Origin: Planotetraspora kaengkrachanensis
Lineage (GTDB): Bacteria > Actinomycetota > Actinomycetes > Streptosporangiales > Streptosporangiaceae
NCBI RefSeq assembly: GCF_016862895.1
Contig: NZ_BONV01000008.1
Location: 1 to 64,000 of the forward strand
Direction: 5' to 3'
Length of the DNA stretch: 64,000 nt
Shown here: positions 1 through 64,000 of the stretch, one piece after another
Position numbering within the stretch: position 1 is the first letter of the stretch
How the letters are laid out: every line of letters begins with the position of its first letter
The notes under the pieces: generated by a model
What the model was told of the DNA's origin: nothing
Database searches by the model: none
Seen by the model: the letters and a program-made list of their open reading frames with translations, nothing else
Made by a program: the position numbers and the translations under genes

Positions 1-579
1 CAGCACGACCTCGCCGGGCTCCCGCCATCGCCCGCGCCAGTAGTCGCCGGCCTCGCCGAGCAGAGCCTGGACCCGTTCCCGTTCCGCCGCCGCGTGGTCC
101 GCGTACGACATCGTGAGGCGGGTGAGCGGCCGCCCGTCGTAGAAGGCGGCCAGGTCGCGGACGAGCACGTCCTTGGACTCGCCGTCGAAGACCAGATGGT
201 GCGCCACGACCACCAGCACGTGGCGGGTGGACGACAACCGGACGAGCGTGAACCGGGCGAGCGGCCCCTTCTCGACGTCGAAGGGGCGCAGGGTCTGGGC
301 GCGCACCAGCGGGGCGAGGTCCTCCGCGGCCGTGACGACGACCTGGGGACGCTCCGCCGGCACCTCGACCGGTATGCCGTCCCGCTCCTCGATCGCGGTC
401 GCGAGGACCGGGTGCCGCCGGACCAGGGCCTCGCACGCCTGGATCAGCGCGCAGGCGTCCAGCGGCCCGTCGAGGGTGATCAGCAGCGGCATGTGATAGG
501 CGGATCCCGCCCGGCCCATCCGCTCGGTGAGCCACATCCCCACCTGGGCGAACGAGGCCTGCCTCAGGTCGGCGCTCAT
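1..579 (-). CDS. Free-standing NRPS condensation-domain protein (C-terminal part outside window)
   Basis: The 193 codons visible read without a stop to the window edge, so the C-terminus is missing. The protein begins with an AQVGMWLTERM-type segment typical of condensation domains. It carries an intact HHLVFDG active-site motif (HHxxxDG) at residues 127-133, followed by a YADHAAAERER segment and DYWRGRW. Condensation domains join an acyl or aminoacyl group on one carrier protein to an acceptor amine or alcohol. The ATG overlaps the stop of the upstream adenylate-forming ligase by 4 bp (ATGA), so the two are translationally coupled. No adenylation or carrier domain is fused in the visible part. 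A full-length C-only protein of about 430 residues is expected; a longer multidomain protein is possible. Confidence 0.85.
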   Translation of the reverse strand, partial: MSADLRQASFAQVGMWLTERMGRAGSAYHMPLLITLDGPLDACALIQACEALVRRHPVLATAIEERDGIPVEVPAERPQVVVTAAEDLAPLVRAQTLRPFDVEKGPLARFTLVRLSSTRHVLVVVAHHLVFDGESKDVLVRDLAAFYDGRPLTRLTMSYADHAAAERERVQALLGEAGDYWRGRWREPGEVVL

Positions 580-2000
580 GCCTGTGCCCGCAGTGCGCGC
601 TTGTCGACCTTGCCCCCGCGATTGCGTGGCAGCGACTCCATCCTGGCGATCTCGGAGGGGATCTCGTGCTGGGCCAGCCGGTCGCGCAGGAAGGCCCGGA
701 TGTCGGCGTCGGACACCTCGGCCCGCAGGACGACGGCCGCGGCGACGGCCGTGCCGAGGACGTGGTGGGGAAGGCCGTAGGCCGCGGCCTCGACCACCGC
801 GGGATGCTCGTACAGTGCGTTCTCGACCTTCAGGGTCGAGACCTTGAAGGCACCCGACTTGACGACGTCGCCGTCGCGGTCGACCAGGTAGAGATAGCCG
901 TCGTCGTCGAGATACCCCAGGTCTCCCATGCGGATCCAGCCGGCCCGGAAGACCTCGCCGCTGGCCGCGGGGTCGTCGTAGTAGGCGCGGGGCGCGGCGG
1001 GTGAGCGCATCCACACCTCGCCGGTCTGGCCGGGCGGGAGGTCCTCACCTTCGGGCGAGGCGATGCGGACGTCTCCGCCCGCGGCCGACCTGCCGACGGA
1101 GCGGGGCCGCTCCGGGTCGAAGAGCATGATCGTCTGGGCGGGGGCCGCCTCGGTCGAGGTGTAGTAGTTGGTGATCGTCGCCTTGGGGAACATCCGGGTG
1201 AGGCCGGACGCGACCGCCGGTGGAAGGGGCGCGGCGGCCGAGCCGAGCAGCAGGACGCTCGACAGGTCGGGGCCCTCCTGGAGGTTCAGCAACTCGACGG
1301 CCATGGCCGGCACGAGGAAGACCGTTCCGGCCCGGTGCCTTTCGATGAGCCCGGCGAACCGCCCCGGAGTGAACCGGGGCAGGGTGACGACGGCGGGGTG
1401 CGCGGTCAGCGCGTTGACGAGCATCATCTGCCCGGCGTTGGTGCCGATCGGGAACGCGTGGACCAGGTGCCGGGAGTGGGCGAACGCCCGGCGTCTCGGC
1501 TGGGTCCGCGCGCCGAAGGCCAGGTTGGCGTGCGTGGCCGCGACGCCCTTGGCCTTGCCGGTCGTGCCGGACGTGTAGAGGATCTGCGCCATGTCGGTGG
1601 GCCTGAGCGCCACCTCCGGCGGCGACGCCGAGCCCTCGGGCGGCGGGCCGTCCCTGCCGGTGAGTGTCACGGACGCCGAGCAGTGTTCCACGATCTGCTC
1701 GATCTCCGCGGCGGGCATGCGGTCCGACAGCGGGACGGCCACCGCGCCGGCCTTCAGAACCCCGAGGAACGCCACGGCGTAGTCGATCCAGCCGGAACCG
1801 GGAAACACCATCGCGACCCGGTCGCCGCCGCGCACGCCGCGGTTCAGCAGGTCATCGGCCACGGCGTTCGACCGCGCCTGCCATTGCCCGAAGGTCAGTT
1901 CTCCGGACCCGTGCACGATCATCGCGACGGTTTCCGGTTCGGAAGCCGCCCGCGCGGCCAAAATGTCGGGAAGGGTGGGCGTTTCGAGCACGCTTCTCAA
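576..2000 (-). CDS. AMP-dependent adenylate-forming ligase (stand-alone adenylation-type enzyme)
   Basis: 474 residues, close to a minimal ANL-superfamily adenylation domain. Visible core motifs are the P-loop YTSGTTGKAKG (residues 142-152), YTSTEA, the hinge region MGDLGYLDDDGYLYLVDR, and the catalytic-lysine tail PRNRGGKVDK near the C-terminus. It should activate a carboxylic or amino acid as the acyl-AMP and load it on the carrier protein encoded divergently at 2529. No carrier domain is fused. The chosen start is TTG at 2000 with a G-rich stretch upstream; GTG at 1991 is an alternative. First gene of the minus-strand arm, overlapping the condensation gene by 4 bp. Substrate cannot be read from the sequence. 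Confidence 0.9.
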   Translation of the reverse strand: MRSVLETPTLPDILAARAASEPETVAMIVHGSGELTFGQWQARSNAVADDLLNRGVRGGDRVAMVFPGSGWIDYAVAFLGVLKAGAVAVPLSDRMPAAEIEQIVEHCSASVTLTGRDGPPPEGSASPPEVALRPTDMAQILYTSGTTGKAKGVAATHANLAFGARTQPRRRAFAHSRHLVHAFPIGTNAGQMMLVNALTAHPAVVTLPRFTPGRFAGLIERHRAGTVFLVPAMAVELLNLQEGPDLSSVLLLGSAAAPLPPAVASGLTRMFPKATITNYYTSTEAAPAQTIMLFDPERPRSVGRSAAGGDVRIASPEGEDLPPGQTGEVWMRSPAAPRAYYDDPAASGEVFRAGWIRMGDLGYLDDDGYLYLVDRDGDVVKSGAFKVSTLKVENALYEHPAVVEAAAYGLPHHVLGTAVAAAVVLRAEVSDADIRAFLRDRLAQHEIPSEIARMESLPRNRGGKVDKRALRAQA

Positions 2001-2528
2001 TTGGCTGCCCCCCGAATGGTTCGGATGATTACGGACGACCGACGCGCTAGACCATGCCTTACTGAAAAGGTTGTTTCCAGTTTCCCCAGAGAGCCAGTCT
2101 TACATGGGGCACCAACTTGAGACAAGCGATTCCACACTTCGCGCGGACATCACCGCGGACCAATACGGACCAATACGGATTGACCAGCGGGTCTTGAGAC
2201 TCCGACGGAGCCGTGCAAGACTTACGGCCGTCCACTAATTGCAAACCTTCTTTTCAGTTAGTCACCGACAAGGCCTTCAGCCTGGCCATTTGGTCTGCAT
2301 TCATCCGACCACATGGGGGATCATCCCGGAAATGCATGCCATCTCAGAGATTCGCGTCCTTATGCGCAGGAACGGTCTTCTTCCCGCGCGAACACCGCCA
2401 AGATGAGACCGATCCCCCATGGTCTGGCGAATACCAATGGTCCCGCGAAACCGGCGAACTCGCTGAGCCACCGGCGCCGGGACCGGGGACGGACCCGCTG
2501 AGAACGGATCCCTGAGAGCGGAGGCGGA
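2001..2528. promoter_or_regulatory. Divergent promoter region of the NRPS-like cluster
   Basis: 528 bp without a convincing gene, between the minus arm (ligase, condensation protein) and the plus arm (carrier protein, condensation protein, amidase-like). It is clearly more AT-rich than its surroundings from about 2000 to 2330. The decamer CGGACCAATA is repeated in perfect tandem at 2156-2165 and 2166-2175, followed by CGGATTGACC, giving one-helical-turn spacing that suits a regulator site. I could not place -35/-10 elements with confidence. The carrier gene has the purine-rich GAGCGGAGGCGG just before its ATG. Confidence 0.5.
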
Positions 2529-2765
2529 ATGCTCAAGGAACGACTGGCGCAACTGGTGTCGGAGGCGTGCGACGGGGAGATCACGGCGGCCGAGGCATTG
2601 AGCGCCACCGTCCCCCTGTCCTACCTCGGCGTCACCTCACTGGCCCAGATGCGCCTGATCGACGCGCTCGAGCGCGAGTACGACATCGAGATCGACCTCG
2701 CCGACGACGTCACGTTCCTCGACAGCGTCGACGGCCTCGCCGCGTGGGTGTCGGCGGCCCGATGA
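2529..2765 (+). CDS. Acyl/peptidyl carrier protein
   Basis: A 78-residue single-domain carrier protein. The phosphopantetheine attachment site is in LGVTSL (Ser at about residue 37), followed by the usual helix with MRLIDALEREYDIEI and an acidic surface. It should tether the acyl or aminoacyl group activated by the ligase at 576-2000 and present it to one or both condensation proteins. It overlaps the next gene by 4 bp (ATGA), so carrier and condensation protein are probably made in equal amounts. It has no partner domain, which makes the whole assembly line dissociated. A GGAGGCGG ribosome site precedes the ATG. Confidence 0.9.
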   Translation: MLKERLAQLVSEACDGEITAAEALSATVPLSYLGVTSLAQMRLIDALEREYDIEIDLADDVTFLDSVDGLAAWVSAAR

Positions 2766-4036
2766 TCACGTTCACGGGGGCACGCGGGGGCACGGCGCCC
2801 CTGACCTGGGGCCAGCGGGCCATCTGGGACGCCATCCAGCGGACCGCGCCCGACGACCGCTACTTCAACTTCGGGCGGATCCTCGAGACGCCGCGGGGGG
2901 TGCGGCCCGCCTCGATCGCCCACGTGGCCCGGAGCGTCGGCCTGCTCGTCGAGCGGCACGAGGCGCTGCGGACGCTGATCGGGCCCGGCCCGGTACAGGA
3001 CCTGCGCGAAAGCGGCGAACTGCCCCTCCGGATCGTGGCGGACGCCGACCCCCGTGACGTCCTCGCCGAGTTGTCCGCGACGGTCTTCGACTACGCCGCC
3101 GAGTGGCCGCTGCGGGTCGCCCTCGTGACCAGCGGCGACGAGGTCACGCACATCGTGCTCGCGTTCTGCCACCTGGCCGCCGACGGGATCGGCGCGGAGG
3201 AGGTCGTCCGCGACCTGCGACTGCTCCTTCTGCGCGGAGGCCTGGGCGGCGGCCCTCCCCCGCAGCCGTTCGACCTCGCGGAATGGCAGACCTCGCCCGC
3301 GGGCCGGCGGCAGGCTGCGAGCGCGGCGGCGTTCTGGGAGCGCGAACACCTCAGGATGCCGCCCACGATGTTCCACGTCCTCTCGGGAGCCGCCGAGCAT
3401 CCGCCCGTCTGGCGGGCCACGCTCACTTCGCCGGCGGCCGACCTGGCCGCCCAGCGCCTGGCCGTACGGCACGGCACGAGCACCTCGACCGTGGTGCTCA
3501 CCGCGGTCGGGACGCTGGTCGCCGAGGTCACGGGACACGAGACGGTCACCGTGCTGCCCATCGTCAGCAACCGCTTCCGCGCCGCGACGCGCACGGCGGT
3601 GACCACGCTGTCGCAGGAGGGGCTGTTCGTCCTCGAAGCGGGCAAGGCCCGGTTCACCGACCTGCTGGCCGCCTCGGGCCCCGCGGTGCTGCGGGCCTAC
3701 CGCAGCGCCTACCACGACCCGGCCGACCGTGAGCGGGTCGTGGCCGGGGCGGCCCGCGAACGCGGCACCCCGATCCACCCCTACTGCTGCTTCAACGACA
3801 TGCGCTTCGCCGAGCAGGCGGTCTACCGCGACGAGGAGCTGATCCGCCGGGCGCTGCCCGAGACCTCCGTGTCCTGGCCGCTCAGCCAGGACAAGCTGAA
3901 CTGCCGTTTCTGCGTGCATCTCGCCGGCGCGGCGCAGATCTCGCTCACCGCCGACACCCGGTGGTTGTCCCGGCCCGACATCGAGCGGTTCCTGCTCGGC
4001 CTGGAGAGGATGCTCGTCGAGGCGGCCCTGCGGTGA
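2762..4036 (+). CDS. Second free-standing condensation-domain protein with altered active-site motif
   Basis: 424 residues using the ATG that overlaps the carrier gene stop; a longer upstream reading frame exists but only shadows the carrier gene. The fold signature runs from LTWGQRAIWDAIQ at the N-terminus through CHLAADGIGAEEV near residue 135. The canonical HHxxxDG is therefore CHxxxDG: the catalytic second His and the Asp-Gly are kept and the first His is Cys. Later segments, including the VLPIVSNRFR and NCRFCVHLAGAAQ regions, resemble the C-terminal half of condensation or acyltransferase-like domains. It probably transfers the carrier-bound group to a small acceptor. The next gene overlaps its stop (GTGA). 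Confidence 0.8.
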   Translation: MITFTGARGGTAPLTWGQRAIWDAIQRTAPDDRYFNFGRILETPRGVRPASIAHVARSVGLLVERHEALRTLIGPGPVQDLRESGELPLRIVADADPRDVLAELSATVFDYAAEWPLRVALVTSGDEVTHIVLAFCHLAADGIGAEEVVRDLRLLLLRGGLGGGPPPQPFDLAEWQTSPAGRRQAASAAAFWEREHLRMPPTMFHVLSGAAEHPPVWRATLTSPAADLAAQRLAVRHGTSTSTVVLTAVGTLVAEVTGHETVTVLPIVSNRFRAATRTAVTTLSQEGLFVLEAGKARFTDLLAASGPAVLRAYRSAYHDPADRERVVAGAARERGTPIHPYCCFNDMRFAEQAVYRDEELIRRALPETSVSWPLSQDKLNCRFCVHLAGAAQISLTADTRWLSRPDIERFLLGLERMLVEAALR

Positions 4037-6003
4037 CGGTCCGCGCGCACGCCACCGCCACGTCCTGCGCGCAGGGCGGGGAACTGGGCTTCCGCCTGGA
4101 CACCGCGGAGCCGGTCGGCGTGACCGTCCACGACGCGACCAGCGACCGGCTCGTCCTGGCCGCCACGGTCCGCGGCCCGTCCTGGACGTTGCGCGTGCCC
4201 GCCGACTGGCCGAGTTCGCTCTACCGGGCTCGATTCGTCGCCGGGCCGCCGGAGCCTGACGTGCTCGTCCCCAGGCCCACGGGCGACCTGCCCGGCGTCG
4301 GCGCGTCGCCCGACGACGAGGTCTACTTCGTCGTACGGCAGGCCACGCCCGGGGCGACCTCGCCCATCCTGGTGTCCCTCCCGTTCACGACCTGGCAGGC
4401 GTACAACCGGGCCGGCGTCCCCGGGGAGAGCCTCTACTGGACCGAGCAGCCCGACCGTGCCTCCCGCGTGACGTTCGACCGGCCTGGAGGCGGACCGCCT
4501 CCCGAGGGGTGGGAGGACGGGCTGCTGCGCTGGCTCGCGCCGGCCGGATACACCGTCGAGTACTGCTCCGGCCTCGATCTGGAGCCCGGCCTGCTCGAGG
4601 CGTACCGGCTGCTGATCGTCAACGGGCACGACGAGTACTGGTCGGCGGGCATGCGCGACGCCTGTGAGGGGTTCGCCAGGCGCGGCGGGAACATCGCCTT
4701 CTTCTCGGGGAACACGTGCTGGTGGCAGATCCGCATGGAGGGCCGCACCATGGTGTGCCATCGCGATCCGCTGACCGACCCTGTGGACGACTCCGCCCTG
4801 ACGACCGTCGAGTGGTCGAGCGCGCCCGTCTCCCGGCCGGAGAACTCGCTGACCGGGGTCAGCTTCCGCAACGGCGCGGGCACCTGGGGCCGGTCGATGA
4901 CGCTGATGCGGGAGGAGTCGTACACCGCGAGGTTCGCCGCGCACTGGGTGTTCGAGGGGACGGGCCTGACCGACGGCGACAAGTTCGGGCAGGGCTCGCT
5001 CGGCTACGAGACCGACGCGGCCGAGTTCGCCGAGGTGATGGGGGTTCCCCGGGTGACCTGCCGGGACGGCACGCCCTCGACGTTCGTCGTGCTGGCGACT
5101 GCCGACCTGCGGCACTGGAGCTCGGGCGGCCAGGGTGGGTGGGCCACGATGGGCGTGTTCTCCCTCGGCCGCGGCACGGTCTTCAACGCGGCCACCGTCA
5201 ACTGGGGCAACACCATCCACGACCCGGTCGTGGAGCGGATCACGCGCAACGTCGTCGACCGGCTGTCCCGGCCGCCCGAACCCGGCTGGGAGGTCATCGG
5301 CCCGGTCGCGGACGTCCGCGCGCTGGCCGGCTGCGGCTCGGCGCTGTACGCCGTGAGCGCCGACGGCGAGCTGCTCACCCGCGAGTTGTGCGGTCAGAAC
5401 CTGCAGTGGATGCCGATCGGCCGCGCGGGGGGCGTCGTGTGCCTGGACGCCCCGCGTGAGGCCGGCTCCGGCTTCGGCACCGGCCTGTACGGTGTGACCG
5501 CCGAGGGCGTGCTCCGCTACCGCGAGGCGTCGCCGGGCCCGGCGACAGGTGCGGTGACGGGCCCGGCGATGGGCGCGGTGACGGGCGCGGCCGGATCAGC
5601 GGGATGGGCCGGCAACCGGGGCGAGTGGACCGATCTGGGTGCGGCGCCCGAGGGCACGATCGCCCTCGCCGTCCAGGACGGGACCTTCTTCGCGGCCACC
5701 TCGGCGGGCCGCCTGTGGGCGGTGACCTTCGCCGAGCTCGCCGCGTCCCCGCGGGCCGCCTGGCACGACGCCGGAGACTCGGGCGGCGCCGTCTGCCTGA
5801 GCGGGAGCAACGGCCGGGTCTACTCCCTGGGGGCCGACCAGCTGCTCCGCTCCCGGCTGCCTTTCCCCGCCCCCGCCGCGTGGTCGTTCCTCGGCGAAGC
5901 CCCCGGAGCGGCGGTCCTGACCGCCCACGCGGGGCTGCTCGTCACCGCGGCGAGCGGACAGCCGTTGCGGTGGCGGCCCGCCGCGACCTTCACTGCCCGC
6001 TGA
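4033..6003 (+). CDS. N,N-dimethylformamidase large-subunit-like protein with C-terminal five-repeat propeller
   Basis: 656 residues from the GTG overlapping the previous stop (GTGA). Residues about 1-410 resemble the large-subunit domain of N,N-dimethylformamidase, with FTTWQAYNRAG, NGHDEYWS and GGNIAFFSGNTCWWQIR. Known members hydrolyse C-N bonds with a mononuclear iron held by two Tyr and one Glu. Residues about 420-656 contain five short repeats (LYAVSADGELL, LYGVTAEGVLR, FFAATSAGRLW, VYSLGADQLLR, LLVTAASGQPL), as expected for a tachylectin-like five-bladed beta-propeller, interrupted by a Gly/Ala/Thr-rich linker. No signal peptide is visible, so it is probably cytoplasmic. In this operon it may cleave or modify the carrier-derived amide. 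Substrate unknown. Confidence 0.75.
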   Translation: MTVRAHATATSCAQGGELGFRLDTAEPVGVTVHDATSDRLVLAATVRGPSWTLRVPADWPSSLYRARFVAGPPEPDVLVPRPTGDLPGVGASPDDEVYFVVRQATPGATSPILVSLPFTTWQAYNRAGVPGESLYWTEQPDRASRVTFDRPGGGPPPEGWEDGLLRWLAPAGYTVEYCSGLDLEPGLLEAYRLLIVNGHDEYWSAGMRDACEGFARRGGNIAFFSGNTCWWQIRMEGRTMVCHRDPLTDPVDDSALTTVEWSSAPVSRPENSLTGVSFRNGAGTWGRSMTLMREESYTARFAAHWVFEGTGLTDGDKFGQGSLGYETDAAEFAEVMGVPRVTCRDGTPSTFVVLATADLRHWSSGGQGGWATMGVFSLGRGTVFNAATVNWGNTIHDPVVERITRNVVDRLSRPPEPGWEVIGPVADVRALAGCGSALYAVSADGELLTRELCGQNLQWMPIGRAGGVVCLDAPREAGSGFGTGLYGVTAEGVLRYREASPGPATGAVTGPAMGAVTGAAGSAGWAGNRGEWTDLGAAPEGTIALAVQDGTFFAATSAGRLWAVTFAELAASPRAAWHDAGDSGGAVCLSGSNGRVYSLGADQLLRSRLPFPAPAAWSFLGEAPGAAVLTAHAGLLVTAASGQPLRWRPAATFTAR

Positions 6004-6012
6004 CCCGGCCCT

Positions 6013-6696
6013 TCATGACGGGTCGGGAGCGGGATCGCCCGGCTGGACGAAGCCCGACTCGTAGCCGAGGATCACCGCCTGCACGCGGTCGCGGAGGTTC
6101 AGCTTGCGCAGCCCGGCCGCGACATGCGTCTTGACGGTCGTCTCCGCGAGGAAGAGGTCGGCCGCGATCTCGGCGTTGGACCGTCCGCGGACGAGCCCGC
6201 GGAAGACGTCGAGCTCGCGGGAGGTGAGGGCGGCCAGCCGCGCGGGGACCCCGCCGGTGACGTCCACCGGCGGACGGCGGACGTACCGCTCCACCAGCCG
6301 CCTGGTCAGCGACGGGTCCAGCAGGGCCTCGCCGGCCGCGGCCGTGCGGACCGCGTGCAGGAGATGCGCGCGCGGCGACGACTTCAGCAGGAATCCGCTC
6401 GCACCGGCGCTGAGCGCCGCGTACAGGTATTCGTCGAGGTCGAAGGTGGTCAGCATGACGACCCTGGCGTCCAGACGCGGGCTGGCGAGTATCCGCCGTG
6501 CCGCCTCGAGACCTCCGGTTCCCGGCATCTGCACGTCCAGGAGCACGACGTCCGGCCGGTGGTGCAGCGTCTCCCTGACGGCCGACTCCCCGTCCGCCGT
6601 GTCGGCGACGACCTCGATGTCCGGCTGTGCCTCGAGGATCATCCGGAGGCCGGCCCGGACCAGCTCCTGGTCGTCGGCGAGGATCACCCTGATCAC
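6013..6696 (-). CDS. LuxR/NarL-type response regulator
   Basis: 227 residues. The N-terminal receiver has the acidic pair in LADD, phospho-acceptor Asp54 in LLDVQMPG and the conserved Lys near residue 104. The C-terminal LuxR helix-turn-helix is visible as LTSRELDVFRGLVRGRSNAEIAADLFLAETTVKTHV in two halves. It starts with GTG overlapping the stop of the histidine kinase gene (GTGA), so the pair forms one operon. It ends 9 bp from the convergent amidase-like gene. The regulated target is not evident; the divergently placed membrane protein at 8058 is the simplest guess. Confidence 0.93.
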   Translation of the reverse strand: MIRVILADDQELVRAGLRMILEAQPDIEVVADTADGESAVRETLHHRPDVVLLDVQMPGTGGLEAARRILASPRLDARVVMLTTFDLDEYLYAALSAGASGFLLKSSPRAHLLHAVRTAAAGEALLDPSLTRRLVERYVRRPPVDVTGGVPARLAALTSRELDVFRGLVRGRSNAEIAADLFLAETTVKTHVAAGLRKLNLRDRVQAVILGYESGFVQPGDPAPDPS

Positions 6697-7880
6697 GTCG
6701 CCACCACACCGGCCGCGCCCCCGGGCCCGGACGGCCGCCGGGCCCCCTCGTTCCCCGGCACGGGCAGGCGGGCGCAGACCCGGAAGCCGGGCCCGTCCGT
6801 ACGGCGTCCCGCCACGACGTCGCCCCCGAGGGCCTGTGCGCGCTCACGCATTCCGACCAGCCCCAAACCGCTTCCGCCGGACGTCGCACCGGCCACCCCG
6901 TCGTCGAGGACCTCGACCCGGATGATCCGGTCCTCGTACTCGACCCGCACGGCCGCATGGGCCGCTCGCGCGTGTTTCATCGTGTTGGTCAACGCCTCCT
7001 GGACGATTCGGTACACGACCGTTCGCATGGCCTCATCATCCGGAGGGGTCCCGGTCTGCGCCAGGTCCACCGTGATGCCGGCCGCGCGCACCGGCGCCAG
7101 CAGGGTCGCGAGGTCAGCACCGTCACCGGCCTGCCGCAGGACGCCGAGCATCCGGCCGAGGTCGCCGATCGCCGCGCGGCCCGTCACCGCGATCGCGTCG
7201 AGGGCCGGCCCCACCCGCTCCGGACTGGCGGCCAGGACCTCTCCGGCCGCCTCGGCCTGCACCACCATGAGGCTCACGCCGTGGGAGATGACGTCGTGCA
7301 GGTCGCGGGCGATCCTGGTGCGCTCCTGCGCCGCTGCGATCTCCCGGAGGTGCACCCGCTCGCGTTCGAGCGCGGCCGCGTGCTCGGCCGCCGCGCGCAC
7401 CTGGGCCGCCCGCTGCCGCGCCAGCCAGCCGAGCAGCCCGGCGCCGCCGAAGTACGCGATGGGGTAGACGACGTTGAACAGGCTGTCCGTGCCCGCGGAG
7501 ACCTCGCGCACGGCCACCACGGAGGTCGCGGCGGCCAGCATGGGATAGCCGGCCAGGGCCGTGCGGGCGCTGCCGTACCTGGCCAGCGTGAGCGCGGCGA
7601 GGACGGCCGCGGCGAACGTCGCGAAGACCGGCACGCCCAGCGTCACGGCCATTTCGGAGATGGCGAGGCTCACGCCGAGCGTGCCGATCAGCGGCCTGCG
7701 CCGCAGCAGCGCGACCGAGCCCCCGTTCACCGATGCGGCGACCAGGGCCGGTCCCAGCCATCGGTGGCCCGACGACTCGGCCATCAACTGGACCACGCCG
7801 ATCCCGCCGAGAGCGAACCCGGCGAGTGGGTAGGCATGCCGCGTCCACCGGCGGGAGCGGCCTAACGCGTCGTCGACCAT
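6693..7880 (-). CDS. Sensor histidine kinase (HisKA_3 / DesK-NarX type)
   Basis: 395 residues from the ATG at 7880; a longer frame to 8054 would run into the ribosome site of the divergent gene and begins with low-complexity residues, so I rejected it. About five hydrophobic segments fill residues 15-155, then a coiled-coil linker rich in Ala/Glu/Arg. The dimerisation and phosphorylation box ARDLHDVISH has phospho-acceptor His195. The ATPase part shows EALTNTMKHA (N-box), VLDDG and GLGLVGMRER. It phosphorylates the response regulator at 6013. The membrane part is a small integral sensor with no large extracellular domain, so the signal may be sensed in the membrane. Confidence 0.92.
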   Translation of the reverse strand: MVDDALGRSRRWTRHAYPLAGFALGGIGVVQLMAESSGHRWLGPALVAASVNGGSVALLRRRPLIGTLGVSLAISEMAVTLGVPVFATFAAAVLAALTLARYGSARTALAGYPMLAAATSVVAVREVSAGTDSLFNVVYPIAYFGGAGLLGWLARQRAAQVRAAAEHAAALERERVHLREIAAAQERTRIARDLHDVISHGVSLMVVQAEAAGEVLAASPERVGPALDAIAVTGRAAIGDLGRMLGVLRQAGDGADLATLLAPVRAAGITVDLAQTGTPPDDEAMRTVVYRIVQEALTNTMKHARAAHAAVRVEYEDRIIRVEVLDDGVAGATSGGSGLGLVGMRERAQALGGDVVAGRRTDGPGFRVCARLPVPGNEGARRPSGPGGAAGVVAT

Positions 7881-7939
7881 GATTGCCAAGGCTAACCACG
7901 CGCCTTCGCGGGCACCGCCTCCGAACGGCCGATCCACCT

Positions 7940-7956
7940 CCTCCTCCCGGAGGAGG
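7940..7956. promoter_or_regulatory. Perfect inverted repeat between the kinase and membrane-protein genes
   Basis: CCTCCTCC, one spacer base, GGAGGAGG: an 8-bp perfect inverted repeat in the 177-bp divergent gap (7881-8057). It could be the operator of the adjacent response regulator. It is also GA-rich on both strands, so it could simply look like a ribosome-binding sequence. Confidence 0.3.
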
Positions 7957-8057
7957 CGGTCACTTCCCGTGCAGGACGCCCGCCGTTCGGCGCGGCTCCT
8001 ACCGTTCCGACCCACGACCGCGGCACAGGGCCGTGGGTCCGGGAAGGGAGACATGCG

Positions 8058-8648
8058 ATGACTGACGCGCTGACAACACCGCAGCAGGTCACATCGGTGG
8101 AGGACCGCTGGCGTACGGCGTCGCTCTGGGCGGGCCCGGCGGCAGCCGTCTGCGTCGTCCTGATGGCCGTCGCGATCGCCATGACCGGCGGCGACGAGCT
8201 CAAGATGGCGACCGCGCCGGCCGCTCTGGGTTCGACCCTCGCGGGACTGGCGGCGCTCGTCCTCATGGGGTTCGGGCTGGTGAGCCTCGCCGTACGCCTC
8301 CCCGAGCTGAGGCGTGGCTTCGGTCTGCTGGCGTGGTTCGTGGCGGCGACCGGCACGGCCCTGAACGCCGGTGGGCAGTGGACGCAGCTGTTCGCCCTCC
8401 CCGGCCTGGCGCGTTCGGCGCCCGAGCTCGCCGTCAACGGCATCGACACCGTCCAGGCCGGCTACATCGCGTCGTTCCTGGTGCTGGCCCTGGGTGGCGT
8501 TCTGCTCGGCATCGCCCTGAAACGAGCCGGCGCGGGCAGACTCGGCTCGATCCTGACGATCATCGGCGGGGTCATGATGGTGGCTCCGCTGCCGGCCAGG
8601 TGGACGGTGCTGGCGATCGGCATCTCCGTCCTCGCCCGCCGGCGCTGA
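8058..8648 (+). CDS. Small integral membrane protein of unknown function
   Basis: 196 residues with about six hydrophobic segments (roughly residues 23-42, 53-80, 90-105, 130-150, 160-175, 178-190) and short loops. No catalytic or transport signature was recognised. It has a good ribosome site (GGGAAGGGAGA) 5-8 bases before the ATG. It is divergent from the histidine kinase/response regulator operon, an arrangement in which the small membrane protein is often the regulated target. It ends in front of a strong hairpin at 8681-8706. I do not assign a function. Confidence 0.75.
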   Translation: MTDALTTPQQVTSVEDRWRTASLWAGPAAAVCVVLMAVAIAMTGGDELKMATAPAALGSTLAGLAALVLMGFGLVSLAVRLPELRRGFGLLAWFVAATGTALNAGGQWTQLFALPGLARSAPELAVNGIDTVQAGYIASFLVLALGGVLLGIALKRAGAGRLGSILTIIGGVMMVAPLPARWTVLAIGISVLARRR

Positions 8649-8680
8649 CCCCCGCTTCGACCTCCCCTTCGACCTCCGCC

Positions 8681-8706
8681 GCGGCGTGACCGGACGGTCA
8701 CGCCGC
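8681..8706. terminator. Bidirectional hairpin terminator
   Basis: An 11-bp perfect stem (GCGGCGTGACC paired with GGTCACGCCGC) with a four-base GGAC loop. It lies between the converging membrane-protein (+) and dipeptidase (-) genes. No U-tract follows, as is usual in high-GC actinobacteria. Confidence 0.75.
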
Positions 8707-8752
8707 CGGCGATCTCACCGGGCCGCGCCGCCGCCATGGAGACGGACGGCCC

Positions 8753-9436
8753 TCAGAGGATCACAGGACCGTAGAGGGCTGCGCCGGCGTGCCGGGTCAT
8801 GGCCCAGTAGCGGTCGCCGTACGACCAGTGCCACCACTCGGTCGGATAGTTCACGAGCCCGGCCGCCTCCAGCGCCACCCCGAGGACCTTGCGGTTCTGC
8901 CGGGCGTCCGGGCCGATGCCCGTGGCCGCGGTGTAGCAGGCGCCGTCGCTCTGCTCCGGGTTGGCGTTGACGGCCGTGCCCATGTCGAGCTCCACCCCGT
9001 CGTCGTCGCACATGGTGAGGTCGACGGCCGCGCCCGCCGTGTGGGGGGCCACCTCGATCGGGGAGACGTACCGGCTCGCCGCGACATGCAACGCCTCTTC
9101 CGACATATCCGGAAAAGTCATGCGCAATTCGGCCTTGTAGTCCTCGAAGTACCGCCGCTGCAGGGAGACCGGCCGATATCCCTCGACCACCACGATGTGG
9201 AATCCGCCGGGAAGCCTGCTCTGCGCGTCCTCGAGCCTGGTCAGCACGCCCTGCCTCAGGTGGGCGTAGGCGCCCTCGGGGTCGGCGAGGCGTGGATCGA
9301 CCCGCAGCCGCCCGCGGACGTCGGCCAGTGGCTCTCCGCATTCGCGTACCGGTATCGACGTCACCCGGGTGTCCGAGATCAGGGTGATTCCAGGGGCGTC
9401 CGCCGCCCGCGCGGGACCGTGCGATGAGTCAGGCAT
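8753..9436 (-). CDS. VanX-like D-alanyl-D-alanine dipeptidase (peptidase M15D)
   Basis: 227 residues from ATG 9436, which has GGTAGG nine bases upstream; the TTG at 9445 is too close to that site. The family signatures are all present: EGYRPVS (Arg at about 88), the zinc ligands in PHTAGAAVDLTM (His132, Asp139) and EWWHWSYGDRYWA (catalytic Glu200, zinc ligand His203). The enzyme hydrolyses D-Ala-D-Ala or similar D-dipeptides. No signal peptide is seen, so it acts in the cytosol. There is no vanH/vanA-type partner within the window, so a peptidoglycan-recycling role is more likely than glycopeptide resistance. It is followed upstream on the same strand by the ROK gene, 16 bp away. Confidence 0.9.
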   Translation of the reverse strand: MPDSSHGPARAADAPGITLISDTRVTSIPVRECGEPLADVRGRLRVDPRLADPEGAYAHLRQGVLTRLEDAQSRLPGGFHIVVVEGYRPVSLQRRYFEDYKAELRMTFPDMSEEALHVAASRYVSPIEVAPHTAGAAVDLTMCDDDGVELDMGTAVNANPEQSDGACYTAATGIGPDARQNRKVLGVALEAAGLVNYPTEWWHWSYGDRYWAMTRHAGAALYGPVIL

Positions 9437-9452
9437 GAGGAGCAACCTACCG

Positions 9453-10637
9453 TCAGACGGTGTCGGAGAAGACCTCCTCCCTGGCTCGCGCCAGGGCCGC
9501 GACCATCGCGCCGCGCAGGACGGGATTGCCCTCGACCTGCGTCACCGCGACCGTCGGCCGGCTGGGGCACACCCGGGCGACGGACTCCTCGACCCGGGCC
9601 GCGAGCTCCCGCCCTCCGGCCCGGCCGACGTCTCCGCTCAGCACGACGAGACCAGGATCGAGCACGACGGACACGGCGGCGACCCCGACGGCCAGGCGAT
9701 CGGCCAGATCGTCGAGGAAGGCGTCGTTGCCGGTGGCGAGAGCCGTACGGACCAGGTCCGCGACGTCGGCTCCGGAGGACAGGCCGTGGGCCTGTGCGAG
9801 GCCGGTGAGGGCCTCCCCGCCGACCAGGCGCTGGAAGGAGCCCGACTGCGGCTCGGTCACGTCGGTCGGGAGCGGCTCCCCGGGGACGGGCAGCCAGCCG
9901 ATCTCGCCGGCGCCCCCGGTGATGCCCCGGTGCAGCCGGCCGCCGAGCATGACGCCGAGCCCCTGGCCGATCCCGGCCCACAGGATGGCGAAGTCGGCGA
10001 CGCCCCGGGCGGCGCCGTGCTCCTGCTCGGCCAGGGCGGCCAGGTTGACGTCGTTCTCGATGATCACGGACCCGCCCAGCAGGGTGCGCAGCCCGGCGAG
10101 CACGCCGACGTGCCATGCGGGCAGGTCGAAGGAGTAGCGGATGTCGCCGCTCACGGGATCCACGACGCCGCGGGTACCGATGACGAAGCTGCGCAGCCGG
10201 GTCAGCGGGACGTGCGCGGTCTCACAGGCCCGCATGACCGCGCCGTACACCGTCCGGACCGGGTCCCCCGCGTCGGTCGGGTCGACGGTGACCTCGGCGA
10301 CGACCTTCCCGGTGATGTCGGCCACGCCGGCGGTGACGCTGTCCGGCAGCACCTCCAGACCCGCCACGTAGGCGCTCGAGGGGTTCACGCCGTACAGGGC
10401 GGCGTTGGGGCCGCGCCCTCCCGGCCGCTCCCCCGCCGTGGTCACCAGGCCGCGCGTCTCGAGGCGGGACAGCAGCTGACCGGAGGTCACCTTCGACAGG
10501 CCGGTGAGCTCTCCCAGTTCCGCCCTGGTCAGCGGGCCGCGGGACAGCAGCAGTTCCAGCGCCGCCCGGTCGTTGATCTGACGGAGCAGCCGAGGTGTTC
10601 CCGGTCGTAGAGGCACTGGCTGGCTCCCTCTCGTCAC
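9453..10637 (-). CDS. ROK-family transcriptional repressor (first of two paralogs)
   Basis: 394 residues starting with GTG. The N-terminal winged helix-turn-helix contains ELGELTGLSKVTSGQLLSRL. A ROK sugar-kinase-like domain follows, with AGLEV, VIENDVNLAALAE and the zinc-region-like GGRLHRG..GGAGEIGW segment. The normal ROK kinase DGT-type Asp motif is degenerate, as in regulators. It is divergent from the sugar-binding-protein gene at 10830 and most likely represses that operon, released by an amino sugar or its phosphate. It is closely similar along its length to the ROK protein at 15704-16882, for example sharing PRLLR.INDRAALELLL and the SYVAGLEV-like region. Confidence 0.92.
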   Translation of the reverse strand: MTRGSQPVPLRPGTPRLLRQINDRAALELLLSRGPLTRAELGELTGLSKVTSGQLLSRLETRGLVTTAGERPGGRGPNAALYGVNPSSAYVAGLEVLPDSVTAGVADITGKVVAEVTVDPTDAGDPVRTVYGAVMRACETAHVPLTRLRSFVIGTRGVVDPVSGDIRYSFDLPAWHVGVLAGLRTLLGGSVIIENDVNLAALAEQEHGAARGVADFAILWAGIGQGLGVMLGGRLHRGITGGAGEIGWLPVPGEPLPTDVTEPQSGSFQRLVGGEALTGLAQAHGLSSGADVADLVRTALATGNDAFLDDLADRLAVGVAAVSVVLDPGLVVLSGDVGRAGGRELAARVEESVARVCPSRPTVAVTQVEGNPVLRGAMVAALARAREEVFSDTV

Positions 10638-10640
10638 GAT

Positions 10641-10687
10641 CCGCTAACACGGGTTTTTTTAAAGAAACTTTCTTGTTAGTTTAGCGG
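10641..10687. promoter_or_regulatory. Probable ROK operator in the divergent promoter of the amino-sugar operon
   Basis: An AT-rich island in GC-rich DNA. CCGCTAA at 10641-10647 is an exact inverted repeat of TTAGCGG at 10681-10687, and between them lies AAAGAAACTTTCTTG. The segment 10671-10686 matches the upstream region of the second ROK gene (16951-16966) at most positions: the shared pattern is TTTC-TG--AG-TTAGCG. This resembles operators described for ROK repressors. Binding would control both the repressor gene and the transporter genes. Confidence 0.6.
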
Positions 10688-10829
10688 CAGCCACCCCGGA
10701 GGCAAGCGATCAGCATCCGGGATGCCACGAGAGCCGACCGGACGGAATGCGTCATCCAGCAGGTGGAGGCCCGCCGACACCCCGCATGGGCGCACCCCCG
10801 ACGTGAAGCCGGGAAGGGAGAAACCCATC

Positions 10830-12155
10830 GTGAAGATCGTGAAGATCGCGGTCGCGACAAGCGTCACCGCCGCACTGGCCCTGGGTCTCGCCGCATGCGG
10901 CAGTGACTCCGGAACGACCGAGCCGACCGGCACGCCGGCGGCCTCGGGTCCCAAGTTCGCTGGTCAGACCCTCACGGTCTGGCGGCTCGGCGCGCCCACG
11001 GACGTGGCCGACAAGTACATGAATGACCTCAACGCGAAGTTCAAGGAGGTCACCGGCGCCGACGCCAAGGTGCAGTGGATCCCCTGGCCCGACGCGCAGA
11101 AGAAGTGGACCGCGGCGCTCGCCGGCGGCGAGGGCCCGGACGTCACCGAGTTCGGCAACGACCAGGTCGCGGCCTGGGTCGCGCAGGACGCGCTGTCGGA
11201 CATCACCGACGTCGTCAAGGGCGACAGCGAGCTCCAGCAGATCCCGCAGAACCTGTGGAGCTACGAGACGATCGACGGCAAGGTCTACGCGGCTCCGTGG
11301 GGCGGTGGCACCCGGGCCGTCCTCTACCGCAAGGACTGGTTCGACAAGCTCGGCATCCAGGCGCCCAAGACCTGGGACGAACTGGTCACCGCGGCCAAGA
11401 CGATCGTCGACAAGCAGGGGAAGGACGTCGACGGCTTCGCCTTCAACGGCGGGTCCGACGCGAACATGTCCCTGTCCCCCTTCGTCTGGTCGGCGGGCGG
11501 CGACTTCGCCTCCTTCGAGGCCGGCAAGTGGGTGGGCAAGCTCACCGAGCCCGGCTTCAAGGAGGGCTTCCAGTTCTACACGGACCTGGTCGCCAAGGAC
11601 GGCGTCTCCGGCAAGGGCCGCCTGACCCAGAACTCCGTCGACATCGCCCAGCGCTTCGCCGCCGGCAAGGTCGGCATGTACGTCACCGGTGGCTGGGACA
11701 TCGCGGCCATCAAGGAGCAGAGCAAGGGCAAGATCGACGAGTCCAAGATGGGCTTCTTCTCGCTGCCCAACAAGGACGGCAGCGGTCCGGCCCCGGCCTT
11801 CCAGGGCGGCAACGACATCGCCATCTGGAAGGACACCAAGAACGCCGAGCTCGCGGCCGAGTACCTGAAGCTGGCCTCCGGCAAGGAGTTCGGCGTCCGG
11901 TACGCCAAGGAGGGCGGCCTGCTCCCGCTCTACCCGGACGCGCTCACCGAGATGGGCACCGACCCGGCGCAGAAGCCCTTCACCGACACCTTCGCGGTGG
12001 CCAAGGGCTTCCCGGCCAGCCCCAACTGGGCGGAGGCCAACGACACCAAGGCGGTGCTGCAGAACGCCGCCCGCTCGGTGATCGACGGCAAGAAGACGGT
12101 CGACCAGGCTCTGGCGGACGCCAACGGCGAGCTTGAGACGATCCTCAACCAGTAG
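10830..12155 (+). CDS. Sugar-binding lipoprotein of ABC importer (family 1, das/ngc-like)
   Basis: 441 residues from the GTG at 10830, which has GGGAAGGGAG eleven bases upstream and gives a proper lipoprotein signal: charged VKIVK start, hydrophobic stretch and lipobox GLAAC with Cys23. A longer frame to 10722 would bury the signal. The mature part is a typical extracellular family 1 solute-binding protein with LTVWRLGAP, ALAGGEGPDVTEFGNDQ and APWGGGTRAVLYRKDWF. It delivers sugar to the permeases encoded next. The downstream GH3 hexosaminidase suggests N-acetylglucosamine or chito-oligosaccharides as ligand. No ATPase gene lies in the operon; in actinobacteria a shared MsiK-type ATPase commonly serves such systems. 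Confidence 0.9.
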   Translation: MKIVKIAVATSVTAALALGLAACGSDSGTTEPTGTPAASGPKFAGQTLTVWRLGAPTDVADKYMNDLNAKFKEVTGADAKVQWIPWPDAQKKWTAALAGGEGPDVTEFGNDQVAAWVAQDALSDITDVVKGDSELQQIPQNLWSYETIDGKVYAAPWGGGTRAVLYRKDWFDKLGIQAPKTWDELVTAAKTIVDKQGKDVDGFAFNGGSDANMSLSPFVWSAGGDFASFEAGKWVGKLTEPGFKEGFQFYTDLVAKDGVSGKGRLTQNSVDIAQRFAAGKVGMYVTGGWDIAAIKEQSKGKIDESKMGFFSLPNKDGSGPAPAFQGGNDIAIWKDTKNAELAAEYLKLASGKEFGVRYAKEGGLLPLYPDALTEMGTDPAQKPFTDTFAVAKGFPASPNWAEANDTKAVLQNAARSVIDGKKTVDQALADANGELETILNQ

Positions 12156-12161
12156 GCATTG

Positions 12162-13178
12162 ATGGCTCAGACGTCAACCGTCGCCCGGGGCGGAGGAGAC
12201 CCCTCCGCCCCGGCGCGCCGGCACAGCCCCCGGCCACGACGCAGGACCGGCCTGCCCAACTGGCTGGTCCCCTACGTCCTACTCCTGCCCGGACTCCTGG
12301 TCATCGCGGCGCTGCTGCTCTACCCGCTGTACCAGATGGTCGACATGTCCTTCCATCAGGTCGGGCTCCGGCAGATCAGGGCGATCAACCCCACCCCTGC
12401 CGAGTTCGTCGGGCTCGACAACTACAACAGCATCTTCGAATCCGACCTCTTCTGGACCTCGCTGCGCAACACCGTGGTCTTCGCGGTCGTCACCGTGGCG
12501 CTGACCCTGCTCCTCGGGACGCTCGTCGGCCTGCTGCTCAACAAGCTCGGCCCGAAGATGTCGACGTTCGTCGTCGTCGGCATCATGGCCGCCTGGGCCA
12601 CCCCGCCGACGGCGCAGGCCGTCGTCTGGAAATGGTTGTTCGACTCCGACGCGGGCGTGGTCAACTGGACGCTGAACCTGCTGCCCGACTGGCTGTCGAA
12701 CCTGGTGTTCGGCCGGTCGGACTGGAGCGGGCAGCCCTGGTTCAACGACACGATCACGCTCTATCTCGTGCTCATCGTCGCCGTCGTGTGGGCGTCGTTC
12801 CCGTTCATCGCGGTGTCGGTGCTCGCGGGACTCAAGAGCATCCCCTCGGAGCTGTACGAGGCGGCGCGGATGGACGGCGCGACCGCGATGTCCACGTTCA
12901 GGAAGATCACCTTCCCGCTGCTCAAGCCGGTCTTCTCGGTGCTGGTCGTCCTGTCGACCATCTGGGACTTCAAGGTCTTCACCCAGCTCTACCTGCTTGC
13001 GGGCGGCACGGTGAACCGTGACGCGTTCAACCTCTCGCTGTGGAGCTACGCCGAGGCCTTCAGCAGCCCGCCGAAGATGGGACTCGGCGCCGCGATCGCC
13101 GTCGTGCTCACGGGCATCCTGCTGGTCATCACCTTCGTTTACGTCCGCAACATCATCAAGACGGAGGACGTGCGATGA
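12162..13178 (+). CDS. Sugar ABC transporter permease (MalF type)
   Basis: 338 residues from the ATG at 12162 (a TTG three bases earlier is also open). A basic N-terminal tail precedes six membrane segments. The cytoplasmic EAA loop for ATPase contact is LYEAARMDGATAMSTFRKI. It lies 6 bp after the binding-protein gene and overlaps the next permease by 4 bp (ATGA). Together with the second permease it forms the channel of the probable amino-sugar importer. Confidence 0.92.
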   Translation: MAQTSTVARGGGDPSAPARRHSPRPRRRTGLPNWLVPYVLLLPGLLVIAALLLYPLYQMVDMSFHQVGLRQIRAINPTPAEFVGLDNYNSIFESDLFWTSLRNTVVFAVVTVALTLLLGTLVGLLLNKLGPKMSTFVVVGIMAAWATPPTAQAVVWKWLFDSDAGVVNWTLNLLPDWLSNLVFGRSDWSGQPWFNDTITLYLVLIVAVVWASFPFIAVSVLAGLKSIPSELYEAARMDGATAMSTFRKITFPLLKPVFSVLVVLSTIWDFKVFTQLYLLAGGTVNRDAFNLSLWSYAEAFSSPPKMGLGAAIAVVLTGILLVITFVYVRNIIKTEDVR

Positions 13179-14026
13179 GCCCGCTCGCCAGGAAGAGGCT
13201 CGGCCGGGTCGCGCTCAACGCGGCCGGCGTCGCGGTGTTCCTGTTCGCCGTCTTCCCCGTCTACTGGATGGTCGCCACCGCCTTCAAGCCGAACGACCAG
13301 ATCTTCACCACCAGCTTCATCCCGTTCCCCGACCCTCCGTCGATGGACCACGTGTCCCGCGTCTTCACCCAGGGCGTGGCCGGGAACTCCATCTGGCGCT
13401 ATCTGCTCAACAGCACGATCGTGGCCCTCAGCGCGGTCGTCATCGGCGCGGTCTTCGCACTGCTCGCGGCGACCGCGGTGGCGCGGTTCCGGTTCCGGTT
13501 CCGCACCTCGTTCCTCATCCTGCTGCTGATCGTGCAGATGGTGCCCGCAGAGGCGCTGCTGATCCCGCTGTTCACCATGGTCAAGCGGCTCGGCCTGTAC
13601 GACCAGCTGCTCGGGCTGATCGTCATCAACGTCGGCCTGACACTGCCGTTCTCCGTGTGGATGTTGCGCACGTTCGTCGCGGCGGTGCCGAAGGAGCTGG
13701 AGGAGGCGTCCTGGATCGACGGCGCCGGCCGGTTCACCACCTTCTGGCGGGTCCTGTTCCCGCTGGTCGCGCCGGGCCTGGTGGCGACGAGCATCTTCTC
13801 GTTCATCACCACGTGGAACGAGTTCGTCTTCGCGCTCACCCTCATCGGCGACCAGGGCAAGTACACGATGCCCGTCGCCCTGCAGTTCTTCGTCGGCCAG
13901 CGGTCGACGGACTGGGGCGGCATCATGGCCGCCTCGACCCTGATGACGATTCCGGTCCTCATCTTCTTCCTGCTCGTCCAGCGGCGCATGGTCTCCGGAC
14001 TCGTCGCGGGCGCAGTCAAGGGATAA
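13175..14026 (+). CDS. Sugar ABC transporter permease (MalG type)
   Basis: 283 residues from the ATG overlapping the previous stop; a longer frame upstream only shadows the first permease. Six membrane segments are visible, including the MalG-type N-terminal FPVYWMVATAFKPN. The EAA loop is LEEASWIDGAGRFTTFWRV. The C-terminus is QRRMVSGLVAGAVKG, the standard end of this family. Third gene of the importer operon. Confidence 0.93.
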   Translation: MSPLARKRLGRVALNAAGVAVFLFAVFPVYWMVATAFKPNDQIFTTSFIPFPDPPSMDHVSRVFTQGVAGNSIWRYLLNSTIVALSAVVIGAVFALLAATAVARFRFRFRTSFLILLLIVQMVPAEALLIPLFTMVKRLGLYDQLLGLIVINVGLTLPFSVWMLRTFVAAVPKELEEASWIDGAGRFTTFWRVLFPLVAPGLVATSIFSFITTWNEFVFALTLIGDQGKYTMPVALQFFVGQRSTDWGGIMAASTLMTIPVLIFFLLVQRRMVSGLVAGAVKG

Positions 14027-14040
14027 CACCGCTACGGGCA

Positions 14041-14080
14041 CCCGTACGGCCCCGCCCCACGAAGGCGTGGCCCGTACGGG
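14041..14080 (+). terminator. Intercistronic hairpin before the GH3 gene
   Basis: CCCGTACGG at 14041-14049 can pair with CCGTACGGG at 14072-14080, with a small inner CCAC/GTGG stem in the loop. It lies between the second permease and the hexosaminidase gene and may reduce read-through or set mRNA stability rather than fully end transcription. Confidence 0.4.
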
Positions 14081-14127
14081 CATGCCCGCGACATCCGCAC
14101 CTCCTACAGGTAAGGAGCCGAGACAGC

Positions 14128-15621
14128 ATGTCTGCCTCATCCCGCGATCTCCCTCCGTCAGAGGGGATCGCCGGCTTCTCCGCGAACATCAGCGATCGGG
14201 GGCTGCATCGTCTCGCGGCCGGCACGCTGCTCGTCGCCTTCCACGGCACCACCGCCCCCGACTGGGTCCTCCGGGCACTGGAGAACGGCCTGGGGGGCGT
14301 CACCCTGTTCGGCTTCAACGTCGCCGACTCCGCTCAGCTCACCGCTCTGACGGGGCAGCTCACGGGTGCCGGGCGCCCGGTCATCTCCCTCGACGAGGAG
14401 GGCGGCGACGTCACGCGGCTGGCCTACCACACCGGAAGCCCCTATCCGGGCAACGCGGCGCTCGGGGCCGTCGACGACGTCGAACTGACCGAGGGGGTCT
14501 ACCACTCCATCGCGTCCGAGTTGGTCCGGTGCGGGGTGAACCTCGACATGGGCCCGGTCGCCGACGTGAACACCGCCGACGACAACCCGGTGATCGGGAC
14601 CAGGTCCTTCGGGGCGTCACCGGACCTCGTGGCACGGCACACCGTGGCCGCGGTCCGCGGCCTCCAGTCGCTCGGGGTGGCCGCCTGCGTCAAGCACTTC
14701 CCCGGTCACGGAGCGACCCGGCAGGACTCCCACCTGGAGATCCCCGTCGTCGACGCCTCCCCCGAGCTGCTGCGGGAGCGTGAGCTCGTCCCGTTCCGCG
14801 CGGCGATCGAGGCCGGCACGAAGTCGATCATGACGGCGCACGTCTCCGTCCCGTGGCTCACCGGCGCCGCGCCCGCCACGCTGAGCCCGTCCGCACTGAC
14901 CCGCCTGCTCCGCGAGGAGATGGCCTACGACGGCGTGGTCGTCACCGACGCGCTCGACATGCATGCGATCACCAAGAGCGTGGGGCTCGGCGGCGGCGCC
15001 GTCATGTCGCTGCGGGCGGGCTCGGACCTGCTCTGCCTGGGGCCGTTGCCGACGCCCGACCAGATCCAGGCGATGCTCGCCGAGATCGTGACCGCGGTCT
15101 CCGACGGCCGGCTGCCCGCCGCCCGGCTGGAGGAGGCCAACGAGCGCGTAGAGCGGCTGCGGCGCTGGTTCTCCGCGCCGCGTCAGGACGCCGGCGAGGG
15201 CAACGTCATCGGCCTCGACGCCGCGCGCCGCGCGGTCTCGCTGACGGGGTCGGCGGCGCCGCTGGTCGACCCGCTCGTGATCGAGGTGGACACTCCGCCG
15301 ACCATCGCGGTGGGCGACGTGCCGTGGGGGTTCGCGCCCTGGCTGCCCGAGGCGGAGGTCGTCAGGGTGAAGCCCGAGGAGGCCGACGGCGCCACGCTGC
15401 TGGGCCGGGCGTCGGGCCGGTCGCTGGTCATCGTCGTCAAGGACGCCCACCGCCATCCGCGCACCCGGTCGTTCGTGTCCGACCTGGTCGCCACGCGCCC
15501 CGACGCGGTCGTCGTCGAGATGGGCCTGCCGGTCTGGCGCCCCCAGGCCGCCGCCTACATCGCGACGTACGGCGCCGCCCGGCCCAACGCTCAGGCGGCC
15601 GCCGAGTTGCTGACCGCCTGA
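14128..15621 (+). CDS. GH3 beta-N-acetylhexosaminidase (NagZ/DasD-like)
   Basis: 497 residues from the ATG preceded by GTAAGGAGCCG. Family GH3 of the NagZ type: KHFPGHGATRQDSH at 189-202 carries the Asp-His dyad found in N-acetylglucosaminidases, and VVTDALDM carries the nucleophile Asp274. No signal peptide or lipobox is seen, so it should act in the cytosol on imported chito-oligosaccharides or muropeptide sugars, releasing GlcNAc. Residues after about 340 form an extra C-terminal domain seen in actinobacterial members. Its position behind a binding protein and two permeases matches the das-type operon layout. The gene ends directly before a strong terminator. Confidence 0.9.
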   Translation: MSASSRDLPPSEGIAGFSANISDRGLHRLAAGTLLVAFHGTTAPDWVLRALENGLGGVTLFGFNVADSAQLTALTGQLTGAGRPVISLDEEGGDVTRLAYHTGSPYPGNAALGAVDDVELTEGVYHSIASELVRCGVNLDMGPVADVNTADDNPVIGTRSFGASPDLVARHTVAAVRGLQSLGVAACVKHFPGHGATRQDSHLEIPVVDASPELLRERELVPFRAAIEAGTKSIMTAHVSVPWLTGAAPATLSPSALTRLLREEMAYDGVVVTDALDMHAITKSVGLGGGAVMSLRAGSDLLCLGPLPTPDQIQAMLAEIVTAVSDGRLPAARLEEANERVERLRRWFSAPRQDAGEGNVIGLDAARRAVSLTGSAAPLVDPLVIEVDTPPTIAVGDVPWGFAPWLPEAEVVRVKPEEADGATLLGRASGRSLVIVVKDAHRHPRTRSFVSDLVATRPDAVVVEMGLPVWRPQAAAYIATYGAARPNAQAAAELLTA

Positions 15622-15624
15622 ACC

Positions 15625-15663
15625 ACCACCCGCGGCGCCAGCGGGGGCTGCGCCGCGGGTGGT
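15625..15663. terminator. Strong bidirectional hairpin terminator
   Basis: A 14-bp perfect stem (ACCACCCGCGGCGC with its exact complement at 15650-15663) and an 11-base loop. It sits four bases after the GH3 stop and ends transcription from both the importer operon and the converging ROK gene. Confidence 0.85.
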
Positions 15664-15671
15664 ACCGCCGG

Positions 15672-15707
15672 CCGTGTGGTCAGCCGTGTGGTCAGCCGTG
15701 TGGTCAG
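15672..15707. repeat. Three perfect 12-bp tandem repeats
   Basis: CCGTGTGGTCAG occurs three times without a mismatch at 15672, 15684 and 15696. The last copy includes the stop codon of the ROK gene (complement of TCA at 15704-15706), so replication slippage may have changed the 3' end of this gene. Confidence 0.9.
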
Positions 15708-16882
15708 GAGGCGAAGATGTCCTCGCGCGCCTGGTCGAGGGCGGCGAGGACGGCGCCCTTCAGCACCGGCCTGCCCGCGACCTCGCTGGTGACGACCTCG
15801 GGACGGATCGGGCAGATCCTGGCCACGGCCTCCTCGACGCGGGAGGTCAGGCCGGTTCCCCCCGCCTGCCCCACTTCGCCGGCGAGCACCACGAGCCCGG
15901 GGTCGAGCACCACGCACACCGACGCGACGCCGAGCGCGAGCCGGGAGGCGATCTCGTCGAGCAGGCGGTCTCCGCTGGGGCCCGCGGCCACGGCCTGGGT
16001 CACGCAGTCGGCCGCGCTCGTCCCCGAGAAGCCGAACTCCCTGGCGAGCTCGGTCACCGCCTCCGCGCTGATCAGCGACTGGAGGCCTCCCGACAGGGAC
16101 GGCAGCCGGCCCGGAGTGGCCTTGACGTCCTCGGCCAGCGGCACGCCGGGCACGGGGAGGTAGCCGATCTCACCCGCGCTGCCCGAACGGCCGCGGTGCA
16201 GCCGCCCGCCGAGCACAACCGCGAGACCGATGCCGCGGCCCACCCACACGAGCACGAAGTCGTCTACCGCCTGGGCGGCCCCCTTGGCCCGCTCGGCGAT
16301 CGCGGCGAGGTTCACGTCGTTCTCGATCGTGAGGTCCCTGCGCAGGTCCCGGGCCAGCGCCTCGTGGATGCCCTCGTGCCAGTGCGGCAGGTCGAAGGAG
16401 AACCGCACGTCCCCGGTGCGCGGATCCACGACGCCCGGAGCGCCGATCACGACGCCGCGCAGGCGCGACAACGCCACCTTGGCGGAACGGCACGCCTTGA
16501 CCACCGCGTTGTGGACGACGGACACCGGGTCGTCCTGCCCGTCGGGAACGGCCGTGACCTCGGCGACGACCTCGCCGTTGATGTCCGCGATCGCGGCGGT
16601 GACCGAGTCGGGCCCGACCTCGAGACCCGCGACGTAGGCGCAGGACGGGATGACCCCGTAGAGAGCCGCGTTCGGCCCGCGGTTGCCCGCCTGCTCCCCG
16701 ACGACCTCCACCAGACCGCGCTCCTCGAGACGGGCCAGCGTCTGGGAGGCGGTGACCTTCGAAAGCCCGGTCAGCTCACCGATCTGGCCGCGCGTCAGCG
16801 GCCCCGAGGCGAGCAACAACTCCAGTGCGGCCCGGTCGTTTATCTCCCGGAGCAGCCTGGGCACGCCAGGACGTCGCTCCAT
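15704..16882 (-). CDS. ROK-family transcriptional repressor (second paralog)
   Basis: 392 residues from ATG. The winged helix-turn-helix is GQIGELTGLSKVTASQTLARL; the ROK domain has VAGLEVGPDSV, TIENDVNLAAIAE and GGRLHRGRSGSAGEIGY. It aligns end to end with the ROK protein at 9453-10637, and the two bracket the importer/hexosaminidase operon. The gene ends in a 12-bp tandem repeat and a shared terminator. It probably controls itself and perhaps the same amino-sugar genes, since its upstream site resembles that of the other operon. Effector not known. Confidence 0.92.
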   Translation of the reverse strand: MERRPGVPRLLREINDRAALELLLASGPLTRGQIGELTGLSKVTASQTLARLEERGLVEVVGEQAGNRGPNAALYGVIPSCAYVAGLEVGPDSVTAAIADINGEVVAEVTAVPDGQDDPVSVVHNAVVKACRSAKVALSRLRGVVIGAPGVVDPRTGDVRFSFDLPHWHEGIHEALARDLRRDLTIENDVNLAAIAERAKGAAQAVDDFVLVWVGRGIGLAVVLGGRLHRGRSGSAGEIGYLPVPGVPLAEDVKATPGRLPSLSGGLQSLISAEAVTELAREFGFSGTSAADCVTQAVAAGPSGDRLLDEIASRLALGVASVCVVLDPGLVVLAGEVGQAGGTGLTSRVEEAVARICPIRPEVVTSEVAGRPVLKGAVLAALDQAREDIFAS

Positions 16883-16940
16883 GCTCCTGCTTTCTATCGT
16901 CGCCCCCGTGGAACCGGCGCGATCCGCGCCCGCAAATCGT

Positions 16941-16967
16941 CAACAAAGTTTCCTGCAAGCTTAGCGA
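16941..16967. promoter_or_regulatory. Probable operator upstream of second ROK gene
   Basis: CAACAAAGTTTCCTGCAAGC followed by TTAGCG. It matches the site in front of the first ROK gene at TTTC-TG--AG-TTAGCG in the same register. It lies about 60-85 bp upstream of the ATG of the second ROK gene. Autoregulation or cross-regulation by the two paralogs is inferred. Confidence 0.5.
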
Positions 16968-17038
16968 GCGGACAAGGCCGTGCAGCGTTCCGTGGCCGCC
17001 GCCCCGTCGCTCCCCCGCCCGTACACCCGGAGATCCGC

Positions 17039-18520
17039 TCACGGGGGCGTGTCCCCGCGGTCCGCCTCGATCGCGCGGACTTCGTCGATGTCGGCCAGCC
17101 GGCGCATCCCGTACACGCTGCGCGCCGTGCGGGGGTTGGCGGCCAGGAGCTCCTCGTTGCGGGCGACGAACGACCAGTATCCGGTGGTGAAGGGGCAGGC
17201 GTCGGCCCCCGTCCGCCGGTCGGGCCGGTACCGGCAGGCGTGGCAGAAGTCACTCATCCGGTTGATGTACGCCCCCGCGGACGTGTACGGCTTGGTCGCG
17301 AGCACGCCACCGTCGGCGTGCTGGGACATGCCGACGACGTTGGGCGTCATCACCCAGTCGTAGCCGTCGACGAAACACCGGTGGAACCAGTCCGTGAGCA
17401 GTCCCGGCTCGAACGCCCGCTGGATGGCGTAGTTGCCGAGCACCATCAGCCGGACGATGTGGTGGGCGAACCCGTGGTCGCGGACCTGGCCGAGCGCCCA
17501 CGACAGGCAGCGCGCCTCCACCGCGTCCGCGTCGAGTTCGGCGAACCACTCGGGGAGCGCGGTGTGGGCGGACAGGCGGTTCTCCCTGCGATAGCCGGGC
17601 CCGAGATGCCAGTAGAGATGCCAGATGTAGTCGCGCCACCCGATGAGCTGCCGGATGTAACCCTCGGCGCTCCGCAGCGGCACTCGGCCCTCCTGGTAGG
17701 CCCTCTCGGCCTCCCGCACACAGTCCATGGGATCGAGCAGGCCGAGGTTCAGCGCGGGCGACAACAGGCTGTGGGCCATGACCGGGTCGTCCGACGACAT
17801 CGCGTCCTGGTACGGCCCGAAGCACGGCAACCGGTGGGCGACGAAACGGGCCAGCGCCTCGGCTGCCTCCGCCCGGGTCGCGGGGAAGGAGCGCGGGCCG
17901 TCCCTGCCGACGAAGGCGACCACGCCGTCGCGTTCCCAGCGGTCGAGATCCCGCCGGACCTCCTCGTCGATCTCGTCCTCGTCCGGGCGCCACGGCCCCG
18001 GCACGCCGAAGCCGCCCCGCGGCGGCGGTTCCCGGTTGTCCGCGTCGAAGTTCCACCGGCCGCCGGCGGGTTCGTCCCCGTCCATCAGCACACCCAGGCG
18101 CCGCCGGGCGTCGCGGTAGAAGTCCTCCATGAGCAGCCGGCGGTCGCCCCGCCCTTCTGCCCAGGCCGCGAAGTCCTCCCGCGTCGTGGTGAAGCCACGG
18201 GCCGGCAACACGGTCACCCGCGCCCTGCCGGAGACGAAGGCCGCCGCCGCATGGCTGGTCGGGTGGCACACGGTGAGCGGCTCCCCGGCCGCGTCGAGGG
18301 CCTCGCCGTACGTGCGGGTCCTGGCGAAGATCACCCGGTCTCCGAGCTCCGCCGCCCGGTGGCGCAGGGCGGACAGGACCAGATGGGCCTTCTGCCGGTG
18401 GAAGCGCCTTCGCTCGAGCACCGAGCGGGCCTCCACCAGCAGCACCGGCTGGTCGTCGTCGTCCAGGAAGTGGTCCCCGAGCTGGTCGGCGAACAGCCAT
18501 CGCCTGTGTCCGGTCCCCAT
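17039..18520 (-). CDS. Cryptochrome/photolyase-family protein of the Fe-S (PhrB-like) class
   Basis: 493 residues, the usual length for FeS-BCP prokaryotic (6-4) photolyase relatives. The N-terminal Rossmann part begins RRWLFADQLGDHF and is followed by a helical FAD domain with IGWRDYIWHLYW and the FAD-loop region PNVVGMSQHADGG. Four Cys suitable for the 4Fe-4S cluster are present: one in HRCFVDG, then CHAC and the Cys of DACPF, with C-x2-C-x12-C spacing as in PhrB. Members repair UV photoproducts with blue light or act as photoreceptors. The gene is single and divergent from the Rrf2 regulator. Confidence 0.9.
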   Translation of the reverse strand: MGTGHRRWLFADQLGDHFLDDDDQPVLLVEARSVLERRRFHRQKAHLVLSALRHRAAELGDRVIFARTRTYGEALDAAGEPLTVCHPTSHAAAAFVSGRARVTVLPARGFTTTREDFAAWAEGRGDRRLLMEDFYRDARRRLGVLMDGDEPAGGRWNFDADNREPPPRGGFGVPGPWRPDEDEIDEEVRRDLDRWERDGVVAFVGRDGPRSFPATRAEAAEALARFVAHRLPCFGPYQDAMSSDDPVMAHSLLSPALNLGLLDPMDCVREAERAYQEGRVPLRSAEGYIRQLIGWRDYIWHLYWHLGPGYRRENRLSAHTALPEWFAELDADAVEARCLSWALGQVRDHGFAHHIVRLMVLGNYAIQRAFEPGLLTDWFHRCFVDGYDWVMTPNVVGMSQHADGGVLATKPYTSAGAYINRMSDFCHACRYRPDRRTGADACPFTTGYWSFVARNEELLAANPRTARSVYGMRRLADIDEVRAIEADRGDTPP

Positions 18521-18602
18521 ATCTCATGCTAGGCAGGGGGCCGCCGGCGATCTCCGGCGCGTCAGTTGCGAGGTTGCCGTCTAACCAATGCCAACCAGGC
18601 GG

Positions 18603-18608
18603 GATAAT
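18603..18608 (+). promoter_or_regulatory. -10 element for a leaderless Rrf2 transcript
   Basis: GATAAT ends 7 bases before the ATG at 18616, which places the expected transcription start at or next to the start codon. No Shine-Dalgarno sequence fits in that space. No good -35 was found. Confidence 0.5.
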
Positions 18609-18615
18609 CGACTAC

Positions 18616-19080
18616 ATGCGACTTTCTGCCCGTGTCGACTACGCCCTCCGTGCCGCCGCCGAGCTCGCCGCCGCAGGCGAGGGCCCCACAACGGTGGGCG
18701 AGCTGGCAAAGGGGCAGGAAATGCCCCCCAAATACTTGGAGAACATCCTCCTGCAGATGCGCCGCGCCGGTCTCGTCCGCGGTCAGCGCGGCCCCGAGGG
18801 CGGTTATGTGCTGGCCCGCCCCGCGAGCCAGATCTCCCTCGCGGACGTGATCCGGGCGGTCGACGGGCCGCTCGCCAACGTCCGGGGCGAACGGCCGGAG
18901 CATGTGGGCTACCTGGGCGCCGCCCAGGCGTTGCAGCAGGTCTGGATCGCTCTTCGGGCCAGTGAGCGGGCCATCCTCGAGGAGGTCACGCTTGAGCAGA
19001 TCGCCAAGGGTGAGCTGCCCGCGCGGGTGACCGAGCTCTCCTCCGACCCGTCGGCCTGGAACTCGCACACTCCGGTCTGA
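18616..19080 (+). CDS. Rrf2-family transcriptional regulator lacking cluster cysteines
   Basis: 154 residues from the ATG. The N-terminal winged helix MRLSARVDYALRAAAELA and the dimer region ISLADVIRAVDGPLANVRG are typical of Rrf2. There is no Cys anywhere in the protein, so it cannot bind an Fe-S cluster as IscR, NsrR or RsrR do and belongs with cluster-free members such as CymR. I chose the ATG that begins the conserved domain, not an upstream open start at 18526. The likely transcript is leaderless. Target genes are not apparent; the divergent photolyase gene is adjacent. Confidence 0.88.
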   Translation: MRLSARVDYALRAAAELAAAGEGPTTVGELAKGQEMPPKYLENILLQMRRAGLVRGQRGPEGGYVLARPASQISLADVIRAVDGPLANVRGERPEHVGYLGAAQALQQVWIALRASERAILEEVTLEQIAKGELPARVTELSSDPSAWNSHTPV

Positions 19081-19136
19081 CCACCCGGTTCCCCTTCTCG
19101 CAGGTGGCGCGGTGACGCGCCGGAGAGACGGTCCGC

Positions 19137-19922
19137 ATGCCCGAAGGTGACGCGGTCTACCGGACCGCGAAGCGGCTCAGGGAGGCCCTCGACGGGCGGG
19201 TGCTGACCCGGTCGGACTTCCGGGTGCCCCGGCATGCCACCGCCGACCTGCGGGGCCGCGCCGTGGTCACGACCGTCTCGCACGGCAAGCATCTGCTCAC
19301 CCGGGTCCAGGGCGGCGTCACGATCCACACCCATCTGCGGATGGACGGCAGCTGGCGGGTGGTGGCCACGGGGCGTCCCGCCCCGCGCGGCGACGTCGTC
19401 CGGCTGATCCTGGCCAACGCTGAGTGGACGGCGCTGGGCGTCAGGCTGGGAATGGTCGATCTCGTTCCCACGGACCGGGAGGATCGGGTCGTCGGCCATC
19501 TGGGGCCCGACCTGCTCGGCCCGGACTGGGATCCTGCGCGGGCGGCGTCGAACCTACGGGGGGATCCGGGGCGCACGATCGGGGAGGCGATCCTGGATCA
19601 GCGCAATCTGGCGGGGATCGGCACGATCTGGCGGGCCGAGACGCTCTTCGCCGCGCGTCTGTCGCCGTGGCGGACGGTGGAGTCGATTCCACCCACTGAT
19701 CTGGACTCACTGGTGGCGCTCGCGCGCCAGCTCATGGACGCGAGCAAGGACGCACCGCTACCGGTCACGACGGGCGATCTCCGGCCTGGGCGCTCACTCT
19801 TCGTGTACGGCAGGGCCCGCCGCCCCTGCCGCGTCTGCGGGAGCCCGATCAACAGCGGAGAGATGGGGGAACAGCCATACGAACGGTTGATCTTCTGGTG
19901 CCGCGTGTGCCAGCCCGGTTAG
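19137..19922 (+). CDS. nei: Endonuclease VIII-type DNA glycosylase (Fpg/Nei family)
   Basis: 261 residues. It begins [11 protein letters not shown]: the N-terminal Pro (after Met removal) is the Schiff-base nucleophile and Glu the catalytic acid. The helix-two-turn-helix region shows [16 protein letters not shown] and the C-terminal zinc finger is CRVCGSP..WCRVC. The PEGD start favours Nei over Fpg (PELP). It removes oxidised pyrimidines and nicks the abasic site in base excision repair. It ends 3-4 bases into the convergent clgR gene. Confidence 0.93.
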
Positions 19923-20284
19923 GCGGCGACCATGTCCTTGACCTCGGGGAAACCATCGAAACCGGACTCGGGGATACCGCCCGGCACGGTCTCGGAAACA
20001 GGCAGCCTCTCGTGCTCCGGCACGTCGGCCATGACGGGAGCGGCCTGGAGTTCGGCGAGCGCGAACTGGTCGGACACCTCACGCAACACCTGTGAGAGCG
20101 GCACGCCCAGGGCGCCGCAGATCGAGGCGAGCAGCTCCGACGAGGCTTCCTTCTGGCCGCGCTCGACCTCGGACAGGTATCCGAGCGAGACGCGCGCGAG
20201 CGTGGAGACCTCGCGAAGGGTGCGATTCTGCCGCACCCTCAGCCGCCGCAGCACGTCACCGAGCAGCTGACGCAGCAGGACCAT
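19919..20284 (-). CDS. clgR: ClgR-type XRE-family activator of proteolysis genes
   Basis: 121 residues from the ATG at 20284, which follows GGGGAGGGAGCGAC; the open frame continues upstream but without family similarity. The helix-turn-helix region [32 protein letters not shown] (read in two parts) is characteristic of ClgR. ClgR activates clp and lon protease genes in actinobacteria. The C-terminus ends MVAA, a two-Ala end like those recognised by ClpXP, consistent with its known conditional degradation. Last gene of the ftsK-rimO-pgsA-cinA block. The 253 bp upstream hold no gene; a GTTCGCTGG half-site-like sequence at about 20515 could serve autoregulation. Confidence 0.88.
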
Positions 20285-20537
20285 CTGTCGCTCCCTCCCC
20301 AGCGGGGGCGCCTTGACGACGCCTCGCGCGGTGGGTTCATGTCGCCCGTTCTTCGAACGCCCTTCGTACATGCTCCTCGCCGTCATCATCGATTCGCTCG
20401 GCCCCTTCGCCGGACGCGTGCCTGACTTGCTCCTCGCCGATGGCTCACGGACCTCACTCACACATCCACCGTACCTGTAGAGGGCAACACCGCGGCAGAC
20501 CGTGGTGAGCATGTTCGCTGGTGACGTAACGCGGTAA

Positions 20538-21032
20538 TCACCCAGAATGTTCCCCCGTATTTGCCTCCAGCACACCTACGAGCAGGCCCAAAGCCTCCAG
20601 ACATGTCCCGCTTCGTATCGCTTCGCGATCTCCGTCTAGGCGCAGATCCCGGTGCCAGACGCGGTCTCCGGGGCCCCGCAGGGCGATGTGGACCGTGCCC
20701 ACCGGCTTGCCGTCCTGAGGATCGGGCCCGGCCACCCCGGTCACCGCCAGCCCGTAATCGGAGCCTGTGAGTTCGCGCACTCCGGCCGCCATCGCCGCGG
20801 CGACGCCGGGGTGGACCGCGCCCTCTCTGTCCAGCAGTTCCGGGGGAACCCCGAGCAACGACGCCTTGAGTTCGGTCGCGTAGGCGATGACCCCGCCCCT
20901 GAACGCCGCGGACGCCCCCGCCGGGCCGGTCAGTGTCGCGCCGAGCAGGCCGCCCGTCAGGGACTCGGCCACGGAGATCGTGAGGTTCCGCCGGATCAGC
21001 GACGCGAGGACCCGCGTGGCGTCGGCCGTCAT
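20538..21032 (-). CDS. cinA: CinA C-terminal domain protein (nicotinamide-nucleotide amidase)
   Basis: 164 residues: only the CinA C-terminal (PncC) domain, with [16 protein letters not shown], the [17 protein letters not shown] segment and [21 protein letters not shown] (read in parts). Known members deamidate NMN to nicotinate mononucleotide in pyridine-nucleotide recycling. It starts at the ATG overlapping the pgsA stop by 4 bp. The same order pgsA-cinA-clgR is widespread in actinobacteria. Confidence 0.93.
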
Positions 21033-21691
21033 TCGGACCGCGCCGCCTTGGCCACCCGCCTGAGCCGGATCGCCCGGAACACGTAGTCGGCGCCGGTTCC
21101 GACGGTCACGATCAGGGCGAGCCCCAGTGTGATCCACCGGAGCGGGCCGGGGACGCCGGGCAGGATGTACAGGCCGATGGCGACGATCTGCAGCACGGTC
21201 TTGATCTTGCCGCCGTAACTCGCCGGGATGACGCCGTGCCGGATCACCATGAAGCGCAGAAGGGTGACGCCGGCCTCCCTTGCGATCACGACGATGGTCA
21301 CCCACCAGGGGATCTCCCCCAGGATCGACAGGCTGACGAGCGCGGAGCCGATCAGCGCCTTGTCCGCGATGGGATCGGCGATCTTGCCGAAATCGGTGAT
21401 CAGGGCGTACTTCCTGGCGAGCCACCCGTCGAGCTGGTCGGTGACAGAGGCGACGACGAATACGCCGAGGGCGGCGATCCGCCACCCCTGCCCCTCGACG
21501 AACAGGAAGACGATGAAGACGGGGACGATCGCCAGCCGGGCGATGGTCAGCACGTTGGCGATGTTCCACGTGCTGACCCGGCGGATCAGCGGCTCGGCGG
21601 CCGCGTGCGCCACAGAGGGGGGCTGAGCCGCCGTAGCGGCTTCCGGCGGGCTCGGGGCGGCGCCGGAGGGGGGTTCGATTCGATCCGTCAT
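21029..21691 (-). CDS. pgsA: CDP-diacylglycerol-glycerol-3-phosphate 3-phosphatidyltransferase family protein
   Basis: 220 residues. The CDP-alcohol phosphotransferase signature is complete: D-QL-DG-WL-AR, eight residues, then [10 protein letters not shown] Pro/Ala-rich cytosolic N-terminal tail of about 35 residues precedes five or six membrane segments. It makes phosphatidylglycerophosphate, the precursor of phosphatidylglycerol and cardiolipin. It overlaps rimO upstream and cinA downstream by 4 bp each, so the three are one translationally coupled unit. Actinobacteria carry several CDP-alcohol transferases; PgsA is the best fit from context. Confidence 0.9.
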
Positions 21692-23103
21692 GCGCCTGCC
21701 TTGATCCGGGCGATCAGGTCAACCCCCTCGGAATCGACGACCACCGCCTGGACGATCTGGCCGGGGATCAGGCCGATGCCCTGAACCGTGACCGAGCCGT
21801 CCACCTCGGGCCCCTGATGAGCCGCCCGGCCCTCGTAGCCGCCGTCTCCCAGATCCTCCTCGATCAGGACCTCGAGCTCGGTCCCGATCCGCTCCTCGGC
21901 CCGCTGAGCGGTCAGCTCCTCGGCGAGCTCGCTCAGCGCGGCGACGCGCTCGTCGACGACGTCCTGGTCGAGCTTGTCCTCGAAGGAGAACGCCTCGGTG
22001 CCCTCCTCGTCGGAGTAGCCGAACACGCCGATCACGTCGAGCCGCGCCTCCTCGAGGAAGGCGGTCAGCTCGTCGAACTGCTCCTGGGTCTCCCCGGGGA
22101 AGCCCACGATGAAGTTGGACCGCACGCCCGCCTCCGGCGCGAGCTCGCGGACGCGCTCCAGCAGGTCGAGGAAGCGCCGCGGGTCGCCGAAGCGCCGCAT
22201 GCGCCGCAGCACCGGACCACTCGCGTGCTGGAAGGACAGGTCGAAGTAGGGCGCGACGCTCTCGGTCGTGGCGATGACCTCCAGGAGGCCGGGCCGCAGC
22301 TCGGCGGGCTGGAGGTAGCTGACCCTGACCCGCTCGATCCCCTTGGTCCCGGCGAGCTGCGGCAGCAGCTTCTCCAGGGCCCGCAGGTCGCCCAGGTCCT
22401 TGCCGTACGACGTCGAGTTCTCACTGACGAGCACGAGCTCGCGGACTCCCTCGCCGGCCAGCCATTCGGCCTCGGCGAGCAGCTCTTCCGGCCGCCGCGA
22501 GACGTACGAGCCGCGGAAGGCCGGGATCGCGCAGAACGTGCACCTGCGGTCGCATCCCGACGCGAGCTTCAGCGCCGCCACCGGTCCGCCGCTCAGGCGC
22601 TTCCTGAGCATCCTCGGCCCGCTGGCGGGCGCCAGGCCCTCGGGGAGGACGTCCGGGGCCGTGGCGTGCCCAGGAATGTGCGCGTGCGCGGCGGAGCGGT
22701 CCACCGGACTGATCGGCAGCAGCGTCCGCCGGTCGCGCGGCGAGTGCGGCGTCAGCGCCCTGCCCTCGAGCACGTCGTCGAGGCGCGCCCCGATGTCGGT
22801 GTAGTCGTCGAAGGAGATCACCGCGGCCTCGGGCAGGGCACCGGCCAACTGCTCGCCGTACCTCTCGGCCATGCAGCCCGCGGCAACCACCTTCGCGCCC
22901 GAGTCGGCCGCGGCGAGCAGGGTGTCGATGGAGTCCTTCTTCGCCGAGTCGATGAAGCCGCACGTGTTGACGACGATGACGTCCGGGTCATCGTCGTGCA
23001 TCTGCCAGCCGGCAGCCTCGAGCCGGGCCGCCAGCTCCTCAGAGTCGACCTCGTTGCGTGCGCAACCCAATGTGACCAGCGATACGGTTCGGCGAGAAGA
23101 CAT
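21688..23103 (-). CDS. rimO: Ribosomal protein uS12 methylthiotransferase RimO
   Basis: 471 residues with the three-part methylthiotransferase layout. The N-terminal UPF0004 domain has Cys in [24 protein letters not shown] and [11 protein letters not shown] for the auxiliary cluster. The radical-SAM motif is [17 protein letters not shown] (CxxxCxxC), and a TRAM-type domain is at the C-terminus. RimO methylthiolates a conserved Asp of ribosomal protein S12. An insertion of about 25 residues between the two cluster domains is typical of actinobacterial members. Confidence 0.95.
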
Positions 23104-23132
23104 GATGAACCTACGGTATCGGGAGTAGGCCC

Positions 23133-23864
23133 CTAACGGGCACTCGGGATGCCGAGCCCGAATGACCGCCGCACGGTCTGGCCGTCCCTCCCAAGCGTAC
23201 CGAGGTCCTTGCCGTTGACCTCCAGCCGGACCGCGCCCGCGTCACCGATGACGACCTTCACCTTGTCCTTGGCCGTCCACGTGACCGTCTTCCCCTGCTC
23301 GATGGTGCCCTGGAAGAGCCGGTGGTTCTTGGCGTCCCTGACGTTTATCCAAGCGGGCTTCACCGCGGACGCCTTGACCACGACGACGTCACGGCCCACC
23401 TGCGGCGCCTTGGCGTGCTGGACCCTGGTGTCGGACGCCCCCACGGGACCCTCCGCCGCCGTCCGGCCCGGCTTCGCGTCCGAACCCCCGAGGAGCCGCA
23501 CGATCGCGAAGATGACGACGATCGCCAGGGCCACGGCCGCGGCCATCGTCCAGTTCGGAATCCGGCGCCCGTGCTTACCGGGGAAGAGGTTGTTCACGTT
23601 GAACACGGTCGCCGCGCGGACAGGGGGGTGCGTGTCGGCGTGGACGTCGTCGTACTCCCGGATGATCGACTCCGGTTCCACCCCCAGATAGCCGGCGATC
23701 GCCCTGATGTGCCCGCGCGCGTAGAAGTCGCCCCCACACGCGGAGAAGTCGTCCCGCTCGATGCCTTGAATGATCGTTTCTCGGATATTCGTGCGATCAC
23801 TGAGCTGGCTAACGGTCAGTTCGGCGTTCTGTCTCGCCTCCGACAGAGCAGCGCCAACACTCAT
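23133..23864 (-). CDS. RodZ-like membrane protein (HTH, one membrane helix, DUF4115)
   Basis: 243 residues. The N-terminal helix-turn-helix (residues about 1-70, [20 protein letters not shown]) is followed by a positively charged linker and one membrane helix ([20 protein letters not shown], about 105-124). The outer beta-domain ends with [16 protein letters not shown]. This matches the RodZ layout, which in other bacteria links MreB to the membrane. Neighbours ftsK and rimO in the same orientation fit a cell-division/growth block. The start is the ATG without a strong ribosome site. The gene is 29 bp upstream of rimO. Confidence 0.87.
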
Positions 23865-23902
23865 TTGGTCACGCCCCCTCGCCCGAGCTACTTGTCCTAC
23901 AT

Positions 23903-23940
23903 TGCGTAGTTAATCACATTCAACCAGTAATCGCTACGCA
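23903..23940. promoter_or_regulatory. Inverted repeat between ftsK and the RodZ-like gene
   Basis: TGCGTAG at 23903-23909 is an exact inverted repeat of CTACGCA at 23934-23940. It sits in an AT-rich part of the 128-bp gap 23865-23992. Reading the minus strand, a TTGAAT -35-like hexamer and a TAGGAC -10-like hexamer lie within it with about 18-bp spacing. It may be the promoter/operator of the RodZ-like-rimO-pgsA-cinA operon. Confidence 0.35.
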
Positions 23941-23992
23941 GAGTACAGGCGAGAACACCCAAAGCATTCACCGGCACGCCGTACGGTTCTTC

Positions 23993-26506
23993 TCACTGAC
24001 CTCGCAGGTCGGCCAGGAGACCGGGCAGATCGTCGGGTTTGACCATGACCTCGCGGGCCTTGGAGCCCTCGCTCGGTCCGACGACGTTGCGGCTCTCCAG
24101 CAGGTCCATCAGTCGTCCCGCCTTGGCGAAGCCGACGCGGAGCTTGCGCTGGAGCATCGACGTCGAGCCGAACTGCGTGGAGACGATCAGCTCGGCGGCC
24201 TGGACCAGCAGTTCGAGATCGTCGCCGATCTCCTCGTCGACCTCGCGCTTCGCCGCGGCCGGCGCGGCCACGTCGTCGCGGTACTCGACCTGCATCTGGG
24301 CCTTGCAGTGCGCGACGACCTCCGCGATCTCCTTCTCGGAGACGAAGGCGTTCTGCAGCCGGATCGGCTTGCTCGCGCCCATCGGCAGGAAGAGCGCGTC
24401 GCCCTGCCCGACCAGCTTCTCCGCGCCGGGCTGGTCGAGGATGACCCGCGAGTCCGCGAGGGACGAGGTGGCGAACGCGAGCCGCGACGGGACGTTGGCC
24501 TTGATCAGGCCGGTCACCACGTCGACCGAGGGACGCTGGGTTGCGATGACCAGGTGGATCCCCGCGGCACGCGCGAGCTGGGTGATGCGGACGATCGAGT
24601 CCTCGACGTCACGCGGGGCGACCATCATCAGGTCGGCGAGCTCGTCGACGATCACGAGGAGGTAGGGGTAGGGCTGGTAGACCCGCTCGCTGCCGGGCGG
24701 CGGCACCAGCTTGCCCGCCCGGACTGCCTTGTTGAAGTCGTCGACGTGCCGGAAGCCGCTGGCGGCGAGGTCGTCGTACCTGCGGTCCATCTCCCCCACG
24801 ACCCATTCGAGGGCCTCGGCGGCCTTCTTCGGGTTCGTGATGATCGGCGTGATGAGGTGGGGGATGCCCTCGTAGGTGTTGAGCTCGACCCGTTTGGGGT
24901 CCACCAGCACCATGCGGACCTCGTCGGGCGTCGACCGCATGAGGATCGAGGAGATCAGGCCGTTGATGCAGGTCGACTTGCCCGCGCCGGTGGCGCCGGC
25001 GATGAGGATGTGCGGCATCTTCGCCAGGTTGGCGACGATCGTGCGGCCCTCGACGTCCTTGCCCAGGCCGACGATCATGGGATGGTGGTCGGCCTGCGCC
25101 ACCTGTGAGCGCAGCACGTCGCCCAGGGACACGAGGTCCTTGTCGGTGTTCGGGATCTCCACCCCGATCGCCGACTTGCCGGGGATCGGGGACAGGATCC
25201 GGACGTCAGCCGACTTGACGGCGTAGGCGATGTTCTTGGTGAGGGCGGTGACCTTCTCCACCTTGACCGCGGGCCCGAGCTCGATCTCGTAGCGGGTGAC
25301 CGTCGGCCCGCGGGTGAACCCGATCACCTGGGCGTCGATGCCGAACTGCTCGAGCACGCTCGTCAGCGCGTTCACCACGACCGTGTTGGCCTTGGTCTGC
25401 GGCTTGGGCGCGGTCCCCGAGCGCAGCACCTTCGGGTCGGGCAGCGTGTACGGCCCCGCCTGCGGGGAGAGCACGAGCTGCTCGACCTTGCGCGGCGCCG
25501 GCGTGGGGAGGGGCGGCTGCGCGGGCGACTTCGCGGGCTCGGCCTCGACGCCCTCCATCGCCTCCGCGTCGTCGACCAGGCCGGGCACGATCTCCGGGGA
25601 GTGGTCCTTCTCCGACAGGACCGGCGTGTCGTAAGGCTTGACGTTGTCGCCGACCTCGGGCTTGCCGTCCGCGGGCTTCTTGCCCCGCTTCCTCGAAGGC
25701 GTCGCGGGCTTCGGCTCGCCGCCCTCCTCCGGCCGCTGGAACAGCAGGTGCCTGATCTCGGAGAACCGCTCGGGGATCCGGTGGACGGGAGTGGCCGTGA
25801 TCACCAGCACCCCGAACCCGGACAGCATGAGCAGGAGCGGGATCGTGATGAACGCGGGCAGGATGCTCGACGGCGGGGCCGACACGATGAACCCCAGCAT
25901 GCCGCCCGCCGCCGACACCTTGTCCATGCCGTCGGTCGGGCCGCCGGAGGGATAGGGAGTGCCGTGCGCGACGTGCACGACGCCGAGCACGCCGACGAGC
26001 AGCGCCGTCCAGCCGATGCCCATCCGGCCGGTCTCCGCGTTCTGGTCGGGATGGCGCAGCAGACGCCACGCGAGCAGCGCGAGCAGGACGGGCACACACC
26101 AGGCCAACGACCCGACGACGCCGCGCAGCGCCGCGTCCACGACCAGGGAGACCCCGGTCTTGGTGTCGCGCCAGACCATCGTCGCCAGCACGATCGCGCC
26201 CGCGAGCACCGACAGGCCGACGCCGTCGCGCCGGTGCGCGGGATCGAGGTCGCGCGCGCCCTGGCCGAGGGCCCTGGCCGCCCCGCCCATGCCGTGCGCG
26301 AGCAGCAGCCACAGGCCGATGACCAGCTTGCCGATCATCAGGAAGACCCAGCTGACGGGATCCTGGCCTGTCGCCACCGCCCGCTTCTGCCCGGGCCGGG
26401 AGGACGTCCTGCCCCGGGCCGGTGAGCGCTTCGCGGAAGTCGTGCGGGACCCGGGGCGCGGTGTCGGGCGCTTCCCGGGACCCTTTCCGGACGTACGGGT
26501 GGCCAT
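23993..26506 (-). CDS. ftsK: DNA translocase FtsK
   Basis: 837 residues. A basic N-terminal tail is followed by four membrane helices (residues about 53-240), a Pro-rich linker (255-345) and the RecA-like motor with Walker A AGATGAGKST (504-512) and Walker B LLVIVDELADL. The C-terminal gamma winged-helix has STSMLQRKLRVGFAKAGRLMD (in two parts), which reads KOPS-type sequences. FtsK pumps chromosomal DNA through closing septa, in Streptomyces-type bacteria at sporulation septation. It is first in the minus-strand block and is divergent from the PfkB kinase gene; the 122 bp between them (26507-26628) must hold both promoters. Confidence 0.95.
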   Translation of the reverse strand: MATRTSGKGPGKRPTPRPGSRTTSAKRSPARGRTSSRPGQKRAVATGQDPVSWVFLMIGKLVIGLWLLLAHGMGGAARALGQGARDLDPAHRRDGVGLSVLAGAIVLATMVWRDTKTGVSLVVDAALRGVVGSLAWCVPVLLALLAWRLLRHPDQNAETGRMGIGWTALLVGVLGVVHVAHGTPYPSGGPTDGMDKVSAAGGMLGFIVSAPPSSILPAFITIPLLLMLSGFGVLVITATPVHRIPERFSEIRHLLFQRPEEGGEPKPATPSRKRGKKPADGKPEVGDNVKPYDTPVLSEKDHSPEIVPGLVDDAEAMEGVEAEPAKSPAQPPLPTPAPRKVEQLVLSPQAGPYTLPDPKVLRSGTAPKPQTKANTVVVNALTSVLEQFGIDAQVIGFTRGPTVTRYEIELGPAVKVEKVTALTKNIAYAVKSADVRILSPIPGKSAIGVEIPNTDKDLVSLGDVLRSQVAQADHHPMIVGLGKDVEGRTIVANLAKMPHILIAGATGAGKSTCINGLISSILMRSTPDEVRMVLVDPKRVELNTYEGIPHLITPIITNPKKAAEALEWVVGEMDRRYDDLAASGFRHVDDFNKAVRAGKLVPPPGSERVYQPYPYLLVIVDELADLMMVAPRDVEDSIVRITQLARAAGIHLVIATQRPSVDVVTGLIKANVPSRLAFATSSLADSRVILDQPGAEKLVGQGDALFLPMGASKPIRLQNAFVSEKEIAEVVAHCKAQMQVEYRDDVAAPAAAKREVDEEIGDDLELLVQAAELIVSTQFGSTSMLQRKLRVGFAKAGRLMDLLESRNVVGPSEGSKAREVMVKPDDLPGLLADLRGQ

Positions 26507-26628
26507 GATGCCGAAGGTACCTGGGCGGCCAGGAGATTTCGGGAAGACTCGCCGAAGGCGGAAACCTCTACACTGGCTGTCGCATAGAGGCGTGGCGGCG
26601 TTCCACTACATGGGACATGGGAGAACTC

Positions 26629-27552
26629 ATGGATGTCGTGGTCCTGGGCGAACCCCTGGTGGAGTTCTCGACGGCGGCCTCCCTCGACCGGGCCGACCTG
26701 TTCCGCCTTTCGTTCTCCGGTGACGCGCTGAACGCCTCCGTGGCCGCCGCGGCCACCGGCGCGAGCGCCGCCCTGGTGACCCGCGTGGGCGCCGACGAGT
26801 TCGGCGAGCGCCTGGTCCGGTTCGCCGCCGGCCACGGCGTCGACACCCGGTGGATGGTCACGGGTGAGGGCTCCACGGGCGCCTACGCCCTGGGCGCGGA
26901 CCCGACCGGCAGCCGGGCGTTCGTCTACATGCGCGCGGGCAGCGCGGCCTCCCGCATGGATCCCGGCGACGTCGACCGCTCCCCCGCGCCGCAGGCCGGC
27001 GTCGTGTTGCTGTCCGGCGTCACCGCGGCCCTGTCGCCGTCGTGCGAGCAGGCCGTACGGCACGCGGCGGCGACCGCCCGGGGCAGGGTCGTCTACGACC
27101 CCAACTTCAGGTCGAGACTCACCGATCCCGAGAAGGCGCGGGACGTCCTGGAGGCGGTGGCGCCGCACGCGGCCCTGGTGGTGCCGTCCTGCCCGGGCGA
27201 CAGTGGCCCGCTGTTCGGCACAGACGATCCGCGGGAGGTGCTCCGCGCCTGCCTCGGCCTCGGCGCGCGGGCCGCCGCGGTGACCATGGGGGCCGAGGGC
27301 GTGCTCCTCGGGACCCAGGATGGATCCGTCCTGCACGTTCCCGCCGTCCGCACGGAATCGGTCGTCGACCAGACGGGCGCGGGCGACGCGTTCGCCGGAA
27401 CGCTCGCGGGCTGGCTGGCCAGGGGCGCCGATCTGGTGCAGGCGGTCCGCGCGGGCACGGCCGCCGCGGCGATCTCCCTGCGCGGTCAGGGCGGGACGGG
27501 CCGGGTCGCCACGACGGAGGAGATCGTCGCCCTCATCGGCGAAGCGGCCTGA
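26629..27552 (+). CDS. PfkB-family sugar kinase (2-keto-3-deoxygluconate kinase-like)
   Basis: 307 residues from the second ATG (26629), which has GGGAGA seven bases upstream and starts the family motif VVVLGEPLVEF. The PfkB active site DQTGAGDAFAGTL is present, with catalytic Asp and anion hole. The N-terminal region FSGDALNASVAAAATGA resembles 2-keto-3-deoxygluconate kinases. KDG kinase would feed pectin-derived 2-keto-3-deoxygluconate into the Entner-Doudoroff route, which fits the hexuronate region starting 3 kb away, but ribokinase-type substrates cannot be excluded. Its last 20 bp overlap the converging permease gene. Confidence 0.85.
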   Translation: MDVVVLGEPLVEFSTAASLDRADLFRLSFSGDALNASVAAAATGASAALVTRVGADEFGERLVRFAAGHGVDTRWMVTGEGSTGAYALGADPTGSRAFVYMRAGSAASRMDPGDVDRSPAPQAGVVLLSGVTAALSPSCEQAVRHAAATARGRVVYDPNFRSRLTDPEKARDVLEAVAPHAALVVPSCPGDSGPLFGTDDPREVLRACLGLGARAAAVTMGAEGVLLGTQDGSVLHVPAVRTESVVDQTGAGDAFAGTLAGWLARGADLVQAVRAGTAAAAISLRGQGGTGRVATTEEIVALIGEAA

Positions 27553-28900
27553 GCGCCGTGTAGAGCACGGCGGAGATGACGAACCCCACCTCGAACGCGA
27601 TGTCGCCCACCTCGGGCACCCGTGCGGGCACCAGGCCGACGTACTGCTCCTGGTTGGAGAACAGCCACACCGACAGCACGACGCCCGCCACCATCGCGAT
27701 CGGGCCGGCCCAGTTCACGTGTCCGGTGTCGAAGAACAGCCGTTCGATGCCGCGGTCGCGGCGCAGGCGGAGGTCGGCGAGCACGACACCGAGCCAGGGG
27801 CCGATCCAGTAGGCGATGACCAGGAGGAACGCCTCGTACTTGTGCCCGGCGTCCTCGAGGCCCGACAGCGCCACGAGGAAGCCCGCCACGCCGCAGGCCA
27901 GTGCGACGATCGCCCGGCGCAGGCTGAGCGGGAGCCGTACGCCGAGGGCGAGCAGGGACATCGCGCCCGAGTAGACGTTGAGGGCGTTGGCCGAGATCGC
28001 GCCCAGGGCGATGGCGAGCAGGGTCAGGTCGGCCACGAGACCGGGCAGGTGACCGGTGAACGCGGTCGTCGGCTGCCCGAGGGCGTCGCCGCCGATGGTC
28101 GCGGACGCCGCCCCCACGATTTCGAGGACCACGCACGAGACGAACACGCCGAACCCGGCGGACAGGCCGACGGCCCGCCTGCTCGAGCCGGCGGGAAGGT
28201 AGCGGGTGTAGTCGGCGGCGTAGGGGTTCCAGCCGGCCGTGTAACCGAACGTGGCGCCGACGGCCAGCAGGAAGCCGCCCGTCCCTCCCCCGGTCCCCGC
28301 GTATCCGGTGTCGGCCTTGCCGAGGATGACGGCCGCGGCGATGAGGAAGATCAGGGCGAGCACGGGAAAGGCGTACCGCTCGAAGGCCTGCACGAGGTTG
28401 TGGCCGAAGAACCCGAGCGCCACCATCACGGCGACCACGATGACGAGGCAGAGCCAGCCGGGCAGCCCGGTCAGCGTGTTGAGGGCGAGCGCACCGCTCA
28501 CGCTGTTGACCGCGAACCAGCCGATGCCGGCCGCCACCGTGTTGAACGCCGAGGGCAGCAGGTTCCCCCAGTAGCCGAACGGCACCCGGCCGAGCACCAT
28601 CTGCGGCACCCCCGCCGACGGGCCGCGGGCCGACAGCACGCCGTGCGCGACGGCGCCGAGTCCGGTGCCGATCACGGAGGCGAGCACGGCCTGCCAGAAG
28701 CTCAGCCCGAAGGCCGCGACCGCCAGCACGCCGAGGAAGACGGTCGCGAACTCGAGGTTGGGCGACATCCACGTCCACAGCAGGTCGAGGGGCTTGCCGT
28801 GGCGGTCGGCCAGGGGGATGAGCTCGAGGCCGCCGGGTTCGATCGCGGCGACCCTGTCGCCGTATTCGCCTTCCCGTACGGCCGGCTCGGCTGCGCTCAT
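27533..28900 (-). CDS. NCS1-family nucleobase permease (cytosine/purine/allantoin type)
   Basis: 455 residues from ATG 28900. About 12 membrane segments, with the NCS1 region PQMVLGRVPFGYWGNLLPSA (in parts) and NPYAADYTRYLP near the middle, characteristic of CodB-like symporters. It overlaps the 2OG-oxygenase gene by 4 bp (ATGA). With the cytosine-deaminase-like gene two places upstream, cytosine or a modified pyrimidine is the likely cargo. A longer upstream frame only shadows the oxygenase gene. Confidence 0.9.
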   Translation of the reverse strand: MSAAEPAVREGEYGDRVAAIEPGGLELIPLADRHGKPLDLLWTWMSPNLEFATVFLGVLAVAAFGLSFWQAVLASVIGTGLGAVAHGVLSARGPSAGVPQMVLGRVPFGYWGNLLPSAFNTVAAGIGWFAVNSVSGALALNTLTGLPGWLCLVIVVAVMVALGFFGHNLVQAFERYAFPVLALIFLIAAAVILGKADTGYAGTGGGTGGFLLAVGATFGYTAGWNPYAADYTRYLPAGSSRRAVGLSAGFGVFVSCVVLEIVGAASATIGGDALGQPTTAFTGHLPGLVADLTLLAIALGAISANALNVYSGAMSLLALGVRLPLSLRRAIVALACGVAGFLVALSGLEDAGHKYEAFLLVIAYWIGPWLGVVLADLRLRRDRGIERLFFDTGHVNWAGPIAMVAGVVLSVWLFSNQEQYVGLVPARVPEVGDIAFEVGFVISAVLYTALRPLRR

Positions 28901-29844
28901 AGGCTGATCGCCCTCAGTTTCTCGAGCAGGTAGTCGGACGCCCGCACCGGCGGGTAGGCGGCCGTTCCGACGGGCAGCGACTCGACGAGCGCCCCCGGAT
29001 CGCACTCGTAGAAGTAGATGAGCGAGACGAGTTCCTCGTCGGGCGCGCTCGGGTCGGGCGGCAGGACACGGTGCCGGTTGGAGCACCAGCGGTCTCCCGT
29101 CCACCGCGCCAGGAGGTCGCCGATGTTGATCGTGAACGAGTCCTCCGCGTAGGGGGCGTCCACCCATTCACCGTCGGCCCAGACCTGCAGCCCGCCGACG
29201 CCCGGCTGGCGGTCGAGGACGGTGACCGTGCCGAAGTCGGTGTGCGGGCCGATCCTGAACTGGCCCGGCTCCGGCTCCCCCACCTGCGACAGCGGCGGAT
29301 ACCTGTTGATGTTCATCGTGTAGGACGGGTGGCCCGCGTGCGAGGTGAAGAAATCCCCCTCGAGATTCAGCGCCTCCGCACAGATGACCAGGAGTTCGTC
29401 CGCCAGGGCCCGCATCCTGGCCAGGTAGTCCACGATCAGCGGTTCGAGGTCGGGCACCTCGGCCGGGTACACGTTGGCCGGGAACCAGACGTCGTCGACG
29501 GACGGATCGCCGGTCGGGCGGTCGGCGCCCACGGCGAAGGTCTCCTTCAGGTCGGGAGGGGTGGGCGTGCCCTCCGCATAGCCGTTGGCCTCCACGCCCG
29601 GGGGCAGCCACCCGCGTTCGCCCACCCTGGCCGCGTAGCGCAGCTTGACGTCCTCCGGCAGCGCGAAGAAGCGTTTCGCCGCCGCCCGCACCCCGGCCCG
29701 CAGACCGGGCGGGACCCCATGACCGGTGACGAGCAGGAAGCCCACATCGCGCAGGGCGGCGTCGACCCGGTCGGCGACGGTCCGCCGGTCCGCCGGGCCG
29801 CCCCCGAACCAGGGCGTCAGATCGATCGTCGGGACGGTCCGCAC
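28897..29844 (-). CDS. 2-oxoglutarate/Fe(II)-dependent dioxygenase (isopenicillin N synthase-like fold)
   Basis: 315 residues from the GTG at 29844, preceded by AGGAGG. The DIOX_N-like start VPTIDLTPWF and GFLLVTGHGV are followed by the double-stranded beta-helix with iron ligands in GPHTDFGTV (HxD) and the distal His in SNRHRVLPP. The usual RxS 2OG-anchoring motif is not obvious after the distal His, so the co-substrate contact may differ. It lies in one operon with a cytosine-deaminase-like enzyme and a nucleobase permease, so it probably oxidises an imported base or related heterocycle. Precise substrate unknown. Confidence 0.88.
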   Translation of the reverse strand: MRTVPTIDLTPWFGGGPADRRTVADRVDAALRDVGFLLVTGHGVPPGLRAGVRAAAKRFFALPEDVKLRYAARVGERGWLPPGVEANGYAEGTPTPPDLKETFAVGADRPTGDPSVDDVWFPANVYPAEVPDLEPLIVDYLARMRALADELLVICAEALNLEGDFFTSHAGHPSYTMNINRYPPLSQVGEPEPGQFRIGPHTDFGTVTVLDRQPGVGGLQVWADGEWVDAPYAEDSFTINIGDLLARWTGDRWCSNRHRVLPPDPSAPDEELVSLIYFYECDPGALVESLPVGTAAYPPVRASDYLLEKLRAISL

Positions 29845-29906
29845 GGGGGGCCTCCTCAGTTCGGCGGATCGGTTCGGCTGTTCCAGGGGGCCGGGGTTCA
29901 GGGGGG

Positions 29907-30365
29907 TCAGCGCCCGATGTCCTCGTTCCAGAGCTCGGGACGGGCGGCGATGAACTCGGTCATCAGCTCGACGCACTCCGGGGAGTCGAGGACGCGGACC
30001 TCGACGCCGGCCTCCGCCAGCCAGTCGTGCTGCCCCATGAACGTCCGGCACTCGCCGACCACCAGGCGGGAGATGCCGAACTGCCGGATCAGGCCGCTGC
30101 AGAACCAGCAGGGCGACAACGTCGTCACCATGGTCGTGCCGCGGTAGGAGCGCAGGCGGCCCGCGTTCCTGAAGGCCGCCGTCTCGCCGTGGACGGAGGG
30201 GTCGCCGTCCTGGACCCGGCGGTTGTGGCCCCTTCCGAGCAACCGGCCGTCGGCGGCGAACAGGGCCGCCCCGATCGGGATGCCGCCTTCGGCGTATCCC
30301 TTCCGCGCCTCCTCGACGGCGACCGCGAGCATGGCCTGGTCGGCGTCGTCACGTCCGTCTGTCAT
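29907..30365 (-). CDS. Cytosine deaminase-like zinc deaminase
   Basis: 152 residues. The cytidine/deoxycytidylate deaminase fold is marked by VHGETAAF (zinc ligand His and catalytic Glu) and SPCWFCSGLI (PCxxC zinc ligands). Its length and the C-terminal region with FMGQHDWL and ELWNEDIGR resemble fungal-type cytosine deaminases and guanine-deaminase-like relatives. It should convert cytosine (or an analogue) to uracil with release of ammonia. First gene of the minus-strand operon with the dioxygenase (62 bp away) and NCS1 permease. Confidence 0.88.
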   Translation of the reverse strand: MTDGRDDADQAMLAVAVEEARKGYAEGGIPIGAALFAADGRLLGRGHNRRVQDGDPSVHGETAAFRNAGRLRSYRGTTMVTTLSPCWFCSGLIRQFGISRLVVGECRTFMGQHDWLAEAGVEVRVLDSPECVELMTEFIAARPELWNEDIGR

Positions 30366-30557
30366 GTCGGGCCGCCTCTCCGCTCAGCGAAGGGACCGGG
30401 ACGGGAGGATCACGCGGCCGGGGCCGCGGTGTCCGCCACCTCCACTATCCGCCGCGGCGGCCTCCCGGAGAAGGGTTGCGGACCTCCCAAAAGGCACCGC
30501 TGATCGATGGTGCGATCCGCGCAACGCCCCCGACACGAGCTGGGCGTGTTCCCCCAC

Positions 30558-31331
30558 TCAGTACGCGCGGCGTTGCCTGAGGGCCGACCGTTCGATCCGC
30601 TCCCGAGCCTCCAGGAGGCACGCGACGATGTCCTTCTCCCTCTCGGCCGTCAGCCGGGGCACGGGAACCGAGCAGCTGATGGCGTCGCGGGGCGGCTCGG
30701 TGATGTGCAGGGCGACGCCGAAGCAGCGCAGCCCCTCGGTGTTCTCCTCGCGGTCGACGGCGTAGCCGCGCCTGCGGACCCGGTGGAGGTCGGCGACGAG
30801 CTTGTCGTGGTCCACGATCGTGTGCCGGGTCAGCGCGGGGAGCTCGGCGGGCAGCAGGGCGCGTACCTCGTCGTCCTCCCGGGTCGCCAGGACCGCCTTG
30901 CCCAGCGAGGTGGTGCTGGCGGGCAGCCGCCTGCCGACCCGCGAGAAGGGCCGCAGATAGTGACGGGAGGCCCGGGTGGCGAGGTAGACCATGTCGAAGT
31001 GGTCGAGCCTGGCCAGGTGGACGGTCTCCCCCGTGGTCTCCGCCAGCCAGTCGAGCGCGTCGTGGGCCATCTGCACCAGCGGGTCGCCGTCGATGTAGGT
31101 AGCGCCGACGAGCAGCGCCCGCATGCCGATGCGGTAGAGCGTCCCGGTGACGTCGGTCTCGATCCAGCCCAGGTCGACGAGCGTCCGGAGCAGGGCGTGC
31201 AGGCTGCTCTTGGGATAGCCGAGCTTTCCCTGGAGGTCGGTGAGGCTGTGCTGCCCCGGATACTGCGCGAAGAAGTCGAGCAGCTCGACCGTCCGCAGCG
31301 CCGACTTCACGTGGGGCACCGGTTCCGCCAT
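30558..31331 (-). CDS. IclR-family transcriptional regulator
   Basis: 257 residues. The N-terminal winged helix has SALRTVELLDFFAQYPGQHS and LGYPKSSLHALLRTL; the effector domain has TGETVHLARLDHFDMVYLAT, PASTTSLGKAVLA and the GYAVDREENTEGLRCFGV segment (in parts). It is the last gene of the operon that encodes an ABC importer and an enolase-family enzyme, 30 bp after the latter. By position it should govern hexuronate use, and it is one candidate for the protein that binds the TTCATRTATATGAA sites. The 192 bp downstream (30366-30557) show no gene. Confidence 0.92.
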   Translation of the reverse strand: MAEPVPHVKSALRTVELLDFFAQYPGQHSLTDLQGKLGYPKSSLHALLRTLVDLGWIETDVTGTLYRIGMRALLVGATYIDGDPLVQMAHDALDWLAETTGETVHLARLDHFDMVYLATRASRHYLRPFSRVGRRLPASTTSLGKAVLATREDDEVRALLPAELPALTRHTIVDHDKLVADLHRVRRRGYAVDREENTEGLRCFGVALHITEPPRDAISCSVPVPRLTAEREKDIVACLLEARERIERSALRQRRAY

Positions 31332-31361
31332 GTGTACCTCCCTGACCCGCCTGTCCGCCTC

Positions 31362-32525
31362 CTATTGTGAGCGGGTTCCCCAGGAGGCGACCGCATGGGC
31401 GGCGATGTAATCGTGGTCGAGATCGTCGCCCAGCCCGGGAGCGGCGGGCATCCGGACGTTTCCGCCGGTCAGAGGGTCGACGATCGACCGCAGGTGCGGG
31501 GGCGCGGTGTCGTAGTCCGTGTGGGGGTGGAGCAGCCCGCGCTCGTACCAGTGCCCGCACGTGGTGGCGCCGATCACGGCCAGCGCCCCCGAGCCGTTGC
31601 CGTGGATCTCGCACTCCATCCCGAAAGACTCCGCGAGGTGCACGGCCTTGAGCGCCGGGATGACGCCGCCGGATCCCACCACGCCCACCCGGAGGATGTC
31701 GCACGCCCCCGCCGCGACCCACTCGGCGCGGGCCATGTGCTTGCCCCAGGAGGTCTCCGGGCCGAGGATCGGCGTCGCGAGCTGGTCGGCCAGCCACCGG
31801 TAGGACTGGACCGACGCCTCCTCCATCGGCTCCTCGTACCAGGCGAAGCCGAGCTCGTCGAGCGCCCGTCCGAGGGTCAGCGCCTCCGACCGTGAGTACC
31901 AGTGGTTGCTGTCGAGCATGAGCGCGACGTCCGGCCCCACCGCCTCCCGCACCGCGGTGCACGCCGCGATGTCGCGGGCCACGCCGTACGGCATGGGCGG
32001 CATCCAGGTGTGGAGCTTGATGGCGCGGTAGCCGCGGGCCACCAGGTCCTTGGCGAAGGCGGCGTAGTCGTCGGGGGTGGCCAGCCCGCCGGGGATGTCG
32101 TCGCCGCACATCGTGCTCGCGTAGGCGGGCACCTCGGACCGGGCTCCGCCGAGCAGCTTCCACACGGGCAGGCCGACGGTGCGCCCCGCCAGGTCCCACA
32201 GTGCCTGGTCGGCGGTGCTGAGCGCGCGGTCGGACAGGTTGCCCTGGGCGCCGCGCTGCCGACGGGCGATCCGGTGCCACAGACGCTCGCGCTCGAGGCT
32301 GTCCTGCCCGAGGATCGCGGGCCCGATGTGGTTCCTGATCACCGTCTCCCTGACCGTGTCCGGCTGGGTCAGGCAGTGGCCGGTGACGCCGTCGCCGTCG
32401 GTGACGGTGAACAGCGCCTCCTGGACCTCGCGCGGCGGTCCGGGATGCCGGTGCCCGTGCCCGTCGACCACGGATCCGGCCACCGTCGTGAACACGGTGA
32501 CCTCGACGCTTTCGACGACCGCCAT
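31362..32525 (-). CDS. Enolase-superfamily enzyme, mandelate-racemase/dehydratase subgroup
   Basis: 387 residues. Metal ligands are Asp205 (LMLDSNHWY), Glu231 (WYEEPMEE) and Glu257 (GPETSW); the general-base His308 is in EIHGNGSG. The second-strand acid/base motif is KLH (Lys170, His172) rather than KxK. This pattern occurs in sugar-acid dehydratases of the superfamily. In this hexuronate cluster galactarate (or lactone) is a likely substrate, possibly as a galactarate dehydratase or a galactarolactone cycloisomerase. Transcribed with the ABC importer upstream, separated from it by a hairpin. Confidence 0.85.
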   Translation of the reverse strand: MAVVESVEVTVFTTVAGSVVDGHGHRHPGPPREVQEALFTVTDGDGVTGHCLTQPDTVRETVIRNHIGPAILGQDSLERERLWHRIARRQRGAQGNLSDRALSTADQALWDLAGRTVGLPVWKLLGGARSEVPAYASTMCGDDIPGGLATPDDYAAFAKDLVARGYRAIKLHTWMPPMPYGVARDIAACTAVREAVGPDVALMLDSNHWYSRSEALTLGRALDELGFAWYEEPMEEASVQSYRWLADQLATPILGPETSWGKHMARAEWVAAGACDILRVGVVGSGGVIPALKAVHLAESFGMECEIHGNGSGALAVIGATTCGHWYERGLLHPHTDYDTAPPHLRSIVDPLTGGNVRMPAAPGLGDDLDHDYIAAHAVASWGTRSQ

Positions 32526-32567
32526 GTGCTCGCTTCCTTTCTCGATGCCTCGTGTGGTCGCTCCTGA

Positions 32568-32599
32568 GGGCCGGTGCGAGGTCAGGGTCGCACCGGCCC
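32568..32599 (-). terminator. Intercistronic hairpin between binding protein and enolase-family gene
   Basis: GGGCCGGTGCGA and its exact complement TCGCACCGGCCC form a 12-bp stem with an 8-base loop, ten bases past the binding-protein stop. It probably protects the importer mRNA and lowers expression of the downstream enzyme and IclR genes. Confidence 0.65.
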
Positions 32600-32609
32600 C
32601 GTCCAGGGG

Positions 32610-33902
32610 TCAGCCGCCCTGCGCCTTCTTCCATTCGGCCTGGGCGTCGGTGAGCTTCTGCGCCATGGTGTCGAGGAACTCCTGGGGCTTCATCTGCCCG
32701 AGCAGGACCTTCTGGAAGAGCGGCTCGGTGTCGGCCTTCGTGATCGAGGAGAACTGCGGCAGGTAGTAGGGCGGGGAGACGACCGCGGTGTTCGGGTCGT
32801 TGAGCGCGTCCACCGCCGTCTTGAGGTGCGGCAGGCCCGTCACCCAGGAGTCGCCCTGCGCCTCGGTGTTGGCCGGGATCTGGCCCGTCTGCTGGTTCCA
32901 GTAGCTGTTGCTCTCCTTGGAGACCAGGAACTCGACGAACTTCCAGGCGGCGTCCTTGTGCTCGCTGCCCTTGAAGACCGCGAAGCCGTCGACGGGGTTG
33001 GCGACGATCGTGCGCTTGCCGGACGCGCCGACCGGCAGCGCGAACGCGCCGACCTTGTCCGCCCCGTGCGCCTTCACCTGGTCGTTGTACGAGCCGAGGT
33101 TGTGGTGCATCATCGCGATCTTCCCGGTGCCGAACGCGGCCACCATCTTCGGGAAGTCGTTGGTGACGTCGGCCTCGGGGGTGTCCTTCTTGTACAGGGC
33201 CGCCAGCTTGGTCAGGTACTCCACGTTCTTCGGGTCGTTGACCGTGCTCTTGCCCGAGGCGTCGAAGAACTCGGTGACGCCCGAGTAGGCGTACATCTCG
33301 GCGAGCACCTGGAAGATCGAGCCCGCGCCGCCGCGGATCGTGTACCCGTACTGGTCGGGGGCCTTGGTGAGCTCGTGCACGTCGGTGAAGAACTCGTCCC
33401 ACGTCTTCGGCGCCTCGGGGAGCTTGTCCTTGAGGTACCAGACGACGTCGAGGTTGGAGGTGCCGGGAACGAGGTACAGCTTGCCGTCGGGCACGGTGTC
33501 GCGGACCGAGTCGAGCATGGGCGCGGCCAGCTTGCCGTTCACCGCGCTCTTGCCGAGCCAGTCGTCGGCGGGCTCCAGCGCCTGCTGGCCGACGAGGTTC
33601 GCCAGGTAGGAGGTGGTCACGCCGCCGACGTCCGGGGTGTCCCCGCCGGCGATGGCGGTGTCGTACTTCTGCTGCACCGAGGCGATCGGGATGCCGACGT
33701 ACTCGACGTGGATCGTCGGGTTGGCCGTCTCGAACCGCTTGATCAGCTCCTGGTAGATCGGGGTGCGGGTGCCGCCGTTGTTGTCCCAGAACGTGATCGT
33801 CGTCTTGCCGGACTCCTCCGAGTCCGGGCCGGATCCCGAACCGCAGCCCGCGACCGCGACCGCGAGGACGGCGATCGCCGCCCAGGCCGTTGTTCTCTTC
33901 AT
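32610..33902 (-). CDS. Sugar-binding lipoprotein of ABC importer (probable oligouronide/uronate)
   Basis: 430 residues. Lipoprotein signal MKRTTAWAAIAVLAVAVAGC with the Cys at residue 20. The mature protein is a family 1 solute-binding protein: TTITFWDNNGGTRTP, FETANPTIHVEYVG, GGDTPDVGGV. Third gene of the importer operon, 30 bp after the second permease. Ligand inferred from the adjacent pectate lyase and uronate enzymes. No ATPase gene is present in the operon. Confidence 0.9.
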   Translation of the reverse strand: MKRTTAWAAIAVLAVAVAGCGSGSGPDSEESGKTTITFWDNNGGTRTPIYQELIKRFETANPTIHVEYVGIPIASVQQKYDTAIAGGDTPDVGGVTTSYLANLVGQQALEPADDWLGKSAVNGKLAAPMLDSVRDTVPDGKLYLVPGTSNLDVVWYLKDKLPEAPKTWDEFFTDVHELTKAPDQYGYTIRGGAGSIFQVLAEMYAYSGVTEFFDASGKSTVNDPKNVEYLTKLAALYKKDTPEADVTNDFPKMVAAFGTGKIAMMHHNLGSYNDQVKAHGADKVGAFALPVGASGKRTIVANPVDGFAVFKGSEHKDAAWKFVEFLVSKESNSYWNQQTGQIPANTEAQGDSWVTGLPHLKTAVDALNDPNTAVVSPPYYLPQFSSITKADTEPLFQKVLLGQMKPQEFLDTMAQKLTDAQAEWKKAQGG

Positions 33903-33932
33903 GGTTCCTCCTGCTGATGGTGGCGGGGGGAG

Positions 33933-34820
33933 CTATCCCTTGACCGCCCCGGCGCTGATGCCGTGCACGAGATAGCGCTGGACCACTGCGAAGACGCAGA
34001 CCACGGGAACGGCCGCGACGACGCCCCCGGCCGCGAGCGCCCCGAAGTCGGCGCTGTACTCCCCGATCGTGTAGCTCAGCCCGACGGGGATCGTGAAGCT
34101 GTCCTGCCTGCTGACGAACATCAGCGCGAACAGGAAGTTGTTCCACGTGTGGATGAACGCGAACGATCCGACGGCGATCAGCCCGGGCCGCAACTGGGGC
34201 AGGACGACGGCGAGGAAGGCCCGCAGCCGGGTGCAGCCGTCGACCATGGCCGCCTCCTCGACCGTGAAGGGCACGGCCGAGATGAATCCGCTCATGAGGA
34301 TGACCGAGAGCGGCAGGTTGAACACCGTGTCCGCGACGATGAGGCTGCCGAGATTGTTGATCAGCCCGAGCGTCTTGAAGATCGTGAACAGCGGGATGAG
34401 CAACATCGCCCCGGGGATGAACTGGGTGCACAGCAGCACGACCATGAACAGGGTCCGGCCCCTGAACCGGTACCTGGACAGGGCGTACCCGCCCATCACG
34501 GCGAGCACGGTGGTGGCCAGCAGCGACCAGACGCCCACGATCACGCTGTTGCGGAAGAACACCGCGTAGCCGATGTCGTTCCACACCGTCTCGAAGTGCT
34601 CGAAGGTGATCGGCCAGGGCACGGGCGTGGTCGATCCGGCGGGCCGCACCGCGAAGACGAGCATCCAGTAGAAGGGCACGAGGGTGAAGACCAGGTACAG
34701 CCCGAGCGGCACGTAGAGCCGCAGGACGCGGCCGGGGTCCCGCTTCGGCCGGGGCCGCCGGTGCGACCGGTCCCCCGAGGCGTGCGCCCGTCCCGCCCGG
34801 ATCACGACGTCAGTGCTCAT
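33933..34820 (-). CDS. Sugar ABC transporter permease (MalG type)
   Basis: 295 residues. A basic N-terminal tail of about 35 residues precedes six membrane segments with FTLVPFYWMLVFAVRP at the first. The EAA loop is VEEAAMVDGCTRLRAFLAVV and the C-terminus is QRYLVHGISAGAVKG. It lies 25 bp after the first permease gene. Confidence 0.92.
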   Translation of the reverse strand: MSTDVVIRAGRAHASGDRSHRRPRPKRDPGRVLRLYVPLGLYLVFTLVPFYWMLVFAVRPAGSTTPVPWPITFEHFETVWNDIGYAVFFRNSVIVGVWSLLATTVLAVMGGYALSRYRFRGRTLFMVVLLCTQFIPGAMLLIPLFTIFKTLGLINNLGSLIVADTVFNLPLSVILMSGFISAVPFTVEEAAMVDGCTRLRAFLAVVLPQLRPGLIAVGSFAFIHTWNNFLFALMFVSRQDSFTIPVGLSYTIGEYSADFGALAAGGVVAAVPVVCVFAVVQRYLVHGISAGAVKG

Positions 34821-34845
34821 GCCGGTCGTCCCGCCTCCTCGCCGG

Positions 34846-35712
34846 TCATCGGTCCTCCCCGAACCGGCTGAGCCGGAGATAGAGGAGGGAGAAGAACAGC
34901 AGGATCACGAACCCCGCCATCGTCAGCGCCGAGCCGTACCCGAAGTCCTTGGAGTCGATGGCGCGCTGCGCCACGTAGAGCGGCAGCGTGGTCGTGACCT
35001 GCGCCGGGCCGCCGCCGGTGAGCGTGTAGAGCAGGTCCACGTTGTTGAACTCCCACACGGAGCGCAGCAGCGTGGCCAGCACGATCGCGTCACGCAGGTG
35101 GGGCAGCGTCACATGGCGGAAGCGGCGGACGCGGCCGGCGCCGTCGACCGCCGCCGCCTCGTACAGCTCGCCGGGGATGCCCTGGAGACCGGCGAGCAGA
35201 AGGATCGCGAAGAACGGCACCCCGCGCCACAACTCCGTCACGACGACGGCGGGGAAGACCGTGTCGAGGTTGCCGAGCACCGCCGTCTCCGGATGGCCGA
35301 GGAACCTCAGCACTCCGGTCCCCGGCGTGTAGAGCAGAATCCAGATGCCCGTCGTGAGCACCCCGGAGACCGCCCAGGGAGAGAAGACCAGCGACCGCGC
35401 GAGGCCCCTGCCGATGAAACTTTCATTGACGATGAGCGCCAGCGCGAGGCCCAGCAGGAGTTGCAGCCCGATCTCCGCGACGACCCATTTCGCGGTGAAT
35501 CCCAGGCTCTGCCAGAAGAGCTCGTCTTCGAAGAGCATGCGGCGGAAGTTCTCCAGCCCGGCGAACCCGTCGGCCCACGGCCGGGTCAGGTTGCGATTTT
35601 GCAGGCTGTAGTACGCGACGCTGCCGATCGGATAGACGAGGAACGCGGCGATGAGCGCGACCGTCGGCGATATCAGCAGGTACGGCACCGCTCTGCGGCG
35701 CAGGGACGACAT
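34846..35712 (-). CDS. Sugar ABC transporter permease (MalF type)
   Basis: 288 residues from ATG 35712, which has GGAGAGGTGGG upstream; a GTG at 35736 is an alternative start. Six membrane segments begin with PYLLISPTVALIAAFLVYPI. The EAA loop is LYEAAAVDGAGRVRRFRHV. First gene of the minus-strand importer operon and divergent from the kdgD/pectate lyase operon, so both may be controlled from the same 229-bp gap. Confidence 0.92.
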   Translation of the reverse strand: MSSLRRRAVPYLLISPTVALIAAFLVYPIGSVAYYSLQNRNLTRPWADGFAGLENFRRMLFEDELFWQSLGFTAKWVVAEIGLQLLLGLALALIVNESFIGRGLARSLVFSPWAVSGVLTTGIWILLYTPGTGVLRFLGHPETAVLGNLDTVFPAVVVTELWRGVPFFAILLLAGLQGIPGELYEAAAVDGAGRVRRFRHVTLPHLRDAIVLATLLRSVWEFNNVDLLYTLTGGGPAQVTTTLPLYVAQRAIDSKDFGYGSALTMAGFVILLFFSLLYLRLSRFGEDR

Positions 35713-35861
35713 CGGCACCCACCTCTCCAATGACACATTTCTGAACCGAGTTCACAAACGTGGACGGCCTCAACGGTGATGTTCAGTCAGGGGGTTGTCA
35801 AGGAGTCGTGTCCTATTCGAAATGTTTCCGATCGCCGCATTTGTGATTTCGGCGGGATGTC

Positions 35862-35890
35862 TTGACCGCGGCCCCTGCCGGGCTTACCTT
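35862..35890 (+). promoter_or_regulatory. Sigma-70-type promoter of the first kdgD operon
   Basis: TTGACC (35862-35867), exactly 17 bp, then TACCTT (35885-35890). The expected start near 35897 lies directly at the edge of the palindrome at 35898, an ideal place for a repressor. Confidence 0.65.
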
Positions 35891-35897
35891 CCGGGTG

Positions 35898-35911
35898 TTC
35901 ATGTATATGAA
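35898..35911. promoter_or_regulatory. Hexuronate-regulon operator, copy 1
   Basis: TTCATGTATATGAA, a palindrome apart from its centre. A second, perfect copy (TTCATATATATGAA) lies before the second kdgD gene at 45307. AT-rich in a GC-rich genome. The adjacent IclR protein is a candidate binder. Confidence 0.65.
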
Positions 35912-35941
35912 TGCCGTCCATAAACATGTCAGGGGTGTCAG

Positions 35942-36859
35942 TTGTCGTTCGACGGCCTGCTGTTCTTCCCGGTCACACCATGCGACGAGGAGGAGCGGCT
36001 CGACCTCGGAGCCTTCCGGCGGCACGTGCGCCAGGGCGTCGAGGCGGGCTGCGGAGCGGTGTTCGCCTGCTGCGGGACGGGCGAGTTCGCCGCGCTGAGC
36101 CTGGCCGACTACGCCGCGTGCGTGGCGGCCGCCGTCGAGGAGGCGGACGGCCGGGTGCCCGTGGTCGCCGGCACCGGGTACGGCACCGCGATGGCCCTGG
36201 AGTTCGCGGCCGCCGCCGCGGACGCCGGGGCCCAGGGCCTGCTGGCGCTCCCGCCGTACCTCGTCCAGGCCGGCCAGGACGGCCTGCGCCGCCACTACGA
36301 GGCGCTCGCCGACGGCAGCCGGCTGCCGATCATCCTGTACCAGAGGGACAACGCCGTCCTTGAGCCGGAGACGGTGGCGGAACTCGCCCGGCACCCCGGG
36401 ATCATCGGCCTCAAGGACGGCCACGGCGACCTGGACCTGATGCGCCGGATCATCGAGACCGCGCCGTCAGGCCTGCTGTACTTCAACGGCCTGCCGACCG
36501 CCGAGACGTCCCAGCGGGCCTACCGGGACCTCGGGGTGGTGCGGTACTCCTCCGCGGTCTTCTGTTTCCTGCCGCACCTGGCGCTCGCCTGCCACGACGC
36601 CCTCCGCGACGGACGGGACGACGTCGTGGACCGTCTGATGAAGGAGTTCTATCTGCCTTTCGTCGAGTTGCGGGGCCTCGGCCCCGGATACGCCGTCTCC
36701 CTGGTGAAGGCGGGGGTGCGCCTGCGTGGTCAGGACGTGGGACCCGTCCGCCGGCCGCTGGTCGACCCCGGCCCCGAGCACCTGCGCAGGCTCGCGGAGC
36801 TGATCGATCGCGGCCTCACCCTGATGGAGGACCTGGAGCGATCCCCGGACCCCGCGTGA
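35942..36859 (+). CDS. kdgD: 5-dehydro-4-deoxyglucarate dehydratase, copy 1
   Basis: 305 residues starting with TTG, with AGGGGTG eight bases upstream. A member of the DHDPS/NAL aldolase family: the Schiff-base lysine is Lys158 in GLKDGHGD, the catalytic Tyr133 is in LYQRDN, and CCGTGEF holds the substrate carboxylate loop. The CGTGEF and YQRDN motifs and LPTAETSQRAY match KdgD rather than DapA. It converts 5-dehydro-4-deoxy-D-glucarate to 2-oxoglutarate semialdehyde with loss of water and CO2. First gene after the promoter/operator at 35862-35911, followed 57 bp later by pectate lyase. A paralog of the gene at 45361. Confidence 0.9.
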   Translation: MSFDGLLFFPVTPCDEEERLDLGAFRRHVRQGVEAGCGAVFACCGTGEFAALSLADYAACVAAAVEEADGRVPVVAGTGYGTAMALEFAAAAADAGAQGLLALPPYLVQAGQDGLRRHYEALADGSRLPIILYQRDNAVLEPETVAELARHPGIIGLKDGHGDLDLMRRIIETAPSGLLYFNGLPTAETSQRAYRDLGVVRYSSAVFCFLPHLALACHDALRDGRDDVVDRLMKEFYLPFVELRGLGPGYAVSLVKAGVRLRGQDVGPVRRPLVDPGPEHLRRLAELIDRGLTLMEDLERSPDPA

Positions 36860-36916
36860 GACCGCCGATCGGCGATCGCGGGAGCCGGCCCCGGGCCACC
36901 GGAACGGAGTCAGCTC

Positions 36917-38215
36917 ATGCGCAAAACGACCCTCCTCCTGTCGGCCGTCCTGGCGCTCTCGACCGCCGCGCCCGCCGCGCCCGCCGGGGCGGCCACGCAC
37001 GGCGGCGGCCCCGGTCACGGTGCCGGGCTCGGCCGCCAGACCCTGCCCGCGAAAGACGGATGGGCTTCCGCCGGAACGGGGACGACCGGCGGGGCCGCGG
37101 CGCCGCCGGCGAACGTCCACACCGTCACCACCCGGTCGCAGCTCGCGGCGGCGCTCGCCGCTCCCGGCCCCCGGATCATCTACGTCAAAGGCCGCCTCGA
37201 CAGCGGGAAGAGCTGCGCCGACTACGCCACCGGCGGATACACGCTCGCGGGCTACCTAGCCGCCTACGACCCGGCCGTCTGGGGAAGGGACGCCGAGCCG
37301 TCCGGCCCCCTCGAAGAGGCCAGAGCCGCCTCGGCCGCCAACCAGACCGCGCACATCAAGCTGAAGGTGCCGTCGGACACCACGATCGTCGGGCTGCCCG
37401 GCGCGACCATCCGGCATCTCAACCTGCACGTCGACAACGCCGACAACGTCATCATCCGCAACATCCGGTTCGAGGACGCCGCCGACTGCTTCCCCCAGTG
37501 GGACCCCACGGACGGTGAGACCGGCAACTGGAACTCGCTCTACGACAACATCTCCGTGACCGGCTCGACGCACGTCTGGGTGGACCACAACACCTTCACC
37601 GACGGAACCAACCCCGACTCCGCCCAGCCGCTCAACTTCGGCCGGCCGTACCAGGTGCACGACGGCCAGACGGACATCACCAACGGCTCCGACTTCGTGA
37701 CCGTGTCATGGAACGAGTTCTCCGGCCACGACAAGACCATGCTGATCGGCTCGACGAACAACCCGGCGGCCGATGCCGGGAAGCTCAGCGTGACCGTGCA
37801 CCACAACCACTTCTCCGACACGCTCCAGCGGCTGCCGCGCGTGCGGTTCGGGAAGGTCCACGTGTACGACAACTACTACGAGGTGCCCGACGCCGCCACG
37901 TTCGTGTACGCCATCGGCGTCGGCGTGCAGTCCCAGATCGTCGCGGAGAACAACTACTTCCGGCTGAGTCGCGACGTCGACCCGGCGGGGCTGCTCTACG
38001 ACTGGGGCGGCACCACCCTCACCGCCCGCGGCAACCTGCTGCGCGTCGGCGGGAAGGAACGGCCGATCGACCTGGTCGGCGTCTACAACGCGGCCCACGA
38101 CCCCGATCTCGGCGCCGATGCCGGGTGGACGCCGACGCTGCACACCCGGATCGATCCCGCGAGCGCCGTCAGACGCGAGGTGTCCCGCCATGCCGGCGCC
38201 GGCCACCTCCCCTAA
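36917..38215 (+). CDS. Secreted pectate lyase (polysaccharide lyase family 1)
   Basis: 432 residues. A Sec signal peptide is visible (RKTTLLLSAVLALSTAAPAA, cleavage near AGA-AT). The parallel beta-helix family 1 signatures are VWVDHNTFTDG, the NGSDFVTVSWNEFSGHDKTMLIG region (in parts) and LPRVRFGKVHVYDNYYE (with the catalytic Arg region). It cleaves polygalacturonate by beta-elimination outside the cell, giving unsaturated oligouronides for the importer. Downstream of kdgD in the same direction, so probably induced with it. A shorter, divergent N-terminal insert precedes the first helix turns. Confidence 0.92.
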   Translation: MRKTTLLLSAVLALSTAAPAAPAGAATHGGGPGHGAGLGRQTLPAKDGWASAGTGTTGGAAAPPANVHTVTTRSQLAAALAAPGPRIIYVKGRLDSGKSCADYATGGYTLAGYLAAYDPAVWGRDAEPSGPLEEARAASAANQTAHIKLKVPSDTTIVGLPGATIRHLNLHVDNADNVIIRNIRFEDAADCFPQWDPTDGETGNWNSLYDNISVTGSTHVWVDHNTFTDGTNPDSAQPLNFGRPYQVHDGQTDITNGSDFVTVSWNEFSGHDKTMLIGSTNNPAADAGKLSVTVHHNHFSDTLQRLPRVRFGKVHVYDNYYEVPDAATFVYAIGVGVQSQIVAENNYFRLSRDVDPAGLLYDWGGTTLTARGNLLRVGGKERPIDLVGVYNAAHDPDLGADAGWTPTLHTRIDPASAVRREVSRHAGAGHLP

Positions 38216-38233
38216 CCCCCGGCCCCCTGGGTG

Positions 38234-38305
38234 TGATCACCTCACCCTGGGGGGCTGATCACCACATCCTCGGGGTTGATCACCACATCCTCGCGGGGTG
38301 ATCAC
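38234..38305. repeat. Short-period TGATCAC repeats
   Basis: TGATCAC occurs at 38234, 38256, 38277 and 38299, i.e. every 21-22 bp, with similar flanks (a G-run before, ACATCCTC-like after the second and third copies). It lies directly after the pectate lyase gene and leads into the 53-bp array. Confidence 0.8.
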
Positions 38306-38316
38306 TCACCCTCGGG

Positions 38317-38433
38317 GTGATCATGCACAGGTTCGGGCTCGCCCGCCCCTACCTGCGGATTCATGAAGTGTGATCATGCACGGATTCGGAAGAACGCCCG
38401 TTGACCTGCGCCGTCAGTCACCGTGATCATGCA
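38317..38433 (-). repeat. 53-bp repeat array, minus-oriented half
   Basis: The core GTGATCATGCA occurs at 38317, 38370 and 38423, exactly 53 bp apart. It is the reverse complement of the core in the neighbouring array. On the minus strand the sequence before each core reads CGAATCCG or CGAACCTG. The remaining unit sequence is variable. Confidence 0.9.
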
Positions 38434-38472
38434 TCAGGACAGCCCCGCTCGCGACCTTCCCCGTCACATGCA

Positions 38473-38737
38473 TGCATGATCACGAACCGAGATCGCGCCG
38501 GCCAGGTGGCAACTCGGCGAATCCGTGCATGATCACGCGCGCGAGAGGCGCTGGCCAGACCCGCATTGCGCGAATCTGTGCATGATCACGAGCACTCGAG
38601 GCACAGGTCGGGCCCGCAGCGTGCGAGCTCGTGCATGATCACACACAAGTGGGGCGCTGGTCGGGCCCGCACGGTGCGAACGCGTGCATGATCACGAACA
38701 CGCGAGGCTGTGTGAATGGGTGCGCGATCACACCCCA
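38473..38737 (+). repeat. 53-bp repeat array, plus-oriented half
   Basis: The core TGCATGATCAC occurs at 38473, 38526, 38579, 38632 and 38685, every 53 bp without deviation. Beyond the core the units share a partial consensus (GAGGC-C-GG-CGGGCCCGCA and GTGCGAA), so this is a degenerate tandem repeat, not a set of unrelated spacers. The last unit decays. Together with the minus-oriented half it fills the 587-bp gap between pectate lyase and the GH2 gene; no coding sequence is supported there. Confidence 0.9.
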
Positions 38738-38772
38738 GGGGATCTTGACAACGGCTGGTCATATCGGCAGAT

Positions 38773-38786
38773 TGACAACGTTGTCA
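38773..38786. promoter_or_regulatory. Perfect 14-bp palindrome, LacI-type operator
   Basis: TGACAACGTTGTCA with a central CG, as in LacI/GalR-family operators. It overlaps a TTGACA hexamer and lies 16 bp before the GH2 start codon. A further TTGACA with a TCATAT about 13 bp downstream is at 38745. No LacI-family gene is in the window. Confidence 0.6.
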
Positions 38787-38802
38787 TCCCGTGGGAGTCA
38801 TG

Positions 38803-41800
38803 ATGCCCGAGTTGTCACCCGTGTCACGCCGCACCTTTCTGTCGGCCGGTGCCACCCTTCTCGCCTCGTTCGGCGTGGCCGCGACCCTGCCGGACGCCGC
38901 CCATGCCGCGTCCGCCTCACCCACCGGGCCCACGCCCGGATCGCCGGGGGCCGACCTCGCCCGCCACCGGCCGGTAACGGTGTCGTCCACGGACTACGCC
39001 CCGACGCCGGGCGCCTTCGCCGTGGACGGGCTGCCGCAGGTCGGCGTGCGCGGCAGCGGCTGGCGGGCCGCCCAGGGCGATCCGCAGTGGATCTCGATCG
39101 ACCTTCAGGCGCCGTGCCACGTCGAGGCCGTCACCCTGGTCTTCGAGGCGACCCTCGAAGACCAGCCGTTCGACGGGAACTACTCCGACACCGACGGCGA
39201 CGAGATCCGGTCGAGCGCCGCCGTCGCCTACCGGCTCGAGGTCTCGTCCGACGGCCGCGCCTGGCGCACGGTCCACGAGACGGCCGACGGCCGGGGCGGG
39301 GTCGAGGAGATCACGCTGACCGAGCCTGTCGTCGCCCGGTGGATCCGCATGACCGCGACCAAACGCTCCAACAGCAACCCGGTGGGCCTCAACGGCTTCC
39401 AGGTGTACGGCACGGCCACCGGGCACCGGCCGCCCGCGCGCGGCTGGACCGACTGGAGCGGCGGCGACCGGCCGGCGCCCGCGCTCACCGTCGCCGCCGA
39501 CGGCACGGTGCCGCTGGAGTCGGGCTGGTCGCTCACCATGGACGACTTCGCCGGCACAGACGACGGCGCCGTCCTGTCCGCAAGAGGCGTCGACGTCCGG
39601 TCCTGGCTGCCCGCGACGGTCCCCGGCACGGTCCTCGGGGCGCTCGTCGACCAGGGCCACCTGCCCGATCCGGTGTCCGGCTACAACAACATGCAGATCC
39701 CTGAGGCCCTGTCGCGCCACTCCTGGTGGTACCGGCGGCCGTTGCGGCTGCCGAAGGGGCTCGACACCTCGGCCGGCCGGCGGATCTGGCTCGAGTTCGA
39801 CGGGGTCAACCACGAGGCGACGACCTGGGTGAACGGCGTCCAGGTCGGCACCGTGACGCACCCGTTCGCCCGAGCGGCGTTCGACGTCACGGACGCCCTT
39901 CGGGGCCGCGTGGAGCACGTCGTCGCGGTCCGCGTCACCCCGATGCCGCATCCCGGCACGCCGGGCGACAAGGGCGCGGACGGCAACACGTTCCTGCAGT
40001 CCGCCCACCACTACCTCGACGCGCCGACGTACCTCGCGGTGTCGGGGTGGGACTGGATGCCCGCCGTGCGCGACCGGGTCACGGGCATCTGGAACCACGT
40101 CAGGCTGCGCAGCACGGGCGTGGCCGTCATCGGCGACCCGCACGTCACGACCGCGCTGCCCGGCCTGCCCGACACGCGCACGGCCGAGGTCACCGTCGCC
40201 GTGCCCGTGCGCAACGTGGGGAGCACGACGACCGCCGTGACGGTGCGGGCGTCCTTCGGCAAGGTCGACGTCCGTACGACGGTGACCGTCCCCGCAGGCG
40301 AGACCGTCACGGTGACGTTCTCGCCGGAGTCGTTCGCCGCGCTCAGGCTGAGGAACCCCGAGCTCTGGTGGCCGAACGGCTACGGTGACCCTCACCTGCA
40401 CGACCTGCACGTCACGGCGACCGTGCGCGGCGAGGTCAGCGACCGGCGCGACCTCCGGTTCGGTATCCGCGAGTTCGCCTACGACTGGGACCAGCCCATC
40501 GTCGTGTCGCCGCCGGGGAAGCCGCCGCTGGAGTTCACCGACGGCCGCGCGCCGCAGACGGTCACGTTCGACCGGCAGCACGCCCGGCATGTCCGCATCC
40601 AGGCCGGTAAGCGCGCGACCGGCTGGGGAGTGTCGATGTGGTCCCTGTCGGTGGCGGACGGGGACGGCGCGGACCTGGCCCTTCGCAAGACGGCCACGGC
40701 CTCCTCGACGGACGGTAACGGGCCGGGCAACGCCGTCGACGGCGACGCCGGGACCCGCTGGGCGTCCGCGTACCAGGACGACCAATGGATCCAGGTCGAC
40801 CTCGGCGCCGCGGTGGACTTCGACCGGGTGACCATCGTGTGGGAGCAGGCGTACGCACTGGACTACCGCGTGCAGGTCTCCGCGGACGGCGACGCCTGGA
40901 CCGACGTGAAGTCGGTGACGAACGACACCCCGATCGGCAACACCGCGGTCCAGGTCGAGACGTTCCCGCCGCAGACCGCGCGCCATGTGCGCATCCAGGC
41001 CGGCAAGCGCGCGAGCCAGTGGGGCGTCTCGATGTGGACGCTCTCGGTGCAGCGGCAGGCCGACCCGACCGTCGACCTGGCACTGAACAAGACCGCGACC
41101 TCGTCCACGTCGGAGAACGACACCAACGTGGCCGGCAACGCCGTGGACGGCAATCCGCGCACCCGCTGGGCGTCGGCGTACCAGGACGACCAGTGGATCC
41201 AGGTCGACCTCGGCGCCCCGGTCGACTTCGACCAGGTCACCATCGCCTGGGAGCAGGCGTACGCCCGCGACTTCGTCATCCAGGTCTCCGACGACGGGGA
41301 CAGGTGGACCGACGTGAAGTCGGTGAACAACGCCGTCCGCCAGCTGAAGATCAGCGTGAACGGCGTGCCGGTGTTCTGCCGGGGCGGCAACTGGGGCTGG
41401 GACGAGCTGCTGCGCCGGGTGCTTCCGCACCGGCTGGCGGACACCGTCGAGATGCACCGCGACATGAACTTCACGATGATCCGCAACTGGCTGGGCAGCA
41501 GCAACCGGGAGGAGCTCTACCAGGCCTGCGACGAGCAGGGCATCCTCGTGTGGAACGACTTCTGGCAGGCGGGGCAGTTCCTGCCGAACCCGCCCGGCTA
41601 CGTCGACATCGCCGCCGACACGATCCGGCGCTTCCGGCACCATCCGAGCATCGTGGTGTGGTGCGGCGCCAACGAGGGCGACCCGCCCCCGATCGTCGAC
41701 GCGGGGCTGAAGCAGGCGGTCGCCGACTTGCACCCCGAGATCCTCTACATCCCGAACTCCGCGGGCGGCATCGTCAGCGGCCACGGGCCGTACCGCTGGA

Positions 41801-42837
41801 TCGACCCGCCGGCCTACAACGACAAGAACACCTACGACACGGGCGCCTTCGGCTTCCACACCGAGATCGGCATGCCGGTCGTCCCGGTGGTGGAGAGCAT
41901 GCGCAACCTCGTCGGCGACGAGCCCGGCTGGCCGATCGGCGAGGTGTGGAACTACCACGACTGGTCGACCATCGGGAACCAGCACACCGACACCTACCTG
42001 GCCGCGATCGACGACCGGCTCGGCGCATCCGCCTCGCTCGAGGAGTTCGCCACGCGGGCGCAGTTCGTCAACTACGAGAGTCACCGCGCCATGTTCGAGG
42101 CGTGGAACGCCAACCTGTGGCAGGACGCAACCGCCCTGCTGCTGTGGATGTCGCATCCCGCCTGGCACAGCACGGTGTGGCAGACGTACGACTACGACCT
42201 TGACGTGAACGGCGCCTACTACGGCGCGCGCAAGGGCTGCGAGCCGTTGCACGTGCAGGCCGACCCCGGCACGTGGCAGGTCCGCGTCGTGAACCACACG
42301 ACCGCGGCGCTCACCGGCGCCACGGTCACCGCGAGGCTCTACGACCTGGACGGCAGGCAGCTGGGCAAGGCCCAGAGCGGGCGGGTGGACGTCGGCACGT
42401 CGTCGACGTCGGCCGTCTTCACGCTCGCCGCGCCGGACGGGGTCCCGCTGCACCTGGTCCGCCTCGAACTGCGCGACGGCCGCGACCGTCTGCTGTCGGA
42501 GAACACCTACTGGCGGTACGAGCAGGCACAGGACATGCGGGCGCTCACCGGCATGCCGCGCACCCGCCTGTCGGTGTCGGCCACGGGTCCGCGCTCGTCC
42601 GGCGGGCGTGACGCGCTCACCGCGACGGTCGCCAACCGGGGCCGCGCGGTCGCCGCTCTGGTCCGGCTGAGCGTGCGCGACTCCCACGGCGACCGGGTGC
42701 TGCCCGCGCGGTACGACGACAACTACTTCTGGCTGCTGCCCGGCGAGACGCGCCGGGTGGAGGTCTCGTGGCCGTCACACGCGGACCGGCATGGGATCCA
42801 CGTGTCGGCGCACGCCTACAACTCGGCCGCCGGCTAA
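38803..42837 (+). CDS. Tat-exported GH2 glycosidase with discoidin (F5/8 type C) domains
   Basis: 1344 residues from ATG 38803 (GGGAG five bases upstream; GTG 38791 and ATG 38800 also open). The twin-arginine signal is SRRTFLSAG. Domains: N-terminal discoidin/CBM32-like (about 45-210), GH2 sugar-binding sandwich (230-400, with WVNGVQVG), beta-sandwich to about 590, inserted discoidin repeats (593-844), then the TIM barrel with acid/base Glu958 in CGANEG and nucleophile Glu1021 in HTEIGMP. It resembles exo-beta-glucosaminidase/beta-mannosidase-type GH2 enzymes (GWDWMPAVRDRVTGIW). C-terminal beta domains follow. It should trim side chains or beta-linked oligosaccharides outside the cell; its substrate is not certain. 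Confidence 0.85.
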   Translation: MPELSPVSRRTFLSAGATLLASFGVAATLPDAAHAASASPTGPTPGSPGADLARHRPVTVSSTDYAPTPGAFAVDGLPQVGVRGSGWRAAQGDPQWISIDLQAPCHVEAVTLVFEATLEDQPFDGNYSDTDGDEIRSSAAVAYRLEVSSDGRAWRTVHETADGRGGVEEITLTEPVVARWIRMTATKRSNSNPVGLNGFQVYGTATGHRPPARGWTDWSGGDRPAPALTVAADGTVPLESGWSLTMDDFAGTDDGAVLSARGVDVRSWLPATVPGTVLGALVDQGHLPDPVSGYNNMQIPEALSRHSWWYRRPLRLPKGLDTSAGRRIWLEFDGVNHEATTWVNGVQVGTVTHPFARAAFDVTDALRGRVEHVVAVRVTPMPHPGTPGDKGADGNTFLQSAHHYLDAPTYLAVSGWDWMPAVRDRVTGIWNHVRLRSTGVAVIGDPHVTTALPGLPDTRTAEVTVAVPVRNVGSTTTAVTVRASFGKVDVRTTVTVPAGETVTVTFSPESFAALRLRNPELWWPNGYGDPHLHDLHVTATVRGEVSDRRDLRFGIREFAYDWDQPIVVSPPGKPPLEFTDGRAPQTVTFDRQHARHVRIQAGKRATGWGVSMWSLSVADGDGADLALRKTATASSTDGNGPGNAVDGDAGTRWASAYQDDQWIQVDLGAAVDFDRVTIVWEQAYALDYRVQVSADGDAWTDVKSVTNDTPIGNTAVQVETFPPQTARHVRIQAGKRASQWGVSMWTLSVQRQADPTVDLALNKTATSSTSENDTNVAGNAVDGNPRTRWASAYQDDQWIQVDLGAPVDFDQVTIAWEQAYARDFVIQVSDDGDRWTDVKSVNNAVRQLKISVNGVPVFCRGGNWGWDELLRRVLPHRLADTVEMHRDMNFTMIRNWLGSSNREELYQACDEQGILVWNDFWQAGQFLPNPPGYVDIAADTIRRFRHHPSIVVWCGANEGDPPPIVDAGLKQAVADLHPEILYIPNSAGGIVSGHGPYRWIDPPAYNDKNTYDTGAFGFHTEIGMPVVPVVESMRNLVGDEPGWPIGEVWNYHDWSTIGNQHTDTYLAAIDDRLGASASLEEFATRAQFVNYESHRAMFEAWNANLWQDATALLLWMSHPAWHSTVWQTYDYDLDVNGAYYGARKGCEPLHVQADPGTWQVRVVNHTTAALTGATVTARLYDLDGRQLGKAQSGRVDVGTSSTSAVFTLAAPDGVPLHLVRLELRDGRDRLLSENTYWRYEQAQDMRALTGMPRTRLSVSATGPRSSGGRDALTATVANRGRAVAALVRLSVRDSHGDRVLPARYDDNYFWLLPGETRRVEVSWPSHADRHGIHVSAHAYNSAAG

Positions 42838-42843
42838 CAGTCC

Positions 42844-42885
42844 GCGCTCTTCTCCCCGGTCCGCCGGGACCGGGGAGAAGAGCGC
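42844..42885. terminator. Very strong bidirectional hairpin terminator
   Basis: A 19-bp perfect stem starting GCGCTCTTCTCCCC with a four-base GCCG loop. It lies between the converging GH2 (+) and aldehyde dehydrogenase (-) genes, six bases after the GH2 stop. Confidence 0.9.
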
Positions 42886-42897
42886 CGGGGACGGCCG

Positions 42898-44325
42898 TCA
42901 GACGCGCAGGCGGCCGTCCACCCGCTGGGGGACGCCGAGCGGGTTGCCGTCCTGCAACTCGGGCGGCAGCAGGGCGGCTGGCCAGTCCTGGTAGGCGACA
43001 GGGACCAGCCACCGCCTGATCGCGGCCGCGCCCACCGACGTGTGGGCGGAGGCGGTGGACGCGGGCCAGGGTCCGCCGTGGTGCATGGCCCAGGTGACGG
43101 CGACCCCGGTCGGCCAGCCGTTCCAGATGAGGCGTCCCGCGAGCCGCTGGAGGACCTGCACGACGGCCCCGACGGCCCCGGCGTCCTCGGCTTCCGGTCC
43201 GGCGTGCACGGTCGCCGTCAGCGAGCCGGGCAACCGCGGAAGTACGGCAGACAGATCGGACGGATCACGATATTTCACGACTATCGCGGCAGGGCCGAAG
43301 CACTCCTCCCCCAGTTCGGGCAGCCCGTCGGCGAACGCCTCCAGCGAAGCGGTGAAGACCTGGGGCGTCACCGCGTCCGGCGCCGCTCCTGCGGCACCGG
43401 TCGCCAGCCTGGCCACTTCCGGTCGTGCGGCCAGCAGGTCGACCGCGCGGAGGTACCCGTCATGGATCTTGGCGGTGAGCATCCGACCGCCGGTGGTCGC
43501 GGCGACCGCGTCCCCGATCTCCCGCTCGAACCCTCCGACTTCGGGCACGAAGACCAGGCCGGGGTTGGTGCAGAACTGCCCGACGCCCAGCGTCAGCGAC
43601 GCGGCGAACCCCGCCGCCACGGTGGCCGGGTCCGCCGAGGGCAGCACGATCACCGGGTTGACGCTGCCGAGCTCCCCGTAGAAGGGGATCGGGTCCGGCC
43701 GCTGGTCGATCAGCCTCCTGACGGCGGTGCCGCCCGCGAGCGATCCGGTGAAGCCGACCGCCGTCACGAGCGGATGCCGGACCAGCGGCCCGCCCGCCTC
43801 GAACCCGTGGACGAGCCCGAGGAGGCCGGGATCAGGAAGGGCCTGCCGTACCACCGAGGCGGTCAGGTCGGAGGTCCGCGGGTGGCCTTCGTGCGCCTTG
43901 ACCACGACGGCGCATCCCGCCGCGAGGGCAGAGACCGTGTCGCCGCCCGCCACCGAGAAGGCGAACGGGAAGTTGCTCGCCGCGAACACCGCCACGACCC
44001 CGATCGGCCGGTTCATCCGCCGTACGTCGGGGCGGGGAGGCGTGGCCTGTGGATCCGCGTGGTCGATGACGGCCTCGGCCGCGCCTCCGTCCCGCAGGAC
44101 CTCGGCGAACAGCCGGAACTGCGAGGCGGTCCGCCCGATCTCGCCGCGCAGCCGCACCTCTCCGAGGTGGGTCTCCGCGTCAGCGACCGGCCACAGCTCG
44201 TCCGCGTGCTTCAGCAGCGCGTCGGCGACGCCCTCGAGGATGGTCGCGCGCTCCGCGGCCGGGATGGCCCGCCACTTCGCCCCCGCCTCCTCGGCCCGTT
44301 CCACCGCCGTGTCGATACCGGTCAT
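42898..44325 (-). CDS. 2-oxoglutarate semialdehyde dehydrogenase (NADP+-type aldehyde dehydrogenase)
   Basis: 475 residues from ATG 44325; a longer frame only shadows the upstream gene. Aldehyde dehydrogenase motifs: FAASNFPFAFSVAGGDT, the Glu in YGELGSVNPV, and the nucleophile Cys in GVGQFCTNPG. These sequences, especially NFPFAFSVAGGDTVSALAAG (in parts) and FCTNPG, are typical of the type III 2-oxoglutarate semialdehyde dehydrogenases. It performs the last step of the oxidative hexuronate route, giving 2-oxoglutarate. It starts one base after the udh stop, so the two are one operon, and ends at the terminator shared with the GH2 gene. Confidence 0.9.
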   Translation of the reverse strand: MTGIDTAVERAEEAGAKWRAIPAAERATILEGVADALLKHADELWPVADAETHLGEVRLRGEIGRTASQFRLFAEVLRDGGAAEAVIDHADPQATPPRPDVRRMNRPIGVVAVFAASNFPFAFSVAGGDTVSALAAGCAVVVKAHEGHPRTSDLTASVVRQALPDPGLLGLVHGFEAGGPLVRHPLVTAVGFTGSLAGGTAVRRLIDQRPDPIPFYGELGSVNPVIVLPSADPATVAAGFAASLTLGVGQFCTNPGLVFVPEVGGFEREIGDAVAATTGGRMLTAKIHDGYLRAVDLLAARPEVARLATGAAGAAPDAVTPQVFTASLEAFADGLPELGEECFGPAAIVVKYRDPSDLSAVLPRLPGSLTATVHAGPEAEDAGAVGAVVQVLQRLAGRLIWNGWPTGVAVTWAMHHGGPWPASTASAHTSVGAAAIRRWLVPVAYQDWPAALLPPELQDGNPLGVPQRVDGRLRV

Positions 44326-44326
44326 G

Positions 44327-45127
44327 TCAGTTCTCCCGGGTGAGGTTGTCGGCGTCGAGCGCCGGTCCGCAGAAACGCCCGCCGAGCAGCGCGTGCTCGA
44401 TGCTCTCCGGATCGGGCTCGCCCAGCTCCGCGACGAGGCCCGGCGCGTGGACCTCGGCGTCGTCCTTGGGCTCGTAGCCGATGGCCCGGCCCTCCTCGAG
44501 CGACCACCAGCCACGGGTGTTGGCGGACACGCCCCAGACCACGTGGTAGCCGTCGGCGGCCAGCGACGCCTCGACCAGCCGGGCGCAGTCGTCGGGCGAC
44601 AGCCAGGTGGACAACATGCGCAGGTCCCTCGGCCGCTCGAAGCACGACCCGATGCGCAGGCACGTCACGGCCATGCCGTACCTGTCGTGGTAGAGGGAGC
44701 CGAGCGCCTCCTTCGCCACCTTGCTGACGCCGTAGTAGGTGTCCGGGCGCGGGAACAGATAGTCGGGCGCCTCGGCCTCCCGGGGATGGAAGCCGACGGC
44801 GTGGTTGCTGCTCGCCAGCACGACGTGCCGGACGCCGGCCTTCCTCGCGGCCTCGAGCACCACGTACGTGCCGTTGATGTTGGCGTCCAGGATGTCCTGC
44901 CAGGGTTGTTCCACGCTGTGCCCGCCGAGGTGCAGGACGGCGTCGACGCCGTCCATCGCCTCCTTCATGGCCGCCGGATCGGTCACGTCGGCCGTGATCG
45001 CCTCCTCGCCCGCACCGGGCTCGACCGCGACGAGGTCGAGCAGGCGCACGACCCGCCCCTCGCGGGCCAGCCGCGGGCGCAGGAGGGTGCCGACGCCGCC
45101 GGCGGCTCCCGTCATGAGAATTCGCAT
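44327..45127 (-). CDS. udh: NAD-dependent uronate dehydrogenase
   Basis: 266 residues, short-chain/extended dehydrogenase fold. Nucleotide site TGAAGGVG at the N-terminus, catalytic Tyr/Lys in YYGVSKVAKE and SSNHAVGFH around the catalytic Ser. This set (SSNHAVG, YGVSK, RIGSCF) matches uronate dehydrogenases, which oxidise D-galacturonate or D-glucuronate to the aldarolactone. First gene of the udh-aldehyde dehydrogenase operon, with GGGAGAACC before its ATG. It is divergent from the second kdgD, with the palindromic operator between them. Confidence 0.9.
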   Translation of the reverse strand: MRILMTGAAGGVGTLLRPRLAREGRVVRLLDLVAVEPGAGEEAITADVTDPAAMKEAMDGVDAVLHLGGHSVEQPWQDILDANINGTYVVLEAARKAGVRHVVLASSNHAVGFHPREAEAPDYLFPRPDTYYGVSKVAKEALGSLYHDRYGMAVTCLRIGSCFERPRDLRMLSTWLSPDDCARLVEASLAADGYHVVWGVSANTRGWWSLEEGRAIGYEPKDDAEVHAPGLVAELGEPDPESIEHALLGGRFCGPALDADNLTREN

Positions 45128-45246
45128 GGTTCTCCCGTCCGACGTCGACTCCGCCGCGCCACGGCCACGTCGGCCCGTCGCGGCGGCGTCTCCCGTTGTC
45201 TCCGCCTGCCAGATATCAGCATTTATGTCCGCTTATTTGGGGAATC

Positions 45247-45275
45247 TTGACACCGTTAGTACCGATTCTTACAGT
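45247..45275 (+). promoter_or_regulatory. Consensus promoter of the second kdgD operon
   Basis: TTGACA (45247-45252), exactly 17 bp, then TACAGT (45270-45275). The expected start is near 45282, about 25 bp before the palindrome at 45307. A second possible pair (TTCACA at 45288 and TATATA at 45311, also 17 bp apart) would overlap the palindrome itself. Confidence 0.65.
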
Positions 45276-45306
45276 TGCCGACGGTGGTTCACAATCCTGA
45301 CCCTGA

Positions 45307-45320
45307 TTCATATATATGAA
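45307..45320. promoter_or_regulatory. Hexuronate-regulon operator, copy 2
   Basis: TTCATATATATGAA, a perfect 14-bp palindrome in the 233-bp gap between udh (-) and kdgD copy 2 (+). It differs from the copy at 35898 by one base. Confidence 0.7.
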
Positions 45321-45360
45321 CCACCTCGGCAGCAGCCGGTTACCAAGATTGCGTGGATTG

Positions 45361-46266
45361 ATGCGTCTCGAAGGTGTCTTGTTCTTCCCGGTCACTCCTT
45401 TCACCGCCGACGGCGCACTCGACGAGGGGGCGCTGCGCCGGCATGTCGAGGACGGCGTGCGCGCGGGCGCCGGAGGGGTCTTCGCGGCCTGCGGCACCGG
45501 CGAGTTCCATGCCCTCAGCCTGGACGAGTACGAACGCGTGGTGCGGATCGCCGTCGAGGCGACGTCGGGGCGCGTCCCCGTGTTCACGGGCGCCGGCGGG
45601 CCGTTGCCGTTCGCGCGGGCGTGCGCGGAGGCCGCCGCCCGGGCCGGCGCGGACGGCCTGCTGGTGTTCCCGCCGTACCTGGTGTCCGCTCCCCCCTCGG
45701 GCCTGGTGGAATACGTCCGCCGGGTCTGCACGGCCACGGACCTCCCGGCGATCGTCTACCAGCGCGGCAACGCGGTGTTCACCCCCGAGGCGGCAGCCGA
45801 GCTCGCGCTGGAGCCCACCATCGTGGGATTCAAGGACGGCCTCGGCGACCTCGACCGGCTGCAGCGGATCGTCCTGGCCGTACGGCAGGTCGCCGGCCGC
45901 GACTTCGCCTTCTTCAACGGCATGCCGACGGCGGAGATGACCGTCCCCGCCTACCGGGGACTCGGGGTGGATCTCTACTCCTCCGCCGCCTTCTGCTTCG
46001 TTCCCGAGGTCGCGCTCGCCTTCCGCCGGGCGGTCACCGAAGGGGACGAGGCCCTGACGCGGCGATTGCTCGCCGAGTTCTACCGCCCTCTCGTCGAGCT
46101 CCGCGATCTCGTACCCGGGTACGCCGTCGCCCTGGTCAAGGCGGGCGTCACGCTGCGCGGGCTCGACGTGGGCGGGGTGCGGCCGCCGCTGGTCGACGCG
46201 GCGGCCCGCCACGTCGACCGGCTGGAACGCCTCATCAAGAGGGGATTGGAGATCGTCGCATGCTGA
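45361..46266 (+). CDS. kdgD: 5-dehydro-4-deoxyglucarate dehydratase, copy 2
   Basis: 301 residues from ATG 45361, aligned with the start of the paralog (MRLEGVLFFPVTP versus MSFDGLLFFPVTP); an upstream ATG at 45316 overlaps the operator and is less likely. The Schiff-base Lys is in GFKDGLGD, the catalytic Tyr in VYQRGN, and CGTGEF is present. Same reaction as copy 1. It overlaps the glucarate dehydratase gene by 7 bp. No strong ribosome site precedes the chosen start. Confidence 0.9.
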   Translation: MRLEGVLFFPVTPFTADGALDEGALRRHVEDGVRAGAGGVFAACGTGEFHALSLDEYERVVRIAVEATSGRVPVFTGAGGPLPFARACAEAAARAGADGLLVFPPYLVSAPPSGLVEYVRRVCTATDLPAIVYQRGNAVFTPEAAAELALEPTIVGFKDGLGDLDRLQRIVLAVRQVAGRDFAFFNGMPTAEMTVPAYRGLGVDLYSSAAFCFVPEVALAFRRAVTEGDEALTRRLLAEFYRPLVELRDLVPGYAVALVKAGVTLRGLDVGGVRPPLVDAAARHVDRLERLIKRGLEIVAC

Positions 46267-47519
46267 TCCGCGAGGTCGTCGTCACACCGGTCGCCTTCAG
46301 GGACCCCCCTCTCCTCAACGCCGCGGGCGTGCACGAGCCCTGGGCGCTGCGCACGATCGTCGAGGTGGTCACCGACGAGGGCGTCACGGGCCTGGGCGAG
46401 ACCTACGGCGACCTCGACCACCTGGCCAAGACGCGGACGGCCGCACGGGCGCTGACCGGGCTCGACGCCTACGACCGCAACGCCGTGTACACGGCAGTGG
46501 CCGCGTCCGTCGGCGCCGACGTCGTGACCGACGCGCACGGGCTGACCGGGGCCGCCACCCTGGAGAAGACCGTCGACCGGGTGTTCTCCCCGTTCGAGGT
46601 GGCCTGCCTCGACGTCCTGGGCAAGGCCGCCGGACGGCCCGTCGCCGACCTGCTGGGCGGCAGGGTCAGGGACGCCGTGCCGTACAGCGCGTATCTCTTC
46701 TATAAGTGGGCCGGGCACCCCGACGGGCCCGACGACGCGTTCGGTGCGGCGCTCGACCCCGACGGGCTCGTCGAGCAGGCCCGCCTGCTGGTCGGCCGGT
46801 ACGGCTTCCGCTCGATCAAGGTGAAGGGCGGGGTGTTCCCTCCCGCCGAGGAGATCGAGGCCGTGCTGGCCCTGCGCCAGGCCTTCCCCGAGCACCCCCT
46901 GCGGCTCGACCCGAACGCGGCCTGGAGCGTGGACACCTCGATCGAGGTCGGCCGGGCGCTCGACGGCGTCCTGGAATACCTGGAGGACCCCACCGGCGGC
47001 ATCGACGGGATGGCGGCCGTCGCGCCGCACGTCCCGATGCCCCTGGCGACGAACATGTGCGTGGTCACGCCTGAGCACCTCCCCCCGGCGATCCGGCAGG
47101 GGGCGATCGGCGTGCTGCTCCTCGACCACCACTACTGGGGCGGGCTCGTGAAGTCCTCCCACATCGCCACGTTGTGCACGACCTTCGGCATCGAGCTGTC
47201 CATGCACTCCAACTCCCATCTGGGGATCAGCCTGGCCGCGATGACCCACCTGGCGGCCGCCACACCGGCGGTCACCCACGCCTGCGACACCCACACCCCG
47301 TGGCAGGACGGACAGGACGTGGTGGCGCCCGGCGCGCTGCGATTCGTGGACGGAGCCGTACCGGTGCCGGACGGCCCGGGGCTCGGCGTCGAACTCGACC
47401 GCGACGCCCTCGCGGTCATGAACGAGCAGTATGAGAAGTGCGGGGTACGCTCCCGCGACGACACGTCGTACATGAAGCGCTTCCACCCGACCTTCTCCCC
47501 CCGGAGGCCACGCTGGTGA
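46260..47519 (+). CDS. gudD: Glucarate dehydratase-like enolase-superfamily enzyme
   Basis: 419 residues. KVKGG gives the KxK acid/base pair (Lys187, Lys189); metal ligands are Asp217 (RLDPNAAW), Glu242 (YLEDPTGG) and Asn265 (ATNMCV), the Asp-Glu-Asn set specific to glucarate dehydratases; His316 in SMHSNSHLGIS is the second base. It dehydrates D-glucarate to 5-dehydro-4-deoxyglucarate, the substrate of kdgD. The start overlaps the kdgD stop, and the stop overlaps the next gene (GTGA), so the three are translated as a unit. Confidence 0.92.
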   Translation: MLIREVVVTPVAFRDPPLLNAAGVHEPWALRTIVEVVTDEGVTGLGETYGDLDHLAKTRTAARALTGLDAYDRNAVYTAVAASVGADVVTDAHGLTGAATLEKTVDRVFSPFEVACLDVLGKAAGRPVADLLGGRVRDAVPYSAYLFYKWAGHPDGPDDAFGAALDPDGLVEQARLLVGRYGFRSIKVKGGVFPPAEEIEAVLALRQAFPEHPLRLDPNAAWSVDTSIEVGRALDGVLEYLEDPTGGIDGMAAVAPHVPMPLATNMCVVTPEHLPPAIRQGAIGVLLLDHHYWGGLVKSSHIATLCTTFGIELSMHSNSHLGISLAAMTHLAAATPAVTHACDTHTPWQDGQDVVAPGALRFVDGAVPVPDGPGLGVELDRDALAVMNEQYEKCGVRSRDDTSYMKRFHPTFSPRRPRW

Positions 47520-48646
47520 ACGTCATCTACGCCTATCCCTGGGACCTCGTCGGCGACGGCGCCGCCGCCGGACGCCTCAGGGCGCTCGGCGCCGACGCCG
47601 TGGCGCTTGCCGCCTCCTACCACACGACCAGGGCGGCCACCCCCCTGCATCCGGCTCATCGCCTGGTCGACGCCCTGCACTCCGCCTGTTACGTCCCGGT
47701 GCGGGAGGAGGCGTGGCAGGGCCGGCGGCTGGTCCCCGGCAGGCCCTCCTGGATGACGTCCGCCGACCCGTACGGCGAGGCCCGCGACGCCCTGCGGGCC
47801 GAGGGCCTCGCGGTCCACGCCTGGACGGTGCTCACGCACAATTCGCTGCTCGGCTCGGCCAACCCCGACCTCGTCGTCAGGAACGCCTTCGGAGAGCTCT
47901 ACCGGTACGCGCTGTGCCCGGCCTCCGGCGACGTGCGCGAGTACTGCAGGACGCTGGTCCACGAGATCGTGGAGCTCGGTGAGCCCGACGCGCTGATCCT
48001 GGAGGCGTGCGGCGCGCTCGGCTTCCGCCACGGCGGCCACCACGAGAAGACAGACGGGGCCGACTGGTCGGCCGCCCAGCTCGCCCTGCTGTCCCTGTGC
48101 TTCTGCGCGGCGTGCGTCCTCCGCTACGAGTCGGCCGGCCTCGACGTCACCGTGCTGCGCTCGAGGGTGCGGGCGGCCGTCGACCGCGACCCCCGCTCCG
48201 TGACGTCGGTCGACGAGGCCCTCGGCGACCTGGCGGACGCCGTACGGGATCTGCGGACGGGGCTGGCGGGCGAGTTGCGCGACCTGCTCCTCGCGGAGGC
48301 CCGGTCGGTACGGCCGGGCCTGCCCGTCACCCTGCATGCGAGCGCCGACCCGTGGGCGACCGGGCCCTTCGCGACCGTGCCCGCCGGAGTGGACGCCGAC
48401 GTGCTCGTGGGCAACTGCTGGAACGCCCTCGAGGTCGACGAGGCCGGCCTGCGCGCACTCGGCCGGCTCGGCCCCCGCGTCGGCGCCTACCTGCTCGCGC
48501 TCGCGCCGCGGCCGGCGGACGCGGAGGCCCTGTCGTGGCTGGCCGACGCCTACACCGCGGCCGGAGCCGAGGAGATCCACTGGTATCACGGCGGTCTCGC
48601 CTCGGCCGCCCGCCTGGAGGCGATCTCCGCGACCATCGCCCGGTGA
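47516..48646 (+). CDS. Uncharacterised protein of the hexuronate operon
   Basis: 376 residues from the GTG overlapping the gudD stop. I do not recognise the family. It has no signal peptide or membrane segment. Notable segments are HTTRAATPLHP, VLTHNSLLGSANP, LEACGALGFRHGGHHEKTDG (read in parts), LCFCAACVLRY and VLVGNCWN, with conserved-looking His, Glu, Asp and Cys that could bind metal or form a sugar-acid site. Alternating hydrophobic strands and helices suggest a TIM-barrel-like protein. Strict coupling to kdgD and gudD implies a role with sugar acids. One candidate role is the lactonase/isomerase step that follows uronate dehydrogenase, for which no recognisable gene is present. Confidence 0.6.
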   Translation: MNVIYAYPWDLVGDGAAAGRLRALGADAVALAASYHTTRAATPLHPAHRLVDALHSACYVPVREEAWQGRRLVPGRPSWMTSADPYGEARDALRAEGLAVHAWTVLTHNSLLGSANPDLVVRNAFGELYRYALCPASGDVREYCRTLVHEIVELGEPDALILEACGALGFRHGGHHEKTDGADWSAAQLALLSLCFCAACVLRYESAGLDVTVLRSRVRAAVDRDPRSVTSVDEALGDLADAVRDLRTGLAGELRDLLLAEARSVRPGLPVTLHASADPWATGPFATVPAGVDADVLVGNCWNALEVDEAGLRALGRLGPRVGAYLLALAPRPADAEALSWLADAYTAAGAEEIHWYHGGLASAARLEAISATIAR

Positions 48647-48661
48647 GCGACAATCTCTGTC

Positions 48662-51600
48662 ATGCGGTTCGGCATCCTCGGCCAGACAGAGGTCTGGCTC
48701 GAGCACGGGCGCCCGGTCCCCGTCGGAGGACCGGGCCTTCGCGCGCTTCTCGGACTGCTGCTCCTCGGTGCGGGACGAGTGGTCACCGGCGAGCGTCTGA
48801 TCGACGGCCTCTACGGCGCCGAGCCTCCGGCGAACGCGACCAACGCCCTCCAGGCCCAGGTCTCCCGGTTACGCCAGCAGTTCGGAGACCTCGTGGTGCG
48901 GCACCCGGCCGGCTACCGGCTCGCCGTCGACCCCGACGACGTGGACGCGCTCCGCTTCGAACGGCTGGCGGCCGAGGGACGGCGCGCCCTGTCGTCCGGC
49001 GACCATCACGCGGCGGCCCGGCTCCTGCGTGAGGCGCTTGGCCTGTGGCGCGGCCCGGCCCTCGCCGACGTCCCCGACGCGCCGTTCGCCGCGACGGAGG
49101 CTGCGCGGCTGGAAGAGCTGCGCCTGGACGCGGCGGAGGACCTCGCGGACGCGGCGCTCGCGCTCGGCGAGCACCGCGATCTCCTGCCCGAGCTGCAGCA
49201 GCGGGTCACGGCCCATCCGCTGCGCGAACGATCAATCGGCCAGCTCATGCGAGCGCTGTACTCCGGCGGCCGGCAGGCGGAGGCGCTGGCCGCCTTCGAG
49301 GACACGCGGCGCCGGCTCGCCGACGAACTCGGCGCCGACCCCTCGGCGGAACTGTCCGCGATCCACCTGGCGGTGCTCCGCTCCGACCCCTCCCTGTCCC
49401 CCGCCACGGCGGCACGCCGGTCGATGCCGGCCCAGCTCACGACGATGGTCGGACGTGCGGAGGAGCTGCGGCTCATCGACGCCCTGCTCGACGAGGCACG
49501 GCTCGTCACCCTCACCGGGCCCGGCGGCACCGGCAAGACCCGGCTCGCGGCCGAGGCGGCGGCGCGCAGGCCCGGCGGCGTCTGCTTCGTCGAGCTGGCG
49601 CCGCTCGGCGACGGGACGGACGTGCCCCAGACCGTCCTCGCCGCGCTCGGCCTCCAGGAGACCGGCCTGCTGGCCGGCTCCGCTCCAGGGCGGCAGGCGG
49701 CGCCACCCGACCCGCTCGCCCGGCTCGTCGCCGCCCTCAGCGACCGCCCGCCGCTGCTCGTGCTGGACAACTGCGAACACGTCGTGGAGGAGACCGCCAG
49801 GCTCGCCGACCGGCTGCTGGCCGCCTGCCCGTCTCTGCGCGTCCTGGCCACCAGCCGCGAGGCGCTCGGCATCACCGGCGAACGGCTCGTCCCCGTTCCC
49901 CCGCTGGCCCTTCCCCCCTCGGGCGGCGCCGGCCACGCCCTCTCCTACCCGGCGGTCGAACTGTTCGTGGAGCGCGCCCGCGCCGTACGGCCCGGCTTCG
50001 AACTCGACGCGTCGATCACCGAGGACGTCCTGCGCGTCTGCCGCGCGCTCGACGGGCTGCCGCTCGCCATCGAACTGGCCGCCGCCCGGCTGCGCTCGAT
50101 GAGCGCCACCGAGATCGCCACCCGGCTCGGAGTGGCCGTGGGGACCGGCGCGGAGACGACGCCGGAGCCCGGGGACGGCTCTCCCGCCGACCGTTTCGCC
50201 CTGTTGTCACGCGGCAGCCGTACCGCTCAGCCGCGGCATCGGACACTGCGCGCGGTGGTCGAGTGGAGCTGGAACCTGCTCGACGACACCGAGCGCGCGC
50301 TCGCGCGACGCCTGACGGTCTTCGTCGGCGGAGCGACCCTGAACGGGGCCGAGCAGGTGTGCGGCGTGCCGGGCACCGACGGCGTGCTCGCCTCTCTCGT
50401 GGAGAAGTCCCTGGTCGAGGTGGTCGGCGACCGCTATCGCATGCTCGACACCATCAGGGCGTTCTGCGCGGAGCGGCTCGTGGAGGCGGGCGAGGAGGAA
50501 CGGCTGCACGACGCGCACTCCGCGTACCTCCTCCGGTTCGCGGAGACCGCGGACGTCCATCTGCGGCGGTCCGAGCAGTTGGACTGGCTTCGCCGGCTGG
50601 ACGACGAACACGACAACCTGCACGCGGCCGTACGCAGGGCGGCCCGCTCGGGTGACACTGCCCGCGCGCTGCGCCTGTTGTCCGCCTCGACCGGATACTG
50701 GCTCCTTCGCGGCCTGCGGAGCGAGGCCACCGGACTGGCGAGAGACCTGCTGGCGCGGATCGGCCCGCAGGTCCCGGACGGGCTCGACGAGGAGTACGCA
50801 CTGTCCGCGCTCTTCGTCGTGTGGGGCGACGGTCACGACGCCGGGCTCGGCCCCTCCATGGAGACCGCCCTCCGGATGGTCGACGGCCTGCCGACGGTTC
50901 CCCGCCAGCCGTACGTCTACATGGTGCGCGCGATCGTGGGCGGCCCGCCGGAACGGGGCACGGTCCTCGAGGTCCCGCCCGGCCTGCTCGACGCGGATCC
51001 GTGGGTGAGCGCGCTCGTCAACTTCGGCAGCGCGTTCCTCCAGGCCTTCAACGGGCGGCTCCAGGAGGCCGAGCACCAGGTCGTCGCGTCGGTGGCCGCG
51101 GTCAGGGCCGTCGGCGACAGGTGGCTGCTGGTGACCATGTTGTCGGCCCTCGCCGACCTGGTCACCCTGCGAGGCGACTACGGCGAGGTCGAGGCGATCT
51201 GCAACGAGGCCCTGGAGTTCGCCGAGCAACTGGGCGCCGTGCTGGACGTGGCCGAGATCCTGTCCCGCCGGGCCGGTGGACGGGTCCGGATCGGCGACGA
51301 CGCCGGAGCCCGGGCCGACTACGAGCGCGCCGCCGCACTGGCCCGCCGGGCGGGAGCGCCGGAGATCCTCGCCATCGCGCATCTGGGGCTCGGCGAGATG
51401 GCCCGCCTGCACGGAGACCTCGGCGTGGCGCGTGCGCTGTTCGAGAAGGCGCTGGCGGAGTGCACCGCGGACTCCTACGCCGCCGAGGAGGCACGAGTAC
51501 GCCTGTTCCTGGCCCTCGGCTGGATCGCGCAGATGGGGAACGACGCCGCGGAGGCCCTCGCCTGGCACCGGCGCGCGCTCGCCACGGTGGTCAGCGACCG

Positions 51601-51904
51601 CGACCTCTCCCTGGCGGCCCGGGTCGCGGAGGGGCTCGCGGGTGTCGCCCTGCTCCACGATGACGGCGAGCGGGCGGCCCTGCTGCTCGGTGTCGGCACG
51701 GCCCTTCGGGGCTCGGCGCCCATCGGAGATCCCGACGCGGCCAGGGTCGTCGCCCGCTGCCGCGCCCTCCTCGGCGACGGCGTCTACGACGACGTCTACG
51801 AACGCGGCACGCGACTGACGGCCGAACGCATGACCGCGGTCACCGACGCCCCCGAGCCCGCGTTGACCGTTCTCGCACGGCACCTGTCAGCGTTCGGTGG
51901 CTGA
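48662..51904 (+). CDS. SARP/AfsR-type regulator with NB-ARC-like ATPase and TPR region
   Basis: 1080 residues. Residues about 1-95 form an OmpR-type winged helix (MRFGILGQTEVW, RLRQQFGDLVV), 100-245 the bacterial transcriptional activator domain, then an STAND-type ATPase with Walker A GPGGTGKT near residue 285, LLVLDNCEHVVEE as Walker B and a LATSREAL sensor. The C-terminal half is helical TPR-like. Such proteins switch on secondary-metabolism or stress genes. It begins 15 bp after the previous gene and is followed 30 bp later by an exporter, which it may control. Confidence 0.9.
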   Translation: MRFGILGQTEVWLEHGRPVPVGGPGLRALLGLLLLGAGRVVTGERLIDGLYGAEPPANATNALQAQVSRLRQQFGDLVVRHPAGYRLAVDPDDVDALRFERLAAEGRRALSSGDHHAAARLLREALGLWRGPALADVPDAPFAATEAARLEELRLDAAEDLADAALALGEHRDLLPELQQRVTAHPLRERSIGQLMRALYSGGRQAEALAAFEDTRRRLADELGADPSAELSAIHLAVLRSDPSLSPATAARRSMPAQLTTMVGRAEELRLIDALLDEARLVTLTGPGGTGKTRLAAEAAARRPGGVCFVELAPLGDGTDVPQTVLAALGLQETGLLAGSAPGRQAAPPDPLARLVAALSDRPPLLVLDNCEHVVEETARLADRLLAACPSLRVLATSREALGITGERLVPVPPLALPPSGGAGHALSYPAVELFVERARAVRPGFELDASITEDVLRVCRALDGLPLAIELAAARLRSMSATEIATRLGVAVGTGAETTPEPGDGSPADRFALLSRGSRTAQPRHRTLRAVVEWSWNLLDDTERALARRLTVFVGGATLNGAEQVCGVPGTDGVLASLVEKSLVEVVGDRYRMLDTIRAFCAERLVEAGEEERLHDAHSAYLLRFAETADVHLRRSEQLDWLRRLDDEHDNLHAAVRRAARSGDTARALRLLSASTGYWLLRGLRSEATGLARDLLARIGPQVPDGLDEEYALSALFVVWGDGHDAGLGPSMETALRMVDGLPTVPRQPYVYMVRAIVGGPPERGTVLEVPPGLLDADPWVSALVNFGSAFLQAFNGRLQEAEHQVVASVAAVRAVGDRWLLVTMLSALADLVTLRGDYGEVEAICNEALEFAEQLGAVLDVAEILSRRAGGRVRIGDDAGARADYERAAALARRAGAPEILAIAHLGLGEMARLHGDLGVARALFEKALAECTADSYAAEEARVRLFLALGWIAQMGNDAAEALAWHRRALATVVSDRDLSLAARVAEGLAGVALLHDDGERAALLLGVGTALRGSAPIGDPDAARVVARCRALLGDGVYDDVYERGTRLTAERMTAVTDAPEPALTVLARHLSAFGG

Positions 51905-51934
51905 CTCGTCAGCGCTCCCGGACACGCTGACGGC

Positions 51935-53470
51935 ATGAACGACACCCGTAAATGGGGCACGCTCGTGATCGCCTGCCTCGCCATGTTGCTGTTGTCCATC
52001 GACCTCACGGTGTTGCACCTCGCCGTGCCCAAGCTGGTCGTGAGCCTGAACCCGTCGGCGACCCAGTTGCTCTGGATCGCCGACATCTACGGCTTCGCGC
52101 TGGCCGGCCTGCTGGTGACCATGGGCAACGTCGGCGACCGGATCGGCAGGAAACGGCTGCTGCTCATCGGCACGGTCGCCTTCGGCGCGGCCTCCGTCGT
52201 GACGGCCTACGCGCCGAATCCCGGCCTGCTCATCGCGGCCCGGGCCCTGCTGGGCGTCGCCGGGGCGACCATCATGCCGTCGACGTTGTCGCTCATCCGC
52301 AACGTCTTCACCGACCCCCGGCAGCGGACCACCGCCGTCGGCGTCTGGAGCAGCGTCTCGGCCATCGGCTTCGCCCTCGGGCCGATCATCGGCGGTGCGC
52401 TGCTTGACGTGTTCTGGTGGGGATCGGTCTTCCTCATCAACGTGCCGGTCGTCGCGATCATCCTCGTCGCCGGGTTGCTCGTGCTGCCGGAGTCGCGCAA
52501 CCCCCGCCCGGGCCGGATCGACCCGGTCAGCGTCCCGCTCTCGGTGATCGGGGTGCTCGGGCTGGTGTACGCCCTGAAGGAGGCCGCCTACCACGGGGTC
52601 GCCGAGGTCTCCGTCGCCGTCTCCGCCGTCGTCGGCCTCACCGCGCTCGTCGTGTTCGTCCGCCGGCAGACGAAGCTCGCCGAACCGCTCATCGACGTGC
52701 GGCTCTTCCGCCGTCGTTCGTTCTCCGCGGCGGTCGGCGCGGAACTCGTCGCCATGTTCGCCCTGCTGGCCATGTCGCTCGTCTTCGCGCAGTACTTCCA
52801 GCTGGTCGCCGGCTGGACCCCGCTCATGGCCGGGCTCGCGGGCATGCCGGGCGGGCTGGCCGGCGGCGCCGGCGGCGCCCTCGCCGGACCGCTCGTCCAG
52901 AAGATCGGGCGTGGGCCGGTCGTCGCCCTCGGCATGCTTCTGGTCGCCGTCGGGTTCACGCTGTTCAGCCGGATCGGGGTCGAGGTCAGCTACCCCTATC
53001 TCCTCGTCGCCATGATCATCCAGGGGGTGGGCATCGGCTTCACCTTCGCCGTCACCAACGACACCGTGCTGGCGACGGCGCCGAAGGAGCGGGCCGGGGC
53101 CGCGGGGGCCATCTCCGAGACCGCCCACGAGATCGGCGGCGCGCTGGGGATCGCCGTTCTCGGCAGCGTGCTCAACAGCGCCTACCGCAACGGGATCGAC
53201 GTCCCGACCGGGGTGCCCGCCGCGGCGGACGGCCAGATCCGCGACACCCTCGGCGGGGCGATCGAGGCGGCCGCCACGCTGCCCCGTGACGTGGCCGCGG
53301 CCGTCACGGGCGCGGCCAAGCAGGCGTTCGTGGGCGGCATCCAGGTCACCGTGCTGACGGCCGCGGGGATCCTCGTCTGCCTCGCGGTCGCGACCCTGTT
53401 CGCGCTGCGCGGGGTGCCCAAGGTGATCCCCGAGCACGAGGAGCCCGCCGAGCCCGCCGCCGTCAGGTGA
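51935..53470 (+). CDS. DHA2-family MFS multidrug exporter
   Basis: 511 residues with about 14 membrane segments. Motif A is GNVGDRIGRKRLLL, motif C region ALGPIIGGALLD, and the first helix contains the acidic residue in LLSIDLTVLHLAVP (conserved in LfrA/SmvA-type pumps). It exports hydrophobic or quaternary compounds with protons. It follows the SARP regulator in the same direction. Its last 8 bp overlap the converging DUF402 gene, and no ribosome site is clear before the ATG. Confidence 0.92.
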   Translation: MNDTRKWGTLVIACLAMLLLSIDLTVLHLAVPKLVVSLNPSATQLLWIADIYGFALAGLLVTMGNVGDRIGRKRLLLIGTVAFGAASVVTAYAPNPGLLIAARALLGVAGATIMPSTLSLIRNVFTDPRQRTTAVGVWSSVSAIGFALGPIIGGALLDVFWWGSVFLINVPVVAIILVAGLLVLPESRNPRPGRIDPVSVPLSVIGVLGLVYALKEAAYHGVAEVSVAVSAVVGLTALVVFVRRQTKLAEPLIDVRLFRRRSFSAAVGAELVAMFALLAMSLVFAQYFQLVAGWTPLMAGLAGMPGGLAGGAGGALAGPLVQKIGRGPVVALGMLLVAVGFTLFSRIGVEVSYPYLLVAMIIQGVGIGFTFAVTNDTVLATAPKERAGAAGAISETAHEIGGALGIAVLGSVLNSAYRNGIDVPTGVPAAADGQIRDTLGGAIEAAATLPRDVAAAVTGAAKQAFVGGIQVTVLTAAGILVCLAVATLFALRGVPKVIPEHEEPAEPAAVR

Positions 53471-53975
53471 CGAGTGACAACCACGGGGTGTGCGCGCCGC
53501 CGAAGGGGCCGGACGCACGCCCCACGGCGTCCATCAGCCAGGCGGCCGACAGCTCCGCCTGGCTGATGACATCGTCCGGATAGGCGTACCGCACCTGGTG
53601 CTCGGCGAACTCGTCCTCGTCGTCCAGGTGAAGCCGGCCGTCCCTGAACCGGATGACGTCGAGGTCGAGGTCGAGCATGGTCACCTCGTCACCGTGCCAC
53701 CGCGGCACGGACGTGACGTCGCAGTAGATCTCCATCTCGTGCGGGGCCGCGTAGAACACGGCGGTCCACCACGCGTCGCGGGGGAACAGGCCCACGAACG
53801 CGTGCACCCACGTCACCGGCGGACGATGTCCCCTCCGGGCCACGGTCCCCGCGGGACAGCCGACCCACACCCCGTGTTCGTCCTCGCCGAGCAGCCGCCC
53901 GGCGTGGTTCCAGTGCAGGCCGCCCCCGTACTTGCGGTAGACGACCCGCACCCCGTCCGCGCTCACCTCAGACAT
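53463..53975 (-). CDS. DUF402 family protein (possible nucleoside diphosphate phosphatase-like)
   Basis: 170 residues from ATG 53975 (GTG 53984 is possible). The DUF402 core is visible: WTAVFYAAPHEMEIYCDVTS, the DLDLDVIRFRDG strand pair with acidic metal-binding residues, and DEDEFAEHQVRYAYPDDV. Characterised relatives (Ntdp, FomD) hydrolyse nucleoside diphosphates or nucleotidyl conjugates. It is a single gene converging with the exporter. The precise substrate cannot be told. Confidence 0.85.
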   Translation of the reverse strand: MSEVSADGVRVVYRKYGGGLHWNHAGRLLGEDEHGVWVGCPAGTVARRGHRPPVTWVHAFVGLFPRDAWWTAVFYAAPHEMEIYCDVTSVPRWHGDEVTMLDLDLDVIRFRDGRLHLDDEDEFAEHQVRYAYPDDVISQAELSAAWLMDAVGRASGPFGGAHTPWLSLVT

Positions 53976-54058
53976 GGGCGGCACGCTATGTCAGCGCCGT
54001 TGTGAGGCGCAACGGCGTCCGCCGTGCGGGGCCACACCGGAGTGCGGCCCCGGCGGGA

Positions 54059-55744
54059 CTAGACCTCGACGATCACCGGAATGATCATCGGGCGGCGACG
54101 GTAGGTGTCGCTGACCCAGCGGCCCACGGTACGGCGCACCGTGCGGCGGATCTGCATGATGTCGGCCACCCCGGCGGCGGCGACCTCCTGGAGAGCGATC
54201 TCGATCTGCGGGATGACCGCGTCGAACGCCTCCGGGTCGATGCCGGACCCACGCGCGGTGATCTCCGGTCCGCCCGCCAGCTTCCCCGTGGTGGAGTCGA
54301 CCACGATGACGATGGAGATGAACCCCTCGTCGCCGAGGATGCGCCGGTCCTTCAGCGCCACGTCGGTGATGTCGCCGACCGATGTGCCGTCGACGAACAC
54401 GTAGCCGCAGGGCACCGCGCCGACGATGGAGGCCTTGCCGTCGACCAGGTCGACGACCACTCCGTCCTCGGCGATCACGATGTTCTCCTGCGGGACCCCC
54501 GTGAGGCTCGCCAGGTGCGCGTGCGCCCGCAGGTGGCGCCACTCGCCGTGCACCGGCATGAAGTTGGACGGCTGGGTGAGGTTCAGCACGTAGAGGAGCT
54601 CGCCCGCCGCCGCGTGACCCGACACGTGGACGCGCGCGTTGCCCTTGTGGATGACCTTCGCGCCCCAGCGCGTGAGCCCGTTGATGACCTTGTTGACCGC
54701 GGTCTCGTTGCCGGGGACCAGCGAGGACGCCAGCAGAACGGTGTCACCCGCCGCGATACGGATCGGGTGGTCCCGGTTGGCCATCCGCGACAGCGCCGCC
54801 ATCGGCTCGCCCTGGGATCCGGTGCAGATCAGCACCACGTCCTCCGGCGGCCACTCCTCGATCTCCCTGGAGTCGACCAGCAGCCCGGCGGGGATCTTCA
54901 GGTAACCGAGGTCGCGGGCCACGCCCATGTTGCGGACCATCGATCTGCCGATGAGGGCCACCTTGCGCCCGTGCGCCTCCGCCGCGTCCATGACCTGCTG
55001 GACCCGGTGGATGTGCGAGGCGAAGCTCGCCACGATGATGCGCTTGTCGGCCGTGCGGAACACGTCGTCGATGACCGGCGCGATCTCTCGCTCGCTCGTG
55101 ACGAAGCCGGGCACCTCCGCGTTGGTCGAGTCCGACATCAGCAGGTCGACGCCCTCGGCCCCGAGCCGGGCGAAGCCGCCGAGGTCGGTCAGCCGCCCGT
55201 CCATCGGCAACTGGTCCATCTTGAAGTCGCCGGTGTGCAGCACGATTCCCGCGGGCGTGCGGACTGCCACCGCCAGTGCGTCCGGGATCGAGTGGTTCAC
55301 CGCGAAGAACTCGCACTCGAACGGCCCGAACCGGCGCCGCTCCCCCTCGATGACCTCGGCCTTGACCGGCTGGATCCGGTGCTCGGCCAGCTTGCTCTCG
55401 ATCAGGCCCAGGGTCAGCCGCGACCCGACCAGCGGAATGTCGACCCGCTCGCGCAGCAGGTACGGCACGGCGCCGATGTGGTCCTCGTGCGCGTGGGTCA
55501 GCACGACCGCCTCGACGTCGTCCAGGCGATCCCTGATGTAGTCGAAGTCGGGCAGGATCAGGTCGATGCCCGGCTGGTCGGGCTCGGGGAACAGCACCCC
55601 GCAGTCGACGATGAGAAGACGGCCTTCGAACTCGAAGACCGCCATGTTGCGGCCGATCTCCCCCAGACCACCGAGCGCGACGATGCGCAGGCCGTTCTCG
55701 GGCACCGGCGGCGGCGGCGCGAGTTCAGGATGCGGGTGACTCAT
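54059..55744 (-). CDS. rnj: Ribonuclease J
   Basis: 561 residues. Metallo-beta-lactamase/beta-CASP RNase: HAHEDH at residues 84-89 and the later His/Asp ligands (VNHSIPD, LHTGDFKMD, MSDSTNAE) are present, with the beta-CASP segment ASFASHIHRVQQ and VHVSGHAAAGEL. A C-terminal dimerisation domain completes the usual length. It has 5' exonuclease and endonuclease activity in mRNA turnover and rRNA maturation. dapA lies upstream of rnj... on the same strand its stop is 215 bp from the rnj start, with a terminator between. Confidence 0.94.
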   Translation of the reverse strand: MSHPHPELAPPPPVPENGLRIVALGGLGEIGRNMAVFEFEGRLLIVDCGVLFPEPDQPGIDLILPDFDYIRDRLDDVEAVVLTHAHEDHIGAVPYLLRERVDIPLVGSRLTLGLIESKLAEHRIQPVKAEVIEGERRRFGPFECEFFAVNHSIPDALAVAVRTPAGIVLHTGDFKMDQLPMDGRLTDLGGFARLGAEGVDLLMSDSTNAEVPGFVTSEREIAPVIDDVFRTADKRIIVASFASHIHRVQQVMDAAEAHGRKVALIGRSMVRNMGVARDLGYLKIPAGLLVDSREIEEWPPEDVVLICTGSQGEPMAALSRMANRDHPIRIAAGDTVLLASSLVPGNETAVNKVINGLTRWGAKVIHKGNARVHVSGHAAAGELLYVLNLTQPSNFMPVHGEWRHLRAHAHLASLTGVPQENIVIAEDGVVVDLVDGKASIVGAVPCGYVFVDGTSVGDITDVALKDRRILGDEGFISIVIVVDSTTGKLAGGPEITARGSGIDPEAFDAVIPQIEIALQEVAAAGVADIMQIRRTVRRTVGRWVSDTYRRRPMIIPVIVEV

Positions 55745-55931
55745 GAGAGCTCCCCCCCGCGCTCGTCCCGGTGGCTATCTCTGGTATTTCGCTCGCTCAT
55801 TCGGCTCCATATGACTCACGGATTATGGACAACGTGCTGAACGCCGCGACCCGGGGAAGGGGACGTGGCGCAAGGGCCGGGGGCTGGCTCCGGCCGAAGA
55901 CGACGGGGCGCGGCACCACGAGGGCCGCGCG

Positions 55932-55956
55932 GTGCGGGACGTGACGCGTCCCGCAC
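55932..55956 (-). terminator. Hairpin terminator after dapA
   Basis: GTGCGGGACG and its exact complement CGTCCCGCAC form a 10-bp stem with a five-base loop, four bases past the dapA stop. It separates dapA from rnj. The rest of the 215-bp gap (55745-55959) holds no gene and must contain the rnj promoter. Confidence 0.75.
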
Positions 55957-55959
55957 GGC

Positions 55960-56877
55960 TCAGCTGTCAGCAAGTTTGAGACCTCCGGCGATGAGGTCTT
56001 CGCGCAGCAGGGTGACCTGCTCGTGGGTGGCGTCCACCAGCGGCGGCCGGACGAAGCCGGCGTCCTGGCCGGCCAGCTTCAACGCGGCCTTCACCATGAT
56101 CGCACCCTGGGTCCGCTGCATGACGCCGGTGACCACCGGCAGCAACTGACGGTGGACGGCGAGCGCGCCCGCCACGTCGCCGGAGCCGTACAGGTCGATC
56201 ATCGAGGCCAGCTCGGCGCCCACGACATGGCCGACGACGCTGACGGCGCCGGCCGCGCCCACCGACAGCCAGGGCAGGTTGAGCAGGTCGTCGCCGGAGT
56301 AGAACACCAGGTCCGTCGTGGCCATGACCTGGGACCCCGCGAACAGGTCGCCCTTGGCGTCCTTGACGGCGACGATGCGGGGATGCCGCGCGAGCCGTAC
56401 CAGGGTCTCGGTCTGGATCGGGACGCCGGTGCGGCCGGGGATGTCGTACAACATCACGGGAAGCTCGGTCGCGTCGGCCACCGCCGTGAAGTGGCGGACC
56501 AGACCCTCCTGCGGAGGCTTGTTGTAGTAAGGGGTCACCACCAGCAACCCGTGCGCCCCGGCACGCTCCGCGGCGCGGGCGAGCTCCACACTGTGGCGGG
56601 TGTCGTTGGTGCCCGCGCCGGCGACCACGCTCGCGCGGTCACCCACGGCTTCCACGACCGCTCGCAGGATGCGGTCCTTCTCCTCGTCCGTGGTGGTGGG
56701 GGACTCCCCCGTGGTTCCACTGACGATGAGACCGTCATTGCGTTGCTCGTCCACCAGGTAGGTGGCGAGGCGCTGGACACCCTCGTAGTCGACCGCGCCG
56801 TCGGAGGTGAACGGCGTGACCATCGCAGTGAGCATGCGGCCGAAGGGGGCGTCGGAGGTTCCAGTTGGCGATGCCAT
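55960..56877 (-). CDS. dapA: 4-hydroxy-tetrahydrodipicolinate synthase
   Basis: 305 residues from ATG 56877. The Schiff-base Lys172 is in AVKDAKGD, Tyr144 in LYDIPGRTG, and the SGTTGESPTTT loop holds the pyruvate carboxylate. The intact Arg of PGRTG region and GTTGES favour DapA over the two KdgD paralogs in this window, which carry CGTGEF instead. It makes the first committed intermediate of lysine and diaminopimelate. The 254-bp gap upstream shows an imperfect inverted repeat near 57005-57040 but no recognised riboswitch. Confidence 0.92.
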   Translation of the reverse strand: MASPTGTSDAPFGRMLTAMVTPFTSDGAVDYEGVQRLATYLVDEQRNDGLIVSGTTGESPTTTDEEKDRILRAVVEAVGDRASVVAGAGTNDTRHSVELARAAERAGAHGLLVVTPYYNKPPQEGLVRHFTAVADATELPVMLYDIPGRTGVPIQTETLVRLARHPRIVAVKDAKGDLFAGSQVMATTDLVFYSGDDLLNLPWLSVGAAGAVSVVGHVVGAELASMIDLYGSGDVAGALAVHRQLLPVVTGVMQRTQGAIMVKAALKLAGQDAGFVRPPLVDATHEQVTLLREDLIAGGLKLADS

Positions 56878-57131
56878 AGACGGAACGCTACCTGGATCCC
56901 GACATGCCCGTGGACCCCGCCACCCCGTTATGCCGAAGTCATCGCCGCCCTCGCGACACGCGGGACGAAGACGGGCGATCCACATCATGTCCGGGCAACG
57001 AAAGAGACCGCCGATATGTGCTCGGGGGTACACACATCAGCGGCCTCTACCGGAGAATCGCCGCGTCTTACGCGGGCGTTACACGCTACTGGTGAGAATT
57101 TTTCCGAAGCCCGCCGCGGACCGCCGGACGC

Positions 57132-57611
57132 TCAGCGCGCCTGCCCAAGAATCAGCCTCATCCATAGATCTTCCATGCGGGCCGTGATGAGTCGTTCGGT
57201 TTCGTGGGCGATCTGAGCGTCGCCTTCGCGAATCGTCCGCCGGATGAACATCAGCCCACCCGCGTGGCACAGCTCGTAGATCGTCGACTTGCAGTCGCAG
57301 GTATGTCTGCGGACCCGTACGTGGTCGCAGCGCCGCGTGTCCTTCAACCACCTGATCTTCACGTGCTCCGGCTGGAGCGGGGCGACGTGGATGCCGTGGT
57401 ACGGCGACTCTGCCTCGGCCGGTCGGCGGGCACGGGTCTTGGCCGAGCCGCGGACCTTCGCCGATGCGCTCCGGGGAGCCGACGCGCCGCGGGGAACGGG
57501 ACGGCTGCGGCCCTGCTCTCCCGACGGACGTGCGCCGCCGGTGATCACGTCGAGATTGCGCGAAGAATCCTGAAATTGGGGACCTGACCGTGGAGCACCA
57601 CATTGGGCCAT
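57132..57611 (-). CDS. Small conserved Cys-containing protein, function unknown
   Basis: 159 residues if started at ATG 57611 (AAAGGTGG upstream); GTG 57548 and upstream starts are possible. The N-terminal 70 residues are low-complexity and basic; the conserved part is the C-terminal 85, with CDHVRVRRHTCDCKSTIYELC followed by AGGLMFIRRT (as two pieces). Similar small proteins sit beside GntR regulators in many actinobacteria, and here the gene is divergent from a HutC-type regulator. The four Cys could bind a metal. No function is assigned. Confidence 0.65.
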   Translation of the reverse strand: MAQCGAPRSGPQFQDSSRNLDVITGGARPSGEQGRSRPVPRGASAPRSASAKVRGSAKTRARRPAEAESPYHGIHVAPLQPEHVKIRWLKDTRRCDHVRVRRHTCDCKSTIYELCHAGGLMFIRRTIREGDAQIAHETERLITARMEDLWMRLILGQAR

Positions 57612-57672
57612 TGGGCCACCTTTCGGCTGGCAAAGTTGGAGCCACAGGCGAGCTTCATTACTCAGGGTTGTC

Positions 57673-57686
57673 TGGCGAATACGCCA
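57673..57686. promoter_or_regulatory. Palindrome in the divergent gap before the HutC-type regulator
   Basis: TGGCG, four bases, CGCCA, embedded in TTGTCTGGCGAATACGCCAA. It lies 38 bp before the regulator ATG and within the gap to the small Cys-containing gene. A likely site for the GntR protein. Confidence 0.5.
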
Positions 57687-57723
57687 AGATTGGGGTTCCG
57701 CCCAGCCCCCGAGGGATGGATTG

Positions 57724-58461
57724 ATGGCCAACTCTGATCCGGTTTACCTGCGCGTAGTCGAGGACCTCCGCCGTCAGATCGTCGATGGCACGCTTCCGCC
57801 AGGAGCTCCGATCCCTTCGCGGCATCAGATCACCAGGAAGTACAGCGTCGGCGAGACCGCCGCACGGCACGCACTGCGCGTGCTGGCCCAGGAGGGTCTG
57901 ATCGTCGGACGGGTGGGCTCGGGCCACCGGGTCCGCGAGAAGCCCACGCTGCTGCCGTCCTACCGCAGCCGCGTCCCCGAACCCCACACCCCCTTCGCCA
58001 TGGACATGCAGGCCGGCGGCCGGCAGCCGAGCTGGAACTGGCGAAGCGAGCTCGCCGAGGCGCCGCCGGAGATCGCGCAACGCCTGCAGCTCAGCCAGTG
58101 GAGCCCCGTGATCAGGATCCGCTTCGTCTACCGCGGCGACGGCAAGCCGATGCAGCTGGCGACGTCCTACGAGCTGATCGAGTTCGGCCAGAGCCAGGCC
58201 CCGGAAGAGGGCACCTCCGAGCGCAGGAGCACGGTGTCGCGCATGGCGGCGAACGGCACCAAGATCACGGAGATCAGTGAGAGCGTTCACGTGCGGGTGC
58301 CGCAACCGACCGAGAGCGACCTGCTCGAGCTCCCCGCAGGAGTTCAGGTCCTGCACGTCGAGCGAACCCACTGGGCCGCGGACCGCCCGGTCGAGACCAG
58401 TGACATCGTGATCCCGGGCGACAAGTTCCGCCTGGTCTACGGAATTCCCGTCTCCCTGTGA
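57724..58461 (+). CDS. GntR-family regulator, HutC subfamily
   Basis: 245 residues from ATG 57724 (a TTG precedes it). The winged helix is YLRVVEDLRRQIVDGTLPPG..PSRHQITRKYSVGETAARHAL; the C-terminal UTRA ligand domain has VIRIRFVYRGDGKPMQLATS (in parts) and VLHVERTHWAADRPVETSDIV. HutC-type proteins respond to small metabolites. It is divergent from the small Cys-containing gene and 52 bp upstream of radC. Confidence 0.92.
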   Translation: MANSDPVYLRVVEDLRRQIVDGTLPPGAPIPSRHQITRKYSVGETAARHALRVLAQEGLIVGRVGSGHRVREKPTLLPSYRSRVPEPHTPFAMDMQAGGRQPSWNWRSELAEAPPEIAQRLQLSQWSPVIRIRFVYRGDGKPMQLATSYELIEFGQSQAPEEGTSERRSTVSRMAANGTKITEISESVHVRVPQPTESDLLELPAGVQVLHVERTHWAADRPVETSDIVIPGDKFRLVYGIPVSL

Positions 58462-58513
58462 CTGTCGGTGACCGCTGGTACAACCATTCCGGATCCCCCC
58501 TCCGGAGGTGCCG

Positions 58514-59197
58514 ATGCGCGTCAAGGACCTGCCCCCGGCCGACCAGCCTCGTGAACGACTCCTGAGCTCGGGTGCGACGGCCCTGGCCGATCGAGAGCTG
58601 CTCGCCCTGCTGCTCGGCTCGGGCAGCAGGGGCGTCAGCGCCGTCGAGCTCGCCTCCCAGCTCATCGCCCACTGCGGCGATCTCGGCGAGCTCTCCCGCT
58701 CCGAAGCACACCGCCTGCTGGCGGTGCCCGGCGTGGGGCCCGCCAAGGCCGCGCGCATCGCGGCCGCGTTCCATCTCATGCGTCGGGCGCAGGCCGAGCC
58801 GGAGCGGCTCCGCGTCCGCTGCTCGGCCGACGTCGCGACGGTGGCCGCGCCGCTCCTCCACGGCTGTCCCCGCGAGAAGCTCGTGATCGTGATCTGCGAC
58901 CCCCGCGGCGCCGTGATCAGGCGGACCGTGATCAGCGAGGGCGGCACCGACCACACCTCCGCGCCGGTCCGCGACATCGTGACCACCGTCCTCGTCTCCG
59001 GCGGGGCCGCCTTCGCGCTCGCGCACAACCACCCCAGCGGTTCGCTCGAGCCGAGCGCGGCCGATCTCGAGGTCACCGCCCGGCTCAGCGAGGCCGCGGA
59101 GACCGTCGACCTGCGGTTCCTCGACCATGTGATCGTCACCGACGCGGCCTGGCGCAGGATCGCCCTTCCCTCTGACACGGATCGAAGATACGTCTAG
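58514..59197 (+). CDS. radC: RadC-family JAB/MPN domain protein
   Basis: 227 residues from ATG 58514 with GGAGG five bases upstream (the GTG at 58508 overlaps that site). A helix-hairpin-helix region LLAVPGVGPAKAARIAAAF is followed by the JAMM-type metal motif AHNHPSGSLEPSAADLEVT (HxHPSG...D). Members were named for DNA repair, but a biochemical role is not settled. The stop codon overlaps the first GTCTA element of the next promoter. Confidence 0.92.
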   Translation: MRVKDLPPADQPRERLLSSGATALADRELLALLLGSGSRGVSAVELASQLIAHCGDLGELSRSEAHRLLAVPGVGPAKAARIAAAFHLMRRAQAEPERLRVRCSADVATVAAPLLHGCPREKLVIVICDPRGAVIRRTVISEGGTDHTSAPVRDIVTTVLVSGGAAFALAHNHPSGSLEPSAADLEVTARLSEAAETVDLRFLDHVIVTDAAWRRIALPSDTDRRYV

Positions 59198-59239
59198 TTG
59201 TATGCTCCTGTCTAGTGGAATAGTTCGGTCTAAATAGAC
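59192..59239 (+). promoter_or_regulatory. Phased GTCTA elements and leaderless promoter of the twin-GntR gene
   Basis: GTCTA occurs at 59192, 59210 and 59228, exactly 18 bp apart. The last belongs to the palindrome GTCTAAATAGAC (59228-59239). The region is AT-rich. Further on, TATCTT (59273-59278) ends seven bases before the GTG at 59285, implying a leaderless mRNA. Autoregulation is inferred. Confidence 0.55.
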
Positions 59240-59284
59240 ATAGCCCTACGAGAGGCCCCGTTCCGGGTCGCCTATCTTTCGAGC

Positions 59285-59767
59285 GTGCTCGACCACGACG
59301 GTGACACTCATCTATACGTGCAGATCGCCGAGATCATCCGGCAGCAGATCCTGCGCGGCGACCTCGCACCCGGACACGCCGTGCCGAGCGAGGCGACGAT
59401 CCAGAGCGAGTACGGCGTGGCGAGGACCACGGCCCGGCGGGCGTTCCACCTGCTGCGCGAGGAAGGCCTGATCTACACGGTGCAGGGAGAGGGCACGTTC
59501 GTCGGCCCTTCGAGCAAGGCGGCGCGGGAGCCGCGCAGGATCCCCCTGTACCGGCAGATCGCGAACGATCTCGTCGACCGCATCCGCAGTGGAGATCTGC
59601 GCCCCCGCCGTCCCGTCCCGAGTGAGACCACGCTGGTCCAGCAGTACGACGTGGCGCGCGAGACCGCGCGCAAGGCGATCGCGGTCCTGCGCGAGGAGGG
59701 CTGGATCTACACGGTCCCGCAACGGGGCAGCTTCGTCTCCCCCGAGGACGAGCAGCCCCGCCCGTAG
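59285..59767 (+). CDS. Regulator made of two tandem GntR DNA-binding domains
   Basis: 160 residues from GTG 59285. It contains two complete GntR winged helices and nothing else. The first (about 8-75) reads LYVQIAEIIRQQILRGDLAPG..VPSEATIQSEYGVARTTARRAF..EGTFV; the second (about 85-152) reads LYRQIANDLVDRIRSGDLRP..VPSETTLVQQYDVARETARKAI..RGSFV. The halves are clearly duplicates. No ligand or dimerisation domain is present, so the protein may bind two adjacent half-sites as a monomer. Upstream GTCTA elements in 18-bp phase are candidate sites. Probably leaderless. Confidence 0.85.
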   Translation: MLDHDGDTHLYVQIAEIIRQQILRGDLAPGHAVPSEATIQSEYGVARTTARRAFHLLREEGLIYTVQGEGTFVGPSSKAAREPRRIPLYRQIANDLVDRIRSGDLRPRRPVPSETTLVQQYDVARETARKAIAVLREEGWIYTVPQRGSFVSPEDEQPRP

Positions 59768-59842
59768 TCCCTCGACCGGCCGGATGCTCCGGGGATCGCG
59801 CCCGCCGCTCTCCGCCCGACCGGTTCCCGGAACCGCCCGGGG

Positions 59843-60466
59843 TCAGCCGATCAGCTGGAGCGCCCGAGCGGCCAGTCCCTCCGGGGCGGTGGCCGGCGAA
59901 CCGGCGTCGAACGGCGGCTCGGGGGCGTACTCGATGGCCAGCTGGACGGCCTGCGCCGTCGTCACGTCGCCGAGACGGGCAAGCAGGGTCAGCGCCATGT
60001 CGATGCCGGAAGAGACGCCCGCCGCCGTGACGATCTTCCCGTCCACGACGACGCGCTCGCTGACGGGCTCGGCCCCGAAAACGGCGAGCTGTTCCAGCCA
60101 CCCCCAGTGGGTGGTCGCCCGCCGGCCCGTGAGCAGGCCCGCAGCCCCCAGCAGGAACGCGCCGCTGCAGACGGACGTCGTCCAGGCGGTGTGTTCGTGC
60201 GTTTCCGCGATCCAGGCGATCAGATCCGCGTCGTTCAGCGCCTCCGTCGTGCCGGGCCCACCGGGAACGACGATCATCTCCGGGCGGGGGACGTCCCTGA
60301 ATGACGCCGTCGCCGTCAGGCCGAGACTTCCCCGGTCGTCGACGACCGGCCCCGGGCGCGCGGCCACGAAGGTGACCGTGCAGCCCGGCGCGAACGCCAT
60401 CACCGTGTACGGCCCGACGGCGTCGAGGGCGGTGAAGCGGGGGTAGAGGGGGATGGCGACGTGCAC
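59843..60466 (-). CDS. DJ-1/PfpI-family protein (isonitrile hydratase-like)
   Basis: 207 residues from GTG 60466 with AGGAGA eight bases upstream. The DJ-1/PfpI fold is marked by VAIPLYPRFTALDAVGP, VPGGPGT and the nucleophile elbow SVCSGAFLLGAAGLL with Cys at about 99. Similar to isonitrile hydratase InhA-type members, but the substrate is unknown. It starts inside the 3' end of the AraC gene (67-bp overlap) and is its paralog at the N-terminal domain. Confidence 0.87.
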   Translation of the reverse strand: MHVAIPLYPRFTALDAVGPYTVMAFAPGCTVTFVAARPGPVVDDRGSLGLTATASFRDVPRPEMIVVPGGPGTTEALNDADLIAWIAETHEHTAWTTSVCSGAFLLGAAGLLTGRRATTHWGWLEQLAVFGAEPVSERVVVDGKIVTAAGVSSGIDMALTLLARLGDVTTAQAVQLAIEYAPEPPFDAGSPATAPEGLAARALQLIG

Positions 60467-61443
60467 GGTCGGTTCTCCTTCGATTGGAACCGGCGACGGT
60501 AGTCGCCGGGTGAGATGCGCCAGTGGCGGCGGAACACGCGGTAGAGGGTCTCCGGCGCGCCGAGCCCGGACTCCCTCGCGACCCGGTCCAGCGGGTGGGC
60601 GGTGACCTCGAGCAGCCTCCGGGCGGTGTCCGCCCTGCTGCGCTCGACGTACCTGCCGGGTGACATGCCGGTCTGCTCGGTGAAGATTCGGGAGAAGTGG
60701 CGCTCGCTCATCCCGGCACGACGTGCGAGGGCGGCCACGCTGAGATCCTCAGCCGGGTTGGCGTCGATGAAGGCCTGGAGCGCCCGGAGCGGCTCCAGGC
60801 GTGGGACGACGGCGTGCATGGCCGTGCTGAACTGGCTCTGCCCTCCGGGTCTGTGCAGGTAGACCACGAGCCCGCACGCGATGTCCCGCGCGAGCGCGTG
60901 GCCGTGGTCCTCCGCCACGAGGGCGAGGGCGAGGTCCACTCCGGCGGTGACTCCGGCGGAGGTCCACACGTCGCCGTCCTTGACGTAGATGGGGTCGGCG
61001 TCCACCTCGACCTCGGGATAGCCGGCGTCCAGTTCGGAGGCCGTCAGCCAGTGCGTGGTCGCGCGCCTGCCGTCGAGCAGCCCGGCCTCGGCCAGGAGGA
61101 AGGCGCCGCTGCACACCGAGGCGACCCTGCGTGAGACGGAGGCCAGACGGGTGATCCCCCTGACGAGGTCCCGATCACGCCGCTGCTTCTGCGCGGACAG
61201 GCCGCCCACGATCATGAGCGTGTCGATCGGCCCCTCGATCCGGTCGAGCGGGGTCTGCACGACGGTCGCGATCCCGTTCTGCGCCACCACCTGACCGGAC
61301 CGCACGGCGGTCACCTCGACGCGGTAGCCGTACTCGGCCGCGAGCAGCCTCGCGGTGTCGAACACGTCCGCCGGCCCGGCCAGGTCGAGCAGCTGAAATC
61401 CGTCGAAGACCACGATCACGACGCGTCGTTCCATGCCGTCCAT
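60400..61443 (-). CDS. GlxA-type AraC-family regulator with DJ-1/PfpI domain
   Basis: 347 residues (start ATG 61443; ATG 61434 equally possible). The N-terminal DJ-1/PfpI domain has VVIVVFDGFQLLDLAGPADVF (in parts), VGGLSAQ and SVCSGAFLLAEAGLL. The C-terminal AraC pair of helix-turn-helices has LARRAGMSERHFSRIFTEQT and SGLGAPETLYRVFRRHW. The last 25 or so residues after RRRFQSKENR are Ser/Pro/Thr-rich and arise from reading over the start of the next gene, an unusual tail. It should regulate the overlapping DJ-1 gene. Confidence 0.88.
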   Translation of the reverse strand: MDGMERRVVIVVFDGFQLLDLAGPADVFDTARLLAAEYGYRVEVTAVRSGQVVAQNGIATVVQTPLDRIEGPIDTLMIVGGLSAQKQRRDRDLVRGITRLASVSRRVASVCSGAFLLAEAGLLDGRRATTHWLTASELDAGYPEVEVDADPIYVKDGDVWTSAGVTAGVDLALALVAEDHGHALARDIACGLVVYLHRPGGQSQFSTAMHAVVPRLEPLRALQAFIDANPAEDLSVAALARRAGMSERHFSRIFTEQTGMSPGRYVERSRADTARRLLEVTAHPLDRVARESGLGAPETLYRVFRRHWRISPGDYRRRFQSKENRPCTSPSPSTPASPPSTPSGRTR

Positions 61444-61516
61444 CGTGGCCAGCAGGACGGCATGGCGTCCACGACACGTGTATTGCAGATCACGCCACGA
61501 GCGCGCCCGGACCGGG

Positions 61517-62539
61517 TCAGAACACGGGGATGATGTCCTCGGGGTCGATCACGTCGACCGCGACGCCCTCGATGTCCAGCTCGGGGATCGCGGGGAACTC
61601 GATGCCCCACCGTTCGACGATCACCCGGACGCGCGCCATGGCGACCCGCCAGTTCTCCGCCTGGTCCTCGTAGGACAACACGCCGAGCCCGGCCTCCCGC
61701 GCGTGGTCCATGAGCACCCGGTGGTTGTGCAGGAAGTACGGCGGGATCTCCCAGAAGCCCTCCGGCGGCTCCCAGAGGATCATCGACAGGAACACGAAGC
61801 CGGCGCGGAGTTGCCTGGTGATGAGGCCGCGCACGTCATCGGTGAGCCCCGGCCACTCGTTCTCGAGGATCGTCATGCAGATCTGCAGGTGGCGCGACTC
61901 GTCCCGGCCGATCTTGTGGAACATCTCGGAGAACACCGGGTGGGCGGTCGCGGAGGCCATCCCCCGGAACAGCGTCGAGGCGGCCATCTCCCCCATCATG
62001 AAGCTGGTGAAGAGCACGGCCAGCGAGTACTTCCCCACGGCGGCGTTGTAGCCCGTCCAGTAACGGCCGCCGTTGTGGTATAGCCAGCCGATGTTGTTGT
62101 GCGCGGCGCGCTCCAGGTCGGTGGACGGCTGCCAGTCGAGCGGACCGCCCGGCCACAGGCGGGCGATCGACCGCTGGCAGCACTCCTCGTGGTTCATCTC
62201 GTCCCGGGTGATCGAGAAGAAGCACTTGCGGACGGGATCCTCCTCGTGCTTCTCGAACGCCTGGATCGTCGCACGCGCGAAGACGGCGGGCCCGGACGCG
62301 TCGAAGTTGGCCAGCACGGAGAACCAGTACATGATCCCCAGCCGCTGTTCGCGCGTGAACGCCGACGGATCGAGGAGGTCCCAGGGAAGGTCGGCCGGAT
62401 TCCACACCATCCGCTTCGACTTCTCGTAGATCGCCGCCAGCTTCGCCGTCTCGACCCGCCACTCCATCGGGTAGATGTTCGGCTGCGGGACCTCGGGTGC
62501 GGGCCACAGACCGCCTTCGGGAATCGTGACGTCCGCCAT
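61517..62539 (-). CDS. Ferritin-like nonheme diiron protein of unknown substrate
   Basis: 340 residues from ATG 62539 (GGTGAAG upstream; a further upstream ATG is less likely). A four-helix diiron signature is visible: TRDEMNHEECC (ExxH), MMGEMAAST and GRDESRHLQIC (ExxxH-type second site). It has no signal peptide. It resembles R2-like or aminobenzoate-oxygenase-like diiron enzymes; I cannot choose between oxygenase and oxidase. Stand-alone gene between the AraC gene and a transporter. The C-terminus VIDPEDIIPVF is acidic. Confidence 0.75.
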   Translation of the reverse strand: MADVTIPEGGLWPAPEVPQPNIYPMEWRVETAKLAAIYEKSKRMVWNPADLPWDLLDPSAFTREQRLGIMYWFSVLANFDASGPAVFARATIQAFEKHEEDPVRKCFFSITRDEMNHEECCQRSIARLWPGGPLDWQPSTDLERAAHNNIGWLYHNGGRYWTGYNAAVGKYSLAVLFTSFMMGEMAASTLFRGMASATAHPVFSEMFHKIGRDESRHLQICMTILENEWPGLTDDVRGLITRQLRAGFVFLSMILWEPPEGFWEIPPYFLHNHRVLMDHAREAGLGVLSYEDQAENWRVAMARVRVIVERWGIEFPAIPELDIEGVAVDVIDPEDIIPVF

Positions 62540-62632
62540 CGCTTCACCGCCGCTCGAATGGTGTGACAGTTTCAGCCCTATCCTGCGCCGACCTGTTACA
62601 CGATTCAAGCCCTTCCCGGCCATGCTTCTCGT

Positions 62633-63571
62633 TCAACCGCCGGACCGCCGGCTGCCCTGGCTCACCGCGACGCAGACGAGTACAGCCGCCGCGGCCACGA
62701 CCGTCGCCATGCCGAACCGCTCATCCAGGAACAACCAGGCCCAGACGAGGGTGAGCAGCGGCTGCGCCAGCTGCACCTGCCCGGCGCGGGCGATCCCTCC
62801 CCTGGCGAGCCCGGCGTACCAGGGGATGAAGCCGAGGAACATCGAGATCAGGCTGACGTAGGCGAAGCCCCCCACGGACACGGCGGTGAGCCGGGGCTCG
62901 GTGACCAGCGCCAGCACGACTGTCGCGGGCACCGTGACAGGCGCCGCCACGACCAGCGCGTACGAGATGACCCGCCAGCCCGGCTCCGAGCGGGCCAGCC
63001 GGCCGCCCTCGGTGTACCCGACGGCCGCGGAGAGCAGGGCGAGGACGAGCAGCAGGTCGGCGACGGCGAACTCCCCGCTCCCCCGGGTGAGGGTGAACGC
63101 CGTGATCGACACCACTCCACCGGCGCACGCGAGCCAGAAGAGCGGGCGCGGCCGCTCCCCTGCCCGCAGGACGGCGAAGGCGGCGGTGGCCGCCGGCAGC
63201 AGACCGATGACGACCGCGGAGTGCGCCGTGCTCGCGCCGCCGTGCAGGGCCAGCCCGCTGAACAACGGGAAGCCCACGGCCACGCCGAGCACGATCAGCA
63301 CGTAGGACCGGAGATGCGCCCGCGGCGGCAGGATCGGCGCGCCCGCCGCCTTGAGGGAGACGGCGGCCAGGACGGCGGCGAAGGCCGCCCGCCCCATCGC
63401 CACCAGATAGGGATCGAGGCCGCGCATCGCGAAGACGGTCGCGGGAAACGAGCCGGAGAACGCGATCACTCCGAGGCCGGCGAGCAGAGTGCCATGCCAG
63501 GCGTGCCGCCGTCCCTCCGCGGGGGACTGCGCTACCGGAAGCGTGACGATAGCGCTATTGTCAACTTTCAT
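62633..63571 (-). CDS. EamA-type DMT superfamily transporter
   Basis: 312 residues from ATG 63571. Ten membrane segments in two EamA repeats, with SFPATVFAMRGLDPYLVAMGRAAFAA (in parts) at the first and AQPLLTLVWAWLFLDERFG at the end of the second, the typical final signature. It exports or imports small metabolites such as amino acids. Its start codon shares CATG with the start of the divergent MocR-type gene. A start further upstream would lie inside that gene. Confidence 0.9.
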   Translation of the reverse strand: MKVDNSAIVTLPVAQSPAEGRRHAWHGTLLAGLGVIAFSGSFPATVFAMRGLDPYLVAMGRAAFAAVLAAVSLKAAGAPILPPRAHLRSYVLIVLGVAVGFPLFSGLALHGGASTAHSAVVIGLLPAATAAFAVLRAGERPRPLFWLACAGGVVSITAFTLTRGSGEFAVADLLLVLALLSAAVGYTEGGRLARSEPGWRVISYALVVAAPVTVPATVVLALVTEPRLTAVSVGGFAYVSLISMFLGFIPWYAGLARGGIARAGQVQLAQPLLTLVWAWLFLDERFGMATVVAAAAVLVCVAVSQGSRRSGG

Positions 63572-63592
63572 GAATGACGATAGCAGTATCGT
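63546..63592. promoter_or_regulatory. Mutually embedded leaderless promoters and two operator palindromes
   Basis: ACGATAGCGCTATTGT (63546-63561) and ACGATAGCAGTATCGT (63577-63592) are related palindromes 31 bp apart, three helical turns. TATTGT in the first fits a plus-strand -10 eight bases before ATG 63570. TATCGT on the minus strand (63582-63577) fits a -10 five bases before ATG 63571. Each -10 lies within the coding region of the opposite gene. No ribosome sites can fit. Confidence 0.65.
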
Positions 63593-64000
63593 GCGTCTTG
63601 CCGCGATCCTCCGCACCGAGGTGGACGCGTCGCGGCCCGGCGAGCGACTGCCGTCGAGCAGGGAGATCATGCGCCGCCACGGGGTGAGCCCGGTGACGGT
63701 CTCGCGGGCCATCGCCCAGCTCGCCGCCGAGGGGCGAGTGGTGACGCGGCCGGGCAGCGGAGCGTTCGTGGCGCCGGTCAGGGCGCCCGCGGCCGAGGCT
63801 CCGGACCTGTCGTGGCAGACGGTCTCCCTCGGGGACAGGGTCGTGGACGACTCCGGCGTCGTGAGCCTGCTCGCGCAGCCGCCGGACGGGGTCGTCCCGC
63901 TGACGGGGGGCTACCTGAACCCCGAACTCCGGCCGGTGCGGGAGTTGTCGGCCGCGGCGGCGAGAGCCGTACGGAGACCCGGAAGCTGGGCGGTGCCGCC
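63570..64000 (+). CDS. MocR-type GntR regulator (aminotransferase-like domain, truncated by window end)
   Basis: 143 codons are visible. The N-terminal GntR winged helix is LPSSREIMRRHGVSPVTVSRAIAQLAAEGRVVTRPGSGAFV (in parts), followed by a linker and the beginning of a fold-type I aminotransferase-like domain (VVPLTGGYLNPELRPV). MocR proteins bind PLP and often regulate a neighbouring transporter; here the divergent EamA gene. The ATG overlaps that of the EamA gene within CATG. The C-terminal aminotransferase domain is outside the window. Confidence 0.88.
   Translation, partial: MNDDSSIVRLAAILRTEVDASRPGERLPSSREIMRRHGVSPVTVSRAIAQLAAEGRVVTRPGSGAFVAPVRAPAAEAPDLSWQTVSLGDRVVDDSGVVSLLAQPPDGVVPLTGGYLNPELRPVRELSAAAARAVRRPGSWAVP

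What the first reader, a model, noticed from the sequence alone, without database searches (positions are those of the whole stretch)
38317..38737. Head-to-head arrays of 53-bp repeats with the core TGCATGATCAC
Three cores on the minus strand (38317, 38370, 38423) face five on the plus strand (38473, 38526, 38579, 38632, 38685), each exactly 53 bp apart. The sequence CGAATCCG or a variant precedes the core in several units of both orientations. Between cores the units share only a partial consensus, so it is not a CRISPR, and no protein is encoded. The strict 53-bp phase (about five helical turns) places the cores on one DNA face. It could load a DNA-binding protein cooperatively, shape the nucleoid, or be a structured RNA.
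Basis: seen in the sequence. Interest (0 to 1): 0.78.

Follow-up and report, generated by a model that had tools for sequence, protein, structure and literature searches.

The report
Outward-pointing 53-bp DNA-binding-site arrays
A spore-forming soil bacterium and some of its relatives carry many short DNA arrays between genes, each a row of nearly identical 11-letter words spaced 53 letters apart and pointing outward from a centre, probably docking sites for an unknown DNA-binding protein.

Summary
Eight exact TGCATGATCAC cores lie at the stated places, 53 bp apart within each arm; the arms point away from each other (<<< >>>). The 11-mer occurs 786 times in this genome, 0 for the reversed control. 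All five held genomes of the genus carry arrays; variants occur in at least five genera of the family. A 394-genome class sample gave one further single hit, probably unrelated.

Cores are conserved in place while the 42-nt spacers change fast. Arms under 300 bp apart were outward in 56 of 56 pairs. P. thailandica and strain A-T 1434 each have their own version of the word beside the core.

Best explanation: binding-site arrays for an unidentified, lineage-specific DNA-binding protein forming a two-armed complex between genes, rarely in divergent promoter regions. Protein binding is inferred from conservation and lack of RNA signal; the boundary role is a weaker inference. REP/BIME-RAYT, CRISPR and structured-RNA readings failed tests. 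Terminator substitution has two anecdotes, but a systematic test did not support it. Long-range alternation of arm direction held on four contigs (24 to 6) but not on further, less complete listings (9 to 11).

The parts
38317..38433 (-). Left arm: three exact cores (38317, 38370, 38423) at 53-bp phase, pointing left
   Evidence: sequence
38434..38472 (.). Centre of the array, 39 bp between the innermost cores; little conserved sequence at this position across arrays
38473..38695 (+). Right arm: five exact cores (38473, 38526, 38579, 38632, 38685) at 53-bp phase, pointing right
38721..38731 (+). Degenerate core TGCGCGATCAC, out of phase (36 bp after the last core)
   Evidence: 2 mismatches
38229..38323 (-). 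Outer extension of the left arm: TGATCAC-like steps at about 21 bp
   Evidence: TRF period 21, 4.5 copies
36917..38215 (+). Upstream gene, pectate lyase (PF00544); its stop lies 13 bp before the 21-bp extension
38803..42837 (+). Downstream gene, glycoside hydrolase family 2-like protein with F5/8 type C domains (start codon uncertain)

Best explanation
Each array is a row of binding sites for one lineage-specific, sequence-specific DNA-binding protein, which I could not identify. One unit is TGCATGATCAC plus the preceding word CGAAnCTG and a second motif, CAGGTCRG, that starts about 14 nt after the core. Units repeat almost always at 53 bp in two arms that point away from a centre, so the protein would assemble a two-armed, dyad-symmetric complex. 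SHOWN: the sites, the phase, the outward rule for close arms, sharing of many sites between species, core conservation, the species-wide change of the neighbouring word, and rarity in divergent promoter regions. INFERRED: that a protein binds; that the arms act together; and that the complex marks a boundary between transcription units (insulating the next promoter from the previous gene, or blocking or anchoring DNA movement). I put protein-bound DNA arrays at about 0.8 and the boundary role at about 0.3 (lowered from 0.35 after the recount).
For: Copy number: 786 exact 11-mers, control 0. Phase: (323 of 397 distances at 53 bp; a few loci overlap, so slightly double-counted). Orientation: arm pairs under 300 bp apart were '-+' in 56 of 56. 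Shared sites: 11 of 11 arrays in conserved neighbour gene pairs occur in both G000 and P. mira; 143 of 166 orthologous 3' ends keep a core (both directions counted, so not independent). Constraint: G000 vs P. mira, 12 of 17 sites located, core identity 0.947, spacers 0.661; four-fold sites 0.80. Word beside the core: CGAAcTTC in thailandica (110 units; last three positions 94-98% TTC), GGGAAcCTG in A-T 1434 (50 units), CGAAcCTG in mira, silvatica and G000 (85, 80, 50 units), although several thailandica and A-T 1434 sites are orthologous to sites in other species. DNA rather than RNA: no pair covariation; arms beside 5' ends carry the same outer flank. Placement: arrays in 13 of 147 convergent, 31 of 526 tandem and 3 of 240 divergent intergenic regions (convergent vs divergent p 0.0004); 119 of 174 arms face a gene 3' end (binomial p 4.6e-12 against 270/640). 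Local exchange: near-identical spacers are mostly tandem neighbours or mirror copies in the two arms of one array, in L066 across about 1.8 kb. Alternation of single arms more than 3 kb apart: 24 to 6 on four contigs (p 0.0014).
Against: No binding protein found: ParB_N (PF02195) counts do not follow array presence. Arrays occupy only 13 of 147 convergent regions, so there is no general boundary need. The alternation did not hold in the capped listing of other G001 contigs (9 alternate, 11 same; only arms with three exact cores are seen there, so partners are missed); pooled it is 33 to 17, p 0.033. Split arrays with a gene inserted would also give it (silvatica L072 against thailandica L094). 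Arm pairs 300-5000 bp apart with genes between were 9 '-+', 4 '+-', 2 '--', 1 '++'. One array in G070 lies inside one open frame or an operon. Patchy presence (5 of 15 genomes of genus g79) means the system is dispensable. Spacers at sites shared between thailandica or A-T 1434 and other species are hardly more alike than chance (0.453 vs 0.428), which plain in-place substitution explains poorly. At least one P. mira array (59.5-60.5 kb of C1) has no counterpart in G000. Placement rests on my own simple gene caller.
Confidence: 0.55

Rival explanations
1. A non-autonomous transposable element family (MITE-like): a symmetric element with repeated transposase-binding ends that spread in the past and is now mostly fixed.
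For: In genus g79 the element is about 280 bp and many G202 copies align to the L213 copy over much or all of it at about 67-80% (62 matches in G202), with a distinct outermost unit TGCGACAAACTACAAGATCACG and a G-rich tail. At the L213 locus 11 of 13 fetched g79 genomes show no array (G226 was not readable by the script, G231 carries it). The window's own array is absent in P. thailandica and P. mira. The stop codon lies in the outermost core (distance exactly -4) in 20 of 119 arms, as insertion at gene ends could give.
Against: Sites are shared between species and some between genera. Cores are conserved in place far beyond four-fold sites. In Planotetraspora, mean spacer identity between different arrays equals the shuffle (0.364 vs 0.367 in G000), apart from a few high pairs (3 vs 0 in G000, 13 vs 3 in thailandica, 4 vs 1 in silvatica). 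Mu-transpos_C (PF09299) occurs in 3 of 12 array-bearing genomes searched, not in G000. Among the proteins printed between arms I saw no transposase by eye; one is a 67-aa HTH_17 protein in L066.
Confidence: 0.2
2. Protein-dependent, two-way transcription terminators: bound proteins block RNA polymerase at gene ends, replacing hairpin terminators.
For: Arms face 3' ends in 119 of 174 cases, 94 of them within -4 to 40 bp. At the window locus P. thailandica and P. mira have GC-rich hairpins instead of the array (by eye); at the g79 L213 locus several array-less relatives show hairpin-like inverted repeats (by eye). The gene side of arms is C-rich.
Against: Systematic test negative: of 23 orthologous ends lacking a core, 3 have a stem of 10 or more, against 28 of 256 controls (p 0.73; controls are orthologs of 300 sampled array-less ends). 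Stems of 10 or more at array ends: 11 of 211 vs 29 of 300 (p 0.068). Fold z-scores do not differ (p 0.31). 55 of 174 arms face a 5' end. P. silvatica (G004, inferred) has both hairpin and arm.
Confidence: 0.15
3. A structured or regulatory RNA family made of 53-nt units.
For: Units fold slightly better than shuffled ones (mean z -1.37 sense, -1.00 antisense, 80 units).
Against: No covariation in the proposed stem; no Rfam match near threshold; arms beside 5' and 3' ends have the same build.
Confidence: 0.04

Closest known systems
REP / BIME elements with RAYT (Y1) transposase
   Same: High-copy intergenic repeats in alternating orientations that bind host proteins (start of the abstract of PMC2817692, seen in the listing; placement near gene ends recalled)
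   Different: Units are not hairpins, the 53-bp phase is rigid, the spacers are free, and Y1_Tnp is absent from the array-rich G000, G003, G004, G078, G202, G231
matS/MatP and Noc- or SlmA-type chromosomal site sets (matS/MatP: start of the abstract of PMC3330122 in the listing; Noc and SlmA recalled)
   Same: Chromosome-wide sites of one DNA-binding protein that shape or protect the chromosome
   Different: Those are single dispersed sites (recalled); here sites come in phased multi-site arms with an outward rule
CTCF sites at animal domain borders (recalled)
   Same: Divergent clusters of directional sites
   Different: Different domain of life; no contact map and no protein here
Tn7/Mu-type transposon ends (recalled)
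   Same: Several directional binding sites per end, inverted between the two ends
   Different: No transposase seen between arms, many sites fixed between species

Membership tests
REP/BIME-RAYT | Associated Y1 (RAYT) transposase in the genome | tested here: not met
   PF01797: 0 matches in G000, G002, G003, G004, G078, G202, G231; present in 5 of 12 array-bearing and 5 of 8 other genomes searched
REP/BIME-RAYT | Imperfect palindromic (hairpin) unit | tested here: not met
   No covariation in the one candidate stem in 262 units
CRISPR | Near-identical repeats, unrelated spacers, one direction | tested here: not met
   Two outward arms; spacers share a CAGGTC motif and many are alignable between G000 and P. 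mira
CRISPR | cas genes | not tested
   No cas search was run
Tn7/Mu-like MITE | Mu-transpos_C transposase in bearer genomes | tested here: not met
   PF09299 absent from G000, G004, G078, G102, G053, G202, G231, G136, G209; one match each in G001, G002, G003 and G044
Tn7/Mu-like MITE | Target-site duplication at both ends | tested here: inconclusive
   Array-less relatives at one locus differ too much at the junctions to show one (by eye)
Rfam RNA families | Score above a family's gathering cut-off | tested here: not met
   Three weak matches in 37000-40000, far below cut-off, none inside the array
Intrinsic terminator | GC-rich stem-loop at array ends more often than elsewhere | tested here: not met
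   11 of 211 vs 29 of 300 with a stem of 10 or more
Nucleoid or boundary protein site set (matS/Noc-like) | A cognate DNA-binding protein | not testable with these tools
   No binding data; ParB_N counts do not correlate

The most novel reading that the evidence does not exclude
A bacterial directional boundary system: outward-pointing, 53-bp-phased site arrays at borders between transcription units are occupied by one lineage-specific protein, and arms of opposite direction pair over kilobases to tens of kilobases as loop anchors, much as divergent CTCF clusters mark animal domain borders. When the protein's specificity changed, the sites were rewritten across the genome. (Probability lowered from 0.15 because the alternation weakened.)
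Probability: 0.12. Interest if true: 0.93.

Novelty: new variant of a known kind. Interest (0 to 1): 0.72.

Why it matters
If the arrays are protein-bound boundaries, these cultivable bacteria offer a test of whether directional DNA sites organise a bacterial chromosome. The species-wide switch of the flanking word, with spacers changing faster than synonymous sites, is a chance to study how hundreds of sites follow one binding protein. My searches of the held library found no description in print, judged from titles in the listings only: core strings (89 papers, 20 listed; one Streptomyces ArgR paper, PMC5839063, holds such strings and was not opened), 53-bp repeat with actinobacteria (15 of 1,424 listed, none with the term '53-bp repeat'), Planotetraspora repeats (one paper, on Ms1 RNA), dispersed palindromic repeats and convergent genes (12 of 299 listed), Streptosporangiaceae intergenic repeat (none).

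Tried and rejected
Structured RNA: Rfam, mutual information and stem test, fold z: rejected. Phage or plasmid origin: viral contigs, plasmids and phages: no match. RAYT, ParB-like and Mu-like proteins as the partner: no fit with array presence. A partner gene missing in G002: looked only in the collinear part of one contig, no candidate. Genes within about 3.5 kb of two arrays in G070 and two in G215, read by eye without a family search: no clear candidate; a PucR-like regulator (recalled likeness) in L193 was not followed up. Loss of the system in G002: at 14 of 17 located sites core identity was 0.751 and regions were often shorter, but the 12 matched units still show constraint (core mismatch 0.045 per base, four-fold identity 0.86), and at the window locus G002 keeps four exact cores. 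I therefore call G002 reduced, not lost; my notebook entry says 'probably lost' and gives 13 sites for G003, where one search shows 12. Hairpin replacement: seen at two loci, not general. Helical phasing of the centre gap: weak. The 21-bp outer extension is not general. One search's weaker fold energy at array ends (p 8e-6) was set aside because composition and region length differ; the shuffle-corrected test gave p 0.31.

Rows dropped or limits: G003 C1 (7 alternate, 1 same) was left out of the alternation total because it is orthologous to G000 C1, and transitions under 3 kb were left out (with them 28 alternate, 7 same). The first alternation count (22 to 5) in my notebook came from a capped listing and overlaps the data. 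One search skipped spacers not exactly 42 nt; one search used only units with exact cores; one search dropped 8 arms at locus edges and counts four arms twice (L042 and L093 lie inside G003 C1).

Full report
OBSERVATION. The arms point away from a 39-bp centre. Outside the stated range lie a degenerate plus-strand core (38721-38731) and, on the left, a 21-bp-period stretch with TGATCAC-like steps (38229-38323). The array lies between the stop codon of a pectate lyase gene (38215) and the upstream region of a family-2 glycoside hydrolase gene.

SCALE. The 11-mer occurs 402 + 384 times in the own genome (8.77 Mb), 0 times for the reversed control. The exact two-core pattern occurs in 5 of 41 genomes, all of the window's genus, with 389, 652, 74, 367 and 445 matches and no control match. 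With TGATCAC at 53 bp, 38 of 297 family genomes match; the counts are large in the same five (560, 685, 147, 641 and 651 for G000 to G004) and G078 (414), small (1-8) elsewhere, and the control matches in one genome, G206. I therefore place the window in Planotetraspora; the species is not known. By equal contig lengths G003 is P. mira, G001 P. thailandica and G078 strain A-T 1434; G004 as P. silvatica and G002 as P. phitsanulokensis are inferred by elimination. With the looser core GCANGATCAC, 15 of 341 family genomes match: the five above, G078 (378), G102 (169), G202 (78), G053 (35), G231 (30), G136 (18), G209 (13), G215 (2), G070 (2) and G106 (1, probably chance); the control is 0 in every row. 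Within genus g79 only 5 of 15 genomes match. A triple GATCAC pattern matched 3 of 394 class genomes: G000, G136 and one hit in G641 that looks like an unrelated tandem repeat. A sequence-only model found matches in 27 of 200 family genomes, some of them single and weak; genus g64 (G069 4, G108 3, G131 1) may be a sixth bearer.

ANATOMY. Of 397 consecutive exact-core distances under 200 bp on one strand, 323 are 53 bp, 12 are 52, 6 are 54, 35 are 106, 4 are 159 and 17 are others. In core orientation a unit reads TGCATGATCAC-G ... gCgCAGGTCRG ... CGAAcCTG-TGCATGATCAC. Beyond the outermost core, on the gene side, lies a short C/G flank, often CCCCCC-TT-GG read from the gene. The inner flank is little conserved. 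A 13-bp centre gap is favoured, 18 of 85. In g79 and g48, arrays with both arms mostly have 3 + 3 cores; in g79 the outermost core is ACAAGATCAC in 23 of 38 arms, with the word TGCGACAAACT before it.

ORIENTATION AND PLACEMENT. Arms less than 300 bp apart are '-+' in 56 of 56 cases. Of 174 arms, 119 face a gene 3' end and 55 a 5' end; in 20 of the 119 the gene's TGA stop lies in the outermost core. Arrays lie in 13 of 147 convergent, 31 of 526 tandem and 3 of 240 divergent intergenic regions on four contigs. Between 300 and 5000 bp with genes between, arm pairs were 9 '-+', 4 '+-', 2 '--' and 1 '++'. Two array-flanked gene neighbourhoods (amidohydrolase- and xanthine-dehydrogenase-like; RelA-like; names by eye) recur across genera. 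Single arms more than 3 kb from the next alternate in direction 24 to 6 on four contigs of two genomes (p 0.0014). In the capped listing of the other G001 contigs, where only arms with three exact cores are seen, the count is 9 to 11; pooled 33 to 17, p 0.033. The alternation is therefore a lead, not a result.

EVOLUTION. In conserved neighbour pairs 11 of 11 arrays are shared by G000 and P. mira. At 12 located sites aligned core bases agree 94.7% and spacers 66.1%, while four-fold sites agree 80%. Of orthologous 3' ends of array-bearing genes, 143 of 166 keep a core. The word before the core differs between species: CGAAcTTC in thailandica, GGGAAcCTG in A-T 1434, CGAAcCTG in mira, silvatica and G000 (on the units fetched, not whole genomes), although several thailandica and A-T 1434 sites are orthologous to sites in the others. 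At those sites the spacers are hardly related: best identity 0.453 against 0.428 by chance, 46 comparisons. Near-identical spacers are mostly tandem neighbours or mirror copies in the other arm of the same array; between arrays there is a small excess over the shuffle at identity 0.76 or more (thailandica 13 vs 3 of 16,337 pairs; G000 3 vs 0; silvatica 4 vs 1; mira 1 vs 1; A-T 1434 0 vs 0). So sites persist, units turn over mainly locally, and the word follows something species-wide. A binding protein is the simplest such thing.

WINDOW LOCUS IN RELATIVES. G002 has the same gene pair with a shorter 1 + 3 array of exact cores. P. thailandica has the same gene pair without array and with a GC hairpin after the stop. 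P. mira lacks the array, has a long hairpin and another downstream gene. G004 has a hairpin and the left arm only, with another downstream gene (hairpins by eye). A similar contrast appears at one g79 locus. The systematic test does not support hairpin replacement: 3 of 23 against 28 of 256.

WHAT IT IS NOT. No RNA covariation, no Rfam match near threshold, no phage, plasmid or viral-contig match, no RAYT or Mu-type enzyme tracking the arrays, and ParB_N counts do not track them either.

MECHANISM. Shown: phase, outward rule for close arms, in-place core conservation, species-wide word change, rarity in divergent promoter regions. Inferred: a sequence-specific protein binds each unit; bound units contact each other at about five helical turns; the two arms act as one dyad; the complex marks a boundary between transcription units. 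A MITE origin in the deep past is compatible with this and would explain the alignable 280-bp form in g79.

LIMITS.

Noticed in passing
window 38229-38323: A 21-bp-period stretch of TGATCAC-like steps (about two helical turns) joined to the left arm; some other arms show 20-22-bp outer repeats by eye, but it is not general.
   Followed up: partly
window 38773-38786: Perfect 14-bp palindrome TGACAACGTTGTCA upstream of the glycoside hydrolase gene, also present in P. thailandica (L326) before the same gene; could be a sugar-regulator operator (inspection only).
   Followed up: no
L194:6049-6150: In G070 a three-core array lies inside a single open frame joining an ATP-grasp-like and a CoA-ligase-like part (names by eye), so it is either read through or marks a gene border within an operon.
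   Followed up: partly
L072:2114-3503 and L094:6842-7261: At an orthologous site P. silvatica has a UbiA-family gene (PF01040) between the two arms, whereas in P. thailandica the arms are adjacent.
   Followed up: partly
L066:2569-2772: A 67-aa HTH_17 protein (PF12728) is encoded between two outward arms in P. mira that share a mirror-copied spacer (0.86 in the variable columns); a possible DNA-binding lead.
   Followed up: partly
L321, L322, L323: Array-less g79 genomes G084, G155 and G221 carry what look like remnants of both outermost cores around a GC hairpin at the L213 locus (by eye).
   Followed up: no
window 15671-15707: A perfect 12-bp tandem repeat, 3.1 copies of GCCGTGTGGTCA.
   Followed up: no
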